Assembly (NCBI RefSeq): GCF_003202435.1
Contig: NZ_QJHK01000002.1
Span: forward strand, 186,001 to 250,000
DNA: 64,000 nucleotides
From: Flavobacterium cheongpyeongense
Lineage (GTDB): Bacteria; Bacteroidota; Bacteroidia; Flavobacteriales; Flavobacteriaceae
Direction: 5' to 3'
The stretch's first letter is position 1; each line of letters starts with the position of its first letter. The notes beneath the pieces were generated by a model. The model worked only from the letters and a program-made list of their open reading frames with translations. It made no database searches and was not told where the DNA came from. A program made the translations under genes and the position numbers. Positions 1 through 64,000 of this stretch are shown here, piece by piece.

Positions 1-948
1 CACATTAAGAGTATTTATATCAATCAAATAGGTAACATTTGGTAAATATCCTAAATCTAAATTGAACTGGAAGCTGGTAGCTCCTGAAGCGAAATCACCG
101 GGAGCTAGTTTAATCTTTACCTGCTTCCATGCTGATGTTGTTGAAAATGCTTCTGTCCATGATCCACCAGTAGCAAACCAATCTTTCCAGGGATACATAT
201 TGGTCAAACTTGAGTTGAAAGAGACACGCCCCTTACCTGTTACATCTGATTTTATGAAAAAAGAAACTTCATAATTATGATTGCTCACAATTGGAACAGC
301 TGGTGACGTTAATTGCAAATTATAAGCTTGTGATGAAGTCGCACTTGAAATTAATTTTATGGCCTTTGAGGTACTCGTTAATCCGGCGGCATCAACAATT
401 GAAATTCCTGCACCAGGATTATTTCTTGACCAACTGCTAAAAGTACCATCTTTTAATCCGGTAATATTTAATGTATTTGTACCACTCGAACCTGGAATAA
501 TAGTTGGAGCCAATAATCCGTTTAAGTAACTCGCATTATTATTGGAATGCCAAACCAATGTATGTCCATAAATGGATAAACCTGCATTTTTAGTTTCTGT
601 TACAAATTTATCCATCGTTGCAAAATCAATGCTTCCGTTTGATTTTACCATCGCTCCGTGTTTCATTTCGTAACCTGGAACTACTTCATCAAAATTTGCA
701 TTAACAATACTTCTGTAAGTTTCGTCTTCTAAATACAAACTAACCCCAATCCCGTTTCCTAAATTAAAAGTAGAATAATTTTTAAGAGGTTCGTATCTCG
801 TAATTTTTTCAGCTAATTCTAAAGGCAATTCTGATGATGCAATTTCACCATGCCCTTCAACTTTTTTCCATTCCATCAGATTATCATCACATGATGTCAA
901 TATCATTAAAGATGAAGCAATTATTGGTATTATATATTTATATTTCAT
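1..948 (-). CDS. GH10 endo-beta-1,4-xylanase lipoprotein, 3' end missing
   Basis: Secreted xylanase that cleaves the beta-1,4-xylan backbone outside the cell. The N-terminus is a lipoprotein signal (lipobox L-T-S-C, Cys20). The GH10 barrel starts soon after, with the family strand PGYEMKHGAM near residue 92 and the signature YGHTLVWHS at 127-135. After about residue 145 the sequence becomes beta-rich (for example NHNYEVSFFIKS) and resembles a CBM4/9-type module inserted inside the barrel, an arrangement known in Bacteroidota GH10 enzymes. The gene leaves the window at base 1 after 316 codons, so both catalytic glutamates lie outside. It is the last visible gene of the susC-susD-SGBP unit, about 14 bp after the SGBP stop. 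The GH10 assignment is secure; the insert type is inferred. Confidence 0.9.
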   Translation of the reverse strand, partial: MKYKYIIPIIASSLMILTSCDDNLMEWKKVEGHGEIASSELPLELAEKITRYEPLKNYSTFNLGNGIGVSLYLEDETYRSIVNANFDEVVPGYEMKHGAMVKSNGSIDFATMDKFVTETKNAGLSIYGHTLVWHSNNNASYLNGLLAPTIIPGSSGTNTLNITGLKDGTFSSWSRNNPGAGISIVDAAGLTSTSKAIKLISSATSSQAYNLQLTSPAVPIVSNHNYEVSFFIKSDVTGKGRVSFNSSLTNMYPWKDWFATGGSWTEAFSTTSAWKQVKIKLAPGDFASGATSFQFNLDLGYLPNVTYLIDINTLNV

Positions 949-961
949 TTTACTATTATTT

Positions 962-2374
962 TTAGTTTGCAAAATCATCATAAACTGGTGTATCTAAAGA
1001 CACTATTCTCCAGTTATCAGTATAAACTTTTACCGTAGTTGGTTTTGAAGCAAATTCAACTGCGCTGTCGGTTCCCAAAACATCTTTCATTTTTACATCG
1101 GCATTTTCAAACCATATCCCAAAATTTTGATACGTTGCCGCTTCACGATATGCCAGTACAGTTTCGAAAGTGAAATCAGCTTTAGACCATTGATAAAATT
1201 TATTAAAAGGAATCGTAATCGTTACCCAGCCTGTTGTCTGAAAAGCAACTGATTTTCCGTCGATCAGCCAGGGAATATAATTATAAACACCTCCAGACCA
1301 GGCACCTCCGTTAAAATTATTAATAGTACATATTTTTAAGTAACCTGAATCTTTCCATGCATCGGGAACATAAATATCAAACTGAAATGCCACTTGATCT
1401 AGAGGAGTGTCTGCCGGAATATAAGGTGTTAATTGTGTTCTCCAATTGTCTACCCCTGTTCCTGCGGTCCAAACTTCTGTTGCTCTGGTTGTTGCAGCCG
1501 AAATGGAAGCAATACGATCTGGACGATGTGGTACATATTTCCCATGAGAAAGATTTGTTTGACCAATAGAAGCTGATCCCAGATCTGTTGGTGTAATCAT
1601 ACCAGGAATGGTTGAAGTACTCCAATACCCCTGAGTTCCGTTTCCGTCAAAATCTAAAATAATTCCTTTTTTAAAATTAAAATAAGCTGGAGAATAAACA
1701 CCACCATTTGAAGTTTGTACATATAATGAACCTCCAATATCCGAAACACCATTTGGCATAGCTACGGTAAAAAACTCACCATCTTCGTCAGAAGTAATAC
1801 CTGAAGTAACTTCAACATTTCCTGGAAAAATGACTTTGCTTACTTCTGTCAAACCAGATCCTTTAACAGTAATGGTTTCACCAACATTAGGCATTGTGTT
1901 TGAAACATTTGTAATTATTGGTTTTCCGGCACGAATCTCAAATGAATAAATTGTTTCGTTGTTATCATTTTCAAAACGAATTGTATTTCTAACTGAAGGA
2001 TCAGCATCTAAAATAGGAGTATCAGCAGAAACACTAACCAGCATCGATTTATCTGTAACGAAAACTACGTTAAAATAAGTCGAATATCCGTTGATGTAAA
2101 CTTTTCTTAATCCTTTAAAACCAGAACCTTCAATACGTAATAATTGTCCTAATCTTGCAAAATTAACTTCTCTGTCAGGTACTGATGAATTTACATCTTC
2201 TAAAAATACTTTTGTAATGGTTATCTCGCCGCCACCTTCACTGGAGTCACTATTGTCACACGCAGTAAACAACATACTAAAAATCATTATCCCAAGAAAT
2301 AAGGGAATCAAATAATTTTTATTTAAAATATATTTCTTCATATTGATTGCTCTTTTATATTTATTATTTTTCAT
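962..2374 (-). CDS. IPT/TIG-domain surface glycan-binding lipoprotein (SGBP)
   Basis: Predicted surface carbohydrate-binding lipoprotein that helps the SusCD complex capture xylan. A 39-residue signal ends in the lipobox F-T-A-C (Cys39), followed by an acidic/Ser/Gly linker. Two IPT/TIG-like Ig folds follow, each introduced by phrases such as RIEGSGFKGLRKVYING and ITVKGSGLTEVSKVIFPG. The C-terminal half, starting at ILDFDGNGTQGYW, resembles the ligand-binding domain of Bacteroidota SGBP-B proteins. It starts 4 bp after the susD stop and ends 13 bp before the xylanase, so it is clearly in the operon. Met12 (base 2341) is an equally good start and gives a more usual signal length. Binding specificity is inferred from the adjacent GH10. 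Confidence 0.85.
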   Translation of the reverse strand: MKNNKYKRAINMKKYILNKNYLIPLFLGIMIFSMLFTACDNSDSSEGGGEITITKVFLEDVNSSVPDREVNFARLGQLLRIEGSGFKGLRKVYINGYSTYFNVVFVTDKSMLVSVSADTPILDADPSVRNTIRFENDNNETIYSFEIRAGKPIITNVSNTMPNVGETITVKGSGLTEVSKVIFPGNVEVTSGITSDEDGEFFTVAMPNGVSDIGGSLYVQTSNGGVYSPAYFNFKKGIILDFDGNGTQGYWSTSTIPGMITPTDLGSASIGQTNLSHGKYVPHRPDRIASISAATTRATEVWTAGTGVDNWRTQLTPYIPADTPLDQVAFQFDIYVPDAWKDSGYLKICTINNFNGGAWSGGVYNYIPWLIDGKSVAFQTTGWVTITIPFNKFYQWSKADFTFETVLAYREAATYQNFGIWFENADVKMKDVLGTDSAVEFASKPTTVKVYTDNWRIVSLDTPVYDDFAN

Positions 2375-2378
2375 AATA

Positions 2379-4010
2379 CTAGAATAAATCTGTTATTCTA
2401 TCCTCAGTAAATTTATATGGAACAGGATTCTCTCTCAATAAAGGATTTTGAATAAGTTCAGACTCAGGATAAGGCAGAACAAAAATAGTAGCGTCAATTA
2501 CACCAATCGCACGCGGGCTGGTACTTTTTGATGCATCAACAGACACAGTGTTTGTAGGTGTATCATATAAAATTGGTGTAATAGTCCCTCTGTTTTGCCC
2601 CGTAATGTAATTAATAACTTCCTGTTGTTTATAATAAGATCTGCGAACCAAATCATACCAGTATTGTCCTTCCATACACAACTCAACTCTTCTTTCATGT
2701 ATAATGTCATTGTAAGTAAGACTTGATTTAGTTCCAACATTAGCCCGCAAACGAAGTTTATTAACTCCCATTAGTGCAGTTGCATCTGATGTGCTTGCAT
2801 TATTTCCTAAAGCTGCCTCAGCATAATTTAAATATACTTCACCTAAACGCAGCATATAGGTGTTTAAAGCGGAATTCATACGGGTGATTTTTGAATTGTC
2901 TTTTGTAGAGCCAACAACTCCTTTTTTTACAGTTAAGAAATCCTTTCCGTGATCTACAGTAAAACCTCCATTTGATTTATTGATTTCTGCATAAAAATCA
3001 TCATCTGCCATCCAGGTAGCTTTTCGGCGGTTATCAGTCGGCTCGTATTCCTTCAAAACATCATATGAAGCCCTTGTCCAATATCCCCAGGCTGCATCAT
3101 CGCCTGTAATATCTGAGCTAAATGCAAAATAGGCCTGTTGTGTATTAGTTACACCATAATCTCCGTTTGGCACCCATTGCAAAGCAAACATAGATTCTGT
3201 ATTGTTATTGTTCTCTATTTTGTATAAATCAGCATAATTATCCATTAAAACATAAGGGCCTTCGTTAATTACTTTTAAGGCTGCTTTTTTAGCTAAATCC
3301 AAATATTCCTCATTTCTGGTTCCACTATTAGGATTGTCACTTACTCCTGAATAAGATAAATAAACGCGCGATAGCATACCAAAAGCACTATACTTAGTTA
3401 AGCGTCCGGATTGCCCTGCCTGTGCCGGAAGGTATTTGGCAGCATACTCTAAATCACGCATAGCAAATTCATAAACATCTTTTAATGGGTTCTTATTGAC
3501 TACCGGGTTTTTAACCAATTCTTTTGGATCAGTTGAAATAATCACATCACCCCATAATGAAGCTAAGTACCAATAAGCTGTTCCTCTCATAAATCTGGCT
3601 TCTGCAATATATTTGTTTTTAACATTTGCATCAACTGTACTACCTGAAATACCAATTATAACATTATTGGATTGTTGTACGACATTATATAAAGATGCCC
3701 AGGCCGATACTAATGGCCCTGTTAATCCTGTTTCTGTTAAATCTGTAAATGGATAAACATAATCAGAAAATGGAGCATAAAGGTTAGCTGAACGTCCGTC
3801 TCCTAAACCATAATAAAACTTATCATTAAAATCAAACCATACTTTGTTATATAATGGTCCTGTAGCTGCCTGAAAATCAGATTCAGTTTTATAAAAATTT
3901 TCTTTTGTAATTCGGTCTTCCGGTTCAACATCTAAAAGATCACTACAACTGGTGTAAACAAATGGTAATGCAATTAGAAGAACCCTGTAAAATATATTTT
4001 TCGTTTTCAT
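2379..4010 (-). CDS. SusD/RagB-family outer-membrane lipoprotein, xylan locus
   Basis: Surface lipoprotein that forms the lid of a SusCD pedal-bin importer and binds xylo-oligosaccharides. I start it at the tenth codon of the open frame (MKTKNIFYRV), giving 543 residues and a clean lipoprotein signal with Cys22 in Y-T-S-C; the longer start would overlap the susC stop. Family hallmarks are SDLLDVEPEDRITKENFY after the Cys, a TPR-like helical core (YIAEARFMRGTAYWYLASLWGD), LRLGEVYLNYAEAALG, and ERRVELCMEGQYWYDLVRR near the C-terminus. It begins 13 bp after the susC stop and is followed after 4 bp by the SGBP gene. Confidence 0.95.
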   Translation of the reverse strand: MKTKNIFYRVLLIALPFVYTSCSDLLDVEPEDRITKENFYKTESDFQAATGPLYNKVWFDFNDKFYYGLGDGRSANLYAPFSDYVYPFTDLTETGLTGPLVSAWASLYNVVQQSNNVIIGISGSTVDANVKNKYIAEARFMRGTAYWYLASLWGDVIISTDPKELVKNPVVNKNPLKDVYEFAMRDLEYAAKYLPAQAGQSGRLTKYSAFGMLSRVYLSYSGVSDNPNSGTRNEEYLDLAKKAALKVINEGPYVLMDNYADLYKIENNNNTESMFALQWVPNGDYGVTNTQQAYFAFSSDITGDDAAWGYWTRASYDVLKEYEPTDNRRKATWMADDDFYAEINKSNGGFTVDHGKDFLTVKKGVVGSTKDNSKITRMNSALNTYMLRLGEVYLNYAEAALGNNASTSDATALMGVNKLRLRANVGTKSSLTYNDIIHERRVELCMEGQYWYDLVRRSYYKQQEVINYITGQNRGTITPILYDTPTNTVSVDASKSTSPRAIGVIDATIFVLPYPESELIQNPLLRENPVPYKFTEDRITDLF

Positions 4011-4023
4011 CGTTTGTAATAAT

Positions 4024-7000
4024 TTAGAAGTTAACATTTAATCCAAGTGTAGTGATGATTGGTGATGGATAACGCCCATTATCAACACCTGTCAAAAGGT
4101 TATTTTGGTTGATAGAACCTACTTCTGGATCGTATCCTTTGTATTTAGTAAATGTCAATACGTTTTGTGCATTTGTATATACTTTGATATTTGAAATTCC
4201 CCATTTTGAATATAAACTCTTAGGCAGATTATAACCAATTGAAATATTTTTTACTCTTACATATGATCCGTCTTCTACAAATCGGTTACTCAAACGATAA
4301 TTTGAAGCAGATGAAGCAGATGAAGCACCAATTCTGGGCATATAAGGATCTCCTCCAACAATCTGAACGTTACGATAATCGTTTGGTCCATTTGGATCAA
4401 TTAATTCTAATTGTGCATACCCTAAAGCTGATTTTAATAAATTGGTGTTTTCACGAGGATTTTCTAACCAGCGTCTTTGATAATTTAATACTTCATTTCC
4501 GTAAGTACCTGTCACCAATATATTGATATCAAATCCTTTGTATGTAAAAGTATTCCCGATACCAAAAGTAAAATCCGGAGCCGGGTTTCCTATATAATCT
4601 GTATCTTTTTCATTAATAACACCATCCTTATTTAAATCCTCAAAGATATAATCTCCAATCCAAACACCATTTTCTCCAATTACCATTCCTTCCGGCAAAG
4701 CTGTTGGCTGTACTACTCCATTTTGATCTTTATAATAAAAATCAGTAGCTTTCTCAAATCGTCCAATTACTTTGTATCCGTAAAACTGACCTATTGGTTG
4801 TCCAACTGCAGAACGTGTCACAACAGTCACATCTGAACCTTGCTGAAGTGTCTGGTTATAAACTCCCGTTTCTGAATTAAGAGCAAGAACCTTACTTCTG
4901 TTCATTGAGAAAACGAAGTTAGATTTCCAGTTAAAGTTATCTCTTTCTATGTTAATCGTGTTTAAAGTCAATTCAAGCCCCTTGTTTTCAAGAGAACCGA
5001 TATTGAAAATAGGTGCCGTAGTAGATCCTTGTCCCGTTGTTCCTGCATAGGCCGGAAGTGATAAAGGAAGTAATAATCCGTCTGTTTTTTTGTAATAAAC
5101 ATCAGCAATCAGTTCAATTCTATTATCAAAAAGTCCCAAGTCTATTCCTATATTGGTTGATTTTGTTTTTTCCCACCCTAAATCCGGGTTTGCTGTGTTG
5201 GTTGCAATTTGCCCACTGCCCCAATTAGTAGCGGATGTCCCATAAAGTGACGTGTAAGGATAAGGGTATAAACTATTTTGATTACCAACAAGCCCCCAAC
5301 CTAATCTTAATTTCATATTATTAATTATCTTACTATCTTTTAAGAAACTTTCATTAGAAACCTTCCAGGCAAAAGCAGCAGACGGAAAATAATCCCAACG
5401 ATTATCTTCTGCAAACTGAGAAGAACCGTCTCTTCTCAAAGTAGCTGTTAATAAATATTTGTCATTAAAAGAATAAAATACTCTTCCAAAATAAGAACTA
5501 AGAGACTTTGTCATACTTCCATTTGAATTTTTTGCCGTTGTTGGGTCACCGGCATCCAAATCAGTTGCTCCGTTAGTAATGTAACCAGAACGGTAACCAT
5601 ACAAACTCTCCCAATGGTTTTCTACAAATTCCTGACCTAAAGTTACAGTTACTGCGTGTTTTCCAAAAGATTTGTTATATGTTAAAAGATTATTCCAAAT
5701 CCAGTTATCGCTCAATGATTTTGTTCTTGTACCTTCTCTCACATCATTTACAAGCGCCCCAAAAGAATATGAAGGACTAAAAGTATAAGTGTTTCCAAAA
5801 TTATAATCTACAGAATATTGACTTTTTAATTTTAAATCTTTAGTAAAGCTAATTTCAGCATACGCATTTCCCCTTATTCCATAATTTTGATTGTGATTAT
5901 CTCTCATTAAGGCCAGACCTAACGGATTGTTCTGAACAAATTCTGTTGTATCAGGACCATCAAAAGTACCATCTGCATTACGAGCTGCTACATTGGGTGT
6001 TTGCTTTAAAGCTGTAAGTATTAAAGAGCCGTCTGAAAATGTATTTATTTGATTTGTTTTATTTAAGGCTAAATTTACTCCAACCTTCAAAAAGCTTTTT
6101 ACTTGTGAATCGATAACCCCTCTAAGATTAAAACGATCAAATCCTGAACCGATTGCGATCCCTTCCTGATCTAAATACCCAATACCAAAAGCATAAGTTG
6201 TATTATCAGAACCTCCTGAACCTGACAAATTATAACTCTTCATCATAGCTGTTGTAAACAATTCATCCTGCCAGTTTGTTCCCTCTCCTAATAAATCAGG
6301 ACGAATAAAATAAGGGTCTCTTTGTACAATACCTAAATCAGCACGGGTGTTTTTCAGTGTTCCGTACTCTCTTAAATTAAGAACCTCTAATTGTTTAGGT
6401 ATTTGCTGCCAGCCCACATAACTGTCAAAATTCAAAGCAAGCTCTCCTTTTTTACCTGTTTTTGTTGTAATAATAATGACACCGCCAGCTGCTCTTGAGC
6501 CATAAATAGCGGTTGCAGAAGCATCTTTTAAAATATCTACAGAGGCAATGTCTGCCGGATTAATTCCTGCTAGAGGGTTATTATTATTGGAATTGCTTGA
6601 TCCGCTAATTACTACACCGTCGATCACATAAATTGGTTCATTATCTCCGGTTATCGAACTAATACCACGAATTCGGGCAGAAGAACTGGAACCCGGCGCA
6701 CCGTTATTTGCCTGAATATTTATACCTGCAGCACGACCTTGCAGAACCTGATCTAAGGTAGTTGCTACTGATTGAGAAATTGCTTTGGCATTTACTGAAG
6801 AAATGGCACCTGTCAAATCTCCTCTTTTCATGGTACCATATCCAATCACAACTACTTCTTTCAGACTGTTTAAGTTTTCTTCAAGAACTACATTAATTTT
6901 ATTTTGATTGCCTACAGCAACGTCTTTGGTTTTATATCCAATAAAACTCAAGCTCAAAACTGCATTAGCAGGAACAGAACTAATTGTAAATGTACCGTCA

Positions 7001-7197
7001 AAATTAGTAACTGTGCTGTTTCTTGTCCCCTTTACAATAATATTTACTCCGGGTATTGGACCGTTACTGTCAGATACTGTTCCCGATACAGTGGTTTGTT
7101 GTGCATTTACCGCAGCAGAAAATACCAGCATTAGAATTAAAAATCCTAAATTTTTAAAGTATTTTGATTTGCTTTTAGTAATTAAAAAGTTAGTCAT
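4024..7197 (-). CDS. SusC/RagA-family TonB-dependent transporter, xylan locus
   Basis: Outer-membrane, TonB-energised importer of xylo-oligosaccharides. At 1057 residues it has normal SusC length. The signal peptide ends at VNAQ (about 33). A carboxypeptidase-like regulatory domain follows (about 35-115, VSGTVSDSNGPIPGVNIIVKG), then the plug with the SusC signature (KEVVVIGYGTMKRGDLTGAI), the phrase PIYVIDGVVISG and ASATAIYGSRAAGGVIIITT, then the barrel ending in aromatic NVNF. It lacks the N-terminal STN signalling domain, unlike the second SusC at 46802. First gene of the susC-susD-SGBP-GH10 unit, with its own promoter and an operator-like palindrome about 135 bp upstream. Xylan specificity is inferred from neighbours. 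Confidence 0.95.
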   Translation of the reverse strand: MTNFLITKSKSKYFKNLGFLILMLVFSAAVNAQQTTVSGTVSDSNGPIPGVNIIVKGTRNSTVTNFDGTFTISSVPANAVLSLSFIGYKTKDVAVGNQNKINVVLEENLNSLKEVVVIGYGTMKRGDLTGAISSVNAKAISQSVATTLDQVLQGRAAGINIQANNGAPGSSSSARIRGISSITGDNEPIYVIDGVVISGSSNSNNNNPLAGINPADIASVDILKDASATAIYGSRAAGGVIIITTKTGKKGELALNFDSYVGWQQIPKQLEVLNLREYGTLKNTRADLGIVQRDPYFIRPDLLGEGTNWQDELFTTAMMKSYNLSGSGGSDNTTYAFGIGYLDQEGIAIGSGFDRFNLRGVIDSQVKSFLKVGVNLALNKTNQINTFSDGSLILTALKQTPNVAARNADGTFDGPDTTEFVQNNPLGLALMRDNHNQNYGIRGNAYAEISFTKDLKLKSQYSVDYNFGNTYTFSPSYSFGALVNDVREGTRTKSLSDNWIWNNLLTYNKSFGKHAVTVTLGQEFVENHWESLYGYRSGYITNGATDLDAGDPTTAKNSNGSMTKSLSSYFGRVFYSFNDKYLLTATLRRDGSSQFAEDNRWDYFPSAAFAWKVSNESFLKDSKIINNMKLRLGWGLVGNQNSLYPYPYTSLYGTSATNWGSGQIATNTANPDLGWEKTKSTNIGIDLGLFDNRIELIADVYYKKTDGLLLPLSLPAYAGTTGQGSTTAPIFNIGSLENKGLELTLNTINIERDNFNWKSNFVFSMNRSKVLALNSETGVYNQTLQQGSDVTVVTRSAVGQPIGQFYGYKVIGRFEKATDFYYKDQNGVVQPTALPEGMVIGENGVWIGDYIFEDLNKDGVINEKDTDYIGNPAPDFTFGIGNTFTYKGFDINILVTGTYGNEVLNYQRRWLENPRENTNLLKSALGYAQLELIDPNGPNDYRNVQIVGGDPYMPRIGASSASSASNYRLSNRFVEDGSYVRVKNISIGYNLPKSLYSKWGISNIKVYTNAQNVLTFTKYKGYDPEVGSINQNNLLTGVDNGRYPSPIITTLGLNVNF

Positions 7198-7308
7198 AAA
7201 TAATTGATTTAAATTAGTTAATGGTTATAGTTAGTTAGTTTTTACTCAATTGATTTTTTCGATGATCTTTTTTGTTTCGAAGAGAAATAAAAACAGACCT
7301 AATCAAGA

Positions 7309-7348
7309 CAAATATATATAAAATATAATAATACACAATCGGTTGTGT
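7309..7348 (-). promoter_or_regulatory. Promoter of the xylan susC operon with overlapping LacI-type operator
   Basis: On the minus strand, a perfect Bacteroidota -7 element TATATTTG (7309-7316, consensus TAnnTTTG) lies 19 bp downstream of a TTG -33 element (7336-7338). The -33 element sits inside the near-perfect palindrome ACACAATCGGTTGTGT (7333-7348, one mismatched pair flanking a central CG). A central CG in an inverted repeat is the classic design of LacI-family operators. The same core recurs twice upstream of the sugar symporter gene. A repressor bound here would block the -33 contact. Confidence 0.75.
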
Positions 7349-7682
7349 TAATTATTTTTATGGATATTGAAAAAATTATTTATTTAAAAAACATAATACA
7401 TAGTTATAATGACAAAAACATAAATATTATTCAATACAGGAGTAATTAAATAATAAAAGATTACAGATATTGAATGCATTGATATGAATTCTTAAAAAAA
7501 ACATAAAAGCAGAGAATAATAAAAAATTAAATATTTATATCGAATTTAAAATCTTAAATACTGTTAAATTAATATCTAAATAATAAACCAAAACCTAATC
7601 CTACAAAATATTTGGTATCAAATTTATAAAGCGATATTATTGCCAATTCATGAATGATAAAAAAGATAATTTAAGTTATTTT

Positions 7683-7721
7683 AAAACAAAAAACTCCTTT
7701 CAAATACATATGAAAGGAGTT
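7683..7721 (-). terminator. Rho-independent terminator after tal
   Basis: Perfect 11-bp inverted repeat AACTCCTTTCA / TGAAAGGAGTT with an 8-nt loop (7692-7721). Read on the minus strand it is followed by the T-rich run TTTTTTGTTTT. It lies 67 bp after the transaldolase stop and so separates the xylose-metabolism genes from the susC operon. Confidence 0.85.
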
Positions 7722-7787
7722 CTGCTAACTAAGAAAAATATAGCTAAGTCAATTTTAACTTTATTTGATCTGCATGTTAATTCAGGC

Positions 7788-8444
7788 TTATAAATTCATT
7801 TTCTTAGCATCTTCTACAAACTGTTTTAGTCCAATATCGGTTAAAGGATGTTTTAGTAAACCCTTGATTGCAGACAAAGGGCCTGTCATAACATCTGATC
7901 CAATCTTTGCACAATTAACAACGTGCATTGTATGTCTGATAGAAGCCGATAATATTTGAGTTTCATAATTATAATTATCATAAATTTCTCTTATTTCGGC
8001 AATCAAATGCATACCATCTGTTGAAATATCATCTAATCTTCCCAGAAAAGGAGAGACATAAGTTGCCCCTGCCTTAGCCGCTAATAATGCCTGACCTGCA
8101 GAGAATACCAATGTAACATTGGTTCTGATTCCTTTACTCGAAAAATATTTACATGCTTTTACACCAGCTTCAATCATTGGTAATTTTACTACAATTTGTT
8201 TATGTAAAGCCGCCAGTTCTTCCCCTTCCCTAATCATTCCCTCATAGTCTGTTGAAATAACTTCGGCAGAAACATCCCCATCAACAATGTTACAAATGTT
8301 AAGATAATGCTGTAAAATATTTTCCTTTCCTGCAATACCTTCTTTGGCCATCAATGACGGATTTGTAGTAACTCCATCTAAAACCCCCATTGCCTGAGCT
8401 TCTTTGATATCTTCTAAATTTGCTGTATCTATAAAAAACTTCAT
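7788..8444 (-). CDS. tal: Transaldolase, small TalC/FSA-type
   Basis: Transfers a dihydroxyacetone unit between sedoheptulose-7-P and glyceraldehyde-3-P in the non-oxidative pentose phosphate pathway; related proteins act as fructose-6-phosphate aldolase. The 218 residues are the usual size of the short subfamily. Visible signatures are the start [30 protein letters not shown], the Schiff-base lysine strand [10 protein letters not shown] (Lys about 87), [25 protein letters not shown] cut here as [16 protein letters not shown], and SPFLGRLDD. It lies 280 bp downstream of xylA in the same direction, where it would feed xylulose-5-P into central metabolism. Distinguishing transaldolase from aldolase activity needs assay. 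Confidence 0.93.
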
Positions 8445-8724
8445 TTATCTAAATTTTAATTTTAATAATCCGCCAATAAATTTATTTTAACAGTAACTTT
8501 CTAAAACATTAATTTGGCTAAAAAAGGCACAAAAAAATTAAGGCCGTTGGAACTAACTAAAAACCTCCGACCCTAATTTTCTATAGAATAGTTACTTAAA
8601 TTATCTCAAAAAAGGGCTATTATTTTGATAATGAACTTTTTTAGATAAAAAAAATACTACTATTTTTTAAAACATTAATTTTAAAACAATGCAACTGTTT
8701 GGATAAAATTTATTTCAGTTAAGA

Positions 8725-10050
8725 TTATATATATTGATTTATAATATTTTCAAACAATTCTTGTTTACCGCTTTGAAGATTTAATTCTCCATTTTCACTT
8801 GCGATAGTATATAAGTCTTTAAGATTTAATTTTCCGTCAGCGAAATCTTTACCCTTTCCTGAGTCAAATGAACTGTATCTTTCCTTTCTTAATTTTTCGT
8901 AAGGAGAAGAAGTAATAATTTTATCAGCAGTCAGTAAAGCTCTCGCAAAAGTATCAGCTCCTCCGATGTGTGCTAAGAAAACATCTTCCAAATCAGTAGA
9001 ATTTCTTCTGATTTTAGCATCAAAATTCACACCACCGCCTTGCAATCCACCGGCTTTAAGGAAAACCAACATCGCTTCAGTAGTTTCCTGAATGTTGTTT
9101 GGGAATTGATCTGTATCCCATCCATTTTGATAATCTCCTCTGTTAGCATCGATACTTCCTAACATTCCTGCTTTTGCAGCAACTTCCAGTTCGTGTTGAA
9201 ATGTATGCTGTGCTAATGTTGCATGATTAACTTCGATATTGATTTTGAAATCTTTATCTAAACCATATTCTTTTAAGAATCCAATTGCAGTTGCCGAGTC
9301 AAAATCATACTGGTGTTTTGATGGCTCCATTGGTTTTGGTTCGATAAAGAAAGTTCCTTTAAAACCATGTGCTCTTGCGTAATCTCTGGACATTGTTAAA
9401 AATTGAGCCATATGGTCTAATTCTCTTCCCATATCTGTATTTAATAAGGACATATAACCTTCTCTACCTCCCCAGAATACATAGTTTTCTCCATCCAAAG
9501 CGATAGTTGCATCTAAAGCTAATTTTACCTGCCCTCCTGCTCTCGCCACAACATTAAAATCTGGATTTGTAGCTGCTCCGTTCATGAATCTTGGATTTGA
9601 GAAACAGTTTGAAGTTCCCCAAAGTAATTTAATCCCTGATGCTGCTTTTTTCTCTTTTAAGTATTCTGTAATAAATGCTAAACGCTTTTCTGATTCGGCA
9701 AAAGTTGGGCCTTCAGCAATCAAATCATAATCATGAAAACAGAAATAGTCAAATCCCATTTTGCTGATGAACTCAAAAGCCGCATCTGCTTTATCTTTCG
9801 CGGCCTGATATGGGTCTGAAGACTGATCCCATGCAAAATTTTGTGTCCCTGGTCCAAATGGGTCACTTCCCTGCCCACAGAATGTATGCCAGTAAGCAAT
9901 TGCAAATCTAAAATGCTCACGCATTGTTTTTCCTGCCACAACCTGCTCCGGATTGTAATATTTAAATGCTAAAGGATTGTCAGATTCTTTTCCTTCAAAT
10001 TTAATTTGCCCAATACCTTTGTAGTATTCTTTATTTCCTAAAGTTATCAT
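8725..10050 (-). CDS. xylA: Xylose isomerase
   Basis: Cytoplasmic metal-dependent isomerase converting D-xylose to D-xylulose. The 441 residues match class II enzymes. Conserved elements are [11 protein letters not shown] with the catalytic His, [20 protein letters not shown], the metal-ligand strand [17 protein letters not shown], and [17 protein letters not shown]. The start [20 protein letters not shown] is typical of the family. It begins 10 bp downstream of the xylB stop, so regulator-xylB-xylA is one operon. Confidence 0.98.
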
Positions 10051-10060
10051 TTTAATTTTT

Positions 10061-11542
10061 TTATTTATTTGTTACTATTAATTCTAATTCTTTTTTCCAG
10101 TTTTGATAAGCCTTTTCATATTCGTCTTTATTTTTTAAAGGTAAAAACGTCATTACGTGATCGTTGGTTGTAATTCCTGAACCAAATTTCTCAAAGTCAC
10201 CATCCGTCAAGCCTACTGCTCTGGCTGCTCCAACAGCTCCGGTTGTATTGTAAATTTCTATTTCATGACCAATCAATGTTGCTACGGTATTGGAGAAAAT
10301 TTCTGAACGGAATAAATTATCATTTCCCGCTCTGATTACATTAATTTTTGCATTATCATCTTTCAGACATTCCATTCCGTACACAAACGAAAAGGCAATT
10401 GCCTCCAAAGATGCCCTGTATAGATGAGCATTGGAATGAATATTAAAATTCAGGTTTAAGATATGAGATCCAATGTTTTTATTATTGAACATTCTTTCGG
10501 CACCATTTCCAAACGGAATCACAACTAATCCTTGTGAACCCACATTTACCTGAGATGCTTTTTCGTTCATTTCTTCATACGACTCATTTCCGGTGTTGTT
10601 TCGCATCCACCTGTATTGGATTCCGGCACCGTTTATGTTCAGTAATTTTCCAACTCTGGGGTTTGATTCCGAATAATTTACATGAACAAAGTTGTTTACA
10701 CGGGTACTATTACCTGAATTTGTCTCAGTAACGGCGTAAAAAACACCAGAAGTCCCTCCGGTTGCCGCTACCTCTCCAGGACGCAGTACATTCAGTGACA
10801 GCGCATTATTCGGCTGATCTCCGGCTCTGTAAACAATCGGAATTCCAACAGGAAGCCCTGATTCCTGTGAACCTTTTTCGGTAACCAGACCCTGATTTGT
10901 AAAATTCTCTACAATATTTGGTGTCAGTGACTTATCTATTTCATAATAATCCAATAGCCAGTCAGCTACTTTATTTTCTTTATAATCCCAAAGCATTCCT
11001 TCAGACAAACCATTTTTGGTAGTCGTTACTTCGCCTGTCAATTTCAAAGCAATATAATCTCCCGGAAGCATGTATTTGGCAATTTTATTATAAACTTCAG
11101 GTTCGTTTTCTTTTACCCATTTTAATTTTGAAGCGGTAAAATTTCCCGGTGAATTCAATAAATGCCCGGCACATTTATCTGCTCCGATTTCAGCGTAAGC
11201 TTTGTTGCCAATTTCAACCGCACGGCTGTCGCACCAGATAATCGAGTTTCGTAGTGATTTGCCGTCTTTATCAACAATGACCAATCCGTGCATTTGATAT
11301 GAAATACCAATACCCTGAATTTTCGAAGCGTCAACATTAGCTTCTTTAATAGCCCTTTTTGTTGCTGTACAAATGTACTGCCACCACATCTCTGGATCTT
11401 GTTCTGCCCAGTCAGACTGTAATGACAGGATTTCCATTTCGTTTTGTGGCTCATTAAGTACAATAACTTTTTTGCCTGTTGCTGCTTCAACCAAGGCAAC
11501 CTTGACCGAAGAGCTTCCAATATCATATCCTATATAATACAT
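10061..11542 (-). CDS. xylB: Xylulokinase (FGGY family)
   Basis: Phosphorylates D-xylulose to D-xylulose-5-phosphate with ATP. The 493 residues fit the FGGY fold. The N-terminal phosphate-binding motif [16 protein letters not shown] is present, along with [15 protein letters not shown] (substrate region), the catalytic strand [12 protein letters not shown], and [10 protein letters not shown] of the second domain. The gene starts 4 bp after the regulator stop and ends 10 bp before xylA, which supports translational coupling. Xylulose specificity rests on the adjacent xylA. Confidence 0.95.
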
Positions 11543-11546
11543 AATT

Positions 11547-12554
11547 TTATAATGATTCTCTTAATATTAAACTTGTTGGTACATAACACTGCATCACTTC
11601 GTCATGCGTAATAAATGCCGCTGCCTTTGTCCCGATTTCATTAAAATCAGTTGACACAACCGAAATGCCTTTGTATATGAATTTCTTCATTGGGGTTTCA
11701 TTGTAAGATAAAAAGCCAACATCCTGACCCGGCTCGAAATCTTTCTGCTTACATTGTTCTAAGAAATGTCCCAAAATCCTGTCACTGATACTGATGTAGG
11801 CAATTCCCTTTTCAATATCAAACTTCTTTGGATCGGTTATAATTTCATTTTTAAAATTAAAGTCGTTACAAAATTTCTTAAAATTTTCCAGTGTTTCTTT
11901 TGGATGATTCGTGTAATTCGGATAAACAAAACAGATGCTTTTATATCTTTTAAACAAATCAGCCGCTTCTTTCAATGAACTGTAAAATGCTTTTCCAAAA
12001 TCCTGAAAAACATAATTGTTCTCTTTTTTTGACTGAATATTCCAATCAATTAACAGCAATTTATCATTCGAAATTGCCGATAACGTTGATGATACTTCCT
12101 GATCATCAAAATTCATTATCACATATTTATAATACTTTCCAACGCTATTATTAATTATGGTTTTAAAAACCTCAATATTATAGTGATGAAATTGCACATC
12201 GGTAATAATATTGTCCGGCAAATTATTCACAAAGGAGTGATACAAAACCTCTTTATAAGCTTTAAAAGTATCTAATACCAACAGTACTTTTCTGGTTTCT
12301 CCAGACACATAATATCCTTTATTTGGAACAGAATCAATTATTTTCTGGTCTTTTAAAATTGTATAAGCTTTAAAAACAGTATCTCTTGATAACTGATTTT
12401 CTTTACAAATTGAATTTACAGATGGAAGTAAATCCCCTTTTTTTAAAATATTCTTTGCAATCGCATTGTTTATTCCGTTTACCAATTGCTGGTATTTAGG
12501 TACATCACTATCGTGATTAATTACAAATACAAACTTTTGCTGTTCCTCATTCAT
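11547..12554 (-). CDS. GntR-family regulator with LacI-like sugar-binding domain, xylose operon
   Basis: Predicted sugar-responsive repressor of the xylose operon it heads. Residues about 10-80 form a winged helix of GntR type (PKYQQLVNGINNAIAKN, then GDLLPSVNSICKENQLSRDT, then the wing NKGYYVSG). Residues 85-335 resemble a periplasmic-binding/LacI effector domain, with GQDVGFLSYNETPMKKFI and VVSTDFNEIGTKAAAF near the end. It is a paralogue of the regulator at 43829, sharing the architecture and phrases such as VPKYxQ, LSRDT/MSRDT and STDFNxxGxxAA. An 18-bp element just before its start codon is shared with the rhamnose promoter and is the likely autoregulatory site. The effector is probably xylose or xylulose (inferred). 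Confidence 0.88.
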   Translation of the reverse strand: MNEEQQKFVFVINHDSDVPKYQQLVNGINNAIAKNILKKGDLLPSVNSICKENQLSRDTVFKAYTILKDQKIIDSVPNKGYYVSGETRKVLLVLDTFKAYKEVLYHSFVNNLPDNIITDVQFHHYNIEVFKTIINNSVGKYYKYVIMNFDDQEVSSTLSAISNDKLLLIDWNIQSKKENNYVFQDFGKAFYSSLKEAADLFKRYKSICFVYPNYTNHPKETLENFKKFCNDFNFKNEIITDPKKFDIEKGIAYISISDRILGHFLEQCKQKDFEPGQDVGFLSYNETPMKKFIYKGISVVSTDFNEIGTKAAAFITHDEVMQCYVPTSLILRESL

Positions 12555-12557
12555 TAT

Positions 12558-12575
12558 ACTGTTCCGTTCTGTTCT
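12558..12575 (-). promoter_or_regulatory. Candidate GntR operator before the xylose-operon regulator
   Basis: The minus strand reads AGAACAGAACGGAACAGT here, three tandem GAACN pentamers, ending 3 bp before the regulator start codon. A -7-like element TAATTTAG (12582-12589) lies just upstream, so a bound protein would block transcription start. The minus-strand sequence at the rhaT promoter (43610-43627) matches at 13 of 18 positions. Both operons carry paralogous GntR regulators, so this is likely their binding motif. Confidence 0.6.
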
Positions 12576-12767
12576 GGTATGCTAAATTATGTATTTCTAC
12601 TTTATAAAAAAAAATATTTTTCTTTAAATTTGTTATCTTTTTAAAGTAAATGAAGTAATCTCAAAATTTTAAACAAAGGCCTTAGAAATTCTCTATAAAA
12701 TTTTCGGTAGCAACCTATTTTTTAAAAATTTAATTTGAAGTACTTTCTTTTAAACAAAAAGCAAGAT

Positions 12768-13793
12768 TTACTTTTCTTTACTATACGGATCAATAGTATT
12801 TATTGAACCATCTTCATTATAGGTAATTTCAGTTACTTTTATCGATCTCAAATGAGTAACCCCTTTTGAAAGACTGGAATCATGATAAAAGAGATACCAT
12901 TTCCCTTCTACCTCACAGATAGAATGATGCGAAGTCCAGCCAATTACGGGATTCAAAATTCGTCCCTGGTACGTAAATGGTCCATAAGGACTGTCTCCAG
13001 TCGCATAACAAATGAAATGCGTATCACCTGTAGAATAGGAGAAATAATATTTGTCTTTGTATTTATGCACCCATGGACCTTCAAAAAAGCGCTGTTCATT
13101 ATTTCCCGCCAATAGTACATCACCATTTTTATCGAGAATTTTAATTTCTCTTGGTGATTCGCTAAATTGCTTCATATCATCAGTAAGCAAGCCTACTATT
13201 GGTCCTAAAGCAGGTTCTTCTTTATGAGGTTCTTCGTTTTCTTCAGAAAACTGATTATTTCTGTACTTCTGAAGCTGACCTCCCCAGATACCCCCGAAAT
13301 AAAGATAGAACTTACCATCTTCGTCTTCAAAAACCGCAGGATCAATCGAATAGCTTCCTTTAATTGCTTCTGGTTCCGGATTAAACGGTCCTGTAGGCGA
13401 ATTACTAGTGGCAACTCCAATCTGAAAAATTCCGTCAGCACGCTTCGCAGGAAAATACAGGTAGTATTTACCATTTTTGAAGGCAGCATCAGGTGCCCAC
13501 ATTTGTTTCTCTGCCCACGGAACATCCTTCACATGCAAGGCTGTACCATGATCTGTCACTGCAGAGTCTATGCCTTCCATAGAAAACACATGATAATCCT
13601 CCATTCCAAAATGGTCTCCGTTATCGTTAAAGGGAATCCCCGCATCAATATCATGGGATGGATAAATATAGATTTTTCCATTAAATACATGTGCAGAAGG
13701 ATCTGCAGTATACATGTGTCTAACCAAAGGTTGGGATATGGCTGTTAGGTTAATCACTTCAAAATCAATTTGTTCAATGCTATCTTCAGGCAT
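12768..13793 (-). CDS. Cytoplasmic GH43 beta-xylosidase / alpha-L-arabinofuranosidase
   Basis: Five-bladed propeller glycosidase that probably hydrolyses imported xylo-oligosaccharides or their arabinose branches. There is no signal peptide, so it should act in the cytoplasm. The three GH43 carboxylates are visible: base Asp31 in YTADPSAHVFNGK, pKa-modulating Asp151 in SYSIDPAVFEDEDGKFY, and acid Glu238 in RFFEGPWVHKY. At 341 residues it is a catalytic domain only. It lies 29 bp downstream of the GPH symporter, forming an import-and-cleave pair. Xylosidase versus arabinofuranosidase cannot be settled from sequence. Confidence 0.92.
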   Translation of the reverse strand: MPEDSIEQIDFEVINLTAISQPLVRHMYTADPSAHVFNGKIYIYPSHDIDAGIPFNDNGDHFGMEDYHVFSMEGIDSAVTDHGTALHVKDVPWAEKQMWAPDAAFKNGKYYLYFPAKRADGIFQIGVATSNSPTGPFNPEPEAIKGSYSIDPAVFEDEDGKFYLYFGGIWGGQLQKYRNNQFSEENEEPHKEEPALGPIVGLLTDDMKQFSESPREIKILDKNGDVLLAGNNEQRFFEGPWVHKYKDKYYFSYSTGDTHFICYATGDSPYGPFTYQGRILNPVIGWTSHHSICEVEGKWYLFYHDSSLSKGVTHLRSIKVTEITYNEDGSINTIDPYSKEK

Positions 13794-13822
13794 GGTCGTA
13801 TTTTTACTTTAATGATAATAAT

Positions 13823-15259
13823 TTATGCTCTTCTTTCTTTTAAATCTGCTTCAATCTGTATTTCCATTTTCTTATCAATTTCATAAAAAAACAATAATAC
13901 TGTTCCAATTAAAAATGGTATTGCAGGAAAAATACTTACCAGTAATTTGATTCCGTTAATGGCAATATCTGTTTGTTGTGTCGAATTTGGTATATACTCA
14001 AAATATCCTAAAAGTGATGTTGTTAATGCGCCACCAATACTTAATCCGGCTTTTAGTCCCACCATCATAGCCGAAAATATAATTGCCGTTGCCCGGCGAT
14101 TATTTTTCCACTCAGAATAATCAGCAACATCTGCGATCATTGCCCAGAGAAGAGGAATGGTGATACCATAGAAAAATCCGTGAAAAATTTGAGAAAAAAA
14201 CATCAGACCAATAGAGGTTGAAGAAAAGAAATAAAATGCAATGATAAATAAAGTAGAAATAAATAAAAAGAGTCCAAATACATTTCTTTTGCCATATTTA
14301 TCAGCGAATCTCTTTGATAATGTAATTCCAACTATCATAAAAATAATACCACCTGCATTAAACAATCCAAATCCAGCAGAAACAGGATCGTTACCAAAAG
14401 TGTTCAATCCTATTGCGGAGAGAAAATTTAGAATAGGCTGTATGAAACCGGCTAATTCTTGTTTATTTACATAATTTTCGAAATAATATACATAGGAGCC
14501 ACCTTTAATAGCAAGTGTAACAAAAACCAATAATGTAAGGGTTAGTATAATAATCCAGGGTTTGTTTTTTACTAAGTCGGCTAAATCCTCTTTTACGCTT
14601 GATTTCTGTTCTGGTCTTGGTACAATACGCTCTTTTGTAGTTATAAAAGTAATCAGCAGCATAATAGTGCCAATTATTGCCAAAACTGTCATTACTTTTT
14701 CGATACCAATTGCCTTATCCCCGTTTCCGGCACTTTTAATGATGCCAAGCATAAAAACCTGGACAAAAAACTGAGCAAACATTACGGCCACAAATCGATA
14801 TGACGACATACTGTTTCGCTCTGACATATCTCCTGTAATAACGCCACTTAAGGCAGAGTAAGGCAAATTATTAGCAGCATACAGTAATAATAAAAATGAA
14901 TAGGTAATAACAGCATATATAACTTTTCCCTGATACGAAAAATCAGGTGTTGTAAAAGCTAAAAGTGCAATAATTCCTAAAGGTATTGATGTCCATAAAA
15001 TCCACGGACGAAATTTGCCCCATTTTGTATTTGTTCTGTCTGCAAGTGCCCCAATAATAGGATTAAAAATAAAAGCAGCAACTAAGCCTACAACCAGCAT
15101 TATAATCGAGGAGTGGGTTGGAGATAATCCGTATATATCTGTGTAAAAATAGGCCAGATAGGTCATTAGGGTCTGAAAAACTAAATTGGCAGCCAGATCA
15201 CCCAGACTATACCCTATTTTTTCTTTTACAGATAATTTTTGAGAGGTTAAATTCATCAT
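13823..15259 (-). CDS. GPH-family sugar:cation symporter (XynP/MelB-like MFS)
   Basis: Inner-membrane transporter expected to import xylose or xylo-oligosaccharides with H+ or Na+. It has about 12 hydrophobic segments in 478 residues. Characteristic GPH elements are the start KLSVKEKIGYSLGDLAANLV and the loop 2-3 motif GALADRTNTKWGKFRPWIL. It is the first gene of a two-gene unit with the cytoplasmic GH43, and two ACAATCGGTTGT operators lie in its upstream region. Met1 and Met2 are adjacent, so the exact start is uncertain by one codon. Confidence 0.92.
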   Translation of the reverse strand: MMNLTSQKLSVKEKIGYSLGDLAANLVFQTLMTYLAYFYTDIYGLSPTHSSIIMLVVGLVAAFIFNPIIGALADRTNTKWGKFRPWILWTSIPLGIIALLAFTTPDFSYQGKVIYAVITYSFLLLLYAANNLPYSALSGVITGDMSERNSMSSYRFVAVMFAQFFVQVFMLGIIKSAGNGDKAIGIEKVMTVLAIIGTIMLLITFITTKERIVPRPEQKSSVKEDLADLVKNKPWIIILTLTLLVFVTLAIKGGSYVYYFENYVNKQELAGFIQPILNFLSAIGLNTFGNDPVSAGFGLFNAGGIIFMIVGITLSKRFADKYGKRNVFGLFLFISTLFIIAFYFFSSTSIGLMFFSQIFHGFFYGITIPLLWAMIADVADYSEWKNNRRATAIIFSAMMVGLKAGLSIGGALTTSLLGYFEYIPNSTQQTDIAINGIKLLVSIFPAIPFLIGTVLLFFYEIDKKMEIQIEADLKERRA

Positions 15260-15366
15260 TTTACTTTGTGTGGTTATTGAATTTGTTAGCTAAGTTTAAA
15301 ATAGTTGTATCATTTGAAGTTATGCTATATGAACTTCTTAATTTTGGTGCTAAAATAATAATAAAA

Positions 15367-15378
15367 ACAATCGGTTGT
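15367..15378 (-). promoter_or_regulatory. LacI-type operator core, downstream copy, at symporter promoter
   Basis: ACAATCGGTTGT, identical to the core of the palindrome at the xylan susC promoter. It lies 108 bp upstream of the symporter start and 77 bp from the second copy. Paired operators at this distance would suit repression by DNA looping or double occupancy (inference). Confidence 0.65.
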
Positions 15379-15415
15379 GTAAAATTTATAAAAATATAAT
15401 TCAAGCAGCATTAAT

Positions 15416-15455
15416 TCAATTATAACATTATTATCATCAAACTACAATCGGTTGT
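15416..15455 (-). promoter_or_regulatory. Symporter promoter with overlapping LacI-type operator core
   Basis: The core ACAATCGGTTGT (15444-15455) contains, on the minus strand, a TTG that lies 20 bp upstream of TATAATTG, a one-mismatch fit to TAnnTTTG. This reproduces the geometry at the susC promoter, where the same core also covers the -33 element. Transcription would leave a leader of roughly 150 nt before the symporter start. Confidence 0.55.
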
Positions 15456-15635
15456 TACTATATAAAGTTAATTATACCAAAAAAATATTAAATGTTTTTT
15501 TTTAATCATTATTATCAATATACAAAACAAATGATGATTAAGCAATTAGAGCGTTTTATTTTAAAATTAAACTCCTGTTTATTATTAATTTGCTTGTACA
15601 ATGAAAGACTGATGACGACATGCCTTTAACACTAA

Positions 15636-15728
15636 ATGGCTAAAAAGAAAAAAAAAGAGGGCTTCGTAACTGCGTTTACCAACTTAAAACTGGAGATCAA
15701 ACAAAAAAGAAAATATCTTAGGGAATAA
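15636..15728 (+). CDS. Candidate 30-residue basic micro-protein
   Basis: Short open frame starting MAKKKKKEGF and ending KQKRKYLRE, with 11 Lys, 2 Arg and an amphipathic middle (FVTAFTNLKLEI). I do not recognise it. Three things support a real gene: a near-consensus -7 element TTAATTTG about 50 bp upstream, a hairpin that starts 4 bp after the stop and is followed by T-rich sequence on the plus strand, and position in an otherwise empty gap facing the RND operon terminator. It could be a nucleic-acid- or membrane-binding peptide, or chance in AT-rich DNA. Confidence 0.4.
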   Translation: MAKKKKKEGFVTAFTNLKLEIKQKRKYLRE

Positions 15729-15755
15729 AAAAGTGCCTCAAATACTGAGACACTC
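15725..15755. terminator. Bidirectional terminator between micro-ORF and RND operon
   Basis: Hairpin AGTGCCTCA-AATAC-TGAGACACT with a single mismatched pair. On the minus strand it is followed by TTTTTTATT, ending the RND operon. On the plus strand CTTCATTTTTAGC and more T-rich sequence follow, so it could also end the micro-gene. Confidence 0.8.
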
Positions 15756-15796
15756 TTCATTTTTAGCAATTTTTAATTAAAGATAATCAAAAAAAA

Positions 15797-17200
15797 TTAT
15801 TTCCAGCCACCACCTAAAGCACGGTATAAATCGACAACAGCTTGCAATTTTTGTAAATTATCATCTATGCCACTCATTTGTGCAGACAAAAGATTTTGCT
15901 GCGAAGTGAGTACATCGGTATAATTGGTAGCTGAACTGTATTCTAAAAGCTGCTGTGTAAAATCGACTGATTTTTCAAGTGCTGCAATTTGTTGCGCTCT
16001 AGAATCTTCTTTTTCGACGGCCATCTGATACGAATATAATGCGTTTGAAACTTCTTGCCCTGCAACTAAAAGACTTTGCTGAAAATTATTCATAGCCTGT
16101 AATTGTTGCGATTGTGCAGTAGTAAGTCTTGCTTTATTTTTTCCTTGATTAAAAAGAGGCTGAGTCAATCCACCAACTATCGAATAGAAAATAGAGTTAG
16201 TAAAAAAATCTTTCAATTCCAGATTCGAAAAACCAGCACTAGCCGTAAGTGTCAAACTTGGATAAAAATAGGTTTTAGCCAGATTTGTAGTTTCAAAAGC
16301 ACTTCTGAAATTAAACTCTGCCTGACGAACATCAGGACGATTTTGTAACAATTGTGATGGTAAACCTACTGAAAGGTTCTCGGGTACAACCTGCTCATCT
16401 AATGTTCCTCTCTCGATTGGTCCAGGTGCTTGACCTAACAAAATATTTAGCACGTTTTCGGTTTCGCGAATATTTCTTTTCAAATCTGGAATCAGCACTT
16501 GTGCCGCATACATATTAGCCTGACTTTGTACAACAGATGCTCCGTTAACTATAGCACCTTCCTTTAAGGCTTTTATTGTTTCTACATTTTTGACACGGCT
16601 TTCTAAAGTCTCTTCTGTAATTTTGAGTTGTTTATCAAAAGATAATAACAGAAAATAGTTATTTGCAATATCTGATATCAACTGTGTCTGTACTGCCTGC
16701 TTTGCTGCATCTGTAGCTAAATACGAAGCCAAAGCTGCTCGTTTTGAACTGCTCAGTTTTCCCCAGATATCCGCTTCCCAAGAAGTACTTAAACCTAGTT
16801 TATAAGTCGTTGTTAATGTGTTGATCGAAGCCCCTCCAAGATTTAAAGAAGCTTCAGATTGTTTACTATGTGTAGTACTTGCATCCAGGCTTAACGTTGG
16901 ATAGTATGCCAATTTACTTTGACGCAGCGAAGCTTGTGCCTGAATGATATTCTCAATAGCATTTTTCAAATTAAGATTATTACCTAATCCTTTCTGAATC
17001 AATGTATTTAGTTTTTCATCTTTAAAAACACTCTGCCACGGCATATTGGCAATCGTAGTAGAATCGGCTGAAACCTGATCACGATACAATTGATCTGTTT
17101 TTAAAGTTGTGGGGCGTTCGTACTTTTTGGTAACTGAACATGCACTCAAAAGTACGGCTGTCAGCACTAGTAAAATATATTTATTTGAACTGTTAGTCAT
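15797..17200 (-). CDS. RND efflux outer-membrane channel lipoprotein (NodT/OprM family)
   Basis: TolC-type exit duct of the tripartite efflux pump encoded just upstream. It has a lipoprotein signal with Cys21 in L-S-A-C, then the typical start TKKYERPTTL. Two internally repeated helical coiled-coil halves follow; the phrase RPDVRQAEFNFRSAFE marks the second half, as in OprM. 467 residues is normal. It starts 18 bp after the inner-membrane pump stop and is the last gene of the operon, with a strong terminator 42 bp after its stop. Confidence 0.95.
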   Translation of the reverse strand: MTNSSNKYILLVLTAVLLSACSVTKKYERPTTLKTDQLYRDQVSADSTTIANMPWQSVFKDEKLNTLIQKGLGNNLNLKNAIENIIQAQASLRQSKLAYYPTLSLDASTTHSKQSEASLNLGGASINTLTTTYKLGLSTSWEADIWGKLSSSKRAALASYLATDAAKQAVQTQLISDIANNYFLLLSFDKQLKITEETLESRVKNVETIKALKEGAIVNGASVVQSQANMYAAQVLIPDLKRNIRETENVLNILLGQAPGPIERGTLDEQVVPENLSVGLPSQLLQNRPDVRQAEFNFRSAFETTNLAKTYFYPSLTLTASAGFSNLELKDFFTNSIFYSIVGGLTQPLFNQGKNKARLTTAQSQQLQAMNNFQQSLLVAGQEVSNALYSYQMAVEKEDSRAQQIAALEKSVDFTQQLLEYSSATNYTDVLTSQQNLLSAQMSGIDDNLQKLQAVVDLYRALGGGWK

Positions 17201-17218
17201 CTCTGTTTTAATTAAATT

Positions 17219-20200
17219 TTACTCTTTGTGAACTTCTATTAATTGTATTTCATCCTCATCCTCATCATCCTCATCATCATCATCATAACTCTCTTTGGCG
17301 GGACCACTAACCTTTTCCTGTAAAGTCTGAAAAATGATAAATAATACCGGAATAACAAATACTCCTAAAATGGTTCCGATTAACATTCCTCCCACTGCTC
17401 CGGTACCAATTGATCTATTTCCTACGGCTCCTGCACCAGTGGCAAACATCAACGGAACAAGTCCAAAAATAAAGGCAAATGAAGTCATTAAAATTGGTCG
17501 CAAACGTGCTACCGCTCCTGCAATTGCCGCTTCTACAATTGGCAATCCTTTTCGTCTTCTGTCTAAGGCAAATTCGACAATTAAAATTCCGTTCTTCGCC
17601 AGCAATCCAATCAGCATGATTAATGAAATCTGCAGATAAATATTGCTGTTCAGTTTAAAAATGATTGAGAACAAATAGGCACCTGCCAATCCAAACGGAA
17701 TCGAAAATAATACTGCAAAAGGCAAAATATAACTCTCGTATTGTGCACTCAGCAAGAAATAAACAAAAACAAGACACAATATAAAAATGAAAATAGTTTC
17801 ACTTCCTGAAGCCAGTTCCTCACGTGTCAAGCCCGAAAATTCGTAACCATAACCCGCCGGAAGGTTTTCTGCTGCTACCTCCTGAATGGCTTTAATCGCA
17901 TCTCCAGAACTGTAGCCCTGATTTGGTGCACCAGTAATTGATATAGAAGAAAAAAGGTTAAACCTTGAAATGGATTCCGGTCCAAAAACTCTTGTCATTT
18001 TTATAAATTCTGTAATAGGTGCCATTGTTCCCGAATTGTTTCTGATAAAAATTTTATTAAGTCCTTCAGTATTGGTACGGAATTCTGGAGAAGCCTGTAT
18101 CATCACACGATATTGCTTACCGAATTTATTGAAATTCGAAGCGTACAATCCTCCATAATACCCTTGCATTGTTGACAAAATTGTATTTACAGGTACACCT
18201 GCCTCTTTGGCTTTTGCCAGATTAATTTCCATCATGTATTGAGGAAATCCAGGATTAAAAGGAGTTGTTGCATATTGAATTTCGGGACGTTTAGCGAGTC
18301 TTTCTAAGAATTCTGTATTTACTTTAAAAAACTCGGCTGTCGAATGACCTCCTTTATCCTGCAATTGAAACTCGAATCCGCCACTTTGCCCAAATCCCTG
18401 AATGGTTGGAGGCGAAATAAAGAAAATATTGGCTTCACGAATACCGCTTGTTTTGGCAAAAAGCTGACCAATTACATCATTAACACTTAAGTCACGTTCG
18501 CCCCACGGTACCAATTTTACGATAACCATACTATAAGCACTCCCTGCTCCTGCCGTAAAATTTTGCCCTACAATACGAAGCGTATTTTTAACACCCGGAA
18601 TCGTTTTGGCAATACTGTCAACCTGCTTAGCAATAATATCAGAACGCTCCATAGAAGCTGATGGAGGTAAGCTGATATTGGCAAAAATGGTTCCCTGATC
18701 TTCTGCAGGAACGAAAGCTGATGGTGTCGTTTTCATCATATAAAACAATCCTAAACCAGCAATTAGAATAGCTGCTAAAACAATCCATTTTTTAACGGAA
18801 AGGAAACTAACAGAACGCTTATATCTGTTCGTTACATTCTCAAATGCCACATTAAAAGAAGTATAAAATCTTTGTAAATAACTTTTATGTCTGTGATCAT
18901 CTGCATGAGGTTTTAAAAGCAAAGCACATAAAGCAGGACTTAAAGTCAAAGCATTTACTGCCGAAAGGATAATGGCAACAGCCAATGTGATACCAAATTG
19001 CTTGTAGAATACTCCCGTAGATCCGTTAATAAAGGTTACCGGAATAAATACTGCTGCCATTACAAGCGTAATCGAAATAATAGCACCTGATATGTCATTC
19101 ATTGCATCGATTGTTGCCTTTTTTGACGATTTATAGCCATGATCCAGTTTGGCATGTACGGCCTCTACAACAACGATGGCGTCATCGACGACAATACCAA
19201 TAGCCAGTACCATCGCAAAAAGTGTCAATAAATTAATTGTAAATCCAAATAGGCTCAGGAAGAAAAACGTTCCAACAATAGCCACCGGAACTGCAATAGC
19301 CGGAATTAAAGTAGACCTTAAATCCTGAAGAAAAATAAATACAACGATGAAAACCAATATAAAAGCTTCAATCAGAGTGTGAATTACTTTTTCAATAGAG
19401 GCATCCAGATTTTCGTTGACATCTACAAGAATCGTATATTTTACTCCTTTTGGAAAACTTTTCGTTGCCTCTTCAATCAGTTTCTTTGAATTATTGATTA
19501 CATCTCTCGCATTCGATCCCGGGGTCTGGCTAATAGCCATCGCCGCAGATTCTACTCCATTTGTTTTAATCGTTGCCGCATAACTTAAAGACCCTAATTC
19601 TACTTTTGCTACATCTTTTAAACGCAGCATTTGTCCGTTTCCAACCGATTTTATGATGATATCACCAAATTCTTTTTGGCTTGTTAAACGCCCTTTATAT
19701 TTAATTACATACTGAAAAGCCTGATCGCCATTCTCTCCAAATTTTCCTGGTGCAGCTTCAATATTCTGTTCTGCCAGAGCAGCAGAAATATCGCTCGGAA
19801 TCAATTTGTATTGCTGCATGATATCTGGTTTCAGCCAGATTCTCATTGAGTAATCCTTTGATCCAAAAACAGATACATCTCCTACCCCAACCACACGCTG
19901 AATTTGCGGCACAAGATTAATCTTGGCATAATTTTGAAGAAATGTCTGATCATACGTTTTATCATCACTATATAAAGAGAAAATCAACAAATTACTACTC
20001 TGGCTCTTGGTTACAGTTACACCTGCTTGCGTTACCTCTGAAGGCAATAAACTTGTGGCTCTTGAAACCCTGTTTTGAACATTTACAGCTGCTAAATCAG
20101 GATTTGTTCCTACTTTAAAATAGATTTTGATAGAAGCATTTCCGTCATTCGTTGCTGTAGAAGTCATGTAAGTCATGTTTTCTACCCCATTAATCTGCTC

Positions 20201-20398
20201 CTCCAGCGGAATTACAATACTTTTTAATACAACATCAGCATTGGCACCTGTATAACTCGCTGATACGTTTACTGTTGGAGGGGCTATATCAGGATATTGC
20301 GATATAGGGAGTTCTACCAAACCTAAAACTCCTAAGATGACAATAATAACAGATATTACTGTCGAAAGTACAGGTCTTTGTATAAATATTTTAAACAT
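17219..20398 (-). CDS. RND multidrug efflux pump, HAE-1 family (AcrB-like)
   Basis: Inner-membrane proton-driven drug or detergent exporter, 1059 residues. The start MFKIFIQRPVLSTVISV is typical of AcrB. The proton-relay pair Asp405-Asp406 sits in GIVVDDAIVVVEAV of TM4, with the two-fold repeat of TM blocks and periplasmic porter domains. The C-terminus carries an unusual acidic tail rich in Asp/Glu (about residues 1038-1052). The gene lies 5 bp after the adaptor stop. Regulation probably involves the divergent promoter region or the LytS/LytTR pair. Substrates cannot be read from sequence. Confidence 0.97.
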   Translation of the reverse strand: MFKIFIQRPVLSTVISVIIVILGVLGLVELPISQYPDIAPPTVNVSASYTGANADVVLKSIVIPLEEQINGVENMTYMTSTATNDGNASIKIYFKVGTNPDLAAVNVQNRVSRATSLLPSEVTQAGVTVTKSQSSNLLIFSLYSDDKTYDQTFLQNYAKINLVPQIQRVVGVGDVSVFGSKDYSMRIWLKPDIMQQYKLIPSDISAALAEQNIEAAPGKFGENGDQAFQYVIKYKGRLTSQKEFGDIIIKSVGNGQMLRLKDVAKVELGSLSYAATIKTNGVESAAMAISQTPGSNARDVINNSKKLIEEATKSFPKGVKYTILVDVNENLDASIEKVIHTLIEAFILVFIVVFIFLQDLRSTLIPAIAVPVAIVGTFFFLSLFGFTINLLTLFAMVLAIGIVVDDAIVVVEAVHAKLDHGYKSSKKATIDAMNDISGAIISITLVMAAVFIPVTFINGSTGVFYKQFGITLAVAIILSAVNALTLSPALCALLLKPHADDHRHKSYLQRFYTSFNVAFENVTNRYKRSVSFLSVKKWIVLAAILIAGLGLFYMMKTTPSAFVPAEDQGTIFANISLPPSASMERSDIIAKQVDSIAKTIPGVKNTLRIVGQNFTAGAGSAYSMVIVKLVPWGERDLSVNDVIGQLFAKTSGIREANIFFISPPTIQGFGQSGGFEFQLQDKGGHSTAEFFKVNTEFLERLAKRPEIQYATTPFNPGFPQYMMEINLAKAKEAGVPVNTILSTMQGYYGGLYASNFNKFGKQYRVMIQASPEFRTNTEGLNKIFIRNNSGTMAPITEFIKMTRVFGPESISRFNLFSSISITGAPNQGYSSGDAIKAIQEVAAENLPAGYGYEFSGLTREELASGSETIFIFILCLVFVYFLLSAQYESYILPFAVLFSIPFGLAGAYLFSIIFKLNSNIYLQISLIMLIGLLAKNGILIVEFALDRRRKGLPIVEAAIAGAVARLRPILMTSFAFIFGLVPLMFATGAGAVGNRSIGTGAVGGMLIGTILGVFVIPVLFIIFQTLQEKVSGPAKESYDDDDEDDEDEDEIQLIEVHKE

Positions 20399-20403
20399 CT
20401 TTT

Positions 20404-21567
20404 TTATTTTAAGTCAGTATAAACTGTTTTCTGATTCTGATTTTGAGGTTTTATTTGGCTTCCGTCTTTTAATGAAGCTACACCTTCCAATACAATTTGA
20501 TCGCCTGCCTTTAAGCCGCTTGTCACCACATAGTAATTGCCTGCTGTGTCATCCAGGACAGTAATATTGACATTTTTGGTTTTTCCGTCTTTTCCTACTG
20601 TTACTGCAAAAATCTTATCCTGAAGCTCAAATGTTGCACTCTGAGGAACAATAATTCCTTCTTTAATCACATTTGGAATTTGCACTGTTGTACTGCTTCC
20701 GCTTCTGATAATCCCTTTTGGATTCGAAAAACGAGCTCTGATGTTTACGGTACCCGTTTCTGTATTAATTAATCCGTTTACGGTTTCAATTCTTCCTTTT
20801 TCAGCGTATAATGAACCATCCGAAAGGAGTAATGAGACCTCAGGCATATTCTTGATTTTTTGTGCTAAAGTAATTCCGGGACTTTTACCTTGAGTGAGGT
20901 TTAAAAGCTTCTTTTCATTCAATGCAAAATAGGCGTAAACGTTTCCAATACTTGAAACTGTAGTTAAAGGATCGGTTGTGTTTGAGCTTACCAGACTTCC
21001 TAAACGAAACGGAACAGACCCCACAACCCCATTAACCGGACTGGTTACGGTTGTATATCCCAAATTGGTTTTTGCATTTACCAAAGCTGCATTTGCCTGC
21101 GCTAAAGTAGCCATTGCTGACTCGTAGTTATATTGTGCCGACTCTAAATCGTACTTACTTATAATTCCTTTTTCAACCAAAGGTTTTACTTTGTTAACTG
21201 CTAATTTTGCGGCACTAACAGAAGCCTGTGCACTTTTAATACTTGCTGATGCTGTTCGGACTTCTTGTTCATATTCCGGCGCACTAATCTTAAATAAAGG
21301 CTGCCCCGTTTTGACTACTGCACCTTCATCAACAAAAATCCTGTCGATATAACCTTCAACCCTTGGGCGGATTTCTATATTTTGCTGCCCCTGAATAGTT
21401 GCCGGAAAATCAGTATATAAGGTAGCTGATTTAGTTTCTAAAGTTAGTGTTTTATATTCCTTAACTTGTAACGCACCGCCGGCCTGAGCAGATTTATCAT
21501 CTTTATTTCCGCATGAAACGATGATAAAAGACGCAGCAAAGATGCTTAAAAAAGATTGCTTGTTCAT
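20404..21567 (-). CDS. RND periplasmic adaptor lipoprotein (AcrA/MexE-like MFP)
   Basis: Membrane-fusion protein linking pump and outer channel. I start it at MNKQSFLSIF, 20 codons inside the longest open frame, because this gives a proper lipoprotein signal with Cys19 (I-V-S-C). Lipoyl halves are visible (RPRVEGYIDRIFVDEGAVVK and TTVTSPVNGVVGSVPFRLG) on either side of an alpha-helical hairpin rich in Ala/Ser. Beta-barrel and membrane-proximal domains follow. It is the first gene of adaptor-pump-channel, with 5 bp to the pump gene. Confidence 0.95.
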   Translation of the reverse strand: MNKQSFLSIFAASFIIVSCGNKDDKSAQAGGALQVKEYKTLTLETKSATLYTDFPATIQGQQNIEIRPRVEGYIDRIFVDEGAVVKTGQPLFKISAPEYEQEVRTASASIKSAQASVSAAKLAVNKVKPLVEKGIISKYDLESAQYNYESAMATLAQANAALVNAKTNLGYTTVTSPVNGVVGSVPFRLGSLVSSNTTDPLTTVSSIGNVYAYFALNEKKLLNLTQGKSPGITLAQKIKNMPEVSLLLSDGSLYAEKGRIETVNGLINTETGTVNIRARFSNPKGIIRSGSSTTVQIPNVIKEGIIVPQSATFELQDKIFAVTVGKDGKTKNVNITVLDDTAGNYYVVTSGLKAGDQIVLEGVASLKDGSQIKPQNQNQKTVYTDLK

Positions 21568-21678
21568 TTTGAAAAAGGTATAATTATAGATTATATTCGA
21601 ACAAAATAAAGCAAATAAGCAAAACAAAATTTCCCAAATAGACGAGCAGCTAAGTACAATCGATAGAGATAACTTTAC

Positions 21679-21734
21679 AGCCGATGGTTTTTTATGATTT
21701 ATTAAACAAGTGTTTAAATTCGCCTCCGTCGGCT
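21679..21734. promoter_or_regulatory. Nested inverted repeats in the RND / two-component divergent promoter
   Basis: A perfect palindrome TTAAACA-AG-TGTTTAA (21702-21717) lies inside a second inverted repeat AGCCGA (21679-21684) / TCGGCT (21729-21734), whose extended arms CAGCCGATGG and CCGTCGGCTA match imperfectly. It sits between the efflux adaptor and the divergent sensor kinase, where it could control both. No TetR-type repressor gene is adjacent; a LytTR regulator is. Alternatively the outer arms form a hairpin in the 5' leader. Confidence 0.5.
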
Positions 21735-21828
21735 ATAAAATGGTTTATAAAGCGTGTAATTCTATATTCGGCGATTGCTTTTTATTGGTATTTAAATAAA
21801 ATGTAATATTGTCTTAAAATCATAAATT

Positions 21829-22881
21829 ATGATAGCACCAAATTTTCTAAAACCCTATTTATTTGCCGGACTTCATATTCTGGGTTGGCTATTACTGGGG
21901 TTTGTTATGTTGTTTTATATCCCTTTGGCATGGAACGTCGTTCTTCCGGATGTTTTTTGGCTTTGGCAGGTGATCGTCCTGATATTATTAATTCTTTTAT
22001 TTTATTCTAATGCCAAAATCATTGTTCCAAAAACTATTTTTAAAGACAACACCACACCTTTTTTAGTTTGGGCCTTTCTGGCGATTTTTGCCATGCAGCT
22101 TATTGCTTATTTTTTTTCTTCGCAAACTGGTGTACATACCAAAGTTAGCGAAGTCATAGGTTTTAAAAAATATAGAAATCCATATTTTGACAATTACGTC
22201 TTTATGCTCACATTATTGGTTTTAGGAATTAGTACCAGCTGGTCAATGCTACAATATTGGCAAAAAGCAGCACAACATAAGCAAAAACTGGAACAGGATA
22301 AAACAATGGCTGAGCTGGCTATGCTGAAAGCACAAATTAATCCGCATTTTTTCTTTAATTCCTTAAACAGCATCTATTCTCTTACCTATTATAATATCGA
22401 AGACTCCAGAAATGCACTGCATACTTTGAGCAGAATGATGCGCTATTTACTCTACAGCACCGAAGGTGAAAGAACAACATTACTCAAAGAAGTTGAATTC
22501 CTCAAAGATTTTATTGCCTTAATGAAACTTCGTGCCAACAGCAAGTTGAATATTATGACAAACATACCTGAAAAGCTAAACGATTACCCAATCGTACCAA
22601 TGTTATTATTACCTTTAGTAGAAAATGCTTTTAAACATGGGGTACATGCTACTGAAAAAAGCGAAATTATCATAACCTTAAAACAATATGACGCCAATAT
22701 GACATTCGAAGTACTCAATACTTTCTTCGAAAAAACATCCAATACAGAACCTGGCGGAATTGGTTTAACGAATACAAAACGCAGATTACAACTTATTTAT
22801 CCTCAAAAACATATTATAAACTGTGGTATAAACAATAACGGAAAATATGAAGTTGAACTGCAGATAACTTTAGAGCAATGA
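21829..22881 (+). CDS. LytS/YpdA-type sensor histidine kinase (His_kinase PF06580)
   Basis: Membrane sensor of a two-component system. Four hydrophobic segments in about the first 140 residues (LFAGLHILGWLLLGFVMLFY is the first) are followed by a short coiled coil and the phospho-acceptor motif AQINPHFFFNSLNSI, His173. The GHKL ATPase has VENAFKHGVHA (N box) and GGIGLTNTKRRL (G box). No large extracellular sensor domain is present. Its stop overlaps the start of the LytTR gene by 4 bp. It is divergent from the RND operon, so control of efflux or envelope stress is plausible but not shown. Confidence 0.93.
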   Translation: MIAPNFLKPYLFAGLHILGWLLLGFVMLFYIPLAWNVVLPDVFWLWQVIVLILLILLFYSNAKIIVPKTIFKDNTTPFLVWAFLAIFAMQLIAYFFSSQTGVHTKVSEVIGFKKYRNPYFDNYVFMLTLLVLGISTSWSMLQYWQKAAQHKQKLEQDKTMAELAMLKAQINPHFFFNSLNSIYSLTYYNIEDSRNALHTLSRMMRYLLYSTEGERTTLLKEVEFLKDFIALMKLRANSKLNIMTNIPEKLNDYPIVPMLLLPLVENAFKHGVHATEKSEIIITLKQYDANMTFEVLNTFFEKTSNTEPGGIGLTNTKRRLQLIYPQKHIINCGINNNGKYEVELQITLEQ

Positions 22882-23609
22882 CAGTATTAAAATGTATAGC
22901 AGTAGATGATGAGCCATTGGCTTTAAAACTAGTCGAAACTTTTATCGAACAGACCCCTTTTCTGCAATTAAGCTGTAGTTGCGATAATGCAGTTGAAGCC
23001 TTAAGTTTAATTCGTGAAAAACAGCCTGATCTTGTTTTTTTGGATATAAACATGCCTAATCTCACCGGAATGGAACTGGCAAGACTCTTACAAGATCATC
23101 CCGTACCTATTCCGAAAATAATTTTCACAACTGCCTATAATCATTATGCAATTGAAGGTTATAAAGTAAATGCGGTTGATTATCTTTTGAAACCCTTTAG
23201 CTATGAAGAGTTTTTACGTGCAGCCAATAAAGTCCTGCAAATTAATGACGAAAGTTTAAATTCTTACCAATACGCTACAGGAGATGATGAGTTTTTTTTC
23301 TTAAAAGTTGAGTATCAATGGGTCCGGATTTCTTTAAAAGAGGTATCGTATATCGAAAGTTTAAAAGACTATGTAAAAGTTCATTTCGTAGATTCTGATA
23401 AAGCGATACTCTCGCTTATCTCTTTAAAAGCTTTGGAAGAAAAATTACCATCCACAAAATTTATGAGAATTCATCGTTCTTTCATTGTCTCTCTGGACAA
23501 AATAAATAGCATTAGCAAAAATTCTGTTTTCATTGGAAAAACTGAAATTACTGTAGGTGAACAATATAAAGAAGCATTTCGAACTATACTTGAAAAATGG
23601 CTTAAATAA
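22878..23609 (+). CDS. LytTR-family response regulator
   Basis: Cytoplasmic response regulator paired with the upstream kinase. The receiver domain (1-120) has the acidic pocket VDDEP (10-14), phospho-acceptor Asp56 in LVFLDINMPNL, and Lys in DYLLKPFSYEEF. The LytTR DNA-binding domain covers about 140-243, with VSYIESLKDYVKVH and FMRIHRSFIVSLDKI. 243 residues is standard. The 4-bp ATGA overlap with the kinase suggests translational coupling. LytTR proteins usually bind direct repeats; no clear pair was found by eye. Confidence 0.95.
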   Translation: MTVLKCIAVDDEPLALKLVETFIEQTPFLQLSCSCDNAVEALSLIREKQPDLVFLDINMPNLTGMELARLLQDHPVPIPKIIFTTAYNHYAIEGYKVNAVDYLLKPFSYEEFLRAANKVLQINDESLNSYQYATGDDEFFFLKVEYQWVRISLKEVSYIESLKDYVKVHFVDSDKAILSLISLKALEEKLPSTKFMRIHRSFIVSLDKINSISKNSVFIGKTEITVGEQYKEAFRTILEKWLK

Positions 23610-23624
23610 CTATAATACAACAAC

Positions 23625-23918
23625 ATGAAAAAAAGATCAAACAAATATTATCTCACATTAAGCTTAAAAGAATATGCAAATGGAGAAACAAAACCCGCCA
23701 AAGAACTTGGAATTGAATTTGAAAACCACGATGAAATTTTTAGCATCATCGAAAGAATAAAAGCTAAAAACTTATTTGATAGTGAATCCGAAGCGACTCA
23801 ATTTGCACTAGGCTTAAAATTATTTGGAGAAATTAAATTAAAACATCGACATAATCCTCTTTTTGATGAAATAAATGAAGTATTTCCAGCCTTCATGAAA
23901 AAGCTGAAAAGTTTATAA
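23625..23918 (+). CDS. DUF3861-family protein
   Basis: A 97-residue soluble protein of unknown function. It matches the DUF3861 pattern as I remember it: a start rich in Lys/Tyr, ELGIEFENHDEIFSIIERI in the first half, SEATQFALGLKLFGEI in the middle, and NPLFDEINEVFPAFMKKLK at the end. It starts 15 bp after the response regulator and is probably co-transcribed with it. No catalytic motif, signal peptide or membrane segment is visible. Confidence 0.8.
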   Translation: MKKRSNKYYLTLSLKEYANGETKPAKELGIEFENHDEIFSIIERIKAKNLFDSESEATQFALGLKLFGEIKLKHRHNPLFDEINEVFPAFMKKLKSL

Positions 23919-24118
23919 ACAAAACTTTTTTCAAGTTAACTATTTGATAACATTAAGGTTACTATAGATTTATATTTATTTTCTTAATTTGAATAAAACA
24001 AATAGTTATGAAATTCTTAAGCTTAAATTTCCTGATTTCATTTAAAGAATGGCTTTTTTTAAGAGCTATGCATTCTTCTTTCATTCATTAATTTTCACAA
24101 TCAGGATAGTAAATTTGA

Positions 24119-25489
24119 ATGAATAAATTAGAGAAGTCATTTTTAAATAAAGACCAGTTTGGTGAAGATTTTCTGTGGGGTGTTTCTACTGCAGCTTTTC
24201 AAACAGAAGGAGCCCATGACGCCGACGGAAAAGGACCTTCGATATGGGATGTTTTTACCCGTCAAAAAGGTAAAATAAAAAATGGTCATCATGCTATAAA
24301 TGCATGCGATTTTTATAATTGCTATAAAGATGACATCCATTTGATAAAAGAACTGAATATTCCGAATTTCAGGTTTTCTATTAGCTGGTCGCGCATTATG
24401 CCCAGCGGTCTTCATCCTGTCAATCAGGCAGGAATAGCGTACTACAACAAAATAATCGATTTTTTACTGGAATGCAAAATCGAACCATGGGTTACACTTT
24501 ACCACTGGGATTTACCACATGCTCTCGAAATTAAAGGAGGATGGACAAACAGAGAATGTACTTCCTGGTTTGCAGATTATACAGAAGTATGTGCACAGCA
24601 TTTTGGAGATCGTGTAAAAAACTGGATGGTTATCAACGAGCCTTCTGTTTTTACAGGTGCTGGCTATTTTCTTGGGATTCATGCGCCGGGAAAAAAAGGC
24701 ATAACGAATTATTTAAAAGCAATACACCATGTAACATTAGCTACGACCGCAGGGGCAAAAAAGCTACGACATAACATTCCTGAGGCCAATATTGGTACTA
24801 CCTTTTCCTGCACACATATTGAACCATTCTCAGATAAACCTTCAGATATTCAGGCTGCTAAACGTGTTGATACGTTGTTGAACAGAACTTTTATAGAACC
24901 GATTTTGGGACTGGGATATCCTCAAAATGATTTGCCGGTTCTTAAAAAACTTAATAATTATATTCAGGGAGATGATCTTGACAATTTAGCTTTTGACTTT
25001 GATTTCATAGGGCTACAGTGTTACACCCGCGAAATAGTCAAATCGTCCTTACTTACTCCGTACATTGGGGCTGAATTAGTAAGCGCAGAAAAAAGAAATG
25101 TTATATCGACTGAAATGGGTTGGGAAATTTACCCTCCTGCCCTATACCACATATTACAAAAATTTAATTCTTATAGTGGAATTAAAAAGATTATAATTAC
25201 CGAAAATGGTGCTGCATTTCCTGATAAAGTAGTAAATGGAAAAGTATATGACATTAAGCGAACACATTATATACAAGACCATTTAGAGCAATTATTTAAA
25301 GCAAAACAGGAAGGATGTAAAGCTGATGGCTATTTTGTCTGGAGCCTTACTGATAATTTTGAATGGGCCGAGGGTTACAATGCCCGGTTCGGATTAGTTT
25401 ACATTGATTTTGAAACTCAAAAAAGAACTATCAAACAATCAGGAATCTGGTTTCGGGATTTTTTAGAAAAAAATAAAGAAATTTTATAA
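24119..25489 (+). CDS. GH1 beta-glucosidase / beta-glycosidase
   Basis: Retaining exo-glycosidase acting on beta-glucosides, beta-galactosides or related oligosaccharides. The 456-residue TIM barrel has the GH1 N-terminal signature FLWGVSTAAFQTEGAHDADG, acid/base Glu174 in VINEPSVF, nucleophile Glu362 in IITENGAAF, and aglycone-site phrases WSLTDNFEWAEGY and RFGLVYIDF. No signal peptide is visible, so it is cytoplasmic. It stands alone, tail to tail with the AraC-type regulator at 25587. Confidence 0.95.
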   Translation: MNKLEKSFLNKDQFGEDFLWGVSTAAFQTEGAHDADGKGPSIWDVFTRQKGKIKNGHHAINACDFYNCYKDDIHLIKELNIPNFRFSISWSRIMPSGLHPVNQAGIAYYNKIIDFLLECKIEPWVTLYHWDLPHALEIKGGWTNRECTSWFADYTEVCAQHFGDRVKNWMVINEPSVFTGAGYFLGIHAPGKKGITNYLKAIHHVTLATTAGAKKLRHNIPEANIGTTFSCTHIEPFSDKPSDIQAAKRVDTLLNRTFIEPILGLGYPQNDLPVLKKLNNYIQGDDLDNLAFDFDFIGLQCYTREIVKSSLLTPYIGAELVSAEKRNVISTEMGWEIYPPALYHILQKFNSYSGIKKIIITENGAAFPDKVVNGKVYDIKRTHYIQDHLEQLFKAKQEGCKADGYFVWSLTDNFEWAEGYNARFGLVYIDFETQKRTIKQSGIWFRDFLEKNKEIL

Positions 25490-25586
25490 CTCAGTATTTA
25501 TATAATCCTTTTTTATGCCGCAATTTAACATACAGCATCTGTTTTTAAAACCCTAAAAACAAAAGAATTACACATCTTCAATTGAA

Positions 25587-26771
25587 TTAATTCTGAATAC
25601 TTAAATTTGACTTATCAGGATTTTTCCGGACGACTTTAAAATATTCGGAAGGTGATTTTCCAGTATGCTTTACGAAAGCCCTGAAACAAGTGCTCCTTGA
25701 TTTAAAACCTGCTGCCCATGCCATACCTTCAAGAGACAGATCTTTCCACTCGGGATCGTTGACCTTTTCGTTAAAATATTCTATTCTTTTAAGATTTACA
25801 AAATCCTGAAAATGAAGATTAAATTCTGAGTTGATTAAATTAGAAAGATTATTTACTGATATACCGGTTTCATCAGACAGATCCCGAATTACAAAGTTTT
25901 TTTTTAAAAAAAGTTTTTTACGAGAAAAAACCGTATTGAGTTTCAATAAATATTCTTCTTTTTTTTCTTGTGAGATTTCTTTTATTAAGGGAAGCGAGCT
26001 TTCATTTTGAATAGTTTTTGTAATTTGTGAATTACCATCTATAAAATTAAAACTATCTAATGAATAATTTGAATCATTAAAAATTTGCGGTTTAAAATAA
26101 AGCCAGCCAACTGTAAAAATAAGTACTGATGATAGCAGGATATAACATGATAAATCTACTCCATCAATTTCACTAATTAAAAAGTGATGTACAAAAAGAG
26201 TTGAAAACAAAAATAATATTACCAAATTATAGACTCTTATCCAGCCTAATAACTTTATTCTGCACAGCTTATTTTCTTCAATTTTTTTGGGATCATAATT
26301 TAAAAGCATCATCGTTTGGCAAAAAGCATAAAATAACCAAATCGTGAGGCTCAGCATTGAAAATGGGCTATCTGTTTTATCTGAAGGAAAGTCGATAAAC
26401 CTGAAGTCAAAATAACTACCAATCCAGACAAAAATTGTCAAACTAAAATATATTGAAAAAGGCAAAAAATGTAGCCAGTCATATTTTTTTAATGTTTTAT
26501 CTGAAAACAAAACACTTCGTATATACAAAAAGGCCGAAGGAGCTACTAAAAACAGGAAAGATTTAGCAAGTATAAATAAACTGGGTAAATTTTTAAAACT
26601 AATAGCCGATAAATAAAAACTATATATACTAACTACAGCCAGACTCAACAAAAATAATCCCAGAAAAAAACTTTTTGAATAATTATTTCTCGAAAAAAGG
26701 ACTATAAATGAAGTTGCAAACCCAAGTATTATAGCTAAAAAAAAGAAAAGTGAAAGTAGAATATCCATCAT
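25587..26771 (-). CDS. Membrane-anchored AraC-family regulator
   Basis: A transcription factor with about six or seven hydrophobic segments in residues 1-235 and an AraC double-HTH domain at about 285-380 (FVIRDLSDETGISVNNLSNL, then AWAAGFKSRSTCFRAFVKHTG, then SPSEYFK). Such proteins are common in Flavobacteria and are thought to sense a signal in the membrane. It is downstream of the GH2 gene on the same strand. Its targets are unknown. The first two codons are both Met, so the start is ambiguous by one residue. Confidence 0.88.
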   Translation of the reverse strand: MMDILLSLFFFLAIILGFATSFIVLFSRNNYSKSFFLGLFLLSLAVVSIYSFYLSAISFKNLPSLFILAKSFLFLVAPSAFLYIRSVLFSDKTLKKYDWLHFLPFSIYFSLTIFVWIGSYFDFRFIDFPSDKTDSPFSMLSLTIWLFYAFCQTMMLLNYDPKKIEENKLCRIKLLGWIRVYNLVILFLFSTLFVHHFLISEIDGVDLSCYILLSSVLIFTVGWLYFKPQIFNDSNYSLDSFNFIDGNSQITKTIQNESSLPLIKEISQEKKEEYLLKLNTVFSRKKLFLKKNFVIRDLSDETGISVNNLSNLINSEFNLHFQDFVNLKRIEYFNEKVNDPEWKDLSLEGMAWAAGFKSRSTCFRAFVKHTGKSPSEYFKVVRKNPDKSNLSIQN

Positions 26772-26816
26772 AATAACTTAATCCGTATTAATACATTCCT
26801 ATATGTCTTTTTGAGT

Positions 26817-26975
26817 TCAATTAAAAAGAATTGATTTATTAAGCCATTGAAAAGTATACTTAGCCTTAATCCAAGTTTTGTAAACTTTTTTACTATTCCA
26901 GGAGGAAAAGGTATCACGGTCGTCATACCACCGATCACCAATATCTACATGCACAATCTTTCTTTTAATAGGCAT
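26817..26975 (-). CDS. Candidate 52-residue protein, unknown
   Basis: Open frame starting MPIKRKIVHVDIGDRWYDDR and ending WLNKSILFN, rich in Trp, Tyr and Lys, with no signal peptide. The composition looks protein-like (four Trp and three Tyr in 52 residues) rather than random AT-rich translation. It lies between the GH2 gene and the AraC regulator on their strand, 41 bp from the regulator's start. I do not recognise it; it could be a small protein or the remnant of a larger gene. Confidence 0.35.
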   Translation of the reverse strand: MPIKRKIVHVDIGDRWYDDRDTFSSWNSKKVYKTWIKAKYTFQWLNKSILFN

Positions 26976-27319
26976 TTGTGTTATTGTTTAAATTGGTAAT
27001 TAATTTAGTATTAACGTTGATGTATTAAAATTCCACATGAACAAAAAGGCAATATATACCTATATACCAATACATTAACAAACCAAAGATAAATTATTTT
27101 ATTTTAACAACATATGAAAAAAGATTAAATTTCTTACTTATTCAACTATAATAGGCTTAAATTATACCTACAAGGTCGAAAAGACCTTGCAGGATTAGTG
27201 AAATGATGATTTTGTAGTCAATAGAGCCTAATAAAATTAGCTTGTATTTATATCAGAGTTATTCCAGAGAATATCGAACTTTTAAATGAATTATATAAGG
27301 TATAACTTAAACCAAAAAC
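26976..27319. other. Gap downstream of the GH2 gene
   Basis: 344 bp without a recognised gene. It contains a palindromic repeat at 27167-27193. Imperfect TAGGCT (27152-27157) and AGCCTA (27225-27230) flanks lie around it in inverted orientation. The rest is AT-rich and featureless to me. Confidence 0.5.
27167..27193. repeat. Short palindrome CCTACAAGGTC-GAAAA-GACCTTGCAGG
   Basis: 11-bp arms with one mismatch around a 5-nt loop. Sequences of this kind (CCTnCAAGGT...ACCTTGnAGG) are widespread between genes in Flavobacterium as far as I recall. Without a T-run it is not a standard terminator, though it lies downstream of the GH2 gene. Confidence 0.6.
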
Positions 27320-30145
27320 CTACTTCTTAGAAATAACTAATGTTCCCGGATTTAAACTATTGGCTGAAGCAGATAAAACAACTTCATTAGCATTTCCATC
27401 TTTTTGAACAATGATTTGAGCAAATCCGTTAAACAGTTTTCTTTTCCATGATTCTGCAGGCGTTATCACCTGAATGATTCCAGGATCTGTATTCATTACA
27501 TCCCAGTCTTTGTTTTTTTGCAAAGGCGTTGCAATAATCTGAATCGTATTTGTTCCCTGATTTAAAACGTTGCTGTTCAAAACATACTTTTGATTATCTT
27601 CTGTACTTGGAACAACTTTATTTCCGTTTACAAAAACTACTGTTTCTGTGCCTATTTTTTTGTGAAAAAAGTTAACTGTATTTGTTTTCAGATTGTTTTT
27701 TAATTCAAATTTACCACGATAAACATACGCCGGAGCCTGGTTTTTATAATCACGGTCTTTAAAAGCTTCCTTCCAGCTATTATCTCCTTCAGAAGGTATC
27801 CGGTCTGTATTCGCAGAGGCTAATTTCTTCTCTTCAAAATTTGTAATCGAAACAAGATCTACATTATCAATAAATTGATCATTTTCTAAAGATGTCGGAT
27901 TACCATTCCCTACACCCAGAATCTTTCCTCCTTTTGCAGAAAATGTTATTTCATGATTGGAAGTTGGCACATACAATCCTTTTTTGTCTGTGGTTGCAAC
28001 AGTTACCACCACAACATTTCCGTTTGAAGCATTTTCCTTATCTGCAGTAAGTTCTATCTTTTCAGCAATTCCAGTTGTTTTTTTGGTTTCTGTAAGCACC
28101 TTTTTACCACTTTTATATCCAATTGCTTCTAATGTTCCCGGAATATATTTAACTTTCCATTCTAAATGGCTGTTTAATTCCATTTTCTTTTTTCCCAGGC
28201 TTTTTTTGTTTAGAAAAAGTTCGACTTCATCACAATTTGAATGTACCCAAACATCAATTTCTTTGCCTTCCATTCCTGCCCAGTTCCAGTGAGGCATAAT
28301 ATGTAAAACCGGTTCTTTTCCCCACCAAGATTTCAAATAATAAACATTGTCTTTTGGAAAACCGCAAACATCCATCATTCCAAAATATGACGTAACCGAT
28401 GGCCATCCATAAGGTGTTGGTTCTCCTCGATAATCAAAGCCAGTCCAGATAAACATTCCTGCCAGATAAGGTCTTTCGGCATAAAATTTCCAGCCTTCCT
28501 CAATGCTGTAAAAAGACGGGCGTGGTTTTTTGTCGTAAGCACTTTGGTAATGTTTGTCATCATCAGTAAAATAAATGCCTCGTGTGGCAAAGGTAGAACC
28601 TTCTTCTGTACCCATTCCAGGCTGTTGTCTGAATTCATTTCTGTGAGCATCTATGTCTCCGTTCCCCATATAATTATACCCCATAATTTCGACTACAGAA
28701 GATATCCCGGTTTTAAAACCACTACTGATTCCTACGGTAACTGGTCTTGTAGGGTCAATACTTTTCGCAAATCCCTGCATGACATTTGTAATTCGTTCGC
28801 CCACGATTCCGCCTTCAATATTCCACTCTTCATTCCCTACCGACCAGCAAAAAACACTTGGATGATTATAGTCACGTTCTATCATTCGTTTCAAATTATT
28901 CAGATGATAATCATTAACTCCCATCAAACGGGTTTCGTCTATAACCAGCATGCCCAACTCATCACAAACTTTAAGTAATTCCGGTGTTGGCGGATGATGT
29001 GAACAACGATAAGCATTCGAACCCATTTCTTTCAGCTTTTTAATTCTGTAGTATTGTAATTCGTCAGGCAGGGCTGTTCCTATTCCGGCGTGATCCTGAT
29101 GATTGTTTGTCCCTTTTAGTTTTATCGGTTTTCCGTTAAGGAATAAACCTTTTTCAGCATCAAATTTTATAGTTCTGATTCCGAAAGTCGTTTCAAAACG
29201 GTCAATTGGTTTTCTCTCCTGTTTAATTAGTGTTACCAAACGATATAAATTTGGATTTTCAAGATCCCATAATAATGGATTATTGACTTTAAATTTTGAA
29301 GTATAATGGGCTGTTTTATAAAAATCAGGAGCAGTAATATTTTCAGAAACTGTTGCAATTTGTTTTCCTTCGGTATCTAAAATGCTTTGAATAACTTCGA
29401 TTTCTCCTTTGTAATTTCCTTTATTTTCGATTGTAACCCGAGCTGTAACTTCTGCATTTTTATTTTGAATTTCTGAAGTTATATAAGTTCCGTTTACTGC
29501 AACATGAATCGGATTTGTTTTCTGTAAATAAACATGTCTGTAAATACCGGCTCCTTCATAAAACCAGCCTTCTTCCATCGAAGCATCAACACGAACTACA
29601 ATCGTGTTTTCTCCTCCGTAATTTACATAAGCTGTGACATCGTATTCAAATCCATTATAACCGCTTTCTTCAGTTCCGAGGAAATAACCATTAAAAAACA
29701 CCTTAGAATTTCTAAAAACACCATCAAATTTCAAAGAGATCATTCGCCCTTTATCAGCCTCCGGAATAGTGATTTTTTTTCGGTACCAGCCAATACTTTT
29801 TTCAGGAAAGCCCTTTCCGGCTGTTTTAAATCCGTGGCTAAAACTTCCTTTTTCACTAAAAGGCTGTTCTACTGCCCAATCATGAGGCAAATCTAATTTT
29901 CTCCAGGCACGATCATCAAAATTCTGAGCGGCAGGACCATCACCAAATCCGGTTTTCGTCAGATAGGAGAAATAGCTTGTTGCATGGTTAAAATCTTTCT
30001 GGGTATCATACAAATGACCAAATGAAAAACGCCAGTCTTTATCAATTAAAGTCAAATCTCTTTCAGACTGATTTTGTGCTGAAATATAAAAGGATATAAA
30101 AAAAATAAAACAGAGAAAAAATCGATTAAGAGTAATAGATTTCAT
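27320..30145 (-). CDS. Secreted GH2 beta-galactosidase-like enzyme with C-terminal DUF4982-type region
   Basis: Exo-acting retaining glycosidase, 941 residues with a signal peptide ending near YISAQ. Domain order is jelly-roll sugar-binding (about 30-215), Ig-like, TIM barrel (about 335-630), then DUF4982-like and Ig-like modules. The acid/base Glu is in CWSVGNEEWN and the likely nucleophile in GMGTEEGSTF. WTGFDYRGEPTPYGWP also fits this GH2 branch. The C-terminal region has an extra jelly-roll-like insert (about 770-900). The context (GH43-like, uxuA, rhamnose genes) suggests removal of galactose or glucuronate from plant side chains; the substrate is uncertain. Confidence 0.9.
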   Translation of the reverse strand: MKSITLNRFFLCFIFFISFYISAQNQSERDLTLIDKDWRFSFGHLYDTQKDFNHATSYFSYLTKTGFGDGPAAQNFDDRAWRKLDLPHDWAVEQPFSEKGSFSHGFKTAGKGFPEKSIGWYRKKITIPEADKGRMISLKFDGVFRNSKVFFNGYFLGTEESGYNGFEYDVTAYVNYGGENTIVVRVDASMEEGWFYEGAGIYRHVYLQKTNPIHVAVNGTYITSEIQNKNAEVTARVTIENKGNYKGEIEVIQSILDTEGKQIATVSENITAPDFYKTAHYTSKFKVNNPLLWDLENPNLYRLVTLIKQERKPIDRFETTFGIRTIKFDAEKGLFLNGKPIKLKGTNNHQDHAGIGTALPDELQYYRIKKLKEMGSNAYRCSHHPPTPELLKVCDELGMLVIDETRLMGVNDYHLNNLKRMIERDYNHPSVFCWSVGNEEWNIEGGIVGERITNVMQGFAKSIDPTRPVTVGISSGFKTGISSVVEIMGYNYMGNGDIDAHRNEFRQQPGMGTEEGSTFATRGIYFTDDDKHYQSAYDKKPRPSFYSIEEGWKFYAERPYLAGMFIWTGFDYRGEPTPYGWPSVTSYFGMMDVCGFPKDNVYYLKSWWGKEPVLHIMPHWNWAGMEGKEIDVWVHSNCDEVELFLNKKSLGKKKMELNSHLEWKVKYIPGTLEAIGYKSGKKVLTETKKTTGIAEKIELTADKENASNGNVVVVTVATTDKKGLYVPTSNHEITFSAKGGKILGVGNGNPTSLENDQFIDNVDLVSITNFEEKKLASANTDRIPSEGDNSWKEAFKDRDYKNQAPAYVYRGKFELKNNLKTNTVNFFHKKIGTETVVFVNGNKVVPSTEDNQKYVLNSNVLNQGTNTIQIIATPLQKNKDWDVMNTDPGIIQVITPAESWKRKLFNGFAQIIVQKDGNANEVVLSASANSLNPGTLVISKK

Positions 30146-30314
30146 AAATAATTCCGGTTAATTTGATAGTTATTTAAAGGTGATAAATATACCCTTTTTA
30201 CATCACCAGAATTAATAGTATTTTATCAAAGTCTAAATCAATTTTAGTGATTAAATGCTGAATTGTAAATTCACTTTTTCTTCTTTTAAATATTCTTATG
30301 AAAAAACGATTGCC

Positions 30315-30389
30315 CTAGCCCCGATAGCAGTGAAAATCCTTTTGTGGCGGGGTTCGCCATAAAAGATTGAAACGGATAGCGGGATTAGC
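30315..30389. repeat. Long nested palindromic intergenic repeat (CTAGCCCCGAT...GCGGGATTAG)
   Basis: The outer arms CTAGCCCCGATA / GATAGCGGGATTAG and the inner arms CTTTTGTGGCG / CGCCATAAAAG fold into one long hairpin with a GGGTT loop. It is clearly more G+C-rich than its surroundings. I recall this element type as common between genes in Flavobacterium. There is no open frame and no transposase. Confidence 0.65.
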
Positions 30390-30420
30390 TTCTTTAAAAA
30401 AATCATCATCTGTACAATTT

Positions 30421-30450
30421 GTCATTTCGACCAAAAGAAGAAATCTCACT
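30421..30450. repeat. GTCATTTCGACC...GAAATCTC dispersed element
   Basis: The phrase GTCATTTCGACC followed by AAAAGAAGAAATCTCACT resembles a short intergenic element seen repeatedly in Flavobacteriia. Only one copy is present in this window, so its repeat status rests on memory of other genomes. Confidence 0.45.
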
Positions 30451-30469
30451 AGAAACTCTGTACAGAAAA

Positions 30470-32065
30470 TTATTTCTTAACCAATGAAACATCATCGATC
30501 TGGCAAGAAGCATTTGCAGTACCATCAGCAAGGAAACCAATCTCAACTTTTCCTTCGTTAACAGCTATGTTTTTTATGATTATGGTTTTCCATGATGCAT
30601 TTTCTTCTTTTATATTATATGAAAGTTTTATGCCATTACTTACAGCATACATTTCTAAGTTGGTAAAACCTTTGGTGTTCTTTGCTTTGGCAGTAAGCGT
30701 ATACGATCCATCTTCGAGTTTTACATAAGGTGAAGAAACGATGGTTTGAAACGTTTTTCTCTTAAAATTAACCTTGTCATTAATATTTAAGCTTTTTTCG
30801 CCTATTACGATCTTCCTGTCATTTTCAGTATTGAAATAATTGATTACCGGAGAAGTTAAAGTATCCAACCCGATTTTATTTCCTTCAATAACCTCATTCG
30901 TCCAGCCCGTTAATTCTGTTTGTACAGGTTTAACAGGACTCGGAATATGCCTGCGATCGGCTTCGAAACTGCCATTTTTAACGTAATCATTGTCTTTGGC
31001 TACTTTCCACTCACCAGTTTTGGCGTTAATATTCCAGGAGTTCAGCGAGTTAAAATAAGGCGTTTGTCCATCAAAGGAGATTGGACACCATTGGTTATAG
31101 CCTAATCCGTTTCCTGCAAAATCTGCCCATCGGTCACCACAATACACAATTGTTTCCTGCTTACTTCCTTTTACAGAAAAGAAAAAACCAGTCTGTGATA
31201 CGTGTGCGAAATCCTCAGAAACTCCATTTGTAACCAGCATTTCATTAATAGGAAGATAAGGTCCCTTTATATCATCGGCAACTAAATAATAGGCAAGTGA
31301 AGCATCCCAGCCATAAATATTAGAGGCAAACATATAATATTTGTTTTGGTATTTGAACATGCAGTTTCCCTCACGGCTTTCACCCTTAAAAACCTGCGTA
31401 CAGTCTAATAAGTTTACTTTTCCTTCTATGATACCAATTTCTGAAACATAAATCTTATTTCTTCCTTTCCCATAAGAATAGATTAGGTAAGATTTCCCGG
31501 TATCCTCATCCGTAAATACAGTTTGATCGCCGGTATTACTGGTTCCAATCATTTTTTCCATATTGATTTTCTGATGCCAGCTAAATTGCCCTGTTGGAGA
31601 ATCAGATAGCGTAATCAATACTTCACTTCCATGCTGAACAAACATGGCATATTTATTCAGTTCTTTCATATAAGCGACTCCTAAACGGCCAACCCAGGTT
31701 TTTCCTGACTTATTTGCTTCTTCTTTGGTTACTACATCTCCTTCAAAAGTCCAATTCACTAAATCTGTAGAACTATAACAGGTAACCGATTTAAAAGTAG
31801 CATTGGGTAAAGTAATATGTGGAGCATTTCTATACATATTCGCTTCTTCATACTGAACACCATACCAATAATATTTTTGCACTCCATTAACCGGCTTTGA
31901 AAATTTAAAAATACCTCCACCCTGACTATTTAATGGCTGTCCGTCTTTTGTATTCCAAAAAACGTCATTTTTGATATTGTGTTTCTGTGAGCAAACTGTA
32001 TTGATTATGCTGATGCAAAAAATAGATGCCAATAGTAAAGCCGAGTGATTTTTATTAATTTCCAT
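30470..32065 (-). CDS. Secreted GH43-like beta-propeller glycosidase with C-terminal binding domain
   Basis: Probably a galactan- or arabinan-acting exo-enzyme of the GH43 subfamily 24/34 type. A signal peptide ends near TVCSQ. The propeller starts with NTKDGQPLNSQGGGIFKF and YYWYGVQYEEANMYRNAP, a pattern of these subfamilies, followed by CYSSTDLVNWTFEGDV and a putative acid region KGESREGNCMFKYQNKYYM. I do not see the usual blade-I catalytic Asp, as in exo-1,3-galactanases of subfamily 24. Residues about 370-531 form a jelly-roll carbohydrate-binding-like domain. It sits between uxuA and the GH2 gene on the same strand. Confidence 0.8.
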   Translation of the reverse strand: MEINKNHSALLLASIFCISIINTVCSQKHNIKNDVFWNTKDGQPLNSQGGGIFKFSKPVNGVQKYYWYGVQYEEANMYRNAPHITLPNATFKSVTCYSSTDLVNWTFEGDVVTKEEANKSGKTWVGRLGVAYMKELNKYAMFVQHGSEVLITLSDSPTGQFSWHQKINMEKMIGTSNTGDQTVFTDEDTGKSYLIYSYGKGRNKIYVSEIGIIEGKVNLLDCTQVFKGESREGNCMFKYQNKYYMFASNIYGWDASLAYYLVADDIKGPYLPINEMLVTNGVSEDFAHVSQTGFFFSVKGSKQETIVYCGDRWADFAGNGLGYNQWCPISFDGQTPYFNSLNSWNINAKTGEWKVAKDNDYVKNGSFEADRRHIPSPVKPVQTELTGWTNEVIEGNKIGLDTLTSPVINYFNTENDRKIVIGEKSLNINDKVNFKRKTFQTIVSSPYVKLEDGSYTLTAKAKNTKGFTNLEMYAVSNGIKLSYNIKEENASWKTIIIKNIAVNEGKVEIGFLADGTANASCQIDDVSLVKK

Positions 32066-32097
32066 TTTCTCTTTTTTTAATTAAAATACCTTAATAT

Positions 32098-32149
32098 AAA
32101 TAAGTCATATAAGTCCATCTAAAATTAAATGTCCCTATATGACTTATTT
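32098..32149. repeat. 13-bp perfect inverted repeat after uxuA
   Basis: AAATAAGTCATAT (32098-32110) and ATATGACTTATTT (32137-32149) are separated by 26 bp. It lies after the uxuA stop and before the GH43-like gene on the minus strand. It may be an attenuating or terminating hairpin, or paired operator half-sites. It has no good T-run on the minus strand, so a simple terminator is uncertain. Confidence 0.5.
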
Positions 32150-32223
32150 TTACTTTATCAATAACTTGATAAAAACTAAATTAAACAACTATAAATGTTG
32201 AAGTTATACTTATAATATACAAT

Positions 32224-33387
32224 TTACAACGATCGAATAATACCTTCCTCAAGACCTCTTAATTCTGCCAGACCTCTTAATCTTCCAATAGCCGAATAAC
32301 CAGGATTATTTACTTTTCCTAAATCATCTAACATTTGGTGTCCGTGATCCGGTCTGAACGGAATTGAAATATTGCTGTTTTTTTGAATCAGCAACAACTC
32401 TTTTACTACTGCATACATGTCTACGTTTCCATCTAAGTGATCTGCTTCGAAAAAATTACCTTCTTCGTCCCTGCGGACATTTCTCAGGTGAATAAAATGT
32501 ATTTTATCGCCTAAAGCTTTTGCTATTTCAGGTAAATCATTCTTTTCTGATGCTCCAAGAGAACCTGTACAAAAACAAATTCCGTTTGATTTATAAGGTG
32601 CTTTTGAAAGGATAAAATCATAATCTTCCATTGAATTTACAATGCGCGGCAATCCCAAAATATCAAAAGGAGGATCATCCGGGTGAATGGCTAATTTTAC
32701 TCCAACTTCATCAGCAACAGGGCAAATTTCATTTAAAAAGTAACTCAGGTTTTCTCTTAAAATTGCTCTGTCAATGTTTTTATAAGGTTTTAACTTTGCC
32801 TGCATATCGGCAACGGCCATCTTTTTTTCTCCGGGGATTCCAAACATCACCACATCTGAAAGTGCCTGTAATTGTTCTTCGTTTAACGAATTAAAACGTT
32901 CTTTTGCCTTCACAGCGATATTTTCAGGGAAACTGTTTTCTGCATTTTCTCTTTTTAAGATATAGATATCAAAAACTGCCAAATCCACCCAGTTAAAATA
33001 TAAGGCTTCTGAACCGTCAGGCATTTTATAATCTAACTGTGTTCTTGTCCAGTCATTAACCGGCATGAAATTATAGGTAATAATTTTAATACCACAAGCT
33101 GCAACATTACGAATGCTTTCTTTGTATTTTTCGATATATAGCTGATAATCGCCTGTTCTGGTTTTAATATCTTCGTGAACTGTAATACTTTCTACCACAT
33201 CCCATGTCAGACCGTATGCTTCAACTTCTGCTTTTCTCTTTTTGATTTCTTCAATAGTCCATACGTCACCATGGGGTACATGGTGCAAGGCTGTTACAAT
33301 TCCGGTAGCACCCGTTTGCTTGATATGTTGTAAACTTACCGGATCATTTGGACCGAACCATCTCCAGGTTTGTGTCATTCTGTTCAT
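32224..33387 (-). CDS. uxuA: Mannonate dehydratase
   Basis: Dehydrates D-mannonate to 2-keto-3-deoxygluconate in glucuronate catabolism. Strong family signatures are [56 protein letters not shown] with metal/substrate residues, [10 protein letters not shown], and [16 protein letters not shown]. 387 residues is normal. Met4 (base 33378) is an alternative start closer to the E. coli N-terminus. It is 15 bp downstream of the short-chain dehydrogenase with which it forms the mannonate branch. No uxaC isomerase is in the window. Confidence 0.97.
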
Positions 33388-33402
33388 AATTGTCTTCTTA
33401 AA

Positions 33403-34221
33403 TTATACTCCGCTAAAGATTGTAAACCCGCCATCGATGGTCACTTTTGAACCTGTAGCAAACTTCGAGGCATCGCTAAGCAGCCAAATCAAAGCTCCTA
33501 TTAATTCATCAGGATTTCCAAAACGTTTGTAAGGGGTATTTGCTATGATTAAATTTCCTCTTTCAGTTAAACTTCCGTCAGGATTTGTCAATAGCGTTCG
33601 GTTCTGTTCTGTCAAAAAGAATCCGGGAACAATAGAATTCATTCTGATTTTATCACCGTATCGTTTTGCCAGTTCAACAGAAAACCATTTAGTATAAGAA
33701 TCAATTGCAGATTTTGCCAGACTGTATCCCAAAACTTTTGTAATAGCCTGCTCTGTTGCTACAGATGAGATGTTTACAATGCTTCCTACACCATCACTGT
33801 TTTTGATTACTTCACCAAAAATCTGTGTAGGCAAAAGTGTTCCGAATAAATTCAGATTCATCACTTTTTGCAAAGCATCCATATTCAGTTTAAAAATATC
33901 CTGATCTGACTGGATTACAGCTTCCGGTATATTTCCACCGGCAGCATTTACCAAGCCATCAATTTTTCCGTATTTAGATAGAACAAGGTCACGGGCTTTT
34001 ATTAAATCACTTTCAATGGTCACATCAGCGATTAACGCTATTGCCTCTCCTCCGTTTTTGACAATTAACTCAGCTCTTTCATTGGCCACTTTTTCGTTTC
34101 TTCCCAAAACACCTACGATACCCCCTGCAGCAGCGATACCATTAATAAAAGCTTCACCTAATACTCCGGTTGCTCCGGTAACAATTATTACTTTTCCGTT
34201 TAATGCAAAATCTGTTTTCAA
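33403..34221 (-). CDS. Short-chain dehydrogenase, probable D-fructuronate reductase
   Basis: NAD(P)-dependent SDR of 272 residues. It has the Rossmann motif VTGATGVLGEAF, NAAGG, the catalytic Ser in IVNISSVA, and YSLAK (Tyr-x-x-x-Lys). Its position directly upstream of uxuA argues that it makes D-mannonate from D-fructuronate, the role of UxuB in E. coli, where an unrelated enzyme does the job. This substitution is known in Bacteroidota. A gluconate-type SDR is the main alternative. It starts 20 bp after lutC, so lut and uxu genes may be co-transcribed. Confidence 0.85.
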   Translation of the reverse strand: MKTDFALNGKVIIVTGATGVLGEAFINGIAAAGGIVGVLGRNEKVANERAELIVKNGGEAIALIADVTIESDLIKARDLVLSKYGKIDGLVNAAGGNIPEAVIQSDQDIFKLNMDALQKVMNLNLFGTLLPTQIFGEVIKNSDGVGSIVNISSVATEQAITKVLGYSLAKSAIDSYTKWFSVELAKRYGDKIRMNSIVPGFFLTEQNRTLLTNPDGSLTERGNLIIANTPYKRFGNPDELIGALIWLLSDASKFATGSKVTIDGGFTIFSGV

Positions 34222-34241
34222 TTTTTTTTCTTTTAGTTTTT

Positions 34242-34829
34242 TTAATCCAGTAAAAATACAATTAATCCTCTTGCGCCGTGTGCGCCCAACACTAAAGATT
34301 GTTCGATATCTGCTGTTTTTGATGGTCCTGCAATAAAAGTCCCAAAACCATACTCAAGATTTCCAATTTTTTTATAAGCAAGCTGCATTGTTGCCAAAAT
34401 ATCACTTTTTTTAATAATGATAGCTAAATATTGCGCTATAAATGGAGCTACTCGCTGCCCCAATATGTCATCCGTTACCCAGATAGCACTATTCTCAGCA
34501 ACACCAAAATGTCCGCTTATAATAGCTAGTTCAACATCCTGAAGTGTATGTGGATCATCATTTTTCCAATTCAAAGAAGCCACCTCAGAAAGTTCAGGAA
34601 TAGTGGTGATAATTCTCCTGTCAGGTGAATAATTGTTTCGGATAAAATCTAAAATATCCTGATAACCTGCAACTTCAACAGTTTCTCCCCCTATGCCTTT
34701 CAAAACGGTCTTATACGTTTCCAAAACATTAGGGTTGTCCGAATTTAAAAGCTCTAAATCCGGTAAATCCGTAGTGTTCTGTGGTTGGTTTTGTTTTATT
34801 TTTTTTAAAATTTCAGCCTTGCTATTCAT
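34242..34829 (-). CDS. lutC: LutC-like LUD-domain protein, lactate oxidation
   Basis: Third component of the LutABC L-lactate oxidation complex. I start it at MNSKAEILKKIK, which overlaps the lutB stop by 8 bp; the longer open frame reads back into lutB and lacks support. The 195 residues carry the LUD fold phrases AIISGHFGVAENSAIWVTD and GFGTFIAGPSKTADIEQSLV, with GAHGARGLIVFLLD at the end. The overlap suggests translational coupling with lutB. Confidence 0.9.
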   Translation of the reverse strand: MNSKAEILKKIKQNQPQNTTDLPDLELLNSDNPNVLETYKTVLKGIGGETVEVAGYQDILDFIRNNYSPDRRIITTIPELSEVASLNWKNDDPHTLQDVELAIISGHFGVAENSAIWVTDDILGQRVAPFIAQYLAIIIKKSDILATMQLAYKKIGNLEYGFGTFIAGPSKTADIEQSLVLGAHGARGLIVFLLD

Positions 34830-36222
34830 TATCCTTTGCTTTAGATTCTCGTGAATTTTTCTTGTACCATTCTCTGAAAGACTCTTCAGGAACAGCCGGC
34901 ATTTCACGCTGGTCGAACCACTTGTTCATCTTATTATTAACCAACGCAGGAATATTTTTCATTACAAACCTACCCGATTTTCCTGCAATACTAAAAATTG
35001 TTGGATTGGCTAAAACCGTCGCCATCGTTTTCATTGCCATTGTTTTGGCTGTAGGTGTATGACCTTCTTTAACCAATACCTGACGCCACTTATACAATTG
35101 ATCGTGAATATCAATTTTTACAGGACAGACGTTAGTACAGGAACCACAAAGTGTACTGGCAAAAGGCAGATCGGCATTTTTACTCATATCTAAATTAGGA
35201 GCCAAAATAGAACCAATTGGTCCTGCTACTGCATTATGATAGCTATGTCCTCCACTTCGTCTGTAAACAGGGCAAGTGTTCATACAAGCTCCGCAACGGA
35301 TACATTTTAATGAATTTCTGAAATCTTCCCTTCCTAATTGTGTGCTTCTGCCATTATCTACAATCACAATATGCATTTCCTGTCCGTTTCTAGGTTTTTT
35401 AAAGTGACTTGAAAAAGTGGTAATTGGCTGTCCGGTAGCGCTTCTCGCTAATAATCTAAGGAAAACGCCTAAATGTTTACGTTGCGGAATCAGTTTCTCG
35501 AATCCCATACAGGCAATGTGTACATCAGCAAGATGCGCCCCCATATCAGCATTTCCTTCATTCGTACAAACTACAAATTCTCCTGTTTCTGCAACAGCAA
35601 AATTAACTCCTGTCAACGCTACTTTTCTGGTTAAGAATGTGTTTCGTAAACTTTGGCGTGCTGATTCCGTTAAATATTGCGGATCGAAATTCCCTTTTTC
35701 GGTTCCTAAATGCTCATGGAAAGTTTCACTTACATCTTCTTTTTTAAGGTGAATAGCCGGCAAAACAATATGGCTTGGCGGTTCTTTACGAAGCTGTACG
35801 ATATATTCTCCCAAATCAGAATCAATAACTTCTATACCTTTGTCTGCTAAATAATCATTCAGATGGCATTCTTCTGTAAGCATGGATTTGGATTTCACCA
35901 TTTGCTTAACATTATTCTTCACCATGATAGCATGTACTATTTCATTGTGTTCTTTGGCGTCAGCAGCCCAATGTACGGTTATTCCGTTTTTTTGAGCGTT
36001 TGCTTCAAATTCTACTAAATAGTCGTGAATATTGGAGAGAACATTATTTTTAATTTGTGAAGCCGTTTCCCTGAGCAATTCCCAATCCGGAATTTGATGC
36101 GCAGACTTGTCGCGTTTTTCACGGACAAACCAAAGCGTTTCATCGTGCCAGTTTACACGTTCAATGTCTTTATTGAAAATTGTTGAAGCTTCGCTATGTG
36201 ATATTATTTTTTCTGAGGACAT
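34822..36222 (-). CDS. lutB: LutB-like iron-sulfur protein, L-lactate oxidation
   Basis: Electron-carrying subunit that, with LutA and LutC, oxidises L-lactate to pyruvate. An N-terminal LUD-like region (about 60-290, with FAVAETGEFVVCTNEGNADM) is followed by two [4Fe-4S] motifs, CIRCGACMNTCPVY and CGSCTNVCPVKI. A C-terminal LutB-type extension (about 390-466) is present. 466 residues is typical. It lies between lutA, 171 bp upstream across a repeat-like spacer, and the overlapping lutC. Confidence 0.95.
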   Translation of the reverse strand: MSSEKIISHSEASTIFNKDIERVNWHDETLWFVREKRDKSAHQIPDWELLRETASQIKNNVLSNIHDYLVEFEANAQKNGITVHWAADAKEHNEIVHAIMVKNNVKQMVKSKSMLTEECHLNDYLADKGIEVIDSDLGEYIVQLRKEPPSHIVLPAIHLKKEDVSETFHEHLGTEKGNFDPQYLTESARQSLRNTFLTRKVALTGVNFAVAETGEFVVCTNEGNADMGAHLADVHIACMGFEKLIPQRKHLGVFLRLLARSATGQPITTFSSHFKKPRNGQEMHIVIVDNGRSTQLGREDFRNSLKCIRCGACMNTCPVYRRSGGHSYHNAVAGPIGSILAPNLDMSKNADLPFASTLCGSCTNVCPVKIDIHDQLYKWRQVLVKEGHTPTAKTMAMKTMATVLANPTIFSIAGKSGRFVMKNIPALVNNKMNKWFDQREMPAVPEESFREWYKKNSRESKAKDNE

Positions 36223-36244
36223 TTTTATATTTTTTTGAAAACAA

Positions 36245-36390
36245 TCAATTAGTGATTAGTAAATAGTTATTAGTAATTAGTTCTAAAAAGTACATCCTAA
36301 ATAACCCAAATGTTGTAATTAAAATAACTTCCTTTTTTATTAAATCAATAGACTAATCACTCTTCACTAATTACTATTCGCTAAATTTAA
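36245..36390. repeat. Degenerate ATTAGTnATTAGT inverted repeats between lutA and lutB
   Basis: The left block (about 36248-36282) contains ATTAGTGATTAGTAAATAGT. The right block (about 36350-36383) reads as its imperfect reverse complement, GACTAATCACTCTTCACTAA. The space between is AT-rich. Such low-complexity intergenic repeats occur elsewhere in this window (38637-38806, 56942-56983). Effect on lut expression is unknown. Confidence 0.5.
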
Positions 36391-36393
36391 TTT

Positions 36394-37125
36394 CTACGAA
36401 TTCAATATTTCAGCAATATGAATGGTTTTTACTGGACTGTTTTGTCTTCTCAGAATTCCTTCCAGATGCATTAAACAGGACATGTCACCTCCGGTAATAT
36501 AATCAACATTATTTTTCTCATGATCTTTGATACGGTCTTGTCCCATTTTTACGGAAACAGCTTCTTCGGTAACGCAAAAAGTTCCTCCAAAACCACAGCA
36601 TTCGTCTTTTCTTCTTAATGAAACCAAATCCAGCCCTTTAATATTGCTTAATAATTGTTCCGGTTTAGAAAAAAAAGGTGCGTTTAATTCTGTCATTTGT
36701 GAAAGCTTAAGCCCGCGTTGTCCGTGGCAGCTTACGTGCATTCCTACTTTGTACGGAAAATTCCCTTCTATAGAATCAACTTTTAGAATATCAGTAATAA
36801 ACTCTGTTAATTCATAAACCTTTTTACGCATTTCTGAAGCCAGTTTTTCCTGCTTTTCATCATGCAAATGATCTTTTACATGCAGAACGCAACTTCCGGA
36901 AGGGCAAACGATATAATCAAATTCTGAAAAATTGGCTATAAAGTTAGCGTCACAGCCTTTTGTCAGATATTCATAGCCGCTGTTTGCCATAGGCTGCCCG
37001 CAACAGGTTTGTTTCATTGGAAAATGAACATCACAACCTAATTTTAATAATAATTCGTAGGTTGCAATACCTACTTTGGGGTAAAACTGGTCGACGTAGC
37101 ATGGTATAAAAAGTCCAATTTTCAT
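36394..37125 (-). CDS. lutA: LutA-like CCG-domain protein, L-lactate oxidation
   Basis: Cys-rich subunit of the lactate oxidation complex. I start it at MKIGLFIPCYVDQFYPKVG, the usual LutA/GlcF-like N-terminus, 16 codons inside the longest frame. Two CCG-type metal/cluster motifs are seen: CYVDQ...CCGQPMANSGY in the first half and HVSCHGQRGL...ECCGFGGTFCV in the second. About 243 residues. In context it consumes lactate made by RhaEW from rhamnose. Confidence 0.95.
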   Translation of the reverse strand: MKIGLFIPCYVDQFYPKVGIATYELLLKLGCDVHFPMKQTCCGQPMANSGYEYLTKGCDANFIANFSEFDYIVCPSGSCVLHVKDHLHDEKQEKLASEMRKKVYELTEFITDILKVDSIEGNFPYKVGMHVSCHGQRGLKLSQMTELNAPFFSKPEQLLSNIKGLDLVSLRRKDECCGFGGTFCVTEEAVSVKMGQDRIKDHEKNNVDYITGGDMSCLMHLEGILRRQNSPVKTIHIAEILNS

Positions 37126-37155
37126 ATTCTGGGTAATTATTTTTAATATTTTTTG

Positions 37156-37229
37156 ACGCAGATTTTGGAACAATTTAAGCAGATTTTTATAATTAATTAT
37201 CTAAAAAAAAAATCTGCTTAAATCTGCGT
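37156..37229. repeat. ACGCAGATTT...AAATCTGCGT inverted repeat
   Basis: The right arm AATCTGCTTAAATCTGCGT is the reverse complement of the left arm ACGCAGATTTTAAGCAGATT, except that the left arm is interrupted by about 8 bp (TGGAACAA). It sits in the rhaK-lutA spacer and lacks an open frame. The element type is familiar between genes of Flavobacterium. Confidence 0.6.
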
Positions 37230-37271
37230 GAAATATTTCTTTTAAATCCTTTATTCTGTGACTCTATAATC

Positions 37272-38633
37272 TTAATGTTTATAAAACTTCAAATCAATTA
37301 AATCATTCTGAATAGGCTTTGGATTCCAGTTTTGATGAATCGCCAATGCAGCACCCAATGCACTTGCCTGCGCCATTGAAGCGGCATACACCTCTACATC
37401 CGGAAATGCTTCGGCCAGTAAATTCATGAAAATTGAATTTTTACTAAAACCTCCATCTACAAAAATTTTCTTTACAGGGCTGTTATGAATCACTAAATTA
37501 GTTGAAAAAACCTGTTGTTCAACGAGATCAAGCATTAATTGATGATATCCGATTTCGTAAGTTTTAAATACCGAAAGGTCTCTTTTTTGAAACGGACATT
37601 CTTTCAGTATATCATAATCGTATTTCTTAGGATAAACAATTTGGAAATTTACCGCTCTTAAATTTGATACAATTTTTTTATCAAAATAAACTTCTTTAAA
37701 AGTATCAAAAGGTACTTTAAAATGTTCTGCAAGTCTTTTGGCCTGAATTTCATGTTCATTACCGGAGAACAAACGAGCTGCCTTTACTGGTTTTTCTGTG
37801 TATTGCATGTAGCACAAACAGTCATTTTTAAGCTCTTCAAACGTCAAAGGTTTATTGTTAAAAGGATTCAGAGAAATACTCCATGTTCCGGTTGACAATA
37901 AAACGAAAGGCTCCGTAAAATTGATGGTATAAGGAATAATTGCTGATGAACTGTCATGTAAGCCAATTCCTATTGACAGATCATTTTCTTTTTTAATAAC
38001 ATCACTTCCGGGATGAATTGGTGGAAGCTTTTCTTTAATAGCTTCGTTTTTCAGCCATTTGTGGTACTTCATCTTTTTAAAGTTCCAAAGATTCGTATGG
38101 CATCCGATGCTGGTAATGTCTGTATAAGCTTCACCGGTTAGAAGAAAGCTTAAATATTGCGGTAAATGCAGGCAAAATTTAACTTTGTCGAATAATTCCG
38201 AATTTTCTTCTTTAAGCCTGTAAATCTGCATTCCGGAATTCAGGCTTCCTAAAACAGGAGAAGCTGTTTTTACTGCAAAAACTTCTTCACCTTTGTATTT
38301 TTTGTAAAAACCATTTTTCAGTTCTTCGGGATAGTCTTTCAGATAATTGTATAAAGGAGTCAAAGCATTGCCATCTGCATCAATATAAACAAAACTAGCT
38401 CCATAAGTGCTGAAATTGATAGCCTTCAGAACATAGTTATTTAGTTCTTTTATTTCTGATAATCGTTCGAGAATCCAGCACTTTAATACATCAATATCTT
38501 CGCAGGGAAAACCGTCTTCATCAACAGTTTCGTCCAGATTTACTGATTTTTCCCAAACGATTTTATAATTTTCATCAAATAAAAATACCTTTTTGTTGGT
38601 TTTACCAATATCAAAAATTGCAACTACGTTCAT
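37272..38633 (-). CDS. rhaK: FGGY carbohydrate kinase, probable L-rhamnulokinase
   Basis: Phosphorylates L-rhamnulose to rhamnulose-1-phosphate (inferred from neighbours). The 453-residue FGGY protein has FDIGKTNKKVFLFDENYKIV (N-terminal phosphate loop), INFSTYGASFVYIDADGN, LLSTGTWSISLNPF, and KKIFVDGGFSKNSIFMNLLA (second nucleotide-binding motif). It differs from classical RhaB in length and N-terminus but fits the Bacteroidota kinases found with RhaI-type isomerases. It lies between the isomerase and lutA on the same strand, separated from the isomerase by a repeat-filled spacer. Confidence 0.85.
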   Translation of the reverse strand: MNVVAIFDIGKTNKKVFLFDENYKIVWEKSVNLDETVDEDGFPCEDIDVLKCWILERLSEIKELNNYVLKAINFSTYGASFVYIDADGNALTPLYNYLKDYPEELKNGFYKKYKGEEVFAVKTASPVLGSLNSGMQIYRLKEENSELFDKVKFCLHLPQYLSFLLTGEAYTDITSIGCHTNLWNFKKMKYHKWLKNEAIKEKLPPIHPGSDVIKKENDLSIGIGLHDSSSAIIPYTINFTEPFVLLSTGTWSISLNPFNNKPLTFEELKNDCLCYMQYTEKPVKAARLFSGNEHEIQAKRLAEHFKVPFDTFKEVYFDKKIVSNLRAVNFQIVYPKKYDYDILKECPFQKRDLSVFKTYEIGYHQLMLDLVEQQVFSTNLVIHNSPVKKIFVDGGFSKNSIFMNLLAEAFPDVEVYAASMAQASALGAALAIHQNWNPKPIQNDLIDLKFYKH

Positions 38634-38638
38634 TAGTT

Positions 38639-38806
38639 AATTATGAGTTATGAATTATGAGTAATGAGTTATAAATTATGAATTAAAGAGTTATGATTTT
38701 CGTCCGAAGACTTCAATAGTATTGAGCTAAGTTTTTTGTTTTTTATATGCAACGATAAATATCAACAACAATAGTTTGTTAACTTATAACTCATAACTCA
38801 TAATTA
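38639..38806. repeat. Inverted ATTATGAGTTATGA repeats between isomerase and kinase genes
   Basis: TAATTATGAGTTATGA (38639-38654) and its perfect 16-bp reverse complement TCATAACTCATAATTA (38791-38806) flank a 136-bp spacer. The left side continues with further degenerate ATGAGTTAT units to about 38690. The right arm includes the stop codon of the isomerase gene, so the repeat reaches into the coding end. It could form a long stem in the transcript. Confidence 0.65.
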
Positions 38807-40078
38807 CAAGCCTGTAGCCATAGTTTTTAATCCTCTTTCCCCAATTAGATTTCCTCTAACGTCAAGACTACGGTACAAATCAACCGGGTTTAACGCTGCT
38901 CCTGAACGTAAACGTGCCTCTGCAACCAATGCACGGACGTCTGTACGGAAAGCATTTTGAAGAATTTCCTGTGCTTTCACCACATCATTTTCTTCCTGAG
39001 CGATTTCTAATGCTTTTCTGTCTACAGAAAGTGCCTGAGCATAAGCAATCATAATTGCTTCAACTGACTGTAATAAATCTTCTAATGGATCTTTAATATT
39101 GTGGGAAGCATCAATCATCCAGCCTAAATCTTTAGCATGATTCATTCCACGGGCGTCCATACCCTCAACCAGTTCATTGAAAATCAAAAATAATTGGTAT
39201 GGTTTTAAAGCCCCTGCAGTTAAATCATCATCTCCGTATTTTGAATCATTAAAATGAAAACCTCCCAATTTATTTTCCATCAACAATAAAGAAACGATTT
39301 GCTCAATATTGGCGTTTGGTAAATGGTGACCCAAATCAACCAATGTCTGCGCTTTATCGCCTAATTTTTTTACATAAGAATAAGATTGTCCCCAATCTGC
39401 AACTGTAGTTGAATAGAAGTTTGGTTCAGCACATTTGTATTCTAAAAATAATTTCCAGTTAGAAGGCAATGCATCGTAGATTTCTTCCAGACTTTCTAAT
39501 GTATTTTGGTATGCTTTTCTAAAATTTAATTGTCCAGGGAAAGAAGATCCATCAGCTAACCAAACCGTTAACGATTCAGAACCTAAAGCAATTCCCTGCT
39601 GGATCACTTCGATATTATGGGCAATAGCCTGTTTACGAACAGCTTTGTTTACATTTTGTAATGACCCAAATTTATAAGTTTGTTCTGCATTTGCCTGATC
39701 CTGAAAAGTATTTGAGTTAACAGCATCAAATTTCAGGTTATGCTGTGCAGCTAAGTTTTTAATAGCGGCATGATCTGTTGGGATATCCCACGGAATGTGT
39801 AAAGAAATGGCACCAGAAGCATTGTTTAAAGCGTGAAGCAAACCTACATCTTCAATTTTTTCTTCGATAGAACGAGGTTCTCCTCCACCTGGAAAACGTC
39901 CGAATCTTGTTCCTCCTGTTCCTAAAGCCCATGATGGAATTGCAATTTGAAAATCGATTAGTTTTTGAATAATCGATTCGGTTTCGGCAATTTCGGAAGC
40001 TGTATAAACTAATTTATTCTGATGTTTTTTTAATAAACCATCATTATGAGATGCGATAGTGTTTGATTGGATTATCAT
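38804..40078 (-). CDS. rhaI: L-rhamnose isomerase, RhaI type
   Basis: Metal-dependent TIM-barrel isomerase converting L-rhamnose to L-rhamnulose. The 424 residues resemble the Pseudomonas-type L-rhamnose isomerase rather than E. coli RhaA. Visible elements are AIPSWALGTGGTRFGRFPG near the N-terminus, SLHIPWDIPTDHAAIK, ESLTVWLADGSSFPGQ, FLEYKCAEPNFYSTTVADWG (metal-ligand region), LVDLGHHLPNANIEQIV, and GFHFNDSKYGDDDLT. The upstream rhaEW terminator suggests it starts its own transcript, with a TTACTTTG -7-like element at about 40127-40134. Confidence 0.9.
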   Translation of the reverse strand: MIIQSNTIASHNDGLLKKHQNKLVYTASEIAETESIIQKLIDFQIAIPSWALGTGGTRFGRFPGGGEPRSIEEKIEDVGLLHALNNASGAISLHIPWDIPTDHAAIKNLAAQHNLKFDAVNSNTFQDQANAEQTYKFGSLQNVNKAVRKQAIAHNIEVIQQGIALGSESLTVWLADGSSFPGQLNFRKAYQNTLESLEEIYDALPSNWKLFLEYKCAEPNFYSTTVADWGQSYSYVKKLGDKAQTLVDLGHHLPNANIEQIVSLLLMENKLGGFHFNDSKYGDDDLTAGALKPYQLFLIFNELVEGMDARGMNHAKDLGWMIDASHNIKDPLEDLLQSVEAIMIAYAQALSVDRKALEIAQEENDVVKAQEILQNAFRTDVRALVAEARLRSGAALNPVDLYRSLDVRGNLIGERGLKTMATGL

Positions 40079-40221
40079 ACTTATTTTTTTATTAAGGTCG
40101 GTCTACAATATAGGACTATTTCTACAAAGTAAAACCTTGATTTATGTTACTTTTTTATACTTATTTTTTTATTTTATGTGTTTAGGAAATTTATTTATAA
40201 AATCAGGAATGTCATAAAAAA

Positions 40222-40250
40222 TCTAACGTCCGACAGAATCGAACGTTAGA
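40222..40250 (-). terminator. Terminator after rhaEW
   Basis: Stem TCTAACGT-C-CGA / TCG-A-ACGTTAGA with loop CAGAA. On the minus strand the hairpin is followed by TTTTTTATG. It lies 46 bp after the rhaEW stop and separates rhaT-rhaEW from the isomerase gene. Confidence 0.8.
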
Positions 40251-40295
40251 AAACAAAAACCACTTTGTTAAATAAACTTAAAAAAACTAAACAAC

Positions 40296-42437
40296 TTATC
40301 GGTAAAAGCCCATTGTTACTCCGCCGTCTACATTCAGAGCATTACCTGTTGATTTGTTTAACAGGCCACCCACAAATGCAAAACATGCGTTTGCAATATC
40401 ATCAGGCAATATAATTTCATTTAATAAGGTACGTTTCGCATAGTATGCAGGCAATTCTTCAACGGTAATTCCGTATGCCTTTGCACGACCTTCAGCCCAT
40501 CCGCCAGACCAGATATTAGAATCTGAGATTACAGCATCAGGATTAACCGTATTTACACGGATTTTATCAGCTCCTAACTCAGCAGCCATTAAACGTGTTA
40601 AATGCGCCTGAGCTGCTTTTGCAGAACCGTAACCAGGATTATTTGGCCCCGCTACTACTGCATTTTTAGAAACAATGTTTACGATGTCTCCACCAAAACC
40701 TTGTTTACGCATTACTTCGATTCCGGCTTTAGAAACAATAAACTGTCCTTTAACCAAAATGTCATATAATCTGTCCCACTCTTCAAGTGTGTGTTCTGCA
40801 ATTGATTTTGAAATACTGATACCCGCATTGTTGATAATGATATCAGCTCCACCAAATGCTAAACAAGCTGCATCTAATGCTTTTTCTGTGCTTACCTCGT
40901 CAGTAACATTTAGTAACGTACTTGAAACAGCGTCTTTACCAAATGCTTTGATAAATTCTGCTTTTGCACCTTCTAAACGCTCTTCATTAATATCATTGAT
41001 CACTACGCAAGCGCCTTCTTCTGCAAATTTTTTAGCGATAGCTTTTCCAATTCCACCGGCAGAACCGGTAACTAATGCTACTCTTCCTGAAAGAGCTTTT
41101 GGTTTTGGCATACGCTGTAATTTTGCTTCTTCCAACAACCAGTATTCGATATCAAAAGCTTCCTGATGTGGCAATGAAGTATATTCTGAAACTGCTTCTG
41201 CACCTTTCATAACATTTACTGCATTCACATAATATTCAGATGCTAAACGTGCCATTGTTTTATCTTTGGCAAACGTAAACATACCTACTCCGGGATATAA
41301 AATCACAACTGGGTTTGGATCACGCATTGCAGGCGAATTAGACTTTTTACAAGCATTGTAATAGTCTTTATACATGGCTCTGTATGCTTCAAACGCAGGA
41401 GTTAATTTTGCTTTAATTGCATTTATATCTGATAAATCTTCGTTTGGATCTAATTCTAAAACCAAAGGACTGATCTTAGTACGCAAAAAGTGATCCGGAC
41501 AAGAAGTTCCAAGAGGAGCTAATTTTGACAGATCATTAGAGTTGATGAATTCTAAAACTCTTGCATCATCCGTATAATGACCAATCATCTGACGCTCAGA
41601 AGAACAGAAACCTCTTAAAATCGGAGCTACTTTAGCAGCCTTCAATTTACGATCCGCTTCGGCAAGGCTGTCGATTTTTTTACCTCCAAAAACCGGACGT
41701 TTTTTTCCGTAATTACTTTCTAAATATTCAGCACACTTTTCAATTACTTCCAGTGTATTAATATAGCTTTCATAAGCAGTATCACCCCAAGTAAACAAAC
41801 CATGAGAACCTAACATGATGCCACGTAATTTCTTTCCTTTTTTATCAGCTTCTTCCAGACAGCTTCTTAATTGAAGTCCTAAATCGAAGCCTGGACGCTG
41901 CCAGCCTACCCAACCGATTTCTCCATCAAATAATTCTTCTGTGATTTTTGCTCCGTCTTTTGCTGCCGCAATTGCAATAGCGGCATCTGGGTGCAGGTGA
42001 TCAATATGTTTAAACGGTAAAAAACCGTGTAAAGGTGTATCAATTGAAGGTGCTTTAGAAGCCAAATCAAAAATACAGTGGTTAAACAACTCAACCATCT
42101 CATCTTCAAATTCAATGCCTCTGTATACATTTTCAAGATTGCGCAATCTGTCCAAATACAGTGCTGCACAACCTGATTTTGTCAATGTCCCGATGTCTCC
42201 ACCAGAACCTTTAATCCACATTACCTCAGAGCTTGCACCTGTCAATGGGTCTTTATCTGTGATTTTTACAGAAGTGTTTCCACCTCCATAATTGGTAAGT
42301 CTTAAATCAGCTCCCAATAAATTAGAGCGATAGATAAAAAGAGCAACTTCGTCTCCTGCCAGTGCTGCAGCTTTAGCGTCATCCCAAAGATAGCTTACAT
42401 GCTGAAAAGTCATATTATTTGTGTTTATATTTGACAT
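40296..42437 (-). CDS. rhaEW: RhaEW: rhamnulose-1-phosphate aldolase / L-lactaldehyde dehydrogenase fusion
   Basis: Bifunctional enzyme that cleaves rhamnulose-1-P to DHAP and L-lactaldehyde and oxidises the aldehyde to L-lactate. Residues 1-430 form a class II aldolase with NYGGGNTSVKI, HIDHLHPDAAIAIAA (metal His residues) and GIMLGSHGLFTWGDTAYES. Residues 450-713 form an SDR with VTGSAGGIGKAIAKKFAEEG, NNAGISIS and the YGSAK catalytic pair. 713 residues matches known RhaEW-type fusions. It lies 29 bp downstream of rhaT. Because the product is lactate, the nearby lutABC completes the path to pyruvate. Confidence 0.95.
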   Translation of the reverse strand: MSNINTNNMTFQHVSYLWDDAKAAALAGDEVALFIYRSNLLGADLRLTNYGGGNTSVKITDKDPLTGASSEVMWIKGSGGDIGTLTKSGCAALYLDRLRNLENVYRGIEFEDEMVELFNHCIFDLASKAPSIDTPLHGFLPFKHIDHLHPDAAIAIAAAKDGAKITEELFDGEIGWVGWQRPGFDLGLQLRSCLEEADKKGKKLRGIMLGSHGLFTWGDTAYESYINTLEVIEKCAEYLESNYGKKRPVFGGKKIDSLAEADRKLKAAKVAPILRGFCSSERQMIGHYTDDARVLEFINSNDLSKLAPLGTSCPDHFLRTKISPLVLELDPNEDLSDINAIKAKLTPAFEAYRAMYKDYYNACKKSNSPAMRDPNPVVILYPGVGMFTFAKDKTMARLASEYYVNAVNVMKGAEAVSEYTSLPHQEAFDIEYWLLEEAKLQRMPKPKALSGRVALVTGSAGGIGKAIAKKFAEEGACVVINDINEERLEGAKAEFIKAFGKDAVSSTLLNVTDEVSTEKALDAACLAFGGADIIINNAGISISKSIAEHTLEEWDRLYDILVKGQFIVSKAGIEVMRKQGFGGDIVNIVSKNAVVAGPNNPGYGSAKAAQAHLTRLMAAELGADKIRVNTVNPDAVISDSNIWSGGWAEGRAKAYGITVEELPAYYAKRTLLNEIILPDDIANACFAFVGGLLNKSTGNALNVDGGVTMGFYR

Positions 42438-42466
42438 TTTATGAATATATATTTATGTTTTGATTA

Positions 42467-43537
42467 TTATAAAGAGTTTCCAATTCCTACTAAAACAATG
42501 GATAACATGATCAATACGATTCCTAATAAAAATGTATTGAACGTTTTCTTAGAAACACCTGTCCATTCTTTAAGGTAAAATCCCCAGAAGTTTGCCGTAA
42601 GAATAATAGTTGACATGTGCAAAATCCATGAACTTGCCCCGTTTCCTAACTTACTTTCACCCATTCCGTAAAAGAAAAATTGTAAAAACCACATTGTTCC
42701 CGCAATGGCTGAAAAAAGTATGTTCTTTGAAATTGGTGTTTTGGTATCAGTGTAATTTCCAAAAGTTTTGTTCTTGAAATTAAGATAAAGACACCATACA
42801 AAATTAGTCGTCAGTCCACCCCAAAGTATCACGATATAGCTTACATTATTTTGAAACAAAAATTCACCCTGATTTGGATGCAATGCTTTCCATGCTTCAT
42901 TAGCAGCATCTGCCATTGGTTTTCCTGCCTCAATACCATAATTAAAGAACGCACTTAAAATCCCTGAAACAATAGCAATGATAAGTCCTTTTGTAATATT
43001 AAAATCCTGATCTTTATCTTCATGACCTACAGCAAAATCTTTTTCTTTCAGCATTCCTGCCTTTCCTGAAATTGCTATCCCAATAAGACAAACCAATACA
43101 CCAAGTAAAACCAGTCTTCCTCCATTATTAGTTAGCATATCCGTAAAAGAAATTTTACCTTCTGTAGGATAAAAATTATAGTATATGGAAGGTACTAAAG
43201 CTCCAAAGGCAGAACAAAAACCCAAAACGATTGAGTTTCCTAATGACATCCCCAAATAGCGAACACCAAGACCATAAGTAAGTCCTCCAATACCCCATAT
43301 TAATCCCATTGTATAAGCCAGTACTTTTACACTTGAAGAAGTGTCAGCAATAATATCTACAAAATTTGGAATCGTTAAATAAGCAGCAATCGGGGGAACA
43401 ATTAACCAGGAGAAAAAACCACCTATAAGCCAATAGCTTTCCCAAGCCCAATCTTTAACTTTTTTAAAAGGCATATAAAAACTGCCTGAAGAAAATCCTC
43501 CAATGGAGTGAAAAATAATCCCTAGTAATGATTCCAT
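42467..43537 (-). CDS. rhaT: L-rhamnose-proton symporter
   Basis: Inner-membrane transporter with about ten hydrophobic segments in 356 residues, matching the RhaT/drug-metabolite superfamily. Signatures are IIFHSIGGFSSGSFYMPFKK at the start, WESYWLIGGFFSWLIVPP, MGLIWGIGGLTYGLGVRYLG, and MWFLQFFFYGMGESKLG toward the end. It is the first gene of rhaT-rhaEW and divergent from the GntR regulator. An 18-bp candidate operator lies 73 bp upstream. Confidence 0.95.
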   Translation of the reverse strand: MESLLGIIFHSIGGFSSGSFYMPFKKVKDWAWESYWLIGGFFSWLIVPPIAAYLTIPNFVDIIADTSSSVKVLAYTMGLIWGIGGLTYGLGVRYLGMSLGNSIVLGFCSAFGALVPSIYYNFYPTEGKISFTDMLTNNGGRLVLLGVLVCLIGIAISGKAGMLKEKDFAVGHEDKDQDFNITKGLIIAIVSGILSAFFNYGIEAGKPMADAANEAWKALHPNQGEFLFQNNVSYIVILWGGLTTNFVWCLYLNFKNKTFGNYTDTKTPISKNILFSAIAGTMWFLQFFFYGMGESKLGNGASSWILHMSTIILTANFWGFYLKEWTGVSKKTFNTFLLGIVLIMLSIVLVGIGNSL

Positions 43538-43609
43538 TTAATTTTTTATTTAGTGGTTAAGGCGATAGTTAAATCTGATGATGTAAAATAATAGAATGTA
43601 AAAAAGAAA

Positions 43610-43627
43610 ACTATCCTGTACTGTCCT
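43610..43627 (-). promoter_or_regulatory. Candidate GntR operator at the rhaT / regulator divergent promoter
   Basis: The minus strand reads AGGACAGTACAGGATAGT, matching the element at the xylose-operon regulator (12558-12575) at 13 of 18 positions. Both consist of three tandem 5-mers of the form GnAYn. It lies 73 bp upstream of rhaT in the same relative orientation as the xylose site has to its operon, and about 200 bp from the divergent regulator gene. Confidence 0.6.
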
Positions 43628-43828
43628 TTCTCTACTTTTTATTTATTTCAAATCATAAATTATTGCGATAAGATTGGTTTTATAGTGTTTTTTTAAATTT
43701 AAAATTCATATTTTAGCAAACTCATGCGTTATTAATATTTTTTAGACCTTTTTGAAGAAAAATATTACGTATTATACAATTAATAACTCCAATCTCTTAA
43801 CATTTAGAGAAACTTTACTATACCAACC

Positions 43829-44869
43829 ATGATTAAGTTAATTAAAATAGATGAAGACTCCAGAGTACCTAAATACAAGCAAATTGTAGATTCTATTCTA
43901 CAAAATATTGCCAATGGTAACCTGAAAATAAATCAAAAGATTCCTTCTATAAACAATTTCAGTGAAGAGTTTTATATGTCAAGGGATACCGTTGAGAAAG
44001 CTTATAATATTTTGAAAGAACGAAAAATCATTTCTTCAATACGAGGAAAGGGATACTATATTACCAGAACAAAATTAGAATCGAAAGTCAATATTTTGTT
44101 TCTTTTTAATAAACTGAGTGCATATAAAATGAAAACATACAGCTCTTTTATTAACACTTTAGGAGCAAATGCACATGTTGATTTACATATTTACCATTGT
44201 GATGAAACTCTGTTTCTAAATCTGCTGGATAAATTTGAAGGTGCTTATGATTATTATGTAATTACAACACATTTTAAGACTGATGAATTAAAACACTTAA
44301 GTTTTACTGATGAAGTAGCCAAAGCCATCCAGCAAATCCCGCAGGACAAATTGGTAATCATGGATAACATAAAGATTGGTTTAGGAACCGAGGTTATTAA
44401 AATTTATCAGGATTTTGAAAATGATATTTACAATGCCTTAAAAGAAGGACTCTCTAAAATAAATAAATACAAAAGACTGATTTTAGTTTATCCTGAAAAA
44501 GCCGTATACCCCTATCCGAGAAGAATTTTGCATGGTTTCAGAAAGTTTTGTGTTGAGCATGAAATTAACTTTGAAATCCTAAGCGAAGTTTATGATGATA
44601 TGATCTTGAAAAAAGGAGACTTGTTTATCACTATTGAAGAATCTGATTTGGTGAATTTAGTCAAACAAATAAGAGATGAAGAATATATTTTAGGTCAGGA
44701 CATTGGTGTAATTTCTTACAACGATACTCCGCTAAAAGATTTATTGGGGATAACCGTTATGTCAACCGATTTTAATAAAATGGGAGAAATTGCTGCCAGA
44801 ATGATCTTAAACAAAGAAAAAGGAGAAGTAAAAGTTCCTTTTAATTTTATCGACAGAAATTCTATATGA
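43829..44869 (+). CDS. GntR-family regulator with LacI-like domain, rhamnose locus
   Basis: Predicted rhamnose-pathway regulator. N-terminal GntR winged helix (about 8-80: VPKYKQIVDSILQNI, then FSEEFYMSRDTVEKAYNIL, then the wing GKGYYITR) followed by a periplasmic-binding-like domain with GQDIGVISYNDTPLKDLL and VMSTDFNKMGEIAARM. It is a paralogue of the xylose-operon regulator and is transcribed divergently from rhaT. The effector may be rhamnose or rhamnulose (inferred). 346 residues. Confidence 0.9.
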   Translation: MIKLIKIDEDSRVPKYKQIVDSILQNIANGNLKINQKIPSINNFSEEFYMSRDTVEKAYNILKERKIISSIRGKGYYITRTKLESKVNILFLFNKLSAYKMKTYSSFINTLGANAHVDLHIYHCDETLFLNLLDKFEGAYDYYVITTHFKTDELKHLSFTDEVAKAIQQIPQDKLVIMDNIKIGLGTEVIKIYQDFENDIYNALKEGLSKINKYKRLILVYPEKAVYPYPRRILHGFRKFCVEHEINFEILSEVYDDMILKKGDLFITIEESDLVNLVKQIRDEEYILGQDIGVISYNDTPLKDLLGITVMSTDFNKMGEIAARMILNKEKGEVKVPFNFIDRNSI

Positions 44870-45020
44870 TTATAATTAGTTGTTAAATGTTAATTTTTTA
44901 AATCTTGATTTTTATTTAGAACTAATATAAATAATATTTTATCTTTGTCTCGCATTCTGGCCTAATACCACCTGGGATAACAAATTAATTGTACTAATCC
45001 TTTACCAGAGCCAATTAAAG

Positions 45021-45620
45021 ATGAATAGTAATACCAGCTTTGAATCCAATAAATTTGAGTCTTTTAAAAAGGGAGATGAAGCTGCGTTTACTTATTTCTA
45101 CGACAAATACTTCCGTCGGATTACCTCATTTAATGTACAGTTTATTTATGACCAACAGGAAGCTGAAAATCTTACACAGGAAGCATTCATTAATTTATGG
45201 CAAAACAGGGAAAATATTGAATCTATAAACGGAATACAATCTTTTCTATACACCTACGCCAAATCAAAATGTCTGAATATTATTCGGCATAATAAAGTAA
45301 AAGACAAATTCAAAAACGATTTATTAAATCATACGGAAAGAGAGCTCAATATCGAAGTCCTAAATTCGATTCAGTTTGATACTTTAGAACTAACTGAATT
45401 AGAACGTATAATTAATGAATCTATAAACGATTTACCTCCAAAAACTCGTGAAGTTTTTATAAAAAAGCGCTTTGAGAATAAAAAAAATGCAGAAATAGCA
45501 GAAGAAATGCAGGTCTCCCTAAAAGCTGTTGAAGCCCATATGACAAAGGCTTTGAAGATTTTAAGAACTAAATTGTCGGATTATTTATTTTTGATTTTTA
45601 TTCTTATTTATAATAATTAA
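45021..45620 (+). CDS. ECF sigma factor (FecI-like)
   Basis: Extracytoplasmic-function sigma factor of 199 residues. Region 2 (about 10-80) has FTYFYDKYFRRITSFNVQFI and EAENLTQEAFINLWQNRENI; region 4 (about 125-180) has INDLPPKTREVFIKKRFENK and EEMQVSLKAVEAHMTKALK. The tail is hydrophobic (YLFLIFILIY). It is followed 66 bp later by its FecR anti-sigma and then by an STN-containing SusC, the standard three-part cell-surface signalling order. It should activate the downstream susC operon when the transporter senses substrate. Confidence 0.95.
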   Translation: MNSNTSFESNKFESFKKGDEAAFTYFYDKYFRRITSFNVQFIYDQQEAENLTQEAFINLWQNRENIESINGIQSFLYTYAKSKCLNIIRHNKVKDKFKNDLLNHTERELNIEVLNSIQFDTLELTELERIINESINDLPPKTREVFIKKRFENKKNAEIAEEMQVSLKAVEAHMTKALKILRTKLSDYLFLIFILIYNN

Positions 45621-45686
45621 AATTAAATAGTAGGGTATTTTATTTCTGAAGTGTACTTATCATAACGAGAAGTTAAAATTCAGATT

Positions 45687-46790
45687 ATGAAATCAGAAAT
45701 AATTTATAAGTACTTATCAAACGAAGCCTCTGAACAGGAAATTCTAACGCTTTTTGAATGGATTGAAGCTTCTGAAGAAAATAAAAAACAGTTTATCACT
45801 ATAAAGAAAACATGGGTACTTACTGCCTTGTCTGAAGATATTTCAGTTAATTCAACTCCGGTAATTAAGATTAAACCAAAAAATAAAGCTGCTAAATATT
45901 TGCAATATGCCGCTGTCATTTTAGTGCTGCTGGGTTTAGGAAAAATTGCTTTTAATTTTAATTATAAGACAAAACATTCAAAAGAGATTGTACTCGAACT
46001 TGGCAATGGACAGACAGAATACATTACAAAAAACAATCACAGCAATTTATTAAATAACAAAGGAGAAGTGATTGCTAAAAAACTTCATGGTCAGATTGTT
46101 TATTTTGGTAAAGTTAAAGATAATGAAGTACTATATAACTCATTAAAAATTCCTTATGGTAAAACATTTAAAGTTATACTTTCTGATGGAACTGTTATTA
46201 GTTTGAATTCCGGAACCACTTTACGCTATCCGGAACAATTTGGTGTTAACGGAAAAAGAACTGTTTATTTAACAGGAGAAGCCTTTTTTGAAGTAGCTAA
46301 AGACAAAGAACATCCCTTTATTGTAAATGCTAATGAGGTCGACATTGAAGTTTTGGGTACCAAATTCAATGTAAATGCTTATCCTGAAACCTCTATAGTT
46401 AACAGTGTTTTGGTCGAAGGAAGCATTCGCATATATGAAACTGCAAGTCCTTCAAATTCTGCATTGCTAAAACCAAACCAAATGGCTACATGGCAAAACG
46501 GCTCAAATAAAATTACAACAAAATCAGTTGATCCTTCTTTTTATTCTGCCTGGACGAAAGATGAACTTACTTTTAAAGATACTCCATTTTCGACCATCAC
46601 TAAAATAATTCAGCGGACTTATGATGTTGAGATTATTAATAAAAATTCAGATTTAGCCAAACAGACTTTCACCGGAACCATTAAAATTAGTGAATCAAGC
46701 GTAAAAAACATTTTAGAGCTTCTAAAACGTGACACACCCTTTGATTACACTATTAAAGAAAATACCATCACCATTACCAATCTTCCGTAA
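45687..46790 (+). CDS. FecR-family anti-sigma factor
   Basis: Single-pass inner-membrane protein that holds the sigma factor until signalled. The cytoplasmic N-terminal domain (1-68, YLSNEASEQEILTLFEWIEA) is followed by one TM segment (about 71-90), the FecR domain (about 150-250, PYGKTFKVILSDGTVISLNS and YLTGEAFFEVAKDKEHPFIV) and a C-terminal STN-like DUF4974 domain (about 290-367, LTFKDTPFSTITKIIQRTYD). 367 residues. The next gene, susC, starts 11 bp later. Confidence 0.95.
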   Translation: MKSEIIYKYLSNEASEQEILTLFEWIEASEENKKQFITIKKTWVLTALSEDISVNSTPVIKIKPKNKAAKYLQYAAVILVLLGLGKIAFNFNYKTKHSKEIVLELGNGQTEYITKNNHSNLLNNKGEVIAKKLHGQIVYFGKVKDNEVLYNSLKIPYGKTFKVILSDGTVISLNSGTTLRYPEQFGVNGKRTVYLTGEAFFEVAKDKEHPFIVNANEVDIEVLGTKFNVNAYPETSIVNSVLVEGSIRIYETASPSNSALLKPNQMATWQNGSNKITTKSVDPSFYSAWTKDELTFKDTPFSTITKIIQRTYDVEIINKNSDLAKQTFTGTIKISESSVKNILELLKRDTPFDYTIKENTITITNLP

Positions 46791-46801
46791 CCACCTAAAA
46801 T

Positions 46802-49800
46802 ATGAATCTTACTGCACAATTTTCAAGAAAAATTCTATTTTTCTTAGCCATTATATTATCAGGTTTAAAGGGTTTTTCACAAAACAAATCAATTACACTG
46901 CATTTTAAAAATGAACCAATTAGCTTGATTATCAAATCTATTGAAGAACAAACTGATTTTAGGATCATCTATAATTCAAAAAAAATTGATGCCGATCAAA
47001 AAGCGAGTATAAATGTAAAAAATGCCTCTTTGGAAGCTGTTTTAAAACAATTATTTAAAAGCAAAAATATTTCGTTTTATATTCAGAAAAAACAGGTTTT
47101 ATTAACGAACTCTACTCCTCCTTCAAGAGATAATTCAGAAGAAACAGAAAGAACAATCAAGGGAATTGTATTGAATGCTAAAGATAGCTCGCCGTTACCC
47201 GGAGCAACAGTAATGGTAAAAGGAACCGGAAGAGGTGCTATAACGGATATTGACGGAAGGTTTATTTATCAGTTGAAAGAAAAACACATCGCTAATGTTG
47301 TCCTTCAGGTTGTACTGCTCGGAATGGTAACTCAGGAACAGGAAGTTGGTAATGAAAATGATTTTACTTTTTATATGGAAGAAGCTGTAGATGAGCTGAA
47401 TCCGGTTATTATTACATCTTCGTACGGAACAAAAAAGTTAAAAGAAGAAATTGTAGGAAGTATTTCAACTATTACGGCAAAAGATATCCCGGTGCATCAA
47501 GCCTCAGAAAGTATTGATAAAATGCTTGAAGGGCAAATGGCTGGTGTTTTAGTTGAAAATACTTCAGGCGTTGGAGGTCCTGTAAAAATTAATATTCGTG
47601 GACAGGGAACATTAAAACCATTAAATGGAAATCTTATAAGTACATCCTCGCAACCTTTAATCATTATTGATGGAATAATTATGACAGAAGAAACCGGTAT
47701 TGATAATGGTTTCTTTACTGGCGTTGGAGGTGATGGTGAAAACTTATCAAATCCTCTGGCAAGAATATCTCCTGATAATATTGAAAGTTTTACTGTATTG
47801 AAAGATGCAGCGGCAGTAGGTTTATATGGTGCAGATGGCGCAAATGGAGTTATACTGATTACCTCCAAAAAAGGTAGAAAAGGCAAAGCTAAATTTAGTT
47901 TTTCGAATCAGCTTGGAACTTCGACTGCTATTAATCAAATCAAATATCTCAATGGTGCTCAATATGCTGAACTTAGAAATGATTATTTAAAAAATACTAC
48001 AGCTAATTATGTTCCGGTTCCCTATAACGGCATAAATACTAACTGGTTTGATTTATTAAATAATTCAGGTATGTATAACAAATACAATTTTAGTGTTACA
48101 GGCGCAACTTCTAAATTTTCTTATAATGCTAATTTAACGTATTTAGATATTGATGAACCTCAGTTAGGCAATACAACGAAGCAATTAAATGGAGGAATAA
48201 ATTTAGGCTACAGAACATCCAAATGGAATATCAACTTATCTCTCAACCCTAGTTACATCAAAAAAGATGCTCCAAACATCTATTATGATTTTGCATATTT
48301 ACCAAACCTATCCCCTTATAATGCTGACGGAACATATTCTAAAGTTGGATTGAATGGTATAACTGGAGGTAATCCCCTAGCAGCTATTGATCAAAATATG
48401 AACGTAACAGATTCGTATAGCGTTTTGGGAAGTTTGAACTTAGGATACGAGCTGAATAAAAACATAAAAATTTCTACTTTATTCGGTATGGATTATAAAG
48501 ATAAAACTCAGGATCGTTATTTTTCTGCTGAAAATGAAAGTGGTCAGGCAAATGGTTCTTTTATGTATGAGGGCAATATCTATCCTGCTTATGGAAGACG
48601 TCTTATCAATGAGCGAAATTCAACCAAATGGAATTGGCAGGGACAGGCATTATTTAATAAACAAATCAATCAGGATAATGCCATAGATGGTGTTTTAGGC
48701 TCTGAACTTTCTGAAGAGAGAACTGATTTTAACTATTCATCCGCCAGAGGTTTTGTAAATCCAAATATAATAAACGATATCCAAGATGCTATTCAGGATG
48801 ATGATCCTTTAACCCCTTTAGTGGATGAATCTAAGGCAAGACAAGCTTTTGAAAGTGATATTAATTATAATTCAAGAGTCTCTTTCTTTTCTCAAATTAA
48901 TTACAACTATAAGAAAAAATATTATTTCTTAGGAAATTTTAGGCGTGATGAAAGTTCCGTTTTTGGTAATGACACCAATGTAGCCCTAAACAGTGGTGCT
49001 GGCCTGGCCTGGTTAGCAAGTAATGAAAACTTTTTAAGATCAAGTTCGTGGATTGATTTCTTAAAACTAAAAGTAAGTTATGGTTCTACAGGTAATTCAA
49101 GAATTGGTTCTTACAGATCAAAAGGACTCTATAATATATTAGAAAATGGATACAATGGTGGAGAATATGCAACTCCAAGCGATGCTCCTAATGGAAATTT
49201 GAAATGGGAAAAAAATAAAAAATTTAATGCCGGTGTAGATTTTAATGTTTTTAAAACTATCGAATTAACATTAGAATATTATTATGATGATCTCAGCGAT
49301 TTGATTACAAGCAGGGATATTCCTGTAGAAACCGGATATAGTTCTGTACAGTTAAATGCTGCAAGTATGTATAACACAGGTTTTGAATTAAGTACGCGAA
49401 TCAAATGGTTTCAGAAAGGCAAATTTAAATGGACAACTGCATTTAATATCTCTACTGTAGATAGTAAAGTAACTGATTTAGTAGGATTAGGCAGTGATTA
49501 CTCAACAGCATCAATCGCACTTGCACAAAAAATTGGTTACAGTACTACAACAATCTGGGGAGCTAAGTGGGCCGGAGTTGATCCTGCAACTGGAAGGGAT
49601 TTAATAAATAAAGATGGGCAAATTTATGATGCTGCAGCATATAACAGGACATTTACAGCAGCAGACTGGGAGCCAATTGGTGATTCACAGCCTAAAGCTT
49701 TTGGTGGATTTAACAATAGCTTTTCTTTAAATAATAGCATCACATTAGGTATAACAGGGTCTTTTCAATGGGGTGGGGATAAATTAGTTTCTGATAATAT

Positions 49801-50155
49801 TATTTCAAAATATCAAATTACTTCAAACCGAAATATGTCTGTGAACGCTTATGATTACTGGAGAAAACAAGGAGATATTGTTTCTCAGCCGGCTCCAAGC
49901 AATACTGCTTTAGTACCTAATTTAGACAGAAACATTTACGATGCTACCTACATCAAAATCAGTAATATCAACCTGAGTTATAATGTTCCAATAAAAAATA
50001 CTTTTCTGGATGCCTTAACTGTTTTTGCAAATGTCACAAATGCATTGTATTGGTATAAAGAAAAGAGCCCGGAAGGAATGAACGGCATTAGAGAATTCAG
50101 CTATACTTATCCACAAGCACGAACTATTTCGTGTGGTATTAATACTAAATTTTAA
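46802..50155 (+). CDS. SusC-family TonB-dependent transducer with N-terminal STN domain
   Basis: Outer-membrane importer that also signals to FecR. At 1117 residues it is longer than the xylan SusC because of an STN domain (about 28-103, ITLHFKNEPISLIIKSIEEQ). Then come a carboxypeptidase-like domain (about 118-205, IKGIVLNAKDSSPLPGATVM), plug (NPVIITSSYGTKKLKEEIVG, PLIIIDGIIMTEE, AAAVGLYGADGANGVILITS) and barrel, ending GINTKF. The SusC TonB-box region has ITSSYG in place of VVIGYG. The substrate is not evident: no glycoside hydrolase is in the operon, only a lipoprotein and a di-haem peroxidase, so metal, haem or another ligand is possible. Confidence 0.93.
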   Translation: MNLTAQFSRKILFFLAIILSGLKGFSQNKSITLHFKNEPISLIIKSIEEQTDFRIIYNSKKIDADQKASINVKNASLEAVLKQLFKSKNISFYIQKKQVLLTNSTPPSRDNSEETERTIKGIVLNAKDSSPLPGATVMVKGTGRGAITDIDGRFIYQLKEKHIANVVLQVVLLGMVTQEQEVGNENDFTFYMEEAVDELNPVIITSSYGTKKLKEEIVGSISTITAKDIPVHQASESIDKMLEGQMAGVLVENTSGVGGPVKINIRGQGTLKPLNGNLISTSSQPLIIIDGIIMTEETGIDNGFFTGVGGDGENLSNPLARISPDNIESFTVLKDAAAVGLYGADGANGVILITSKKGRKGKAKFSFSNQLGTSTAINQIKYLNGAQYAELRNDYLKNTTANYVPVPYNGINTNWFDLLNNSGMYNKYNFSVTGATSKFSYNANLTYLDIDEPQLGNTTKQLNGGINLGYRTSKWNINLSLNPSYIKKDAPNIYYDFAYLPNLSPYNADGTYSKVGLNGITGGNPLAAIDQNMNVTDSYSVLGSLNLGYELNKNIKISTLFGMDYKDKTQDRYFSAENESGQANGSFMYEGNIYPAYGRRLINERNSTKWNWQGQALFNKQINQDNAIDGVLGSELSEERTDFNYSSARGFVNPNIINDIQDAIQDDDPLTPLVDESKARQAFESDINYNSRVSFFSQINYNYKKKYYFLGNFRRDESSVFGNDTNVALNSGAGLAWLASNENFLRSSSWIDFLKLKVSYGSTGNSRIGSYRSKGLYNILENGYNGGEYATPSDAPNGNLKWEKNKKFNAGVDFNVFKTIELTLEYYYDDLSDLITSRDIPVETGYSSVQLNAASMYNTGFELSTRIKWFQKGKFKWTTAFNISTVDSKVTDLVGLGSDYSTASIALAQKIGYSTTTIWGAKWAGVDPATGRDLINKDGQIYDAAAYNRTFTAADWEPIGDSQPKAFGGFNNSFSLNNSITLGITGSFQWGGDKLVSDNIISKYQITSNRNMSVNAYDYWRKQGDIVSQPAPSNTALVPNLDRNIYDATYIKISNINLSYNVPIKNTFLDALTVFANVTNALYWYKEKSPEGMNGIREFSYTYPQARTISCGINTKF

Positions 50156-50158
50156 AAG

Positions 50159-51637
50159 ATGAAATATTTAAAAAGTATCATTAGATCAAAATATATAATC
50201 ATTCTAACTATAAGCTTTTTAATGTATAGCTGTAGTAATTTTTTAGAACAGGAGCCAGGAGATAAAACTTCAATTACAGAACAGTTAAAAGATAAGAAAG
50301 GAGTATTAATGGCATTAAACGGTTTATATTTGGCCCTCAAAAATAATGTGAGTGGAGAAATATTTTCTGTTTATGCAGACCTGCAGGGCGGTAATTTAAA
50401 ATTTAGCCCTTCTCTGGTAGCCGGTACAAAAGGAGAAATCACCATTCCTGAAAACATAAAAGAAGTATATTCCTTCGAAGATCAGTCTGTGGAATCTGAT
50501 TTTGCATTATTCTACACAAATGGCTATAGTATTATCAATCAGGCAAATCTTATTTTAGAATATACAGATGCTCTGTTAGATGCTACTGCAGCAGAAAAAA
50601 GTCAAATAAAAGCTGAGGCTATGACTGTTAGGGCTTACATGCACTTTTTGCTAAGCGAAATCTATAGTCAAAATTACGGATATACTCAGGATGCTTCTCA
50701 TATGGGGATTGTTTACAGTACCCACTCGATTGGTAAAGGTATTACTTATCCTGCAAGGGAAACTGCCGCCAATACTTATTCATTGATTATAAATGATCTT
50801 AAAACATCTCTTGATTTATATAGTAACGCGGTTCTTTTCGATGGCCCTGCTTATTCTTATTTTAATAGTAACAGTACAAAAGCTTTGTTGGCCAGAGTTT
50901 ATCTCTCTAAAAAGGATTGGAAAAATGCTTATGATACGGCAAATGATGTAATCGAAAATTCTGGTGTAAGCCTGATAAGTTCTGCCGATTATATTTCACA
51001 ATGGGAAAAGATAGATCTCCCTACATCCGAAACTTTATTAGAATTTTCTGTAACTAAAAATACCGATGGATCTTTTACCGGATCATTATCATCCTATTTT
51101 GGATATACTTTTGATACTAATTATGAAAGGTATACAGCATCGCAGGATTTGATTGATCTGTATGAAACCAATGATATTAGAAAACAGCTGTTTTTAGTAA
51201 AACCACTTTCTACATTGGTGAATTTACAACCGGTAATGCTTAACTATTATTTTACTAAAAAGTTCCAGGGAAATCCCGGATATGTGGCATTTAGGTTAAG
51301 TGAACAATATTTAATAAGGGCCGAAGCATCAATAGGACTTAATAACCCGGAACAGGCAAAGAAAGATATTAATATTATAAGAGAAAGAGCAAACGCTGCT
51401 TTATTAACTACTACAGATAATATTGCCGAAGCTTTGTTTCTGGAAAGAAGAAAAGAGCTTTGTTTTGAAGGGCACCTGTTTTTTGATATAGCAAGGAACA
51501 AAAAGGATATTTCTCGTACTGATGGCTGCATATCGTTAAACTGCGGACTCACCTACCCATCACCTAAGTATGTATTACCAATACCACTAAATACTCTTTA
51601 CGTTAACTCAAATTTAGAACAAAATGAATCGTATTAA
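50159..51637 (+). CDS. SusD/RagB-family lipoprotein paired with the STN-SusC
   Basis: Surface lid of the second SusCD importer. Lipoprotein signal with Cys25 (M-Y-S-C), then SNFLEQEPGDKTSITEQLKD. SusD hallmarks are AEAMTVRAYMHFLLSEIYSQ, ALLARVYLSKKDWKNAYDTA, VAFRLSEQYLIRAEASIGLN and LERRKELCFEGHLFFDIARN. It starts 4 bp after susC, and its last 14 bp overlap the next gene. 492 residues is somewhat shorter than the xylan SusD. The ligand is unknown. Confidence 0.93.
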   Translation: MKYLKSIIRSKYIIILTISFLMYSCSNFLEQEPGDKTSITEQLKDKKGVLMALNGLYLALKNNVSGEIFSVYADLQGGNLKFSPSLVAGTKGEITIPENIKEVYSFEDQSVESDFALFYTNGYSIINQANLILEYTDALLDATAAEKSQIKAEAMTVRAYMHFLLSEIYSQNYGYTQDASHMGIVYSTHSIGKGITYPARETAANTYSLIINDLKTSLDLYSNAVLFDGPAYSYFNSNSTKALLARVYLSKKDWKNAYDTANDVIENSGVSLISSADYISQWEKIDLPTSETLLEFSVTKNTDGSFTGSLSSYFGYTFDTNYERYTASQDLIDLYETNDIRKQLFLVKPLSTLVNLQPVMLNYYFTKKFQGNPGYVAFRLSEQYLIRAEASIGLNNPEQAKKDINIIRERANAALLTTTDNIAEALFLERRKELCFEGHLFFDIARNKKDISRTDGCISLNCGLTYPSPKYVLPIPLNTLYVNSNLEQNESY

Positions 51638-53096
51638 AATTATATCTGTATTGTATATCGTTGCAACATTATTTTTTTCTTGTTCTAAGGACGACTATAG
51701 ATTAGACTCAAAAAACTTTGATCCTTTTATAAGGTTTAATTTATTGGTAAACACTTCAAATAATATTCCACTGGAATATCCATCTGTTAATACCGTTTTG
51801 GCTCCTATAGTTAGTTTTGAAAACAAATCGGTAAAAACATTAAAAGTACCGGTAACATTAAGTTCAATACCTTTAAAATCTGCTATTACAGCAAAATTTA
51901 GTGCTGTTACTTCCGGAGATGTAAATAGTTTTAGTATAGAACCTACAAACGAATTACTTTTTGAAGGAAGTAAATTAACTGATACTATCTTTATTTCTTT
52001 TGAAAAAAGATGGAAAGAAAAACAAACTATAACCTTAAAATTAGAAAGTACATCTGATCCTGAAATTCATATTGGTAATTTAAATACATCTGTTTCAAAT
52101 GACGTCCTAACAATCACATTAGGCGAAGTGAGTACACCGTATTCATTGTCAGCAAATAGAATAGTTGTAAAAGGAGCTGCTGGCGAAACAATTGACTTTA
52201 AAGTAAATTTTCCTAACGGATTTATTCCTTCAGAAATTGAAAATCTTGCTATTTTCAAATTTCTAAATGGCTTTGATTATTCTTTAACTCATGATGACTT
52301 TGGGGATAACAGAAAATCAATTACCTATCACTTAACTCTTTTAGAAGATATTCAGGAAGACGATGTATATTATGAAACCAGCATTACACTTGTAAATGCA
52401 GGAGATTATATTGCTACGGGAACGAGTGTCTTACAAATCGTTAAACCTATAAAATCGAATCGTGATATTCTTGCAAATCCTGCTTCTAAATTCTATGATT
52501 TATCAAATCAATTTTACCTGACATATGGTGAAAACTGGTTTGATAGAAGTGGTACTTGTGCATGGCAGGCTTTTAATGCTTTTACTTTTCCTGTGGTAGT
52601 AACAAAGGATAATGAAAATGCCATCTTGTACAGTGACAAAGGAAACACAAACCCTAATGATGATGTTTACCATGATGCTTTTAAAATTGGGTTTAATGTA
52701 TCTACCGGTACTAATACAACCAATTCATTTAATCTAAAAAGATGGTTTTCTAACGAAAGTACTACTAGCGCAAACTCACCAGGATTTAATATTACATCAG
52801 CATTAGAATTTTTTCCTGAAAACGGTAACAGCAAAACGAATGGAAAAGTTCTCGTAATTCCTCAATATATCACAATTACCGGAACGAATAAAAACAGCTA
52901 TAGTATTGCAATTTCAGGTCAAGGAACTTACAAAGAAATTAGTACGGGTTTATTTGAAATTTCTTTTGAATTGAAATTAACCAACGATAAACTTTTTGGA
53001 GGAACAGTCTCTTCTCAATATAGGATTTACAATAATAAAGTTTATCCAACATTAGCACCTTTAAATGAATCTTGTCCTAAAGAAGTTACATTATAA
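51624..53096 (+). CDS. Unknown surface lipoprotein of the SusCD/peroxidase operon
   Basis: Not recognised as a named family. A lipoprotein signal with Cys20 (F-F-S-C) is followed by S-K-D-D, an acidic run resembling surface-export signals of Bacteroidota lipoproteins. The rest (490 residues) looks all-beta, with Ig-like strands (VKTLKVPVTLSSIPLKSAIT, SNDVLTITLGEVSTPYSLSA), a middle region with Trp and Cys (YGENWFDRSGTCAWQAFNAF), and a C-terminal lipocalin-like pattern (KNSYSIAISGQGTYKEISTG). It overlaps susD by 14 bp and ends 2 bp before the peroxidase, so it belongs to the complex. Role: possibly an extra ligand-binding subunit. Confidence 0.75.
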   Translation: MNRIKIISVLYIVATLFFSCSKDDYRLDSKNFDPFIRFNLLVNTSNNIPLEYPSVNTVLAPIVSFENKSVKTLKVPVTLSSIPLKSAITAKFSAVTSGDVNSFSIEPTNELLFEGSKLTDTIFISFEKRWKEKQTITLKLESTSDPEIHIGNLNTSVSNDVLTITLGEVSTPYSLSANRIVVKGAAGETIDFKVNFPNGFIPSEIENLAIFKFLNGFDYSLTHDDFGDNRKSITYHLTLLEDIQEDDVYYETSITLVNAGDYIATGTSVLQIVKPIKSNRDILANPASKFYDLSNQFYLTYGENWFDRSGTCAWQAFNAFTFPVVVTKDNENAILYSDKGNTNPNDDVYHDAFKIGFNVSTGTNTTNSFNLKRWFSNESTTSANSPGFNITSALEFFPENGNSKTNGKVLVIPQYITITGTNKNSYSIAISGQGTYKEISTGLFEISFELKLTNDKLFGGTVSSQYRIYNNKVYPTLAPLNESCPKEVTL

Positions 53097-53098
53097 TT

Positions 53099-54247
53099 AT
53101 GAAATTAAAAAAATTAATAATACCCGTTTTACTGCTTTTGAGTTTAACAGCTTATAAAAGCACCGAAGAACCTGATTACACAGATATCCAGGAACTAAGA
53201 AAAGTATACTCATCTGGAGATACCTCAAAATGGCCTGCTGCGGAATTGCATGAAAGTATCGACAAATCTAAATTTCAGGATATCGGGGTACTTCCTGCTG
53301 TTCCTTATCCTGCTTACAATCCCTATTCTAAGGAAAAAGAAAGTCTGGGCAAAGTATTATTTTTTGATCCAAGATTATCCAACAGCGGACAAATTGCCTG
53401 TGCTTCCTGCCATAATCCGGAATTAGGATGGACAGATAACCTGACCCGTTCTTTTGGTCATGACCGCCAGACCGGAAAACGAAATTCGATGACTATTTTA
53501 AATTCGGCTTACGCAACTTCTTTATTTTGGGATGGTCGTGCCAAGAGTTTAGAAGATCAGGCACAATTCCCTGTAGGTGATCCTTTAGAAATGAACGAAA
53601 AACTGACGATTGCAGTAAGCAAAATTGGAAAGATAAAGGGTTACAACCCGCTTTTTGAAGCTGCTTTTGGAGACAAAAAAGTTACGCTCGAAAGAATTCA
53701 GTATGCTATTGCTACATTCGAAAGATCCATCAACAGTCCGAAAAGTAAGTTTGATTATTTCGTTAGCGGAAAATCAGATGCTTATACGGATCAGCAGGTA
53801 AAAGGACTGCATTTGTTCAGAACCAAGGCACAATGTATCAACTGTCATAACACGCCTTATTTCAGCGACAACCAGTTTCATAATGACGGACAGGTTTTAT
53901 TCGGAACAAAAAATGAAGACTTCGGGCGTTACAATGTTACGAAAGACGTAAAAGATATTGGCAAATTCAGAACGCCTACGCTTCGTGAAGTGGTGAACAC
54001 CAGACCATGGATGCATCATGGGCATTTTCCAACTTTACTGGATGTGGTTGAATTTTACAATTTAGGAAATTCTGCAAAAATTCAAAAAAAATATCTAGGA
54101 ACAGCACGTGACTCTTTAATACCAAAATCGGATCCTATTTTAAAAAAGCTAAAACTAAACAAAACTGAAATGAATGACCTTATATCGTTTATTGAAACTC
54201 TAAGTACAGCTTCTATTAGAATAAAATCACCTAATTTACCTAAATAA
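53099..54247 (+). CDS. Di-haem cytochrome c peroxidase (CcpA/MauG family)
   Basis: Periplasmic or surface di-haem enzyme that reduces H2O2 or, like MauG, modifies a partner. Two c-type haem sites, CASCH (101-105) and CINCH (246-250). Met305 in TRPWMHHGHFP is the expected distal ligand of the high-potential haem, favouring peroxidase over MauG (which has Tyr). NSMTILNSAYATSLFWDGRA is also characteristic. The hydrophobic leader ends SLTAYKS, where a Cys would make a lipobox; Tyr is present instead. It closes the susC-susD-lipoprotein operon (2-bp gap). A truncated second copy of its 3' end lies 2.3 kb downstream. Confidence 0.93.
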   Translation: MKLKKLIIPVLLLLSLTAYKSTEEPDYTDIQELRKVYSSGDTSKWPAAELHESIDKSKFQDIGVLPAVPYPAYNPYSKEKESLGKVLFFDPRLSNSGQIACASCHNPELGWTDNLTRSFGHDRQTGKRNSMTILNSAYATSLFWDGRAKSLEDQAQFPVGDPLEMNEKLTIAVSKIGKIKGYNPLFEAAFGDKKVTLERIQYAIATFERSINSPKSKFDYFVSGKSDAYTDQQVKGLHLFRTKAQCINCHNTPYFSDNQFHNDGQVLFGTKNEDFGRYNVTKDVKDIGKFRTPTLREVVNTRPWMHHGHFPTLLDVVEFYNLGNSAKIQKKYLGTARDSLIPKSDPILKKLKLNKTEMNDLISFIETLSTASIRIKSPNLPK

Positions 54248-54443
54248 GCAGTTGATTCCTAATTTATAGTTTCCTAAATATACGGCTCTGAAGAATTTAC
54301 ATATGAATAATTCAAAGAAATACGAAACCTTAGTTAAACATAATTTCGAAATCAAATAAATGGGCGGTGCATAACCAAAAACAGTACCTGAAGCCATCGT
54401 CCCGTAAAATTTAACGAAACCAAAAGGGAAGCCATATTTTTTT
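54248..54443. other. Spacer between peroxidase and ferredoxin genes
   Basis: 196 bp with a G+C-richer part (about 54361-54440) than the AT-rich cassette that follows. On the minus strand a frame is open through the whole spacer; an ATG within it gives 53 codons (54236-54397, start MASGTVFGYAPPIYLI) that overlaps the peroxidase end. No promoter was assigned. It may be a recombination scar. Confidence 0.4.
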
Positions 54444-55517
54444 ATGAAAAATTTTTATTTATTGCTCGTATTTATTGTTCTATCATCTTGTTCAAGTGAA
54501 GAAGGTATAATTCAAAGCAAAACTGAAAAACCAAGTATTACAACTGAAATTAATCCAAAAGTAATTGACACTTTTAAAATTTATGGAAAATATAATTTTG
54601 AAAAAATCAATACTAAAAAAACTAAAAAAAGTAAAATTTTTAAAAAATTTAAAACGTTTGAAGAATTTGAAATTTGGGCTAAAAAGTTACAGCCTTATAA
54701 TTTTGAAAACTTACAAACTTTAAGCAGTAAAAAAGTAACAAAATCAGATACTATTGTAATCCATAATTATAATGGAAAATCATTCATTCTTCCGAGATAT
54801 TCTAATGCCGTCTCTAAAAATGTACAAAAAAGCTCTTCCATATATGGCACTTGGCAAAATGACACCCACATTTATAGCCAATCATTTGCACTGACAAATG
54901 TATACGGAACTTTACAATACCGTTACTGCAGTGGTACATATAATTTTTCAGATAAATATGAGTATGGAATTGATTTTGGACTGGGAGGGTTTGTAGCTGG
55001 AATGCATATTAAGGATATGGGATCTACAGTTAACTATATGAATACCCAAACATTAAAAATTAATGCCAAAATAACTATTGGATACGGTCTTCAGATAGAT
55101 CCAATTGGAGAAGTCATATATTGGCAAGATCCAGAATCTAGTATTTGGAATTTTACAAGTTCAGAAATTCCTGGCTACTATTCAAAAAATGGAAGCAATT
55201 GTTCCAAAGATTTAGCAGACTTAAGCGGCCCTACTTACAAAGTAAAATTAATAAACTGGGAAGAACAAGAAATTGAATGTCCTAGAGATGTTTACATATT
55301 AGATCAGGCAGAAGAGTACGGAATTGGTTTACCATATTCTTGCAGAGCTGGTGCGTGTTCTACATGTGCTGCAAAATTAATAAGTGGTTCAATAGATCAA
55401 GCAGATCAAAGTTTTTTAAATGATGAACAAATCAGTAACGGCTTTGTATTATTATGTTCTTCATATCCTACCTCAGACTGTACTATATTAACTCATCAAG
55501 AAGAAAATCTATATTAA
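54444..55517 (+). CDS. Lipoprotein with C-terminal plant-type [2Fe-2S] ferredoxin domain
   Basis: Lipoprotein signal with Cys16 (L-S-S-C) followed by S-S-E-E, similar to surface-lipoprotein export signals. Residues 20-130 are Lys-rich; 130-260 look beta-rich and are unrecognised ([20 protein letters not shown]). Residues about 263-357 are a ferredoxin domain: Cys300, Cys305, Cys308 and Cys338 give C-X4-C-X2-C-X29-C, exactly the spacing of chloroplast ferredoxins, in [16 protein letters not shown] and [10 protein letters not shown] ferredoxin tethered outside the inner membrane is unusual. The gene is markedly more AT-rich than the upstream peroxidase, and the next gene starts 1 bp after its stop. 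Confidence 0.88.
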
Positions 55518-55518
55518 T

Positions 55519-56208
55519 ATGAAATTATTAAGCATTATTGTCATTTTTCTATTGACAAATATTACGTTTTCACAGGATAGTATTTCAAATTCTAAAAAAT
55601 TAGACTCTATTCTTAAGACAGATTTTTTAAGTTATAATTATAAATATCTTGATAAAACATTTAAAATAAACATAAAGCAAGATGTATATAACAAATCTCT
55701 TACTGAACATAAATTTATTTTAAATAAAACATTTAATTATTCAGATTCATTAAATGTGGTTCTAATGGCAGAATTTAACGATTGGGATGCTACCAGAATT
55801 GCAAACTTAAGAATAACATATTCTTGGGACAGAGTCGGGTATTATTTATGGAAGGAAAAAGATGAAATTATTGAAATTGCAAAAAAAAATAATATCCATC
55901 ATCCTTATAGATTACAAGAATTAATCAAAAACAATAATGAAAAAGTTTCAATTGAAATAGATGAATTGAGAAAAAAACTTTTTTTACAATTTGGAAATAT
56001 TGATTTGAAGACAATGACTGTAGATCAACTTTTAGCATTTTCTTTTAAAAATAATCCAAAAGTTGTTAAACTAAAACAAGAAAGTATCAAAAAAAGTAAT
56101 ATTAGAAAATTTGTTGCCAAACATAATAGACAGCCAACTGCTCTTGAAGAAAAAAATTTAGGAGAGGGATGTGGAAAAGAAGATTGTTGTCAAAAACCAT
56201 CAAACTAA
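55519..56208 (+). CDS. Unknown exported protein with Cys-rich C-terminus
   Basis: Not recognised. 229 residues with a signal peptide (MKLLSIIVIFLLTNITFSQ), a charged, mostly helical body (YYLWKEKDEIIEIAKKNNIH) and a tail GEGCGKEDCCQKPSN whose three Cys could bind metal or form disulfides. It starts 1 bp after the ferredoxin-lipoprotein stop, so the two are probably translated together and may interact. Very AT-rich, like its neighbours. Confidence 0.7.
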   Translation: MKLLSIIVIFLLTNITFSQDSISNSKKLDSILKTDFLSYNYKYLDKTFKINIKQDVYNKSLTEHKFILNKTFNYSDSLNVVLMAEFNDWDATRIANLRITYSWDRVGYYLWKEKDEIIEIAKKNNIHHPYRLQELIKNNNEKVSIEIDELRKKLFLQFGNIDLKTMTVDQLLAFSFKNNPKVVKLKQESIKKSNIRKFVAKHNRQPTALEEKNLGEGCGKEDCCQKPSN

Positions 56209-56359
56209 TATTCAATAATATAATACAACTCATTTAAGTAACTGAGTATCGAAATTGATTTGATACTCAGTTAAAATAAAATTAATAAAATTATTTTTAA
56301 TATAACTTTCTAAAGTGATATTGAAAATAAAGCATCAATCATTCTAAAATTATTATTTT

Positions 56360-56569
56360 ATGGACAAATTAATAGATCAATTCTCAGTAGGCTTATATAT
56401 ATATCAAACTTCTATTTTATTACACATAATCTTAGTTTCAATATCTACTTACTATATTTTTAAAAACTCCACTAAATTGAAAACTCCATATCTTGCAATA
56501 TTATTATCTATATTATTTCCTTTTATAATTTCTATACCAGCCATAATTTACCTTAAGAGGAAATCTTGA
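56360..56569 (+). CDS. Small two-TM membrane protein, unknown
   Basis: 69 residues with two hydrophobic segments (about 15-34, YQTSILLHIILVSISTYYIF; about 45-63, AILLSILFPFIISIPAIIYL), a short basic loop (KNSTKLKTP) and a basic end KRKS. No family recognised. It is the last gene of the AT-rich cassette, directly before the peroxidase fragment. Coding status is plausible but not certain. Confidence 0.5.
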   Translation: MDKLIDQFSVGLYIYQTSILLHIILVSISTYYIFKNSTKLKTPYLAILLSILFPFIISIPAIIYLKRKS

Positions 56570-56582
56570 TAAAAACAACACT

Positions 56583-56933
56583 AAAATATTTAAAGAAAAT
56601 GAAGATTTCGGTCGATATAATGTAACGAAAGATGTTAAAGATATAGGTAAATTCAGAACGCCTACGCTTCGTGAAGTGGTGAACACCAGACCATGGATGC
56701 ATCATGGGCATTTTCCAACTTTACTGGATGTTGTAGAATTGTATAATCTTGGAAATCCATCACCTGTTCAGAAAAAATATCTGGGAACGCCACGCGATTC
56801 TTTAATTCCAAAAGTAGATCCGATACTCAAAAAATTAAATTTAAGCAAAGAAGAAATGAGCGATCTGCTGGCTTTTATCGAAACTTTAAGTACGCCAACG
56901 AGAAGAATTATGGCACCGGATCTTCCGAAATAA
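56583..56933 (+). pseudogene. 3' fragment of a second di-haem peroxidase gene
   Basis: The frame from about 56595 to the stop aligns with codons about 272-382 of the intact peroxidase at 53099. It includes RTPTLREVVNTRPWMHHGHF but neither haem-binding CxxCH. Bases 56649-56731 are identical to 53963-54045 over 83 bp, while flanking parts differ at many positions. The 5' two-thirds are missing and the fragment begins about 20 bp after the small membrane protein gene. An internal ATG at 56676 gives 85 codons, but a functional product is unlikely. Confidence 0.85.
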
Positions 56934-56941
56934 TTGTATTG

Positions 56942-56983
56942 AGTCCATAGTAATTAGTCCATAGTAATTAGTCCATAGTAAAG
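56942..56983. repeat. Three tandem 14-bp units AGTCCATAGTAATT
   Basis: Three head-to-tail copies at 56942, 56956 and 56970, the last ending AAAG instead of AATT. They lie between the peroxidase fragment and the ELWxxDGT gene. They resemble the low-complexity AGTnATTAGT material seen at 36245-36390. Confidence 0.75.
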
Positions 56984-57061
56984 AGTTATTTAAGTAATGA
57001 GCTAATTTTCAATATCAATAAAAATAAAATTAAGTAACAAATAATTCAATACTAAATAAAT

Positions 57062-58642
57062 ATGAAAAATAAATATCTCTTTTTATTATTAATTTCTGCG
57101 CTGTCATTTGGACAAATAGCTCAGGTTAAAGATATAAATCCCGGAAGTGCGAATTCTTCAACTCCAACAAATCTCTTCGACTTTAATGGAACCTTATTTT
57201 TTAGAGCTACTAATGGTACAAATGGTGTCGAGTTATGGAAGTCAGATGGTACTGATGACGGAACAGTAATGGTTAAGGACATCAATACTACAACTAGTGC
57301 TGCATCTAACTCAAATGCAGCAAATTTTACTGCATTTAATAATCAAATCTATTTTACAGCTTCAAACGGAACAACTGCTAATGGTTCCGAACTTTGGAAA
57401 ACAGATGGTACCAGCGCTGGAACAGTTATGGTCAAAGATATAAATGCAGGAACAGCAAACTCAAACCCACAGCTATTTACTATAATTAACCCAACAACTA
57501 TGCTTTTTTCTGCTACTGACGGTGTTGGAGGCGTTGAACTTTGGAAAACAGATGGTACAGAATCAGGAACTCTAAATGTGATTGATCAGCCAGGTACAGG
57601 TAATAGTATAAGCTGGATTGAAAACCTAAATGGTAATGCCATTTTAAGTCAATTAGTTGTTACTACTACTGGAAGAGAATTATACAAATATGACGCTACA
57701 TCTACTAATTCATCTTTGATTTTAGATATCTATGCAGGAATTTCTCATGGAGTAGCAACAACTTATTTAAAAAATGGAAACATTATTTATTTTCAGGGAA
57801 ACAGCGGAACAACAGGATTTGAATTATGGAAAACTGATGGTGCTACAGTGGAGACATCATTGGTAAAAGATATTAATCCCGGTACTACGGGCTCTGCTCC
57901 TACACGTTTTACAAATTCAGGAAATATTACTTTTTTCAGAGCAAATGGCCCTAACGGAGTTGAATTATGGAAAACTGACGGAACAGAAGCAGGAACAACA
58001 GAAGTTGTCGACATTAATCCTGGAACAGGCAGCTCAACACCTGATCAGATTCAATCAGTAAACGGTATACTCTATTTTTTCGCTTCTGATGACGGTATCA
58101 ATTATGATTTTTATAAATATGATAATAATACCTTGACAAAATTGGTGGATTTCAATACAATAACATCATCTGCTACTGTTGATTATATAGAGTTAAACGG
58201 AATAATATATTTTACAGCTGATAGCGATAAAGATGGCTTAAGAGAATTATGGCAAACTGATGGTACTCCTTCAGGTACCGTTGCTATTTCAGGAGCAACC
58301 AACGTTTCAAACTTAACAAAAGCAGGAAACAAACTGTTTTTTGCAGCTACCGGAACTGACGGACAGGAACTTTTCACCTACACTCCTCCTACCCTTTCTG
58401 TAAAAGATCAGGACAAATTAGAAACTGTATCAATATATCCAAATCCTTCTGATGGAAATTTCTTTATCAATAATGCTGATAATGAAACTATACAATACGA
58501 AGTGTTTGATGTATTAGGTAAAAAACAAGCTGCAGGTAAAACGAATAACAATTCACTTCATTTAAATTTAAAAACGGGTTTGTATATTTTAAAACTGACT
58601 AAAAACCGTCAGACTTCAACCACGAAAATAATAATCAAATAG
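57062..58642 (+). CDS. Secreted ELWxxDGT-repeat protein with T9SS sorting tail
   Basis: Extracellular beta-propeller-like protein of 526 residues. After a signal peptide (ends near SFGQ) there are six ELWKxDGTxxGT-type repeats (for example ELWKSDGTDDGT, ELWKTDGTSAGT, ELWKTDGTESGT, ELWQTDGTPSGT), each followed by a VKDINPGT-like strand. The C-terminal 80 residues form a type A T9SS sorting domain (VSIYPNPSDGNFFI, LKTGLYILKL). Function unknown; such proteins are usually surface or secreted adhesin-like. A strong terminator follows. Confidence 0.93.
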   Translation: MKNKYLFLLLISALSFGQIAQVKDINPGSANSSTPTNLFDFNGTLFFRATNGTNGVELWKSDGTDDGTVMVKDINTTTSAASNSNAANFTAFNNQIYFTASNGTTANGSELWKTDGTSAGTVMVKDINAGTANSNPQLFTIINPTTMLFSATDGVGGVELWKTDGTESGTLNVIDQPGTGNSISWIENLNGNAILSQLVVTTTGRELYKYDATSTNSSLILDIYAGISHGVATTYLKNGNIIYFQGNSGTTGFELWKTDGATVETSLVKDINPGTTGSAPTRFTNSGNITFFRANGPNGVELWKTDGTEAGTTEVVDINPGTGSSTPDQIQSVNGILYFFASDDGINYDFYKYDNNTLTKLVDFNTITSSATVDYIELNGIIYFTADSDKDGLRELWQTDGTPSGTVAISGATNVSNLTKAGNKLFFAATGTDGQELFTYTPPTLSVKDQDKLETVSIYPNPSDGNFFINNADNETIQYEVFDVLGKKQAAGKTNNNSLHLNLKTGLYILKLTKNRQTSTTKIIIK

Positions 58643-58692
58643 TTTTCAATAGTAAACACAGTTTGTTTTTTGCCCCAATAAATCACAAACCT

Positions 58693-58730
58693 AAAAGTCC
58701 GTTCCATGCATTTGAAACGGACTTTTTTAT
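58693..58730 (+). terminator. Terminator after the ELWxxDGT gene
   Basis: AAAAGTCCGTTCC / GAAACGGACTTTT stem of about 11 pairs with a 9-12 nt loop, followed by TTTTTTATT, 50 bp after the stop. Confidence 0.88.
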
Positions 58731-58931
58731 TCTTCTTTTTATAAAAAACGATTCCTTCAAAGGCATCAAAACAATTTATCAAACGTTTTTAAGTTAAGAA
58801 ATTTTGAAGCTTTCAGTGTATAATCAGGGTAATTTTATTTTAAGTAATTCTTAAGATAACTTTTTTGGTATGAAAGAGTTTACAATTTAAAAAACTATTA
58901 CTTTCGCAGAAGGAAAAGACCTCTCAAAATT

Positions 58932-60044
58932 ATGCGCATACTACACTTTACATCTTCGCTTGGCTGGAGAGGACACGAGCAAATGATAATAGACATTTTT
59001 GAGTCTTTGAGAGATAATAATTTTGTAAAAGACCAAATGATTATTTGTCCTAAAGATTCTGAGATATTTAAGGTTGCCATTAAAAAAAACTTAAAGGTTT
59101 TAGGAGTCGATTTTAAATCTGAGTACAGCCTTGGTCTTGCTAAGAAATTTAAAAATGAAGCCCATAAATTTCAATCGGATATTGTATTTCTTCATAATAG
59201 TAAAGCACACACTATTGCTGTATTGGCCGCAATGGTTTTTGGATTAAAAACACCAATGGTTTTGTTTAGAACACTAATAAAAAATGTTGGGACAAATTTC
59301 TTGAGAAAATATAAATACAATTACAAATCAATAAAAAAAATTGTTTGTATATCAGATCCTGTATCAGATATACTGAAACTATCTATAAAAGATCATACAA
59401 AGTTAACTGTCATAGGCAGTGTTGTAGATACTGATAAATTTATATTCAGTTCTAAAAATGGTTTCCTTCATCAGGAATTTAATATTCCTTTAGATCATAA
59501 AATAATTGGTAATGTTTCTGCTTTTTGTAAAGTAAAAGACCATTTTACCTGGGTAAATACTGTTGAAGAATTATACAAGAGAGGTCTAAAGGCAAAATAT
59601 GTTTTAATTGGTGAAGGATCTTTGCAGAATGAAATAAAAAATTATGTCCGTTCAAAGGGACTGGAAAATGAAATTATTTTTACAGGTTTTAGAAATGATG
59701 TATATAAATGTCTTCCCGATTTCGATTTGTTTTTATTTACATCTAAAAATGAAGCAACCGGAGGAGTAATTCTGGAAAGTTATGCGTGCAAAGTTCCGGT
59801 GGTAGCAGCAAATGCAGGCGGAATACCAACAGTTTTGATAAATAATGAAACCGGTTTACTTGCAGAAGCTGGAAATTCTATTGATTTTGCAAACAAAGTA
59901 GAAACACTTATTGACAATACTATAATGAGAGATAAATTTGTTCAAAAAGGATTTGATTTTCTCATGAGTACCTCTACACGCTTAATTATTGGTACTGAAA
60001 TATTAAGTGTAATTAATGAAGTAGCTACTAATCTCGTAATTTAA
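58932..60044 (+). CDS. Glycosyltransferase family 4
   Basis: Retaining GT-B glycosyltransferase, 370 residues, probably making a cell-surface glycan. N-terminal Rossmann region (MRILHFTSSLGWRGHEQM, FLHNSKAHTIAVLAAMVFG) and C-terminal donor-binding domain with VLIGEGSLQNEIKNYV, FTGFRNDVYKCLPDFDLFLF and the E-X7-E motif EATGGVILE, then VVAANAGGIPTVL. The start follows a 200-bp spacer, and a polysaccharide deacetylase gene begins 6 bp after the stop. No membrane segment. Acceptor and donor are unknown. Confidence 0.9.
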   Translation: MRILHFTSSLGWRGHEQMIIDIFESLRDNNFVKDQMIICPKDSEIFKVAIKKNLKVLGVDFKSEYSLGLAKKFKNEAHKFQSDIVFLHNSKAHTIAVLAAMVFGLKTPMVLFRTLIKNVGTNFLRKYKYNYKSIKKIVCISDPVSDILKLSIKDHTKLTVIGSVVDTDKFIFSSKNGFLHQEFNIPLDHKIIGNVSAFCKVKDHFTWVNTVEELYKRGLKAKYVLIGEGSLQNEIKNYVRSKGLENEIIFTGFRNDVYKCLPDFDLFLFTSKNEATGGVILESYACKVPVVAANAGGIPTVLINNETGLLAEAGNSIDFANKVETLIDNTIMRDKFVQKGFDFLMSTSTRLIIGTEILSVINEVATNLVI

Positions 60045-60050
60045 AAAAGT

Positions 60051-60872
60051 ATGATTTATATTGTTTCTGTTTTAATTGTCTTATTACTATTGTTTTTAAT
60101 CGTAATAAATATCCAGTTTAAATTATTTTACCCTTCTAAAAATAAATTAAGAATTTTAGAATATCATTCTATTTCAACAAATGGTTTTGAAGATCAGATT
60201 ACAATTAAAAAAGATAAAATAATTGAACAATTTGAGTATCTTAAAAAAAATAATTATCAAACATTATGGCTTTCAGAGGTTGATGCTTTAAAAAATAATA
60301 AGCAAAAATTACCCAAAAAAGCAATTGTACTTACTTTTGATGATGGTTTTTTAGACAATTATACAGAACTATATCCTCTACTAAAAGAGTATGATTTTAA
60401 AGCAGTCTGTTTTATGGTGCTTGGAAGGATTGGGCAGAAAGTAGATTGGAATGGAAAATTTATAAGTGATAATATGCAATTGATGAACAAAGAACAGTTG
60501 TTAGCAATTGGCTCTCATATTGAGTTAGGTTATCATACTTTTAAGCATGATAATTATGCTCATTTATCACTGGAAGACATAGAAAAGGATTTACAACTTT
60601 GTCAGGAAATAATCGCAAAAGAAAATTTAAATGTTTTTCCTGCCTTAGCGTATACTTTTGGAGGGTATTATAGAAAAAAAGGACCTAAACAAGAGCAGTT
60701 TTTCGAATTACTAAAAAAATACGGAATTAAATATGGACTTAGAATAGGGAACAGAATTAATGTATTTCCGATGAAAGCCATTTATGAAGTACAACGAATT
60801 GATATCCGGGGAAAAGATTCATTCGAGACTTTTAAAAAGAAAATACTATTAGGAAGAAGAAAATTATTCTAA
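60051..60872 (+). CDS. Membrane-anchored polysaccharide deacetylase (NodB domain)
   Basis: CE4-type deacetylase of 273 residues. An N-terminal TM helix (about 3-25) anchors it, with the catalytic domain outside. Motif 1 is VLTFDDGFLDNY (catalytic and metal Asp pair); motif 2 is GYHTFKHDNYAHL (metal His residues). Its place 6 bp after a GT4 suggests joint assembly or modification of an N-acetylated surface polymer. A terminator follows the stop. Confidence 0.9.
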   Translation: MIYIVSVLIVLLLLFLIVINIQFKLFYPSKNKLRILEYHSISTNGFEDQITIKKDKIIEQFEYLKKNNYQTLWLSEVDALKNNKQKLPKKAIVLTFDDGFLDNYTELYPLLKEYDFKAVCFMVLGRIGQKVDWNGKFISDNMQLMNKEQLLAIGSHIELGYHTFKHDNYAHLSLEDIEKDLQLCQEIIAKENLNVFPALAYTFGGYYRKKGPKQEQFFELLKKYGIKYGLRIGNRINVFPMKAIYEVQRIDIRGKDSFETFKKKILLGRRKLF

Positions 60873-60886
60873 GAAATGTATAATTT

Positions 60887-60927
60887 AAAAAAGGGTTAAG
60901 CTTTATTTAAAAGCTGACCCTTTTTTT
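60887..60927 (+). terminator. Terminator after the polysaccharide deacetylase gene
   Basis: Hairpin AAGGGTTAAGCTTT-ATTT-AAAAGCTGACCCTT with one small bulge, followed by seven T, 15 bp after the stop. Confidence 0.85.
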
Positions 60928-61020
60928 ATTATCCTAAAACTGTTACTGACAGATATTCTTTGGTACTTTTCTCTTTAGTACAAAAACAATACATTTTTTA
61001 ATCCAGATTATTTTGCTATT

Positions 61021-62871
61021 TTACTTCAAAGGCATCAAAACAATATTAGGTTTTGGAGCCTTCTGCATGCCGCTTCCAAAATAAAAACCGGTATGAGGCG
61101 GCTGGTTGTATCCTACATTTTGCCAGGCAATACTCAAACGATACTGCGGATCATGCATTAAAGTATATTGCCTTACATCAGTTGGAATTGTGGTGGAATA
61201 GATTCGTAATTCGGTATTGTCTGCGCTTCTTAAAATCAGTTCTTCTCTCCAGTCGCCAAAAATATCCGCAGAAAGCGCCGGTGTTGATTTTGTACCATTA
61301 TTCGATACAGCTCCCGTTGCGGTGAACAACCTTCCTTTTCTATATTTATCAATATAATTTGAATTCAGAATTTCTCTTGAAGTATCTCCATCCCAGTAAA
61401 TCAAAAAGTTAATTGATTTTGGTGCATCCCCTATTTTATTTCCTTTCATATCATATAAAAACTTAGAACCGGACCACCAGCATTGTGCGCCTTTTCGGGC
61501 TGGATCGATATTATCAGCTACTCCTCTCCCAACGTCTTCATTGGGAGAATCCGTAAATAGAACTTTCCCGTCTGCAGCAGAAAACAACGTTACACCCGGA
61601 CCTGTTGTTTTGTTTTCAATTTCATGGATTCCAAAAGCTTCCAAACCCGGAACATCCAGATCTAAATCAGAAACATGTAAAGCATCACCATGTCTGAAAC
61701 CAGTAGTGTATAAACCTTTTCCGTTAGCATCAACGCACATCGATCCGTAAATAATTTCGTCTTTGCCATCATTATCAACATCCGCAACCGTCAGTCCGTG
61801 ATTTCCCATTCCTGAATATGGATTTTCGGCATCTTTACTGTCAAAAACCCATCTTGAAGTCAGTTTTTTATCTTTAAAATCAAAGGCTGCTAAAACGGTT
61901 CTTCCATAATACCCACGACACATTACCACGCTTGGATGGATGCCGTCTAAATAAGCAATACAAGCGGTAAAACGATCAATCCTGTTTCCTTTGGTATCAT
62001 TGCCTCCACTTCCGCCATGTCCGCCCCAGCCTGCCAAATCACCACGTACCGGAATATAATCAGTGGTTGTAACCAGCTTTCCGGTTTTTCCATCAAAAAC
62101 AGAAAGATATTCAGGACCTTTTAAAATTTTACCAAAAGTACCCGATTTTGGGTCTCTGTCTACCCAGTCTTTTGAAACATCTCCAACCACATTTCCCTGG
62201 CTGTCAGTAGTGCCGTCAGCGGTTTTACAAACCAGTTCTGAAATTCCGTCACCATCCAGATCATATACCATAAATTGTGTGTAATGAGCTCCCTCACGAA
62301 TATTTTTACCTAAGTTGATCTGCCATAAAAACTTTCCATCTAAAGTATACGCATGAAAAATAGGCAGATCCGTAATGCCGGTATGCGAGTTATCATGCCC
62401 TTTCCCCGTCATGTGTACAACCAAATCATATCTTCCGTCTCCATCTAAATCACCCGTAGAAAGATCATTAGGAATATACCCTTCAATCGGTTTTACCACA
62501 ATTGACAAATAATCTCTATCAACGCTTGAAGCGGGAATTGTAAAATTTCCTTTTTCATCTTTTTCTTTTCCTTCTAAAACCGTTTTTACAAACCAGGTAT
62601 TTTCTTCCAGAGGATTTGCTTTAATATCAAGAAAATTAGTCGCTCCGGTAATAGGTGCATCATTCAATTTGATTGCTTTTTTACTACCGCTTTTTCGATA
62701 TAAATTAAAAGCCAGATCATCCGCATCTGTTCCCAGAACACGCCAGCTGATAAAAAACTGACCGTTGTTTTTAATTGCAATTACACCACGGTCTAAATTT
62801 TCCATTTGTCTTTGTGCAAACAAAATTGAACCTGACAAAAAGAATAACGTTACTAAAATTTTATTTTTCAT
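61021..62871 (-). CDS. Rhamnogalacturonan lyase, PL11
   Basis: Secreted lyase that cleaves the rhamnogalacturonan-I backbone of pectin by beta-elimination. 616 residues with a signal peptide ending LFAQ. The family start MENLDRGVIAIKNNGQFFIS is present, along with Asp-rich calcium-binding propeller loops STGDLDGDGRYDLVVHMTGK, VYDLDGDGISELVCKTADGT and VADVDNDGKDEIIYGSM, plus GRTVLAAFDFKD and IFGDWREELILRS. It lies 143 bp downstream of a glycosidase-like gene on the same strand, suggesting the end of a pectin locus that continues to the right of the window. Confidence 0.95.
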   Translation of the reverse strand: MKNKILVTLFFLSGSILFAQRQMENLDRGVIAIKNNGQFFISWRVLGTDADDLAFNLYRKSGSKKAIKLNDAPITGATNFLDIKANPLEENTWFVKTVLEGKEKDEKGNFTIPASSVDRDYLSIVVKPIEGYIPNDLSTGDLDGDGRYDLVVHMTGKGHDNSHTGITDLPIFHAYTLDGKFLWQINLGKNIREGAHYTQFMVYDLDGDGISELVCKTADGTTDSQGNVVGDVSKDWVDRDPKSGTFGKILKGPEYLSVFDGKTGKLVTTTDYIPVRGDLAGWGGHGGSGGNDTKGNRIDRFTACIAYLDGIHPSVVMCRGYYGRTVLAAFDFKDKKLTSRWVFDSKDAENPYSGMGNHGLTVADVDNDGKDEIIYGSMCVDANGKGLYTTGFRHGDALHVSDLDLDVPGLEAFGIHEIENKTTGPGVTLFSAADGKVLFTDSPNEDVGRGVADNIDPARKGAQCWWSGSKFLYDMKGNKIGDAPKSINFLIYWDGDTSREILNSNYIDKYRKGRLFTATGAVSNNGTKSTPALSADIFGDWREELILRSADNTELRIYSTTIPTDVRQYTLMHDPQYRLSIAWQNVGYNQPPHTGFYFGSGMQKAPKPNIVLMPLK

Positions 62872-62942
62872 GATTGGTTTTGGTTGGTAAAGTTTGATGT
62901 TTAGACTGATTTTAGCTGATAAGGTTTACTTAGGTAAAAAAT

Positions 62943-63014
62943 AATCTCGCAAAGTCGCTAAAACGCAAAGAAAATATATAATCAAACTTTGCGACTCTGA
63001 GACTTTGCGAGATT
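62943..63014. repeat. AATCTCGCAAAGTC...GACTTTGCGAGATT inverted repeat
   Basis: Arms of 14 bp match perfectly (AATCTCGCAAAGTC / GACTTTGCGAGATT), and inner arms CGCAAAG / CTTTGCG also pair. It fills most of the spacer between the PL11 gene and the upstream glycosidase-like gene. The element type is familiar between genes in Flavobacterium. It could fold in the transcript and affect PL11 expression. Confidence 0.7.
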
Positions 63015-63020
63015 AAAAAC

Positions 63021-64000
63021 TTAAAACATCTTCTTAAATCCTTCACTTCTGACTTTCCATGTCCCGTCTTTAGGAAACCCCGGATTCTCGATTGTATTTC
63101 CCTCCCAGCCTGCGCACATCATGGCAACAGCTGTTAATAATCCTCCATTACCCGGGAGATAAAGGGTTAACCTTGGCGATTGGTAATTATGTCCGTTTTT
63201 TAGATAGGTATTGGTAACTACATTCATAAAAAGAGCATCAATCGCTTTTTCCGGCATTTGCAAACGGGCTGCCGACATTGCTGTCATTGGGAAATCCCAA
63301 CCCCAGGTTTTATCCCATGTCCAGGTATCCCAAACTAAATCAAATGTGTTTTTCATGATTTTTTTATCCAGAAGAGACGTTTCCGGAAGCATTCCGAAAG
63401 TTCCTAAAACCGATGGATGATCGGTTTTAAACTCCGGATTGGTGTACGAATCCGTAGCGCTTTCTGTTGCCAGATATACCTCTTTCGCAATAGGCAATGG
63501 CGATAGTTTTTTCAAAACATCTTCCCATTTTTCAGGCACTTTTTGGTTTAATTTTTTCTTCCAGTTTATCGCTGTTTTCAAAGCCCAGTTCCAATAAGCC
63601 AATTCATACGTTGGATTAAAAGTTTCCATCGCTTTAAAACGTTCCTGCGCCGGAATCACGCCTGGTCCTAAAACATAACGATCATTTTTAGCGTCAAAAT
63701 TGGCGAACGAAGCCATAAAATCTGCTGTAGCAAAAACACGTTCGCTGTATAAATTTAATGTTGCGGTTGTTGGTTTGGTCTGATAGATCAAATCGGCGTA
63801 GGTAATAAAATGTGGTTGCTGCCAAATCAGGAATGCCCCCACAGAAGATGGGCTTTCATTGCCATCAGGATCGGTCATTTTTTGCCATCTTGCCCCTTCA
63901 AAACCTTGTCTTTTGGCAATATTTTTAGCTTTGTCAAAAACTTTCTGATACCACGGGAGACTTTTTTCTAATAATTCTGATCTGTCCCAAAGAGCAAAGT
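63021..64000 (-). CDS. Six-hairpin glycosidase-like protein, 5' end missing
   Basis: The C-terminal part of a large enzyme; the frame stays open to the right edge (at least 326 codons, beginning FALWDRSELLEKSLPWY there), so the internal ATG at 63878 is not the real start. Alternating helices and Trp-rich loops (FDLVWDTWTWDKTWGWDFPM, SPRLTLYLPGNGGLLTAVAM) suggest an (alpha/alpha)6 barrel. GFEGARWQKMTDPDGNESP and FLIWQQPHFITYADLIY are striking conserved-looking phrases. I cannot place it in a CAZy family with confidence. Adjacent PL11 points to pectin side chains or rhamnogalacturonan oligosaccharides. Confidence 0.7.
   Translation of the reverse strand, partial: FALWDRSELLEKSLPWYQKVFDKAKNIAKRQGFEGARWQKMTDPDGNESPSSVGAFLIWQQPHFITYADLIYQTKPTTATLNLYSERVFATADFMASFANFDAKNDRYVLGPGVIPAQERFKAMETFNPTYELAYWNWALKTAINWKKKLNQKVPEKWEDVLKKLSPLPIAKEVYLATESATDSYTNPEFKTDHPSVLGTFGMLPETSLLDKKIMKNTFDLVWDTWTWDKTWGWDFPMTAMSAARLQMPEKAIDALFMNVVTNTYLKNGHNYQSPRLTLYLPGNGGLLTAVAMMCAGWEGNTIENPGFPKDGTWKVRSEGFKKMF

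What the first reader, a model, noticed from the sequence alone, without database searches (positions are those of the whole stretch)
54444..55517. Lipoprotein carrying a plant-type [2Fe-2S] ferredoxin domain outside the cytoplasm
The sequence shows a lipobox Cys (Cys16) and, in the same frame, Cys300/305/308/338 with the exact C-X4-C-X2-C-X29-C spacing of chloroplast ferredoxins. Ferredoxins of this family normally work in the cytoplasm or plastid, and clusters are assembled there. A Lys-rich then beta-rich N-terminal region of about 240 residues is fused to it and I do not recognise it. The S-S-E-E after the lipid Cys resembles a surface-export signal. This could be an extracellular electron carrier, an iron-sulfur bait or store, or a lipid-anchored toxin or adhesin using a ferredoxin fold.
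Basis: partly seen in the sequence, partly recalled or inferred. Interest (0 to 1): 0.78.

Follow-up and report, generated by a model that had tools for sequence, protein, structure and literature searches.

The report
Ferredoxin-tipped lipoprotein toxin–immunity candidate
A bacterium that is probably a Flavobacterium carries a gene for a predicted surface lipoprotein that ends in a near-perfect plant-type ferredoxin, one base away from a gene for a small protein with a predicted export signal; half of the similar lipoproteins examined have lost iron-sulfur ligands while keeping most of the rest of the ferredoxin, so the pair is likely a bacterial-competition (toxin and immunity) module that would use the ferredoxin shape for recognition rather than for carrying electrons.

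Summary
In detail: window 54444-55517 encodes a 357-aa lipobox protein (Cys16) ending in a plant-type ferredoxin domain with the exact Cys spacing (fdx_plant 142 bits, cut-off 81). One base downstream lies a companion (55519-56208; helical model, signal-like start) found in the same place in the three related loci read. Of 38 ferredoxin lipoproteins examined, 19 keep all four ligands and 19 lack two or more, while other conserved ferredoxin positions are on average equally kept (0.767 vs 0.772). So cluster binding is not the family's common function. Companions beside intact ferredoxins have a CGxxxCCQ tail (3 of 3), those beside ligand-poor ones do not (0 of 7). In two genomes the anchor and ferredoxin precede an HExxH domain; that domain recurs on ferredoxin-free lipoproteins followed by immunity-like genes, often in tandem. 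Four genomes keep the companion without the lipoprotein. The window's pair lies between 83-bp perfect repeats of a MauG gene. Best reading: a mobile lipoprotein toxin–immunity-like module whose ferredoxin fold is a docking module, by analogy with pectocins and BSAPs. Toxicity, surface exposure and cluster content are untested; no toxin domain was recognised in the window protein.

The parts
54444..55517 (+). Lipoprotein ending in a plant-type ferredoxin domain (357 aa)
   Evidence: relatives
54444..54491 (+). Predicted type II signal peptide with lipobox LSSC (Cys16); S-S-E-E follows, resembling the Flavobacterium johnsoniae lipoprotein export signal (SDDFE)
   Evidence: sequence; pattern scan; PMC5080379 passages
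54492..54845 (+). Lys-rich N-terminal region, residues 17-134; low-confidence model
54846..55163 (+). Beta-rich middle domain, residues 135-240 (eight predicted strands, block pLDDT 64-88); invariant C162 here, invariant C253 after it
55230..55514 (+). Plant-type [2Fe-2S] ferredoxin domain, residues 263-357; ligands C300, C305, C308, C338
55519..56208 (+). Companion: signal-like N-terminus, helical model (pLDDT 91.9), C-terminal CGKEDCCQ tail; immunity-like partner
56360..56569 (+). Small hydrophobic ORF (69 aa), possible third gene of the inserted segment
53963..54045 (+). 83-bp direct repeat, copy 1 (inside the MauG gene)
56649..56731 (+). 83-bp direct repeat, copy 2 (inside the leftover MauG 3' fragment)
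53099..54247 (+). Di-haem MauG/CcP-like gene whose 3' end probably came with the inserted segment
56596..56933 (+). Leftover 3' fragment of the MauG gene, closer to relatives' MauG than the 3' end beside the insert

Best explanation
Window 54444-56208 is a two-gene cassette, a lipobox protein ending in a plant-type ferredoxin domain plus a companion with a predicted export signal, that likely works as a mobile toxin-and-immunity-like pair for competition between related bacteria, with the ferredoxin fold predicted to serve as a docking module rather than an electron carrier. Shown from sequence: the two-gene layout, relatives with the same layout, the patterned loss of cluster ligands with most of the rest of the ferredoxin conserved, Fd-to-HExxH chimeras, companions kept without the lipoprotein, and an insertion scar in a MauG gene with 83-bp repeats. 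Inferred: Sec export without a cluster, lipidation, surface display, binding of the ferredoxin domain to a partner on neighbouring cells, damage by the rest of the protein, and protection of the producer by the companion. In the window's lineage, where ligands and the companion's Cys tail are both present, the tail may handle the ferredoxin Cys or a metal. The damaging part of the window protein is not identified; because the companion family also accompanies short relatives without the beta-rich domain, the companion more likely binds the shared ferredoxin or N-terminal part than the beta domain.
For: Companion directly downstream of the ferredoxin lipoprotein in 4 of 4 loci of this type read as DNA (window, L065, L066, L067), and a different immunity-like gene in the same place in the 2 of 2 Fd-HExxH loci (L063, L064). 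Ligands: 19 of 38 intact, 19 degenerate, with equal mean conservation at 66 other positions (0.767 vs 0.772, Mann-Whitney p 0.95). Chimerism: L063/L064 share N-domain plus Fd with P0021 (37-38% over about 280-290 aa) but have another C-terminus; their HExxH part is 39-59% identical to those of ferredoxin-free lipoproteins L259-L261, and their downstream gene is 28-40% identical to genes downstream of these. L264 has family members (39-45%) downstream of a more distant HExxH lipoprotein. Small genes follow in tandem in L259, L261, L262 and L264; L262 also has a second, displaced HExxH cassette. Orphans: 4 of 6 genus genomes with a companion have no ferredoxin lipoprotein beside it nor any hit over the fdx_plant cut-off. 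Among these four, companions are under purifying selection but change faster than MauG (dN/dS 0.16-0.28 in 5 of 6 pairs, one saturated, vs 0.03-0.04). Sporadic: fdx_plant over cut-off in 4 of 398 genus genomes and 1 of 395 class genomes (listed only at E up to 1e-24); companion in 2 of 397 family genomes. Insertion scar. Precedents: pectocins, BSAPs.
Against: No toxic activity is shown or recognisable in the window protein: no toxin domain in Pfam, NCBIfam or PADLOC. Short relatives are only 169-211 aa, leaving little room for a toxin. Polymorphic toxins carry the toxin at the C-terminus; here the ferredoxin is last. The HExxH domain is called a toxin from architecture alone, and the small genes of L262 did not match the L063/L064 partner family. 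Conservation in ligand-poor ferredoxins is uneven: acidic D62 and D68 drop (0.89 to 0.53 and 0.89 to 0.63), which speaks against a fully kept docking face. No ferredoxin receptor is known to me in Bacteroidota; passages of PMC6793856 on Fus-type import show Bacteroid- once, about SusC, and no Flavobact-. Short and long N-terminal regions could not be shown homologous (hhalign probability 3.4). The companion matches no known immunity fold. Orphan companions all follow the same MauG gene, so they may be one ancestral event or a MauG partner; dS is high (0.67-1.49), so dN/dS is rough.
Confidence: 0.43

Rival explanations
1. Extracytoplasmic electron carrier: the window's ferredoxin binds a [2Fe-2S] cluster outside the cytoplasm and passes electrons, perhaps with help of the companion's Cys tail or to the adjacent di-haem MauG-like enzyme.
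For: All four ligands and the Fd fold are present. The companion tail CGxxxCCQ co-occurs with intact ferredoxins in 3 of 3 pairs and is absent in 7 of 7 degenerate ones. A MauG-like gene is adjacent.
Against: 19 of 38 examined ferredoxin lipoproteins lack ligands. The signal is a lipobox signal without twin Arg, so the chain is probably exported unfolded (inference). I recognised no MauG gene by eye in the 15-16 kb around the modules of G069 and G569, and the MauG gene occurs without the module in G204 and G206.
Confidence: 0.2
2. Accessory of the SusC-SusD-MauG uptake operon: a surface or periplasmic iron-sulfur protein or bait that feeds the transporter, with the companion as fifth operon member.
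For: The companion is the next gene after MauG in 4 of 4 orphan loci, 21 bp away in three and 91 bp in one; the window pair is also downstream of MauG.
Against: In G204 and G206 the same spot holds a sulfatase-like and a transposase-like ORF (by eye). The window pair arrived by insertion. Other copies lie elsewhere.
Confidence: 0.13
3. Protective decoy: the lipid-anchored ferredoxin look-alike occupies or masks the cell's own ferredoxin-type receptor, or intercepts ferredoxin-tipped toxins.
For: Several positions (for example F65, D59, Q63) stay conserved when ligands are lost. Short relatives have little but anchor, a helix-rich segment and ferredoxin.
Against: No ferredoxin receptor was identified here; it does not explain the companion or the Fd-HExxH chimeras.
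Confidence: 0.09
4. Decaying horizontally acquired ferredoxin with no function.
For: Rare, AT-rich, inserted segment.
Against: Open frames, purifying selection on orphan companions, and conservation of non-ligand ferredoxin positions.
Confidence: 0.05

Closest known systems
Pectocins M1, M2 and P (ferredoxin-containing bacteriocins of Pectobacterium)
   Different: In pectocins the ferredoxin is N-terminal, holds a cluster (M1, M2) and is followed by a colicin M- or pesticin-like killing domain; here it is C-terminal on a lipoprotein, no such domain was found, and half the examined relatives lack ligands for a normal cluster.
BSAPs (Bacteroidales secreted antimicrobial proteins)
   Same: Bacteroidota surface lipoprotein toxins with export signal and a C-terminal receptor-binding domain (PMC12853789 passages); same order of parts as proposed here.
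   Different: BSAPs have an MACPF domain; none was found here. Ferredoxin occurs 0 times in that paper's text.
Polymorphic toxin systems, including lipoprotein-linked SitA toxins of Myxococcus
   Same: Swappable domains, adjacent immunity-like genes, tandem and orphan immunity-like genes, displaced cassette (seen in Fd-HExxH relatives and their HExxH kin).
   Different: The window protein has no domain after the ferredoxin, and its toxin part is unknown. PMC3482391: 0 occurrences of ferredoxin in the 300,000 of 357,715 characters held (passages). SitA: listing and abstract start only (PMC5562445); the name SitA and its lipoprotein nature are recalled.
Soluble cyanobacterial and chloroplast ferredoxins (PetF)
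   Same: Domain up to about 70% identical, same ligand spacing.
   Different: Those are cytoplasmic or plastid electron carriers (established knowledge), without lipid anchor or companion.

Membership tests
Plant-type [2Fe-2S] ferredoxin domain | Family model over curated cut-off | tested here: met
   TIGR02008 142.3 bits against 81.15; Fer2 70.8 against 21
Plant-type [2Fe-2S] ferredoxin domain | Four ligands C-X4-C-X2-C-X29-C | tested here: met
   C300, C305, C308, C338 in the window protein; not kept in 19 of 38 lipoproteins examined
Plant-type [2Fe-2S] ferredoxin domain | Bound [2Fe-2S] cluster | not testable with these tools
   needs spectroscopy
Bacterial lipoprotein (surface-exposed) | Lipobox with Cys | tested here: met
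   LSSC at 16; a loose lipobox pattern was found in 37 of the 37 ferredoxin proteins scanned, P0009 left out (no signal-peptide program)
Bacterial lipoprotein (surface-exposed) | Lipoprotein export signal after the Cys | tested here: inconclusive
   C-S-S-E-E; 24 of 37 have two or more acidic residues at +2 to +6, no background rate computed; F. johnsoniae consensus SDDFE
[quoted passage not shown]
   ferredoxin is C-terminal; only Fer2 found by Pfam
Pectocin-type ferredoxin bacteriocin | Uptake through a FusA-type receptor | not testable with these tools
   needs receptor and competition assays
Polymorphic toxin system | Variable C-terminal toxin domain on a constant delivery part | tested here: not met
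   no domain follows the ferredoxin in the window protein; a variable C-terminal part is seen in relatives L063, L064, P0021
Polymorphic toxin system | Adjacent, sometimes orphan, immunity gene | tested here: inconclusive
   companion adjacent and without the lipoprotein in 4 genomes; protection untested
BSAP | MACPF domain | tested here: not met
   no MACPF match in Pfam up to E 1

The most novel reading that the evidence does not exclude
Bacteroidota have turned the photosynthetic ferredoxin fold into a portable docking head for surface lipoprotein weapons. In several lineages the cluster ligands were discarded, giving pseudo-ferredoxins that keep much of the docking face; in others the cluster Cys are kept together with a companion whose CGxxxCC tail manages ferredoxin Cys or metal outside the cytoplasm.
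Probability: 0.28. Interest if true: 0.85.

Novelty: new variant of a known kind. Interest (0 to 1): 0.66.

Why it matters
Ferredoxin-bearing bacteriocins are known from Pectobacterium. A lipid-anchored family with a ferredoxin at or near its end in another phylum, with natural versions that keep much of the ferredoxin surface but lack normal cluster ligands, would show that ferredoxin shape alone can be the useful part. It would point to ferredoxin-type receptors in Bacteroidota and give natural variants to separate docking from redox chemistry. If the cluster-competent versions do carry a cluster, they would raise the question of how an iron-sulfur centre is built or kept outside the cytoplasm.

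Tried and rejected
Considered and rejected: membership of pectocins, BSAPs or known defence systems. MauG as the obligatory partner. Plasmid- or phage-borne companion: no match in either collection at E 1e-5.

Limits of the counts. The 38 ferredoxin proteins are the window, five loci and 32 proteins that I picked by hand from the two listings of 120 each (227 and 1662 hits in all), leaving out plant, algal and cyanobacterial proteins, others not of this lipoprotein type, and truncated copies of L065-L067; most are metagenomic and their host is inferred. One (P0009) has no readable N-terminus and one (P0199) looks truncated at the start. Ligand letters of P0173 were corrected by hand for an alignment slip. 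The companion alignment holds 31 of 48 hits plus the window and L066. The 3-of-3 against 0-of-7 contrast (Fisher p 0.008) is not independent of descent: the tree is poorly resolved and needs only five ligand-class changes. In some searches only 7 first-look candidates per genome were scored, so companions may be missed; the E-value limit was stricter than the family cut-off. One of the six HExxH loci fetched (L263) showed only a partial ORF and was not used. In one search the MauG dN/dS rows of G204 and G206 were dropped because my coordinates were out of frame.

Full report

Neighbourhood. The pair follows a SusC-SusD-490aa-MauG operon (46802-54247). One base after the lipoprotein lies a companion of 229 aa, with a signal-like start, a helical model (pLDDT 91.9) and a C-terminal CGKEDCCQ. 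A 3' fragment of a second MauG copy lies downstream. The two MauG 3' stretches are 79% identical overall but share an 83-bp perfect repeat (53963-54045 and 56649-56731). The downstream fragment is closer to six relatives' MauG (0.80-0.83) than is the 3' end beside the cassette (0.71-0.78). The simplest reading, inferred, is that a segment holding a foreign MauG end, the two genes and a 69-aa hydrophobic ORF entered by recombination within MauG and left the old end behind. The cassette genes are AT-rich (GC 0.30 and 0.24 against 0.34 for the window).

Relatives of the lipoprotein. Five relatives share the whole length at 43-47% (P0001, P0002) or 30-35% (P0012, P0013, P0082) identity, with C162 and C253 invariant. 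Short relatives of 169-211 aa have a lipobox, a helix-rich segment (my reading of the sequence) and the ferredoxin. In 398 genus genomes only 4 pass the fdx_plant cut-off, and in 395 class genomes only the window's own, in a listing limited to E up to 1e-24. Among 199 family genomes searched with the window protein, only one other genome (G069, two loci) had matches better than 1e-20. Lower-scoring hits, present in 386 of 398 genus genomes, mostly have frames of 340-390 aa and are probably reductases of the PaaE kind (inferred from length and from the PaaE model hit).

Ligand loss. Of 38 ferredoxin lipoproteins examined 19 keep all four ligands. Seven have Asp/Ser or Glu/Ser in place of C41 and C46 but keep C49 and C79; two keep C41 and C46 but have Asp/Ser in place of C49 and C79; ten have lost C46, C49 and C79, nine of them keeping C41, and all ten have a new Cys at 43. 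The pairing of C41/C46 with one iron and C49/C79 with the other is recalled, not from a call. At 66 non-ligand positions conserved in 75 cyanobacterial ferredoxins the two halves are equally conserved on average (0.767 and 0.772, p 0.95), with P38, S40, G44, D59 and Q63 at 1.00 in both and F65 at 0.95 and 1.00. Not every position fits: D62 and D68 drop from 0.89 to 0.53 and 0.63, Y82 from 0.74 to 0.37 and I89 from 0.89 to 0.37 in the ligand-poor half. This is not general decay, but a kept docking face is only one way to read it. That F65 and E94, and also D62 and D68, take part in reductase docking is recalled.

Companion. The family has 48 hits. In an alignment of 33, 11 carry the CGxxxCCQ tail and 22 do not. 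In ten pairs the tail goes with intact ferredoxins (3 of 3) and not with degenerate ones (0 of 7). Of six companion-bearing genus genomes (of 398), four have it without the lipoprotein, as the next gene after MauG (21 bp in three, 91 bp in one) behind the same SusC-SusD-490aa order. Two other genomes with this MauG have a sulfatase-like or a transposase-like ORF there (by eye). Among the four orphans dN/dS is 0.16-0.28 in five pairs and saturated in one, against 0.03-0.04 for MauG: retained, yet faster. In 397 family genomes 2 have a companion. In both companion searches only 7 first-look candidates per genome were scored, so some may be missed.

Toxin-like modularity. L063 and L064 carry lipid anchor, N-domain and ferredoxin, followed by an HExxH domain (SprT-like only weakly, below the Pfam cut-off) and a different small downstream gene with a signal-like start. 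The HExxH domain was found in 5 of 81 genus genomes; the proteins read in full there (L259-L262) are lipobox proteins without ferredoxin. The downstream gene family of L063/L064 follows in L259 (two ORFs), L260 (one), L261 (two) and L264 (two of four small ORFs match it clearly); L262 has three small genes that do not match it, and a displaced second HExxH cassette. P0021 shares the N-domain and ferredoxin of L063 but not its C-terminus. Such module exchange with adjacent and arrayed partner genes is what defines polymorphic toxins (PMC3482391, passages, for module exchange; arrays recalled).

Mechanism. I infer that the lipoprotein is exported through Sec unfolded, lipidated and shown at the surface. 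BSAPs, a class of Bacteroidota surface lipoprotein toxins, carry their receptor-binding domain at the C-terminus (PMC12853789, passages), and in pectocin M1 inhibition by spinach ferredoxin suggested that the ferredoxin domain binds a receptor (PMC3302902, passages). By analogy the ferredoxin would dock to a partner on a related cell, and the companion would protect the producer. What damages the target is unknown. A companion family shared by long and short lipoproteins argues that it contacts the shared parts.

In print. Searches listed no paper that I recognised as dealing with lipid-anchored ferredoxins of Bacteroidota; I saw listings and abstract starts only, plus the passages cited. Subscription papers are mostly not covered.

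Verdict. The finding is real and more interesting than stated, but the electron-carrier reading is not the family's common denominator. Toxin-immunity function is the best-supported guess at 0.43.

Noticed in passing
L259-L262, L264: Flavobacterium lipoproteins with a C-terminal HExxH domain followed by one or several small immunity-like genes; L262 has a displaced second HExxH cassette. Looks like a lipoprotein polymorphic toxin family; whether it is described in print was not searched by itself.
   Followed up: partly
P0014, P0015, P0016, P0031, P0033, P0066: Ferredoxin domains on proteins with peptidoglycan-hydrolase domains (glucosaminidase, phage lysozyme). P0014-P0016 were read: hydrolase first, ferredoxin last, no signal peptide by eye. 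Possible lysis or bacteriocin proteins of unknown host.
   Followed up: no
P0041, P0046, P0067, P0069, P0085: Ferredoxin domains on proteins with precomputed PF13020, pentapeptide, HEAT-like or CHAT (PF12770) domains; P0085 is named as from Chamaesiphon (a cyanobacterium).
   Followed up: no
window 54248-56595 and the same spot in G204, G206, G213, G407, G519, G529: The position after MauG in the SusCD operon holds variable cargo: companion alone, sulfatase-like, transposase-like, or the ferredoxin pair.
   Followed up: partly
window 56360-56569: 69-aa hydrophobic ORF in a 20% GC stretch between companion and MauG fragment.
   Followed up: no
L065:5785-6525: Lipoprotein with a Gly/Ala/Cys-rich hydrophobic C-terminus near the ferredoxin pair of G569; no Pfam match; bacteriocin-like appearance.
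   Followed up: no
window 57062-58642: ELWKTDGT-repeat protein with a type IX secretion tail (Por_Secre_tail).
   Followed up: no
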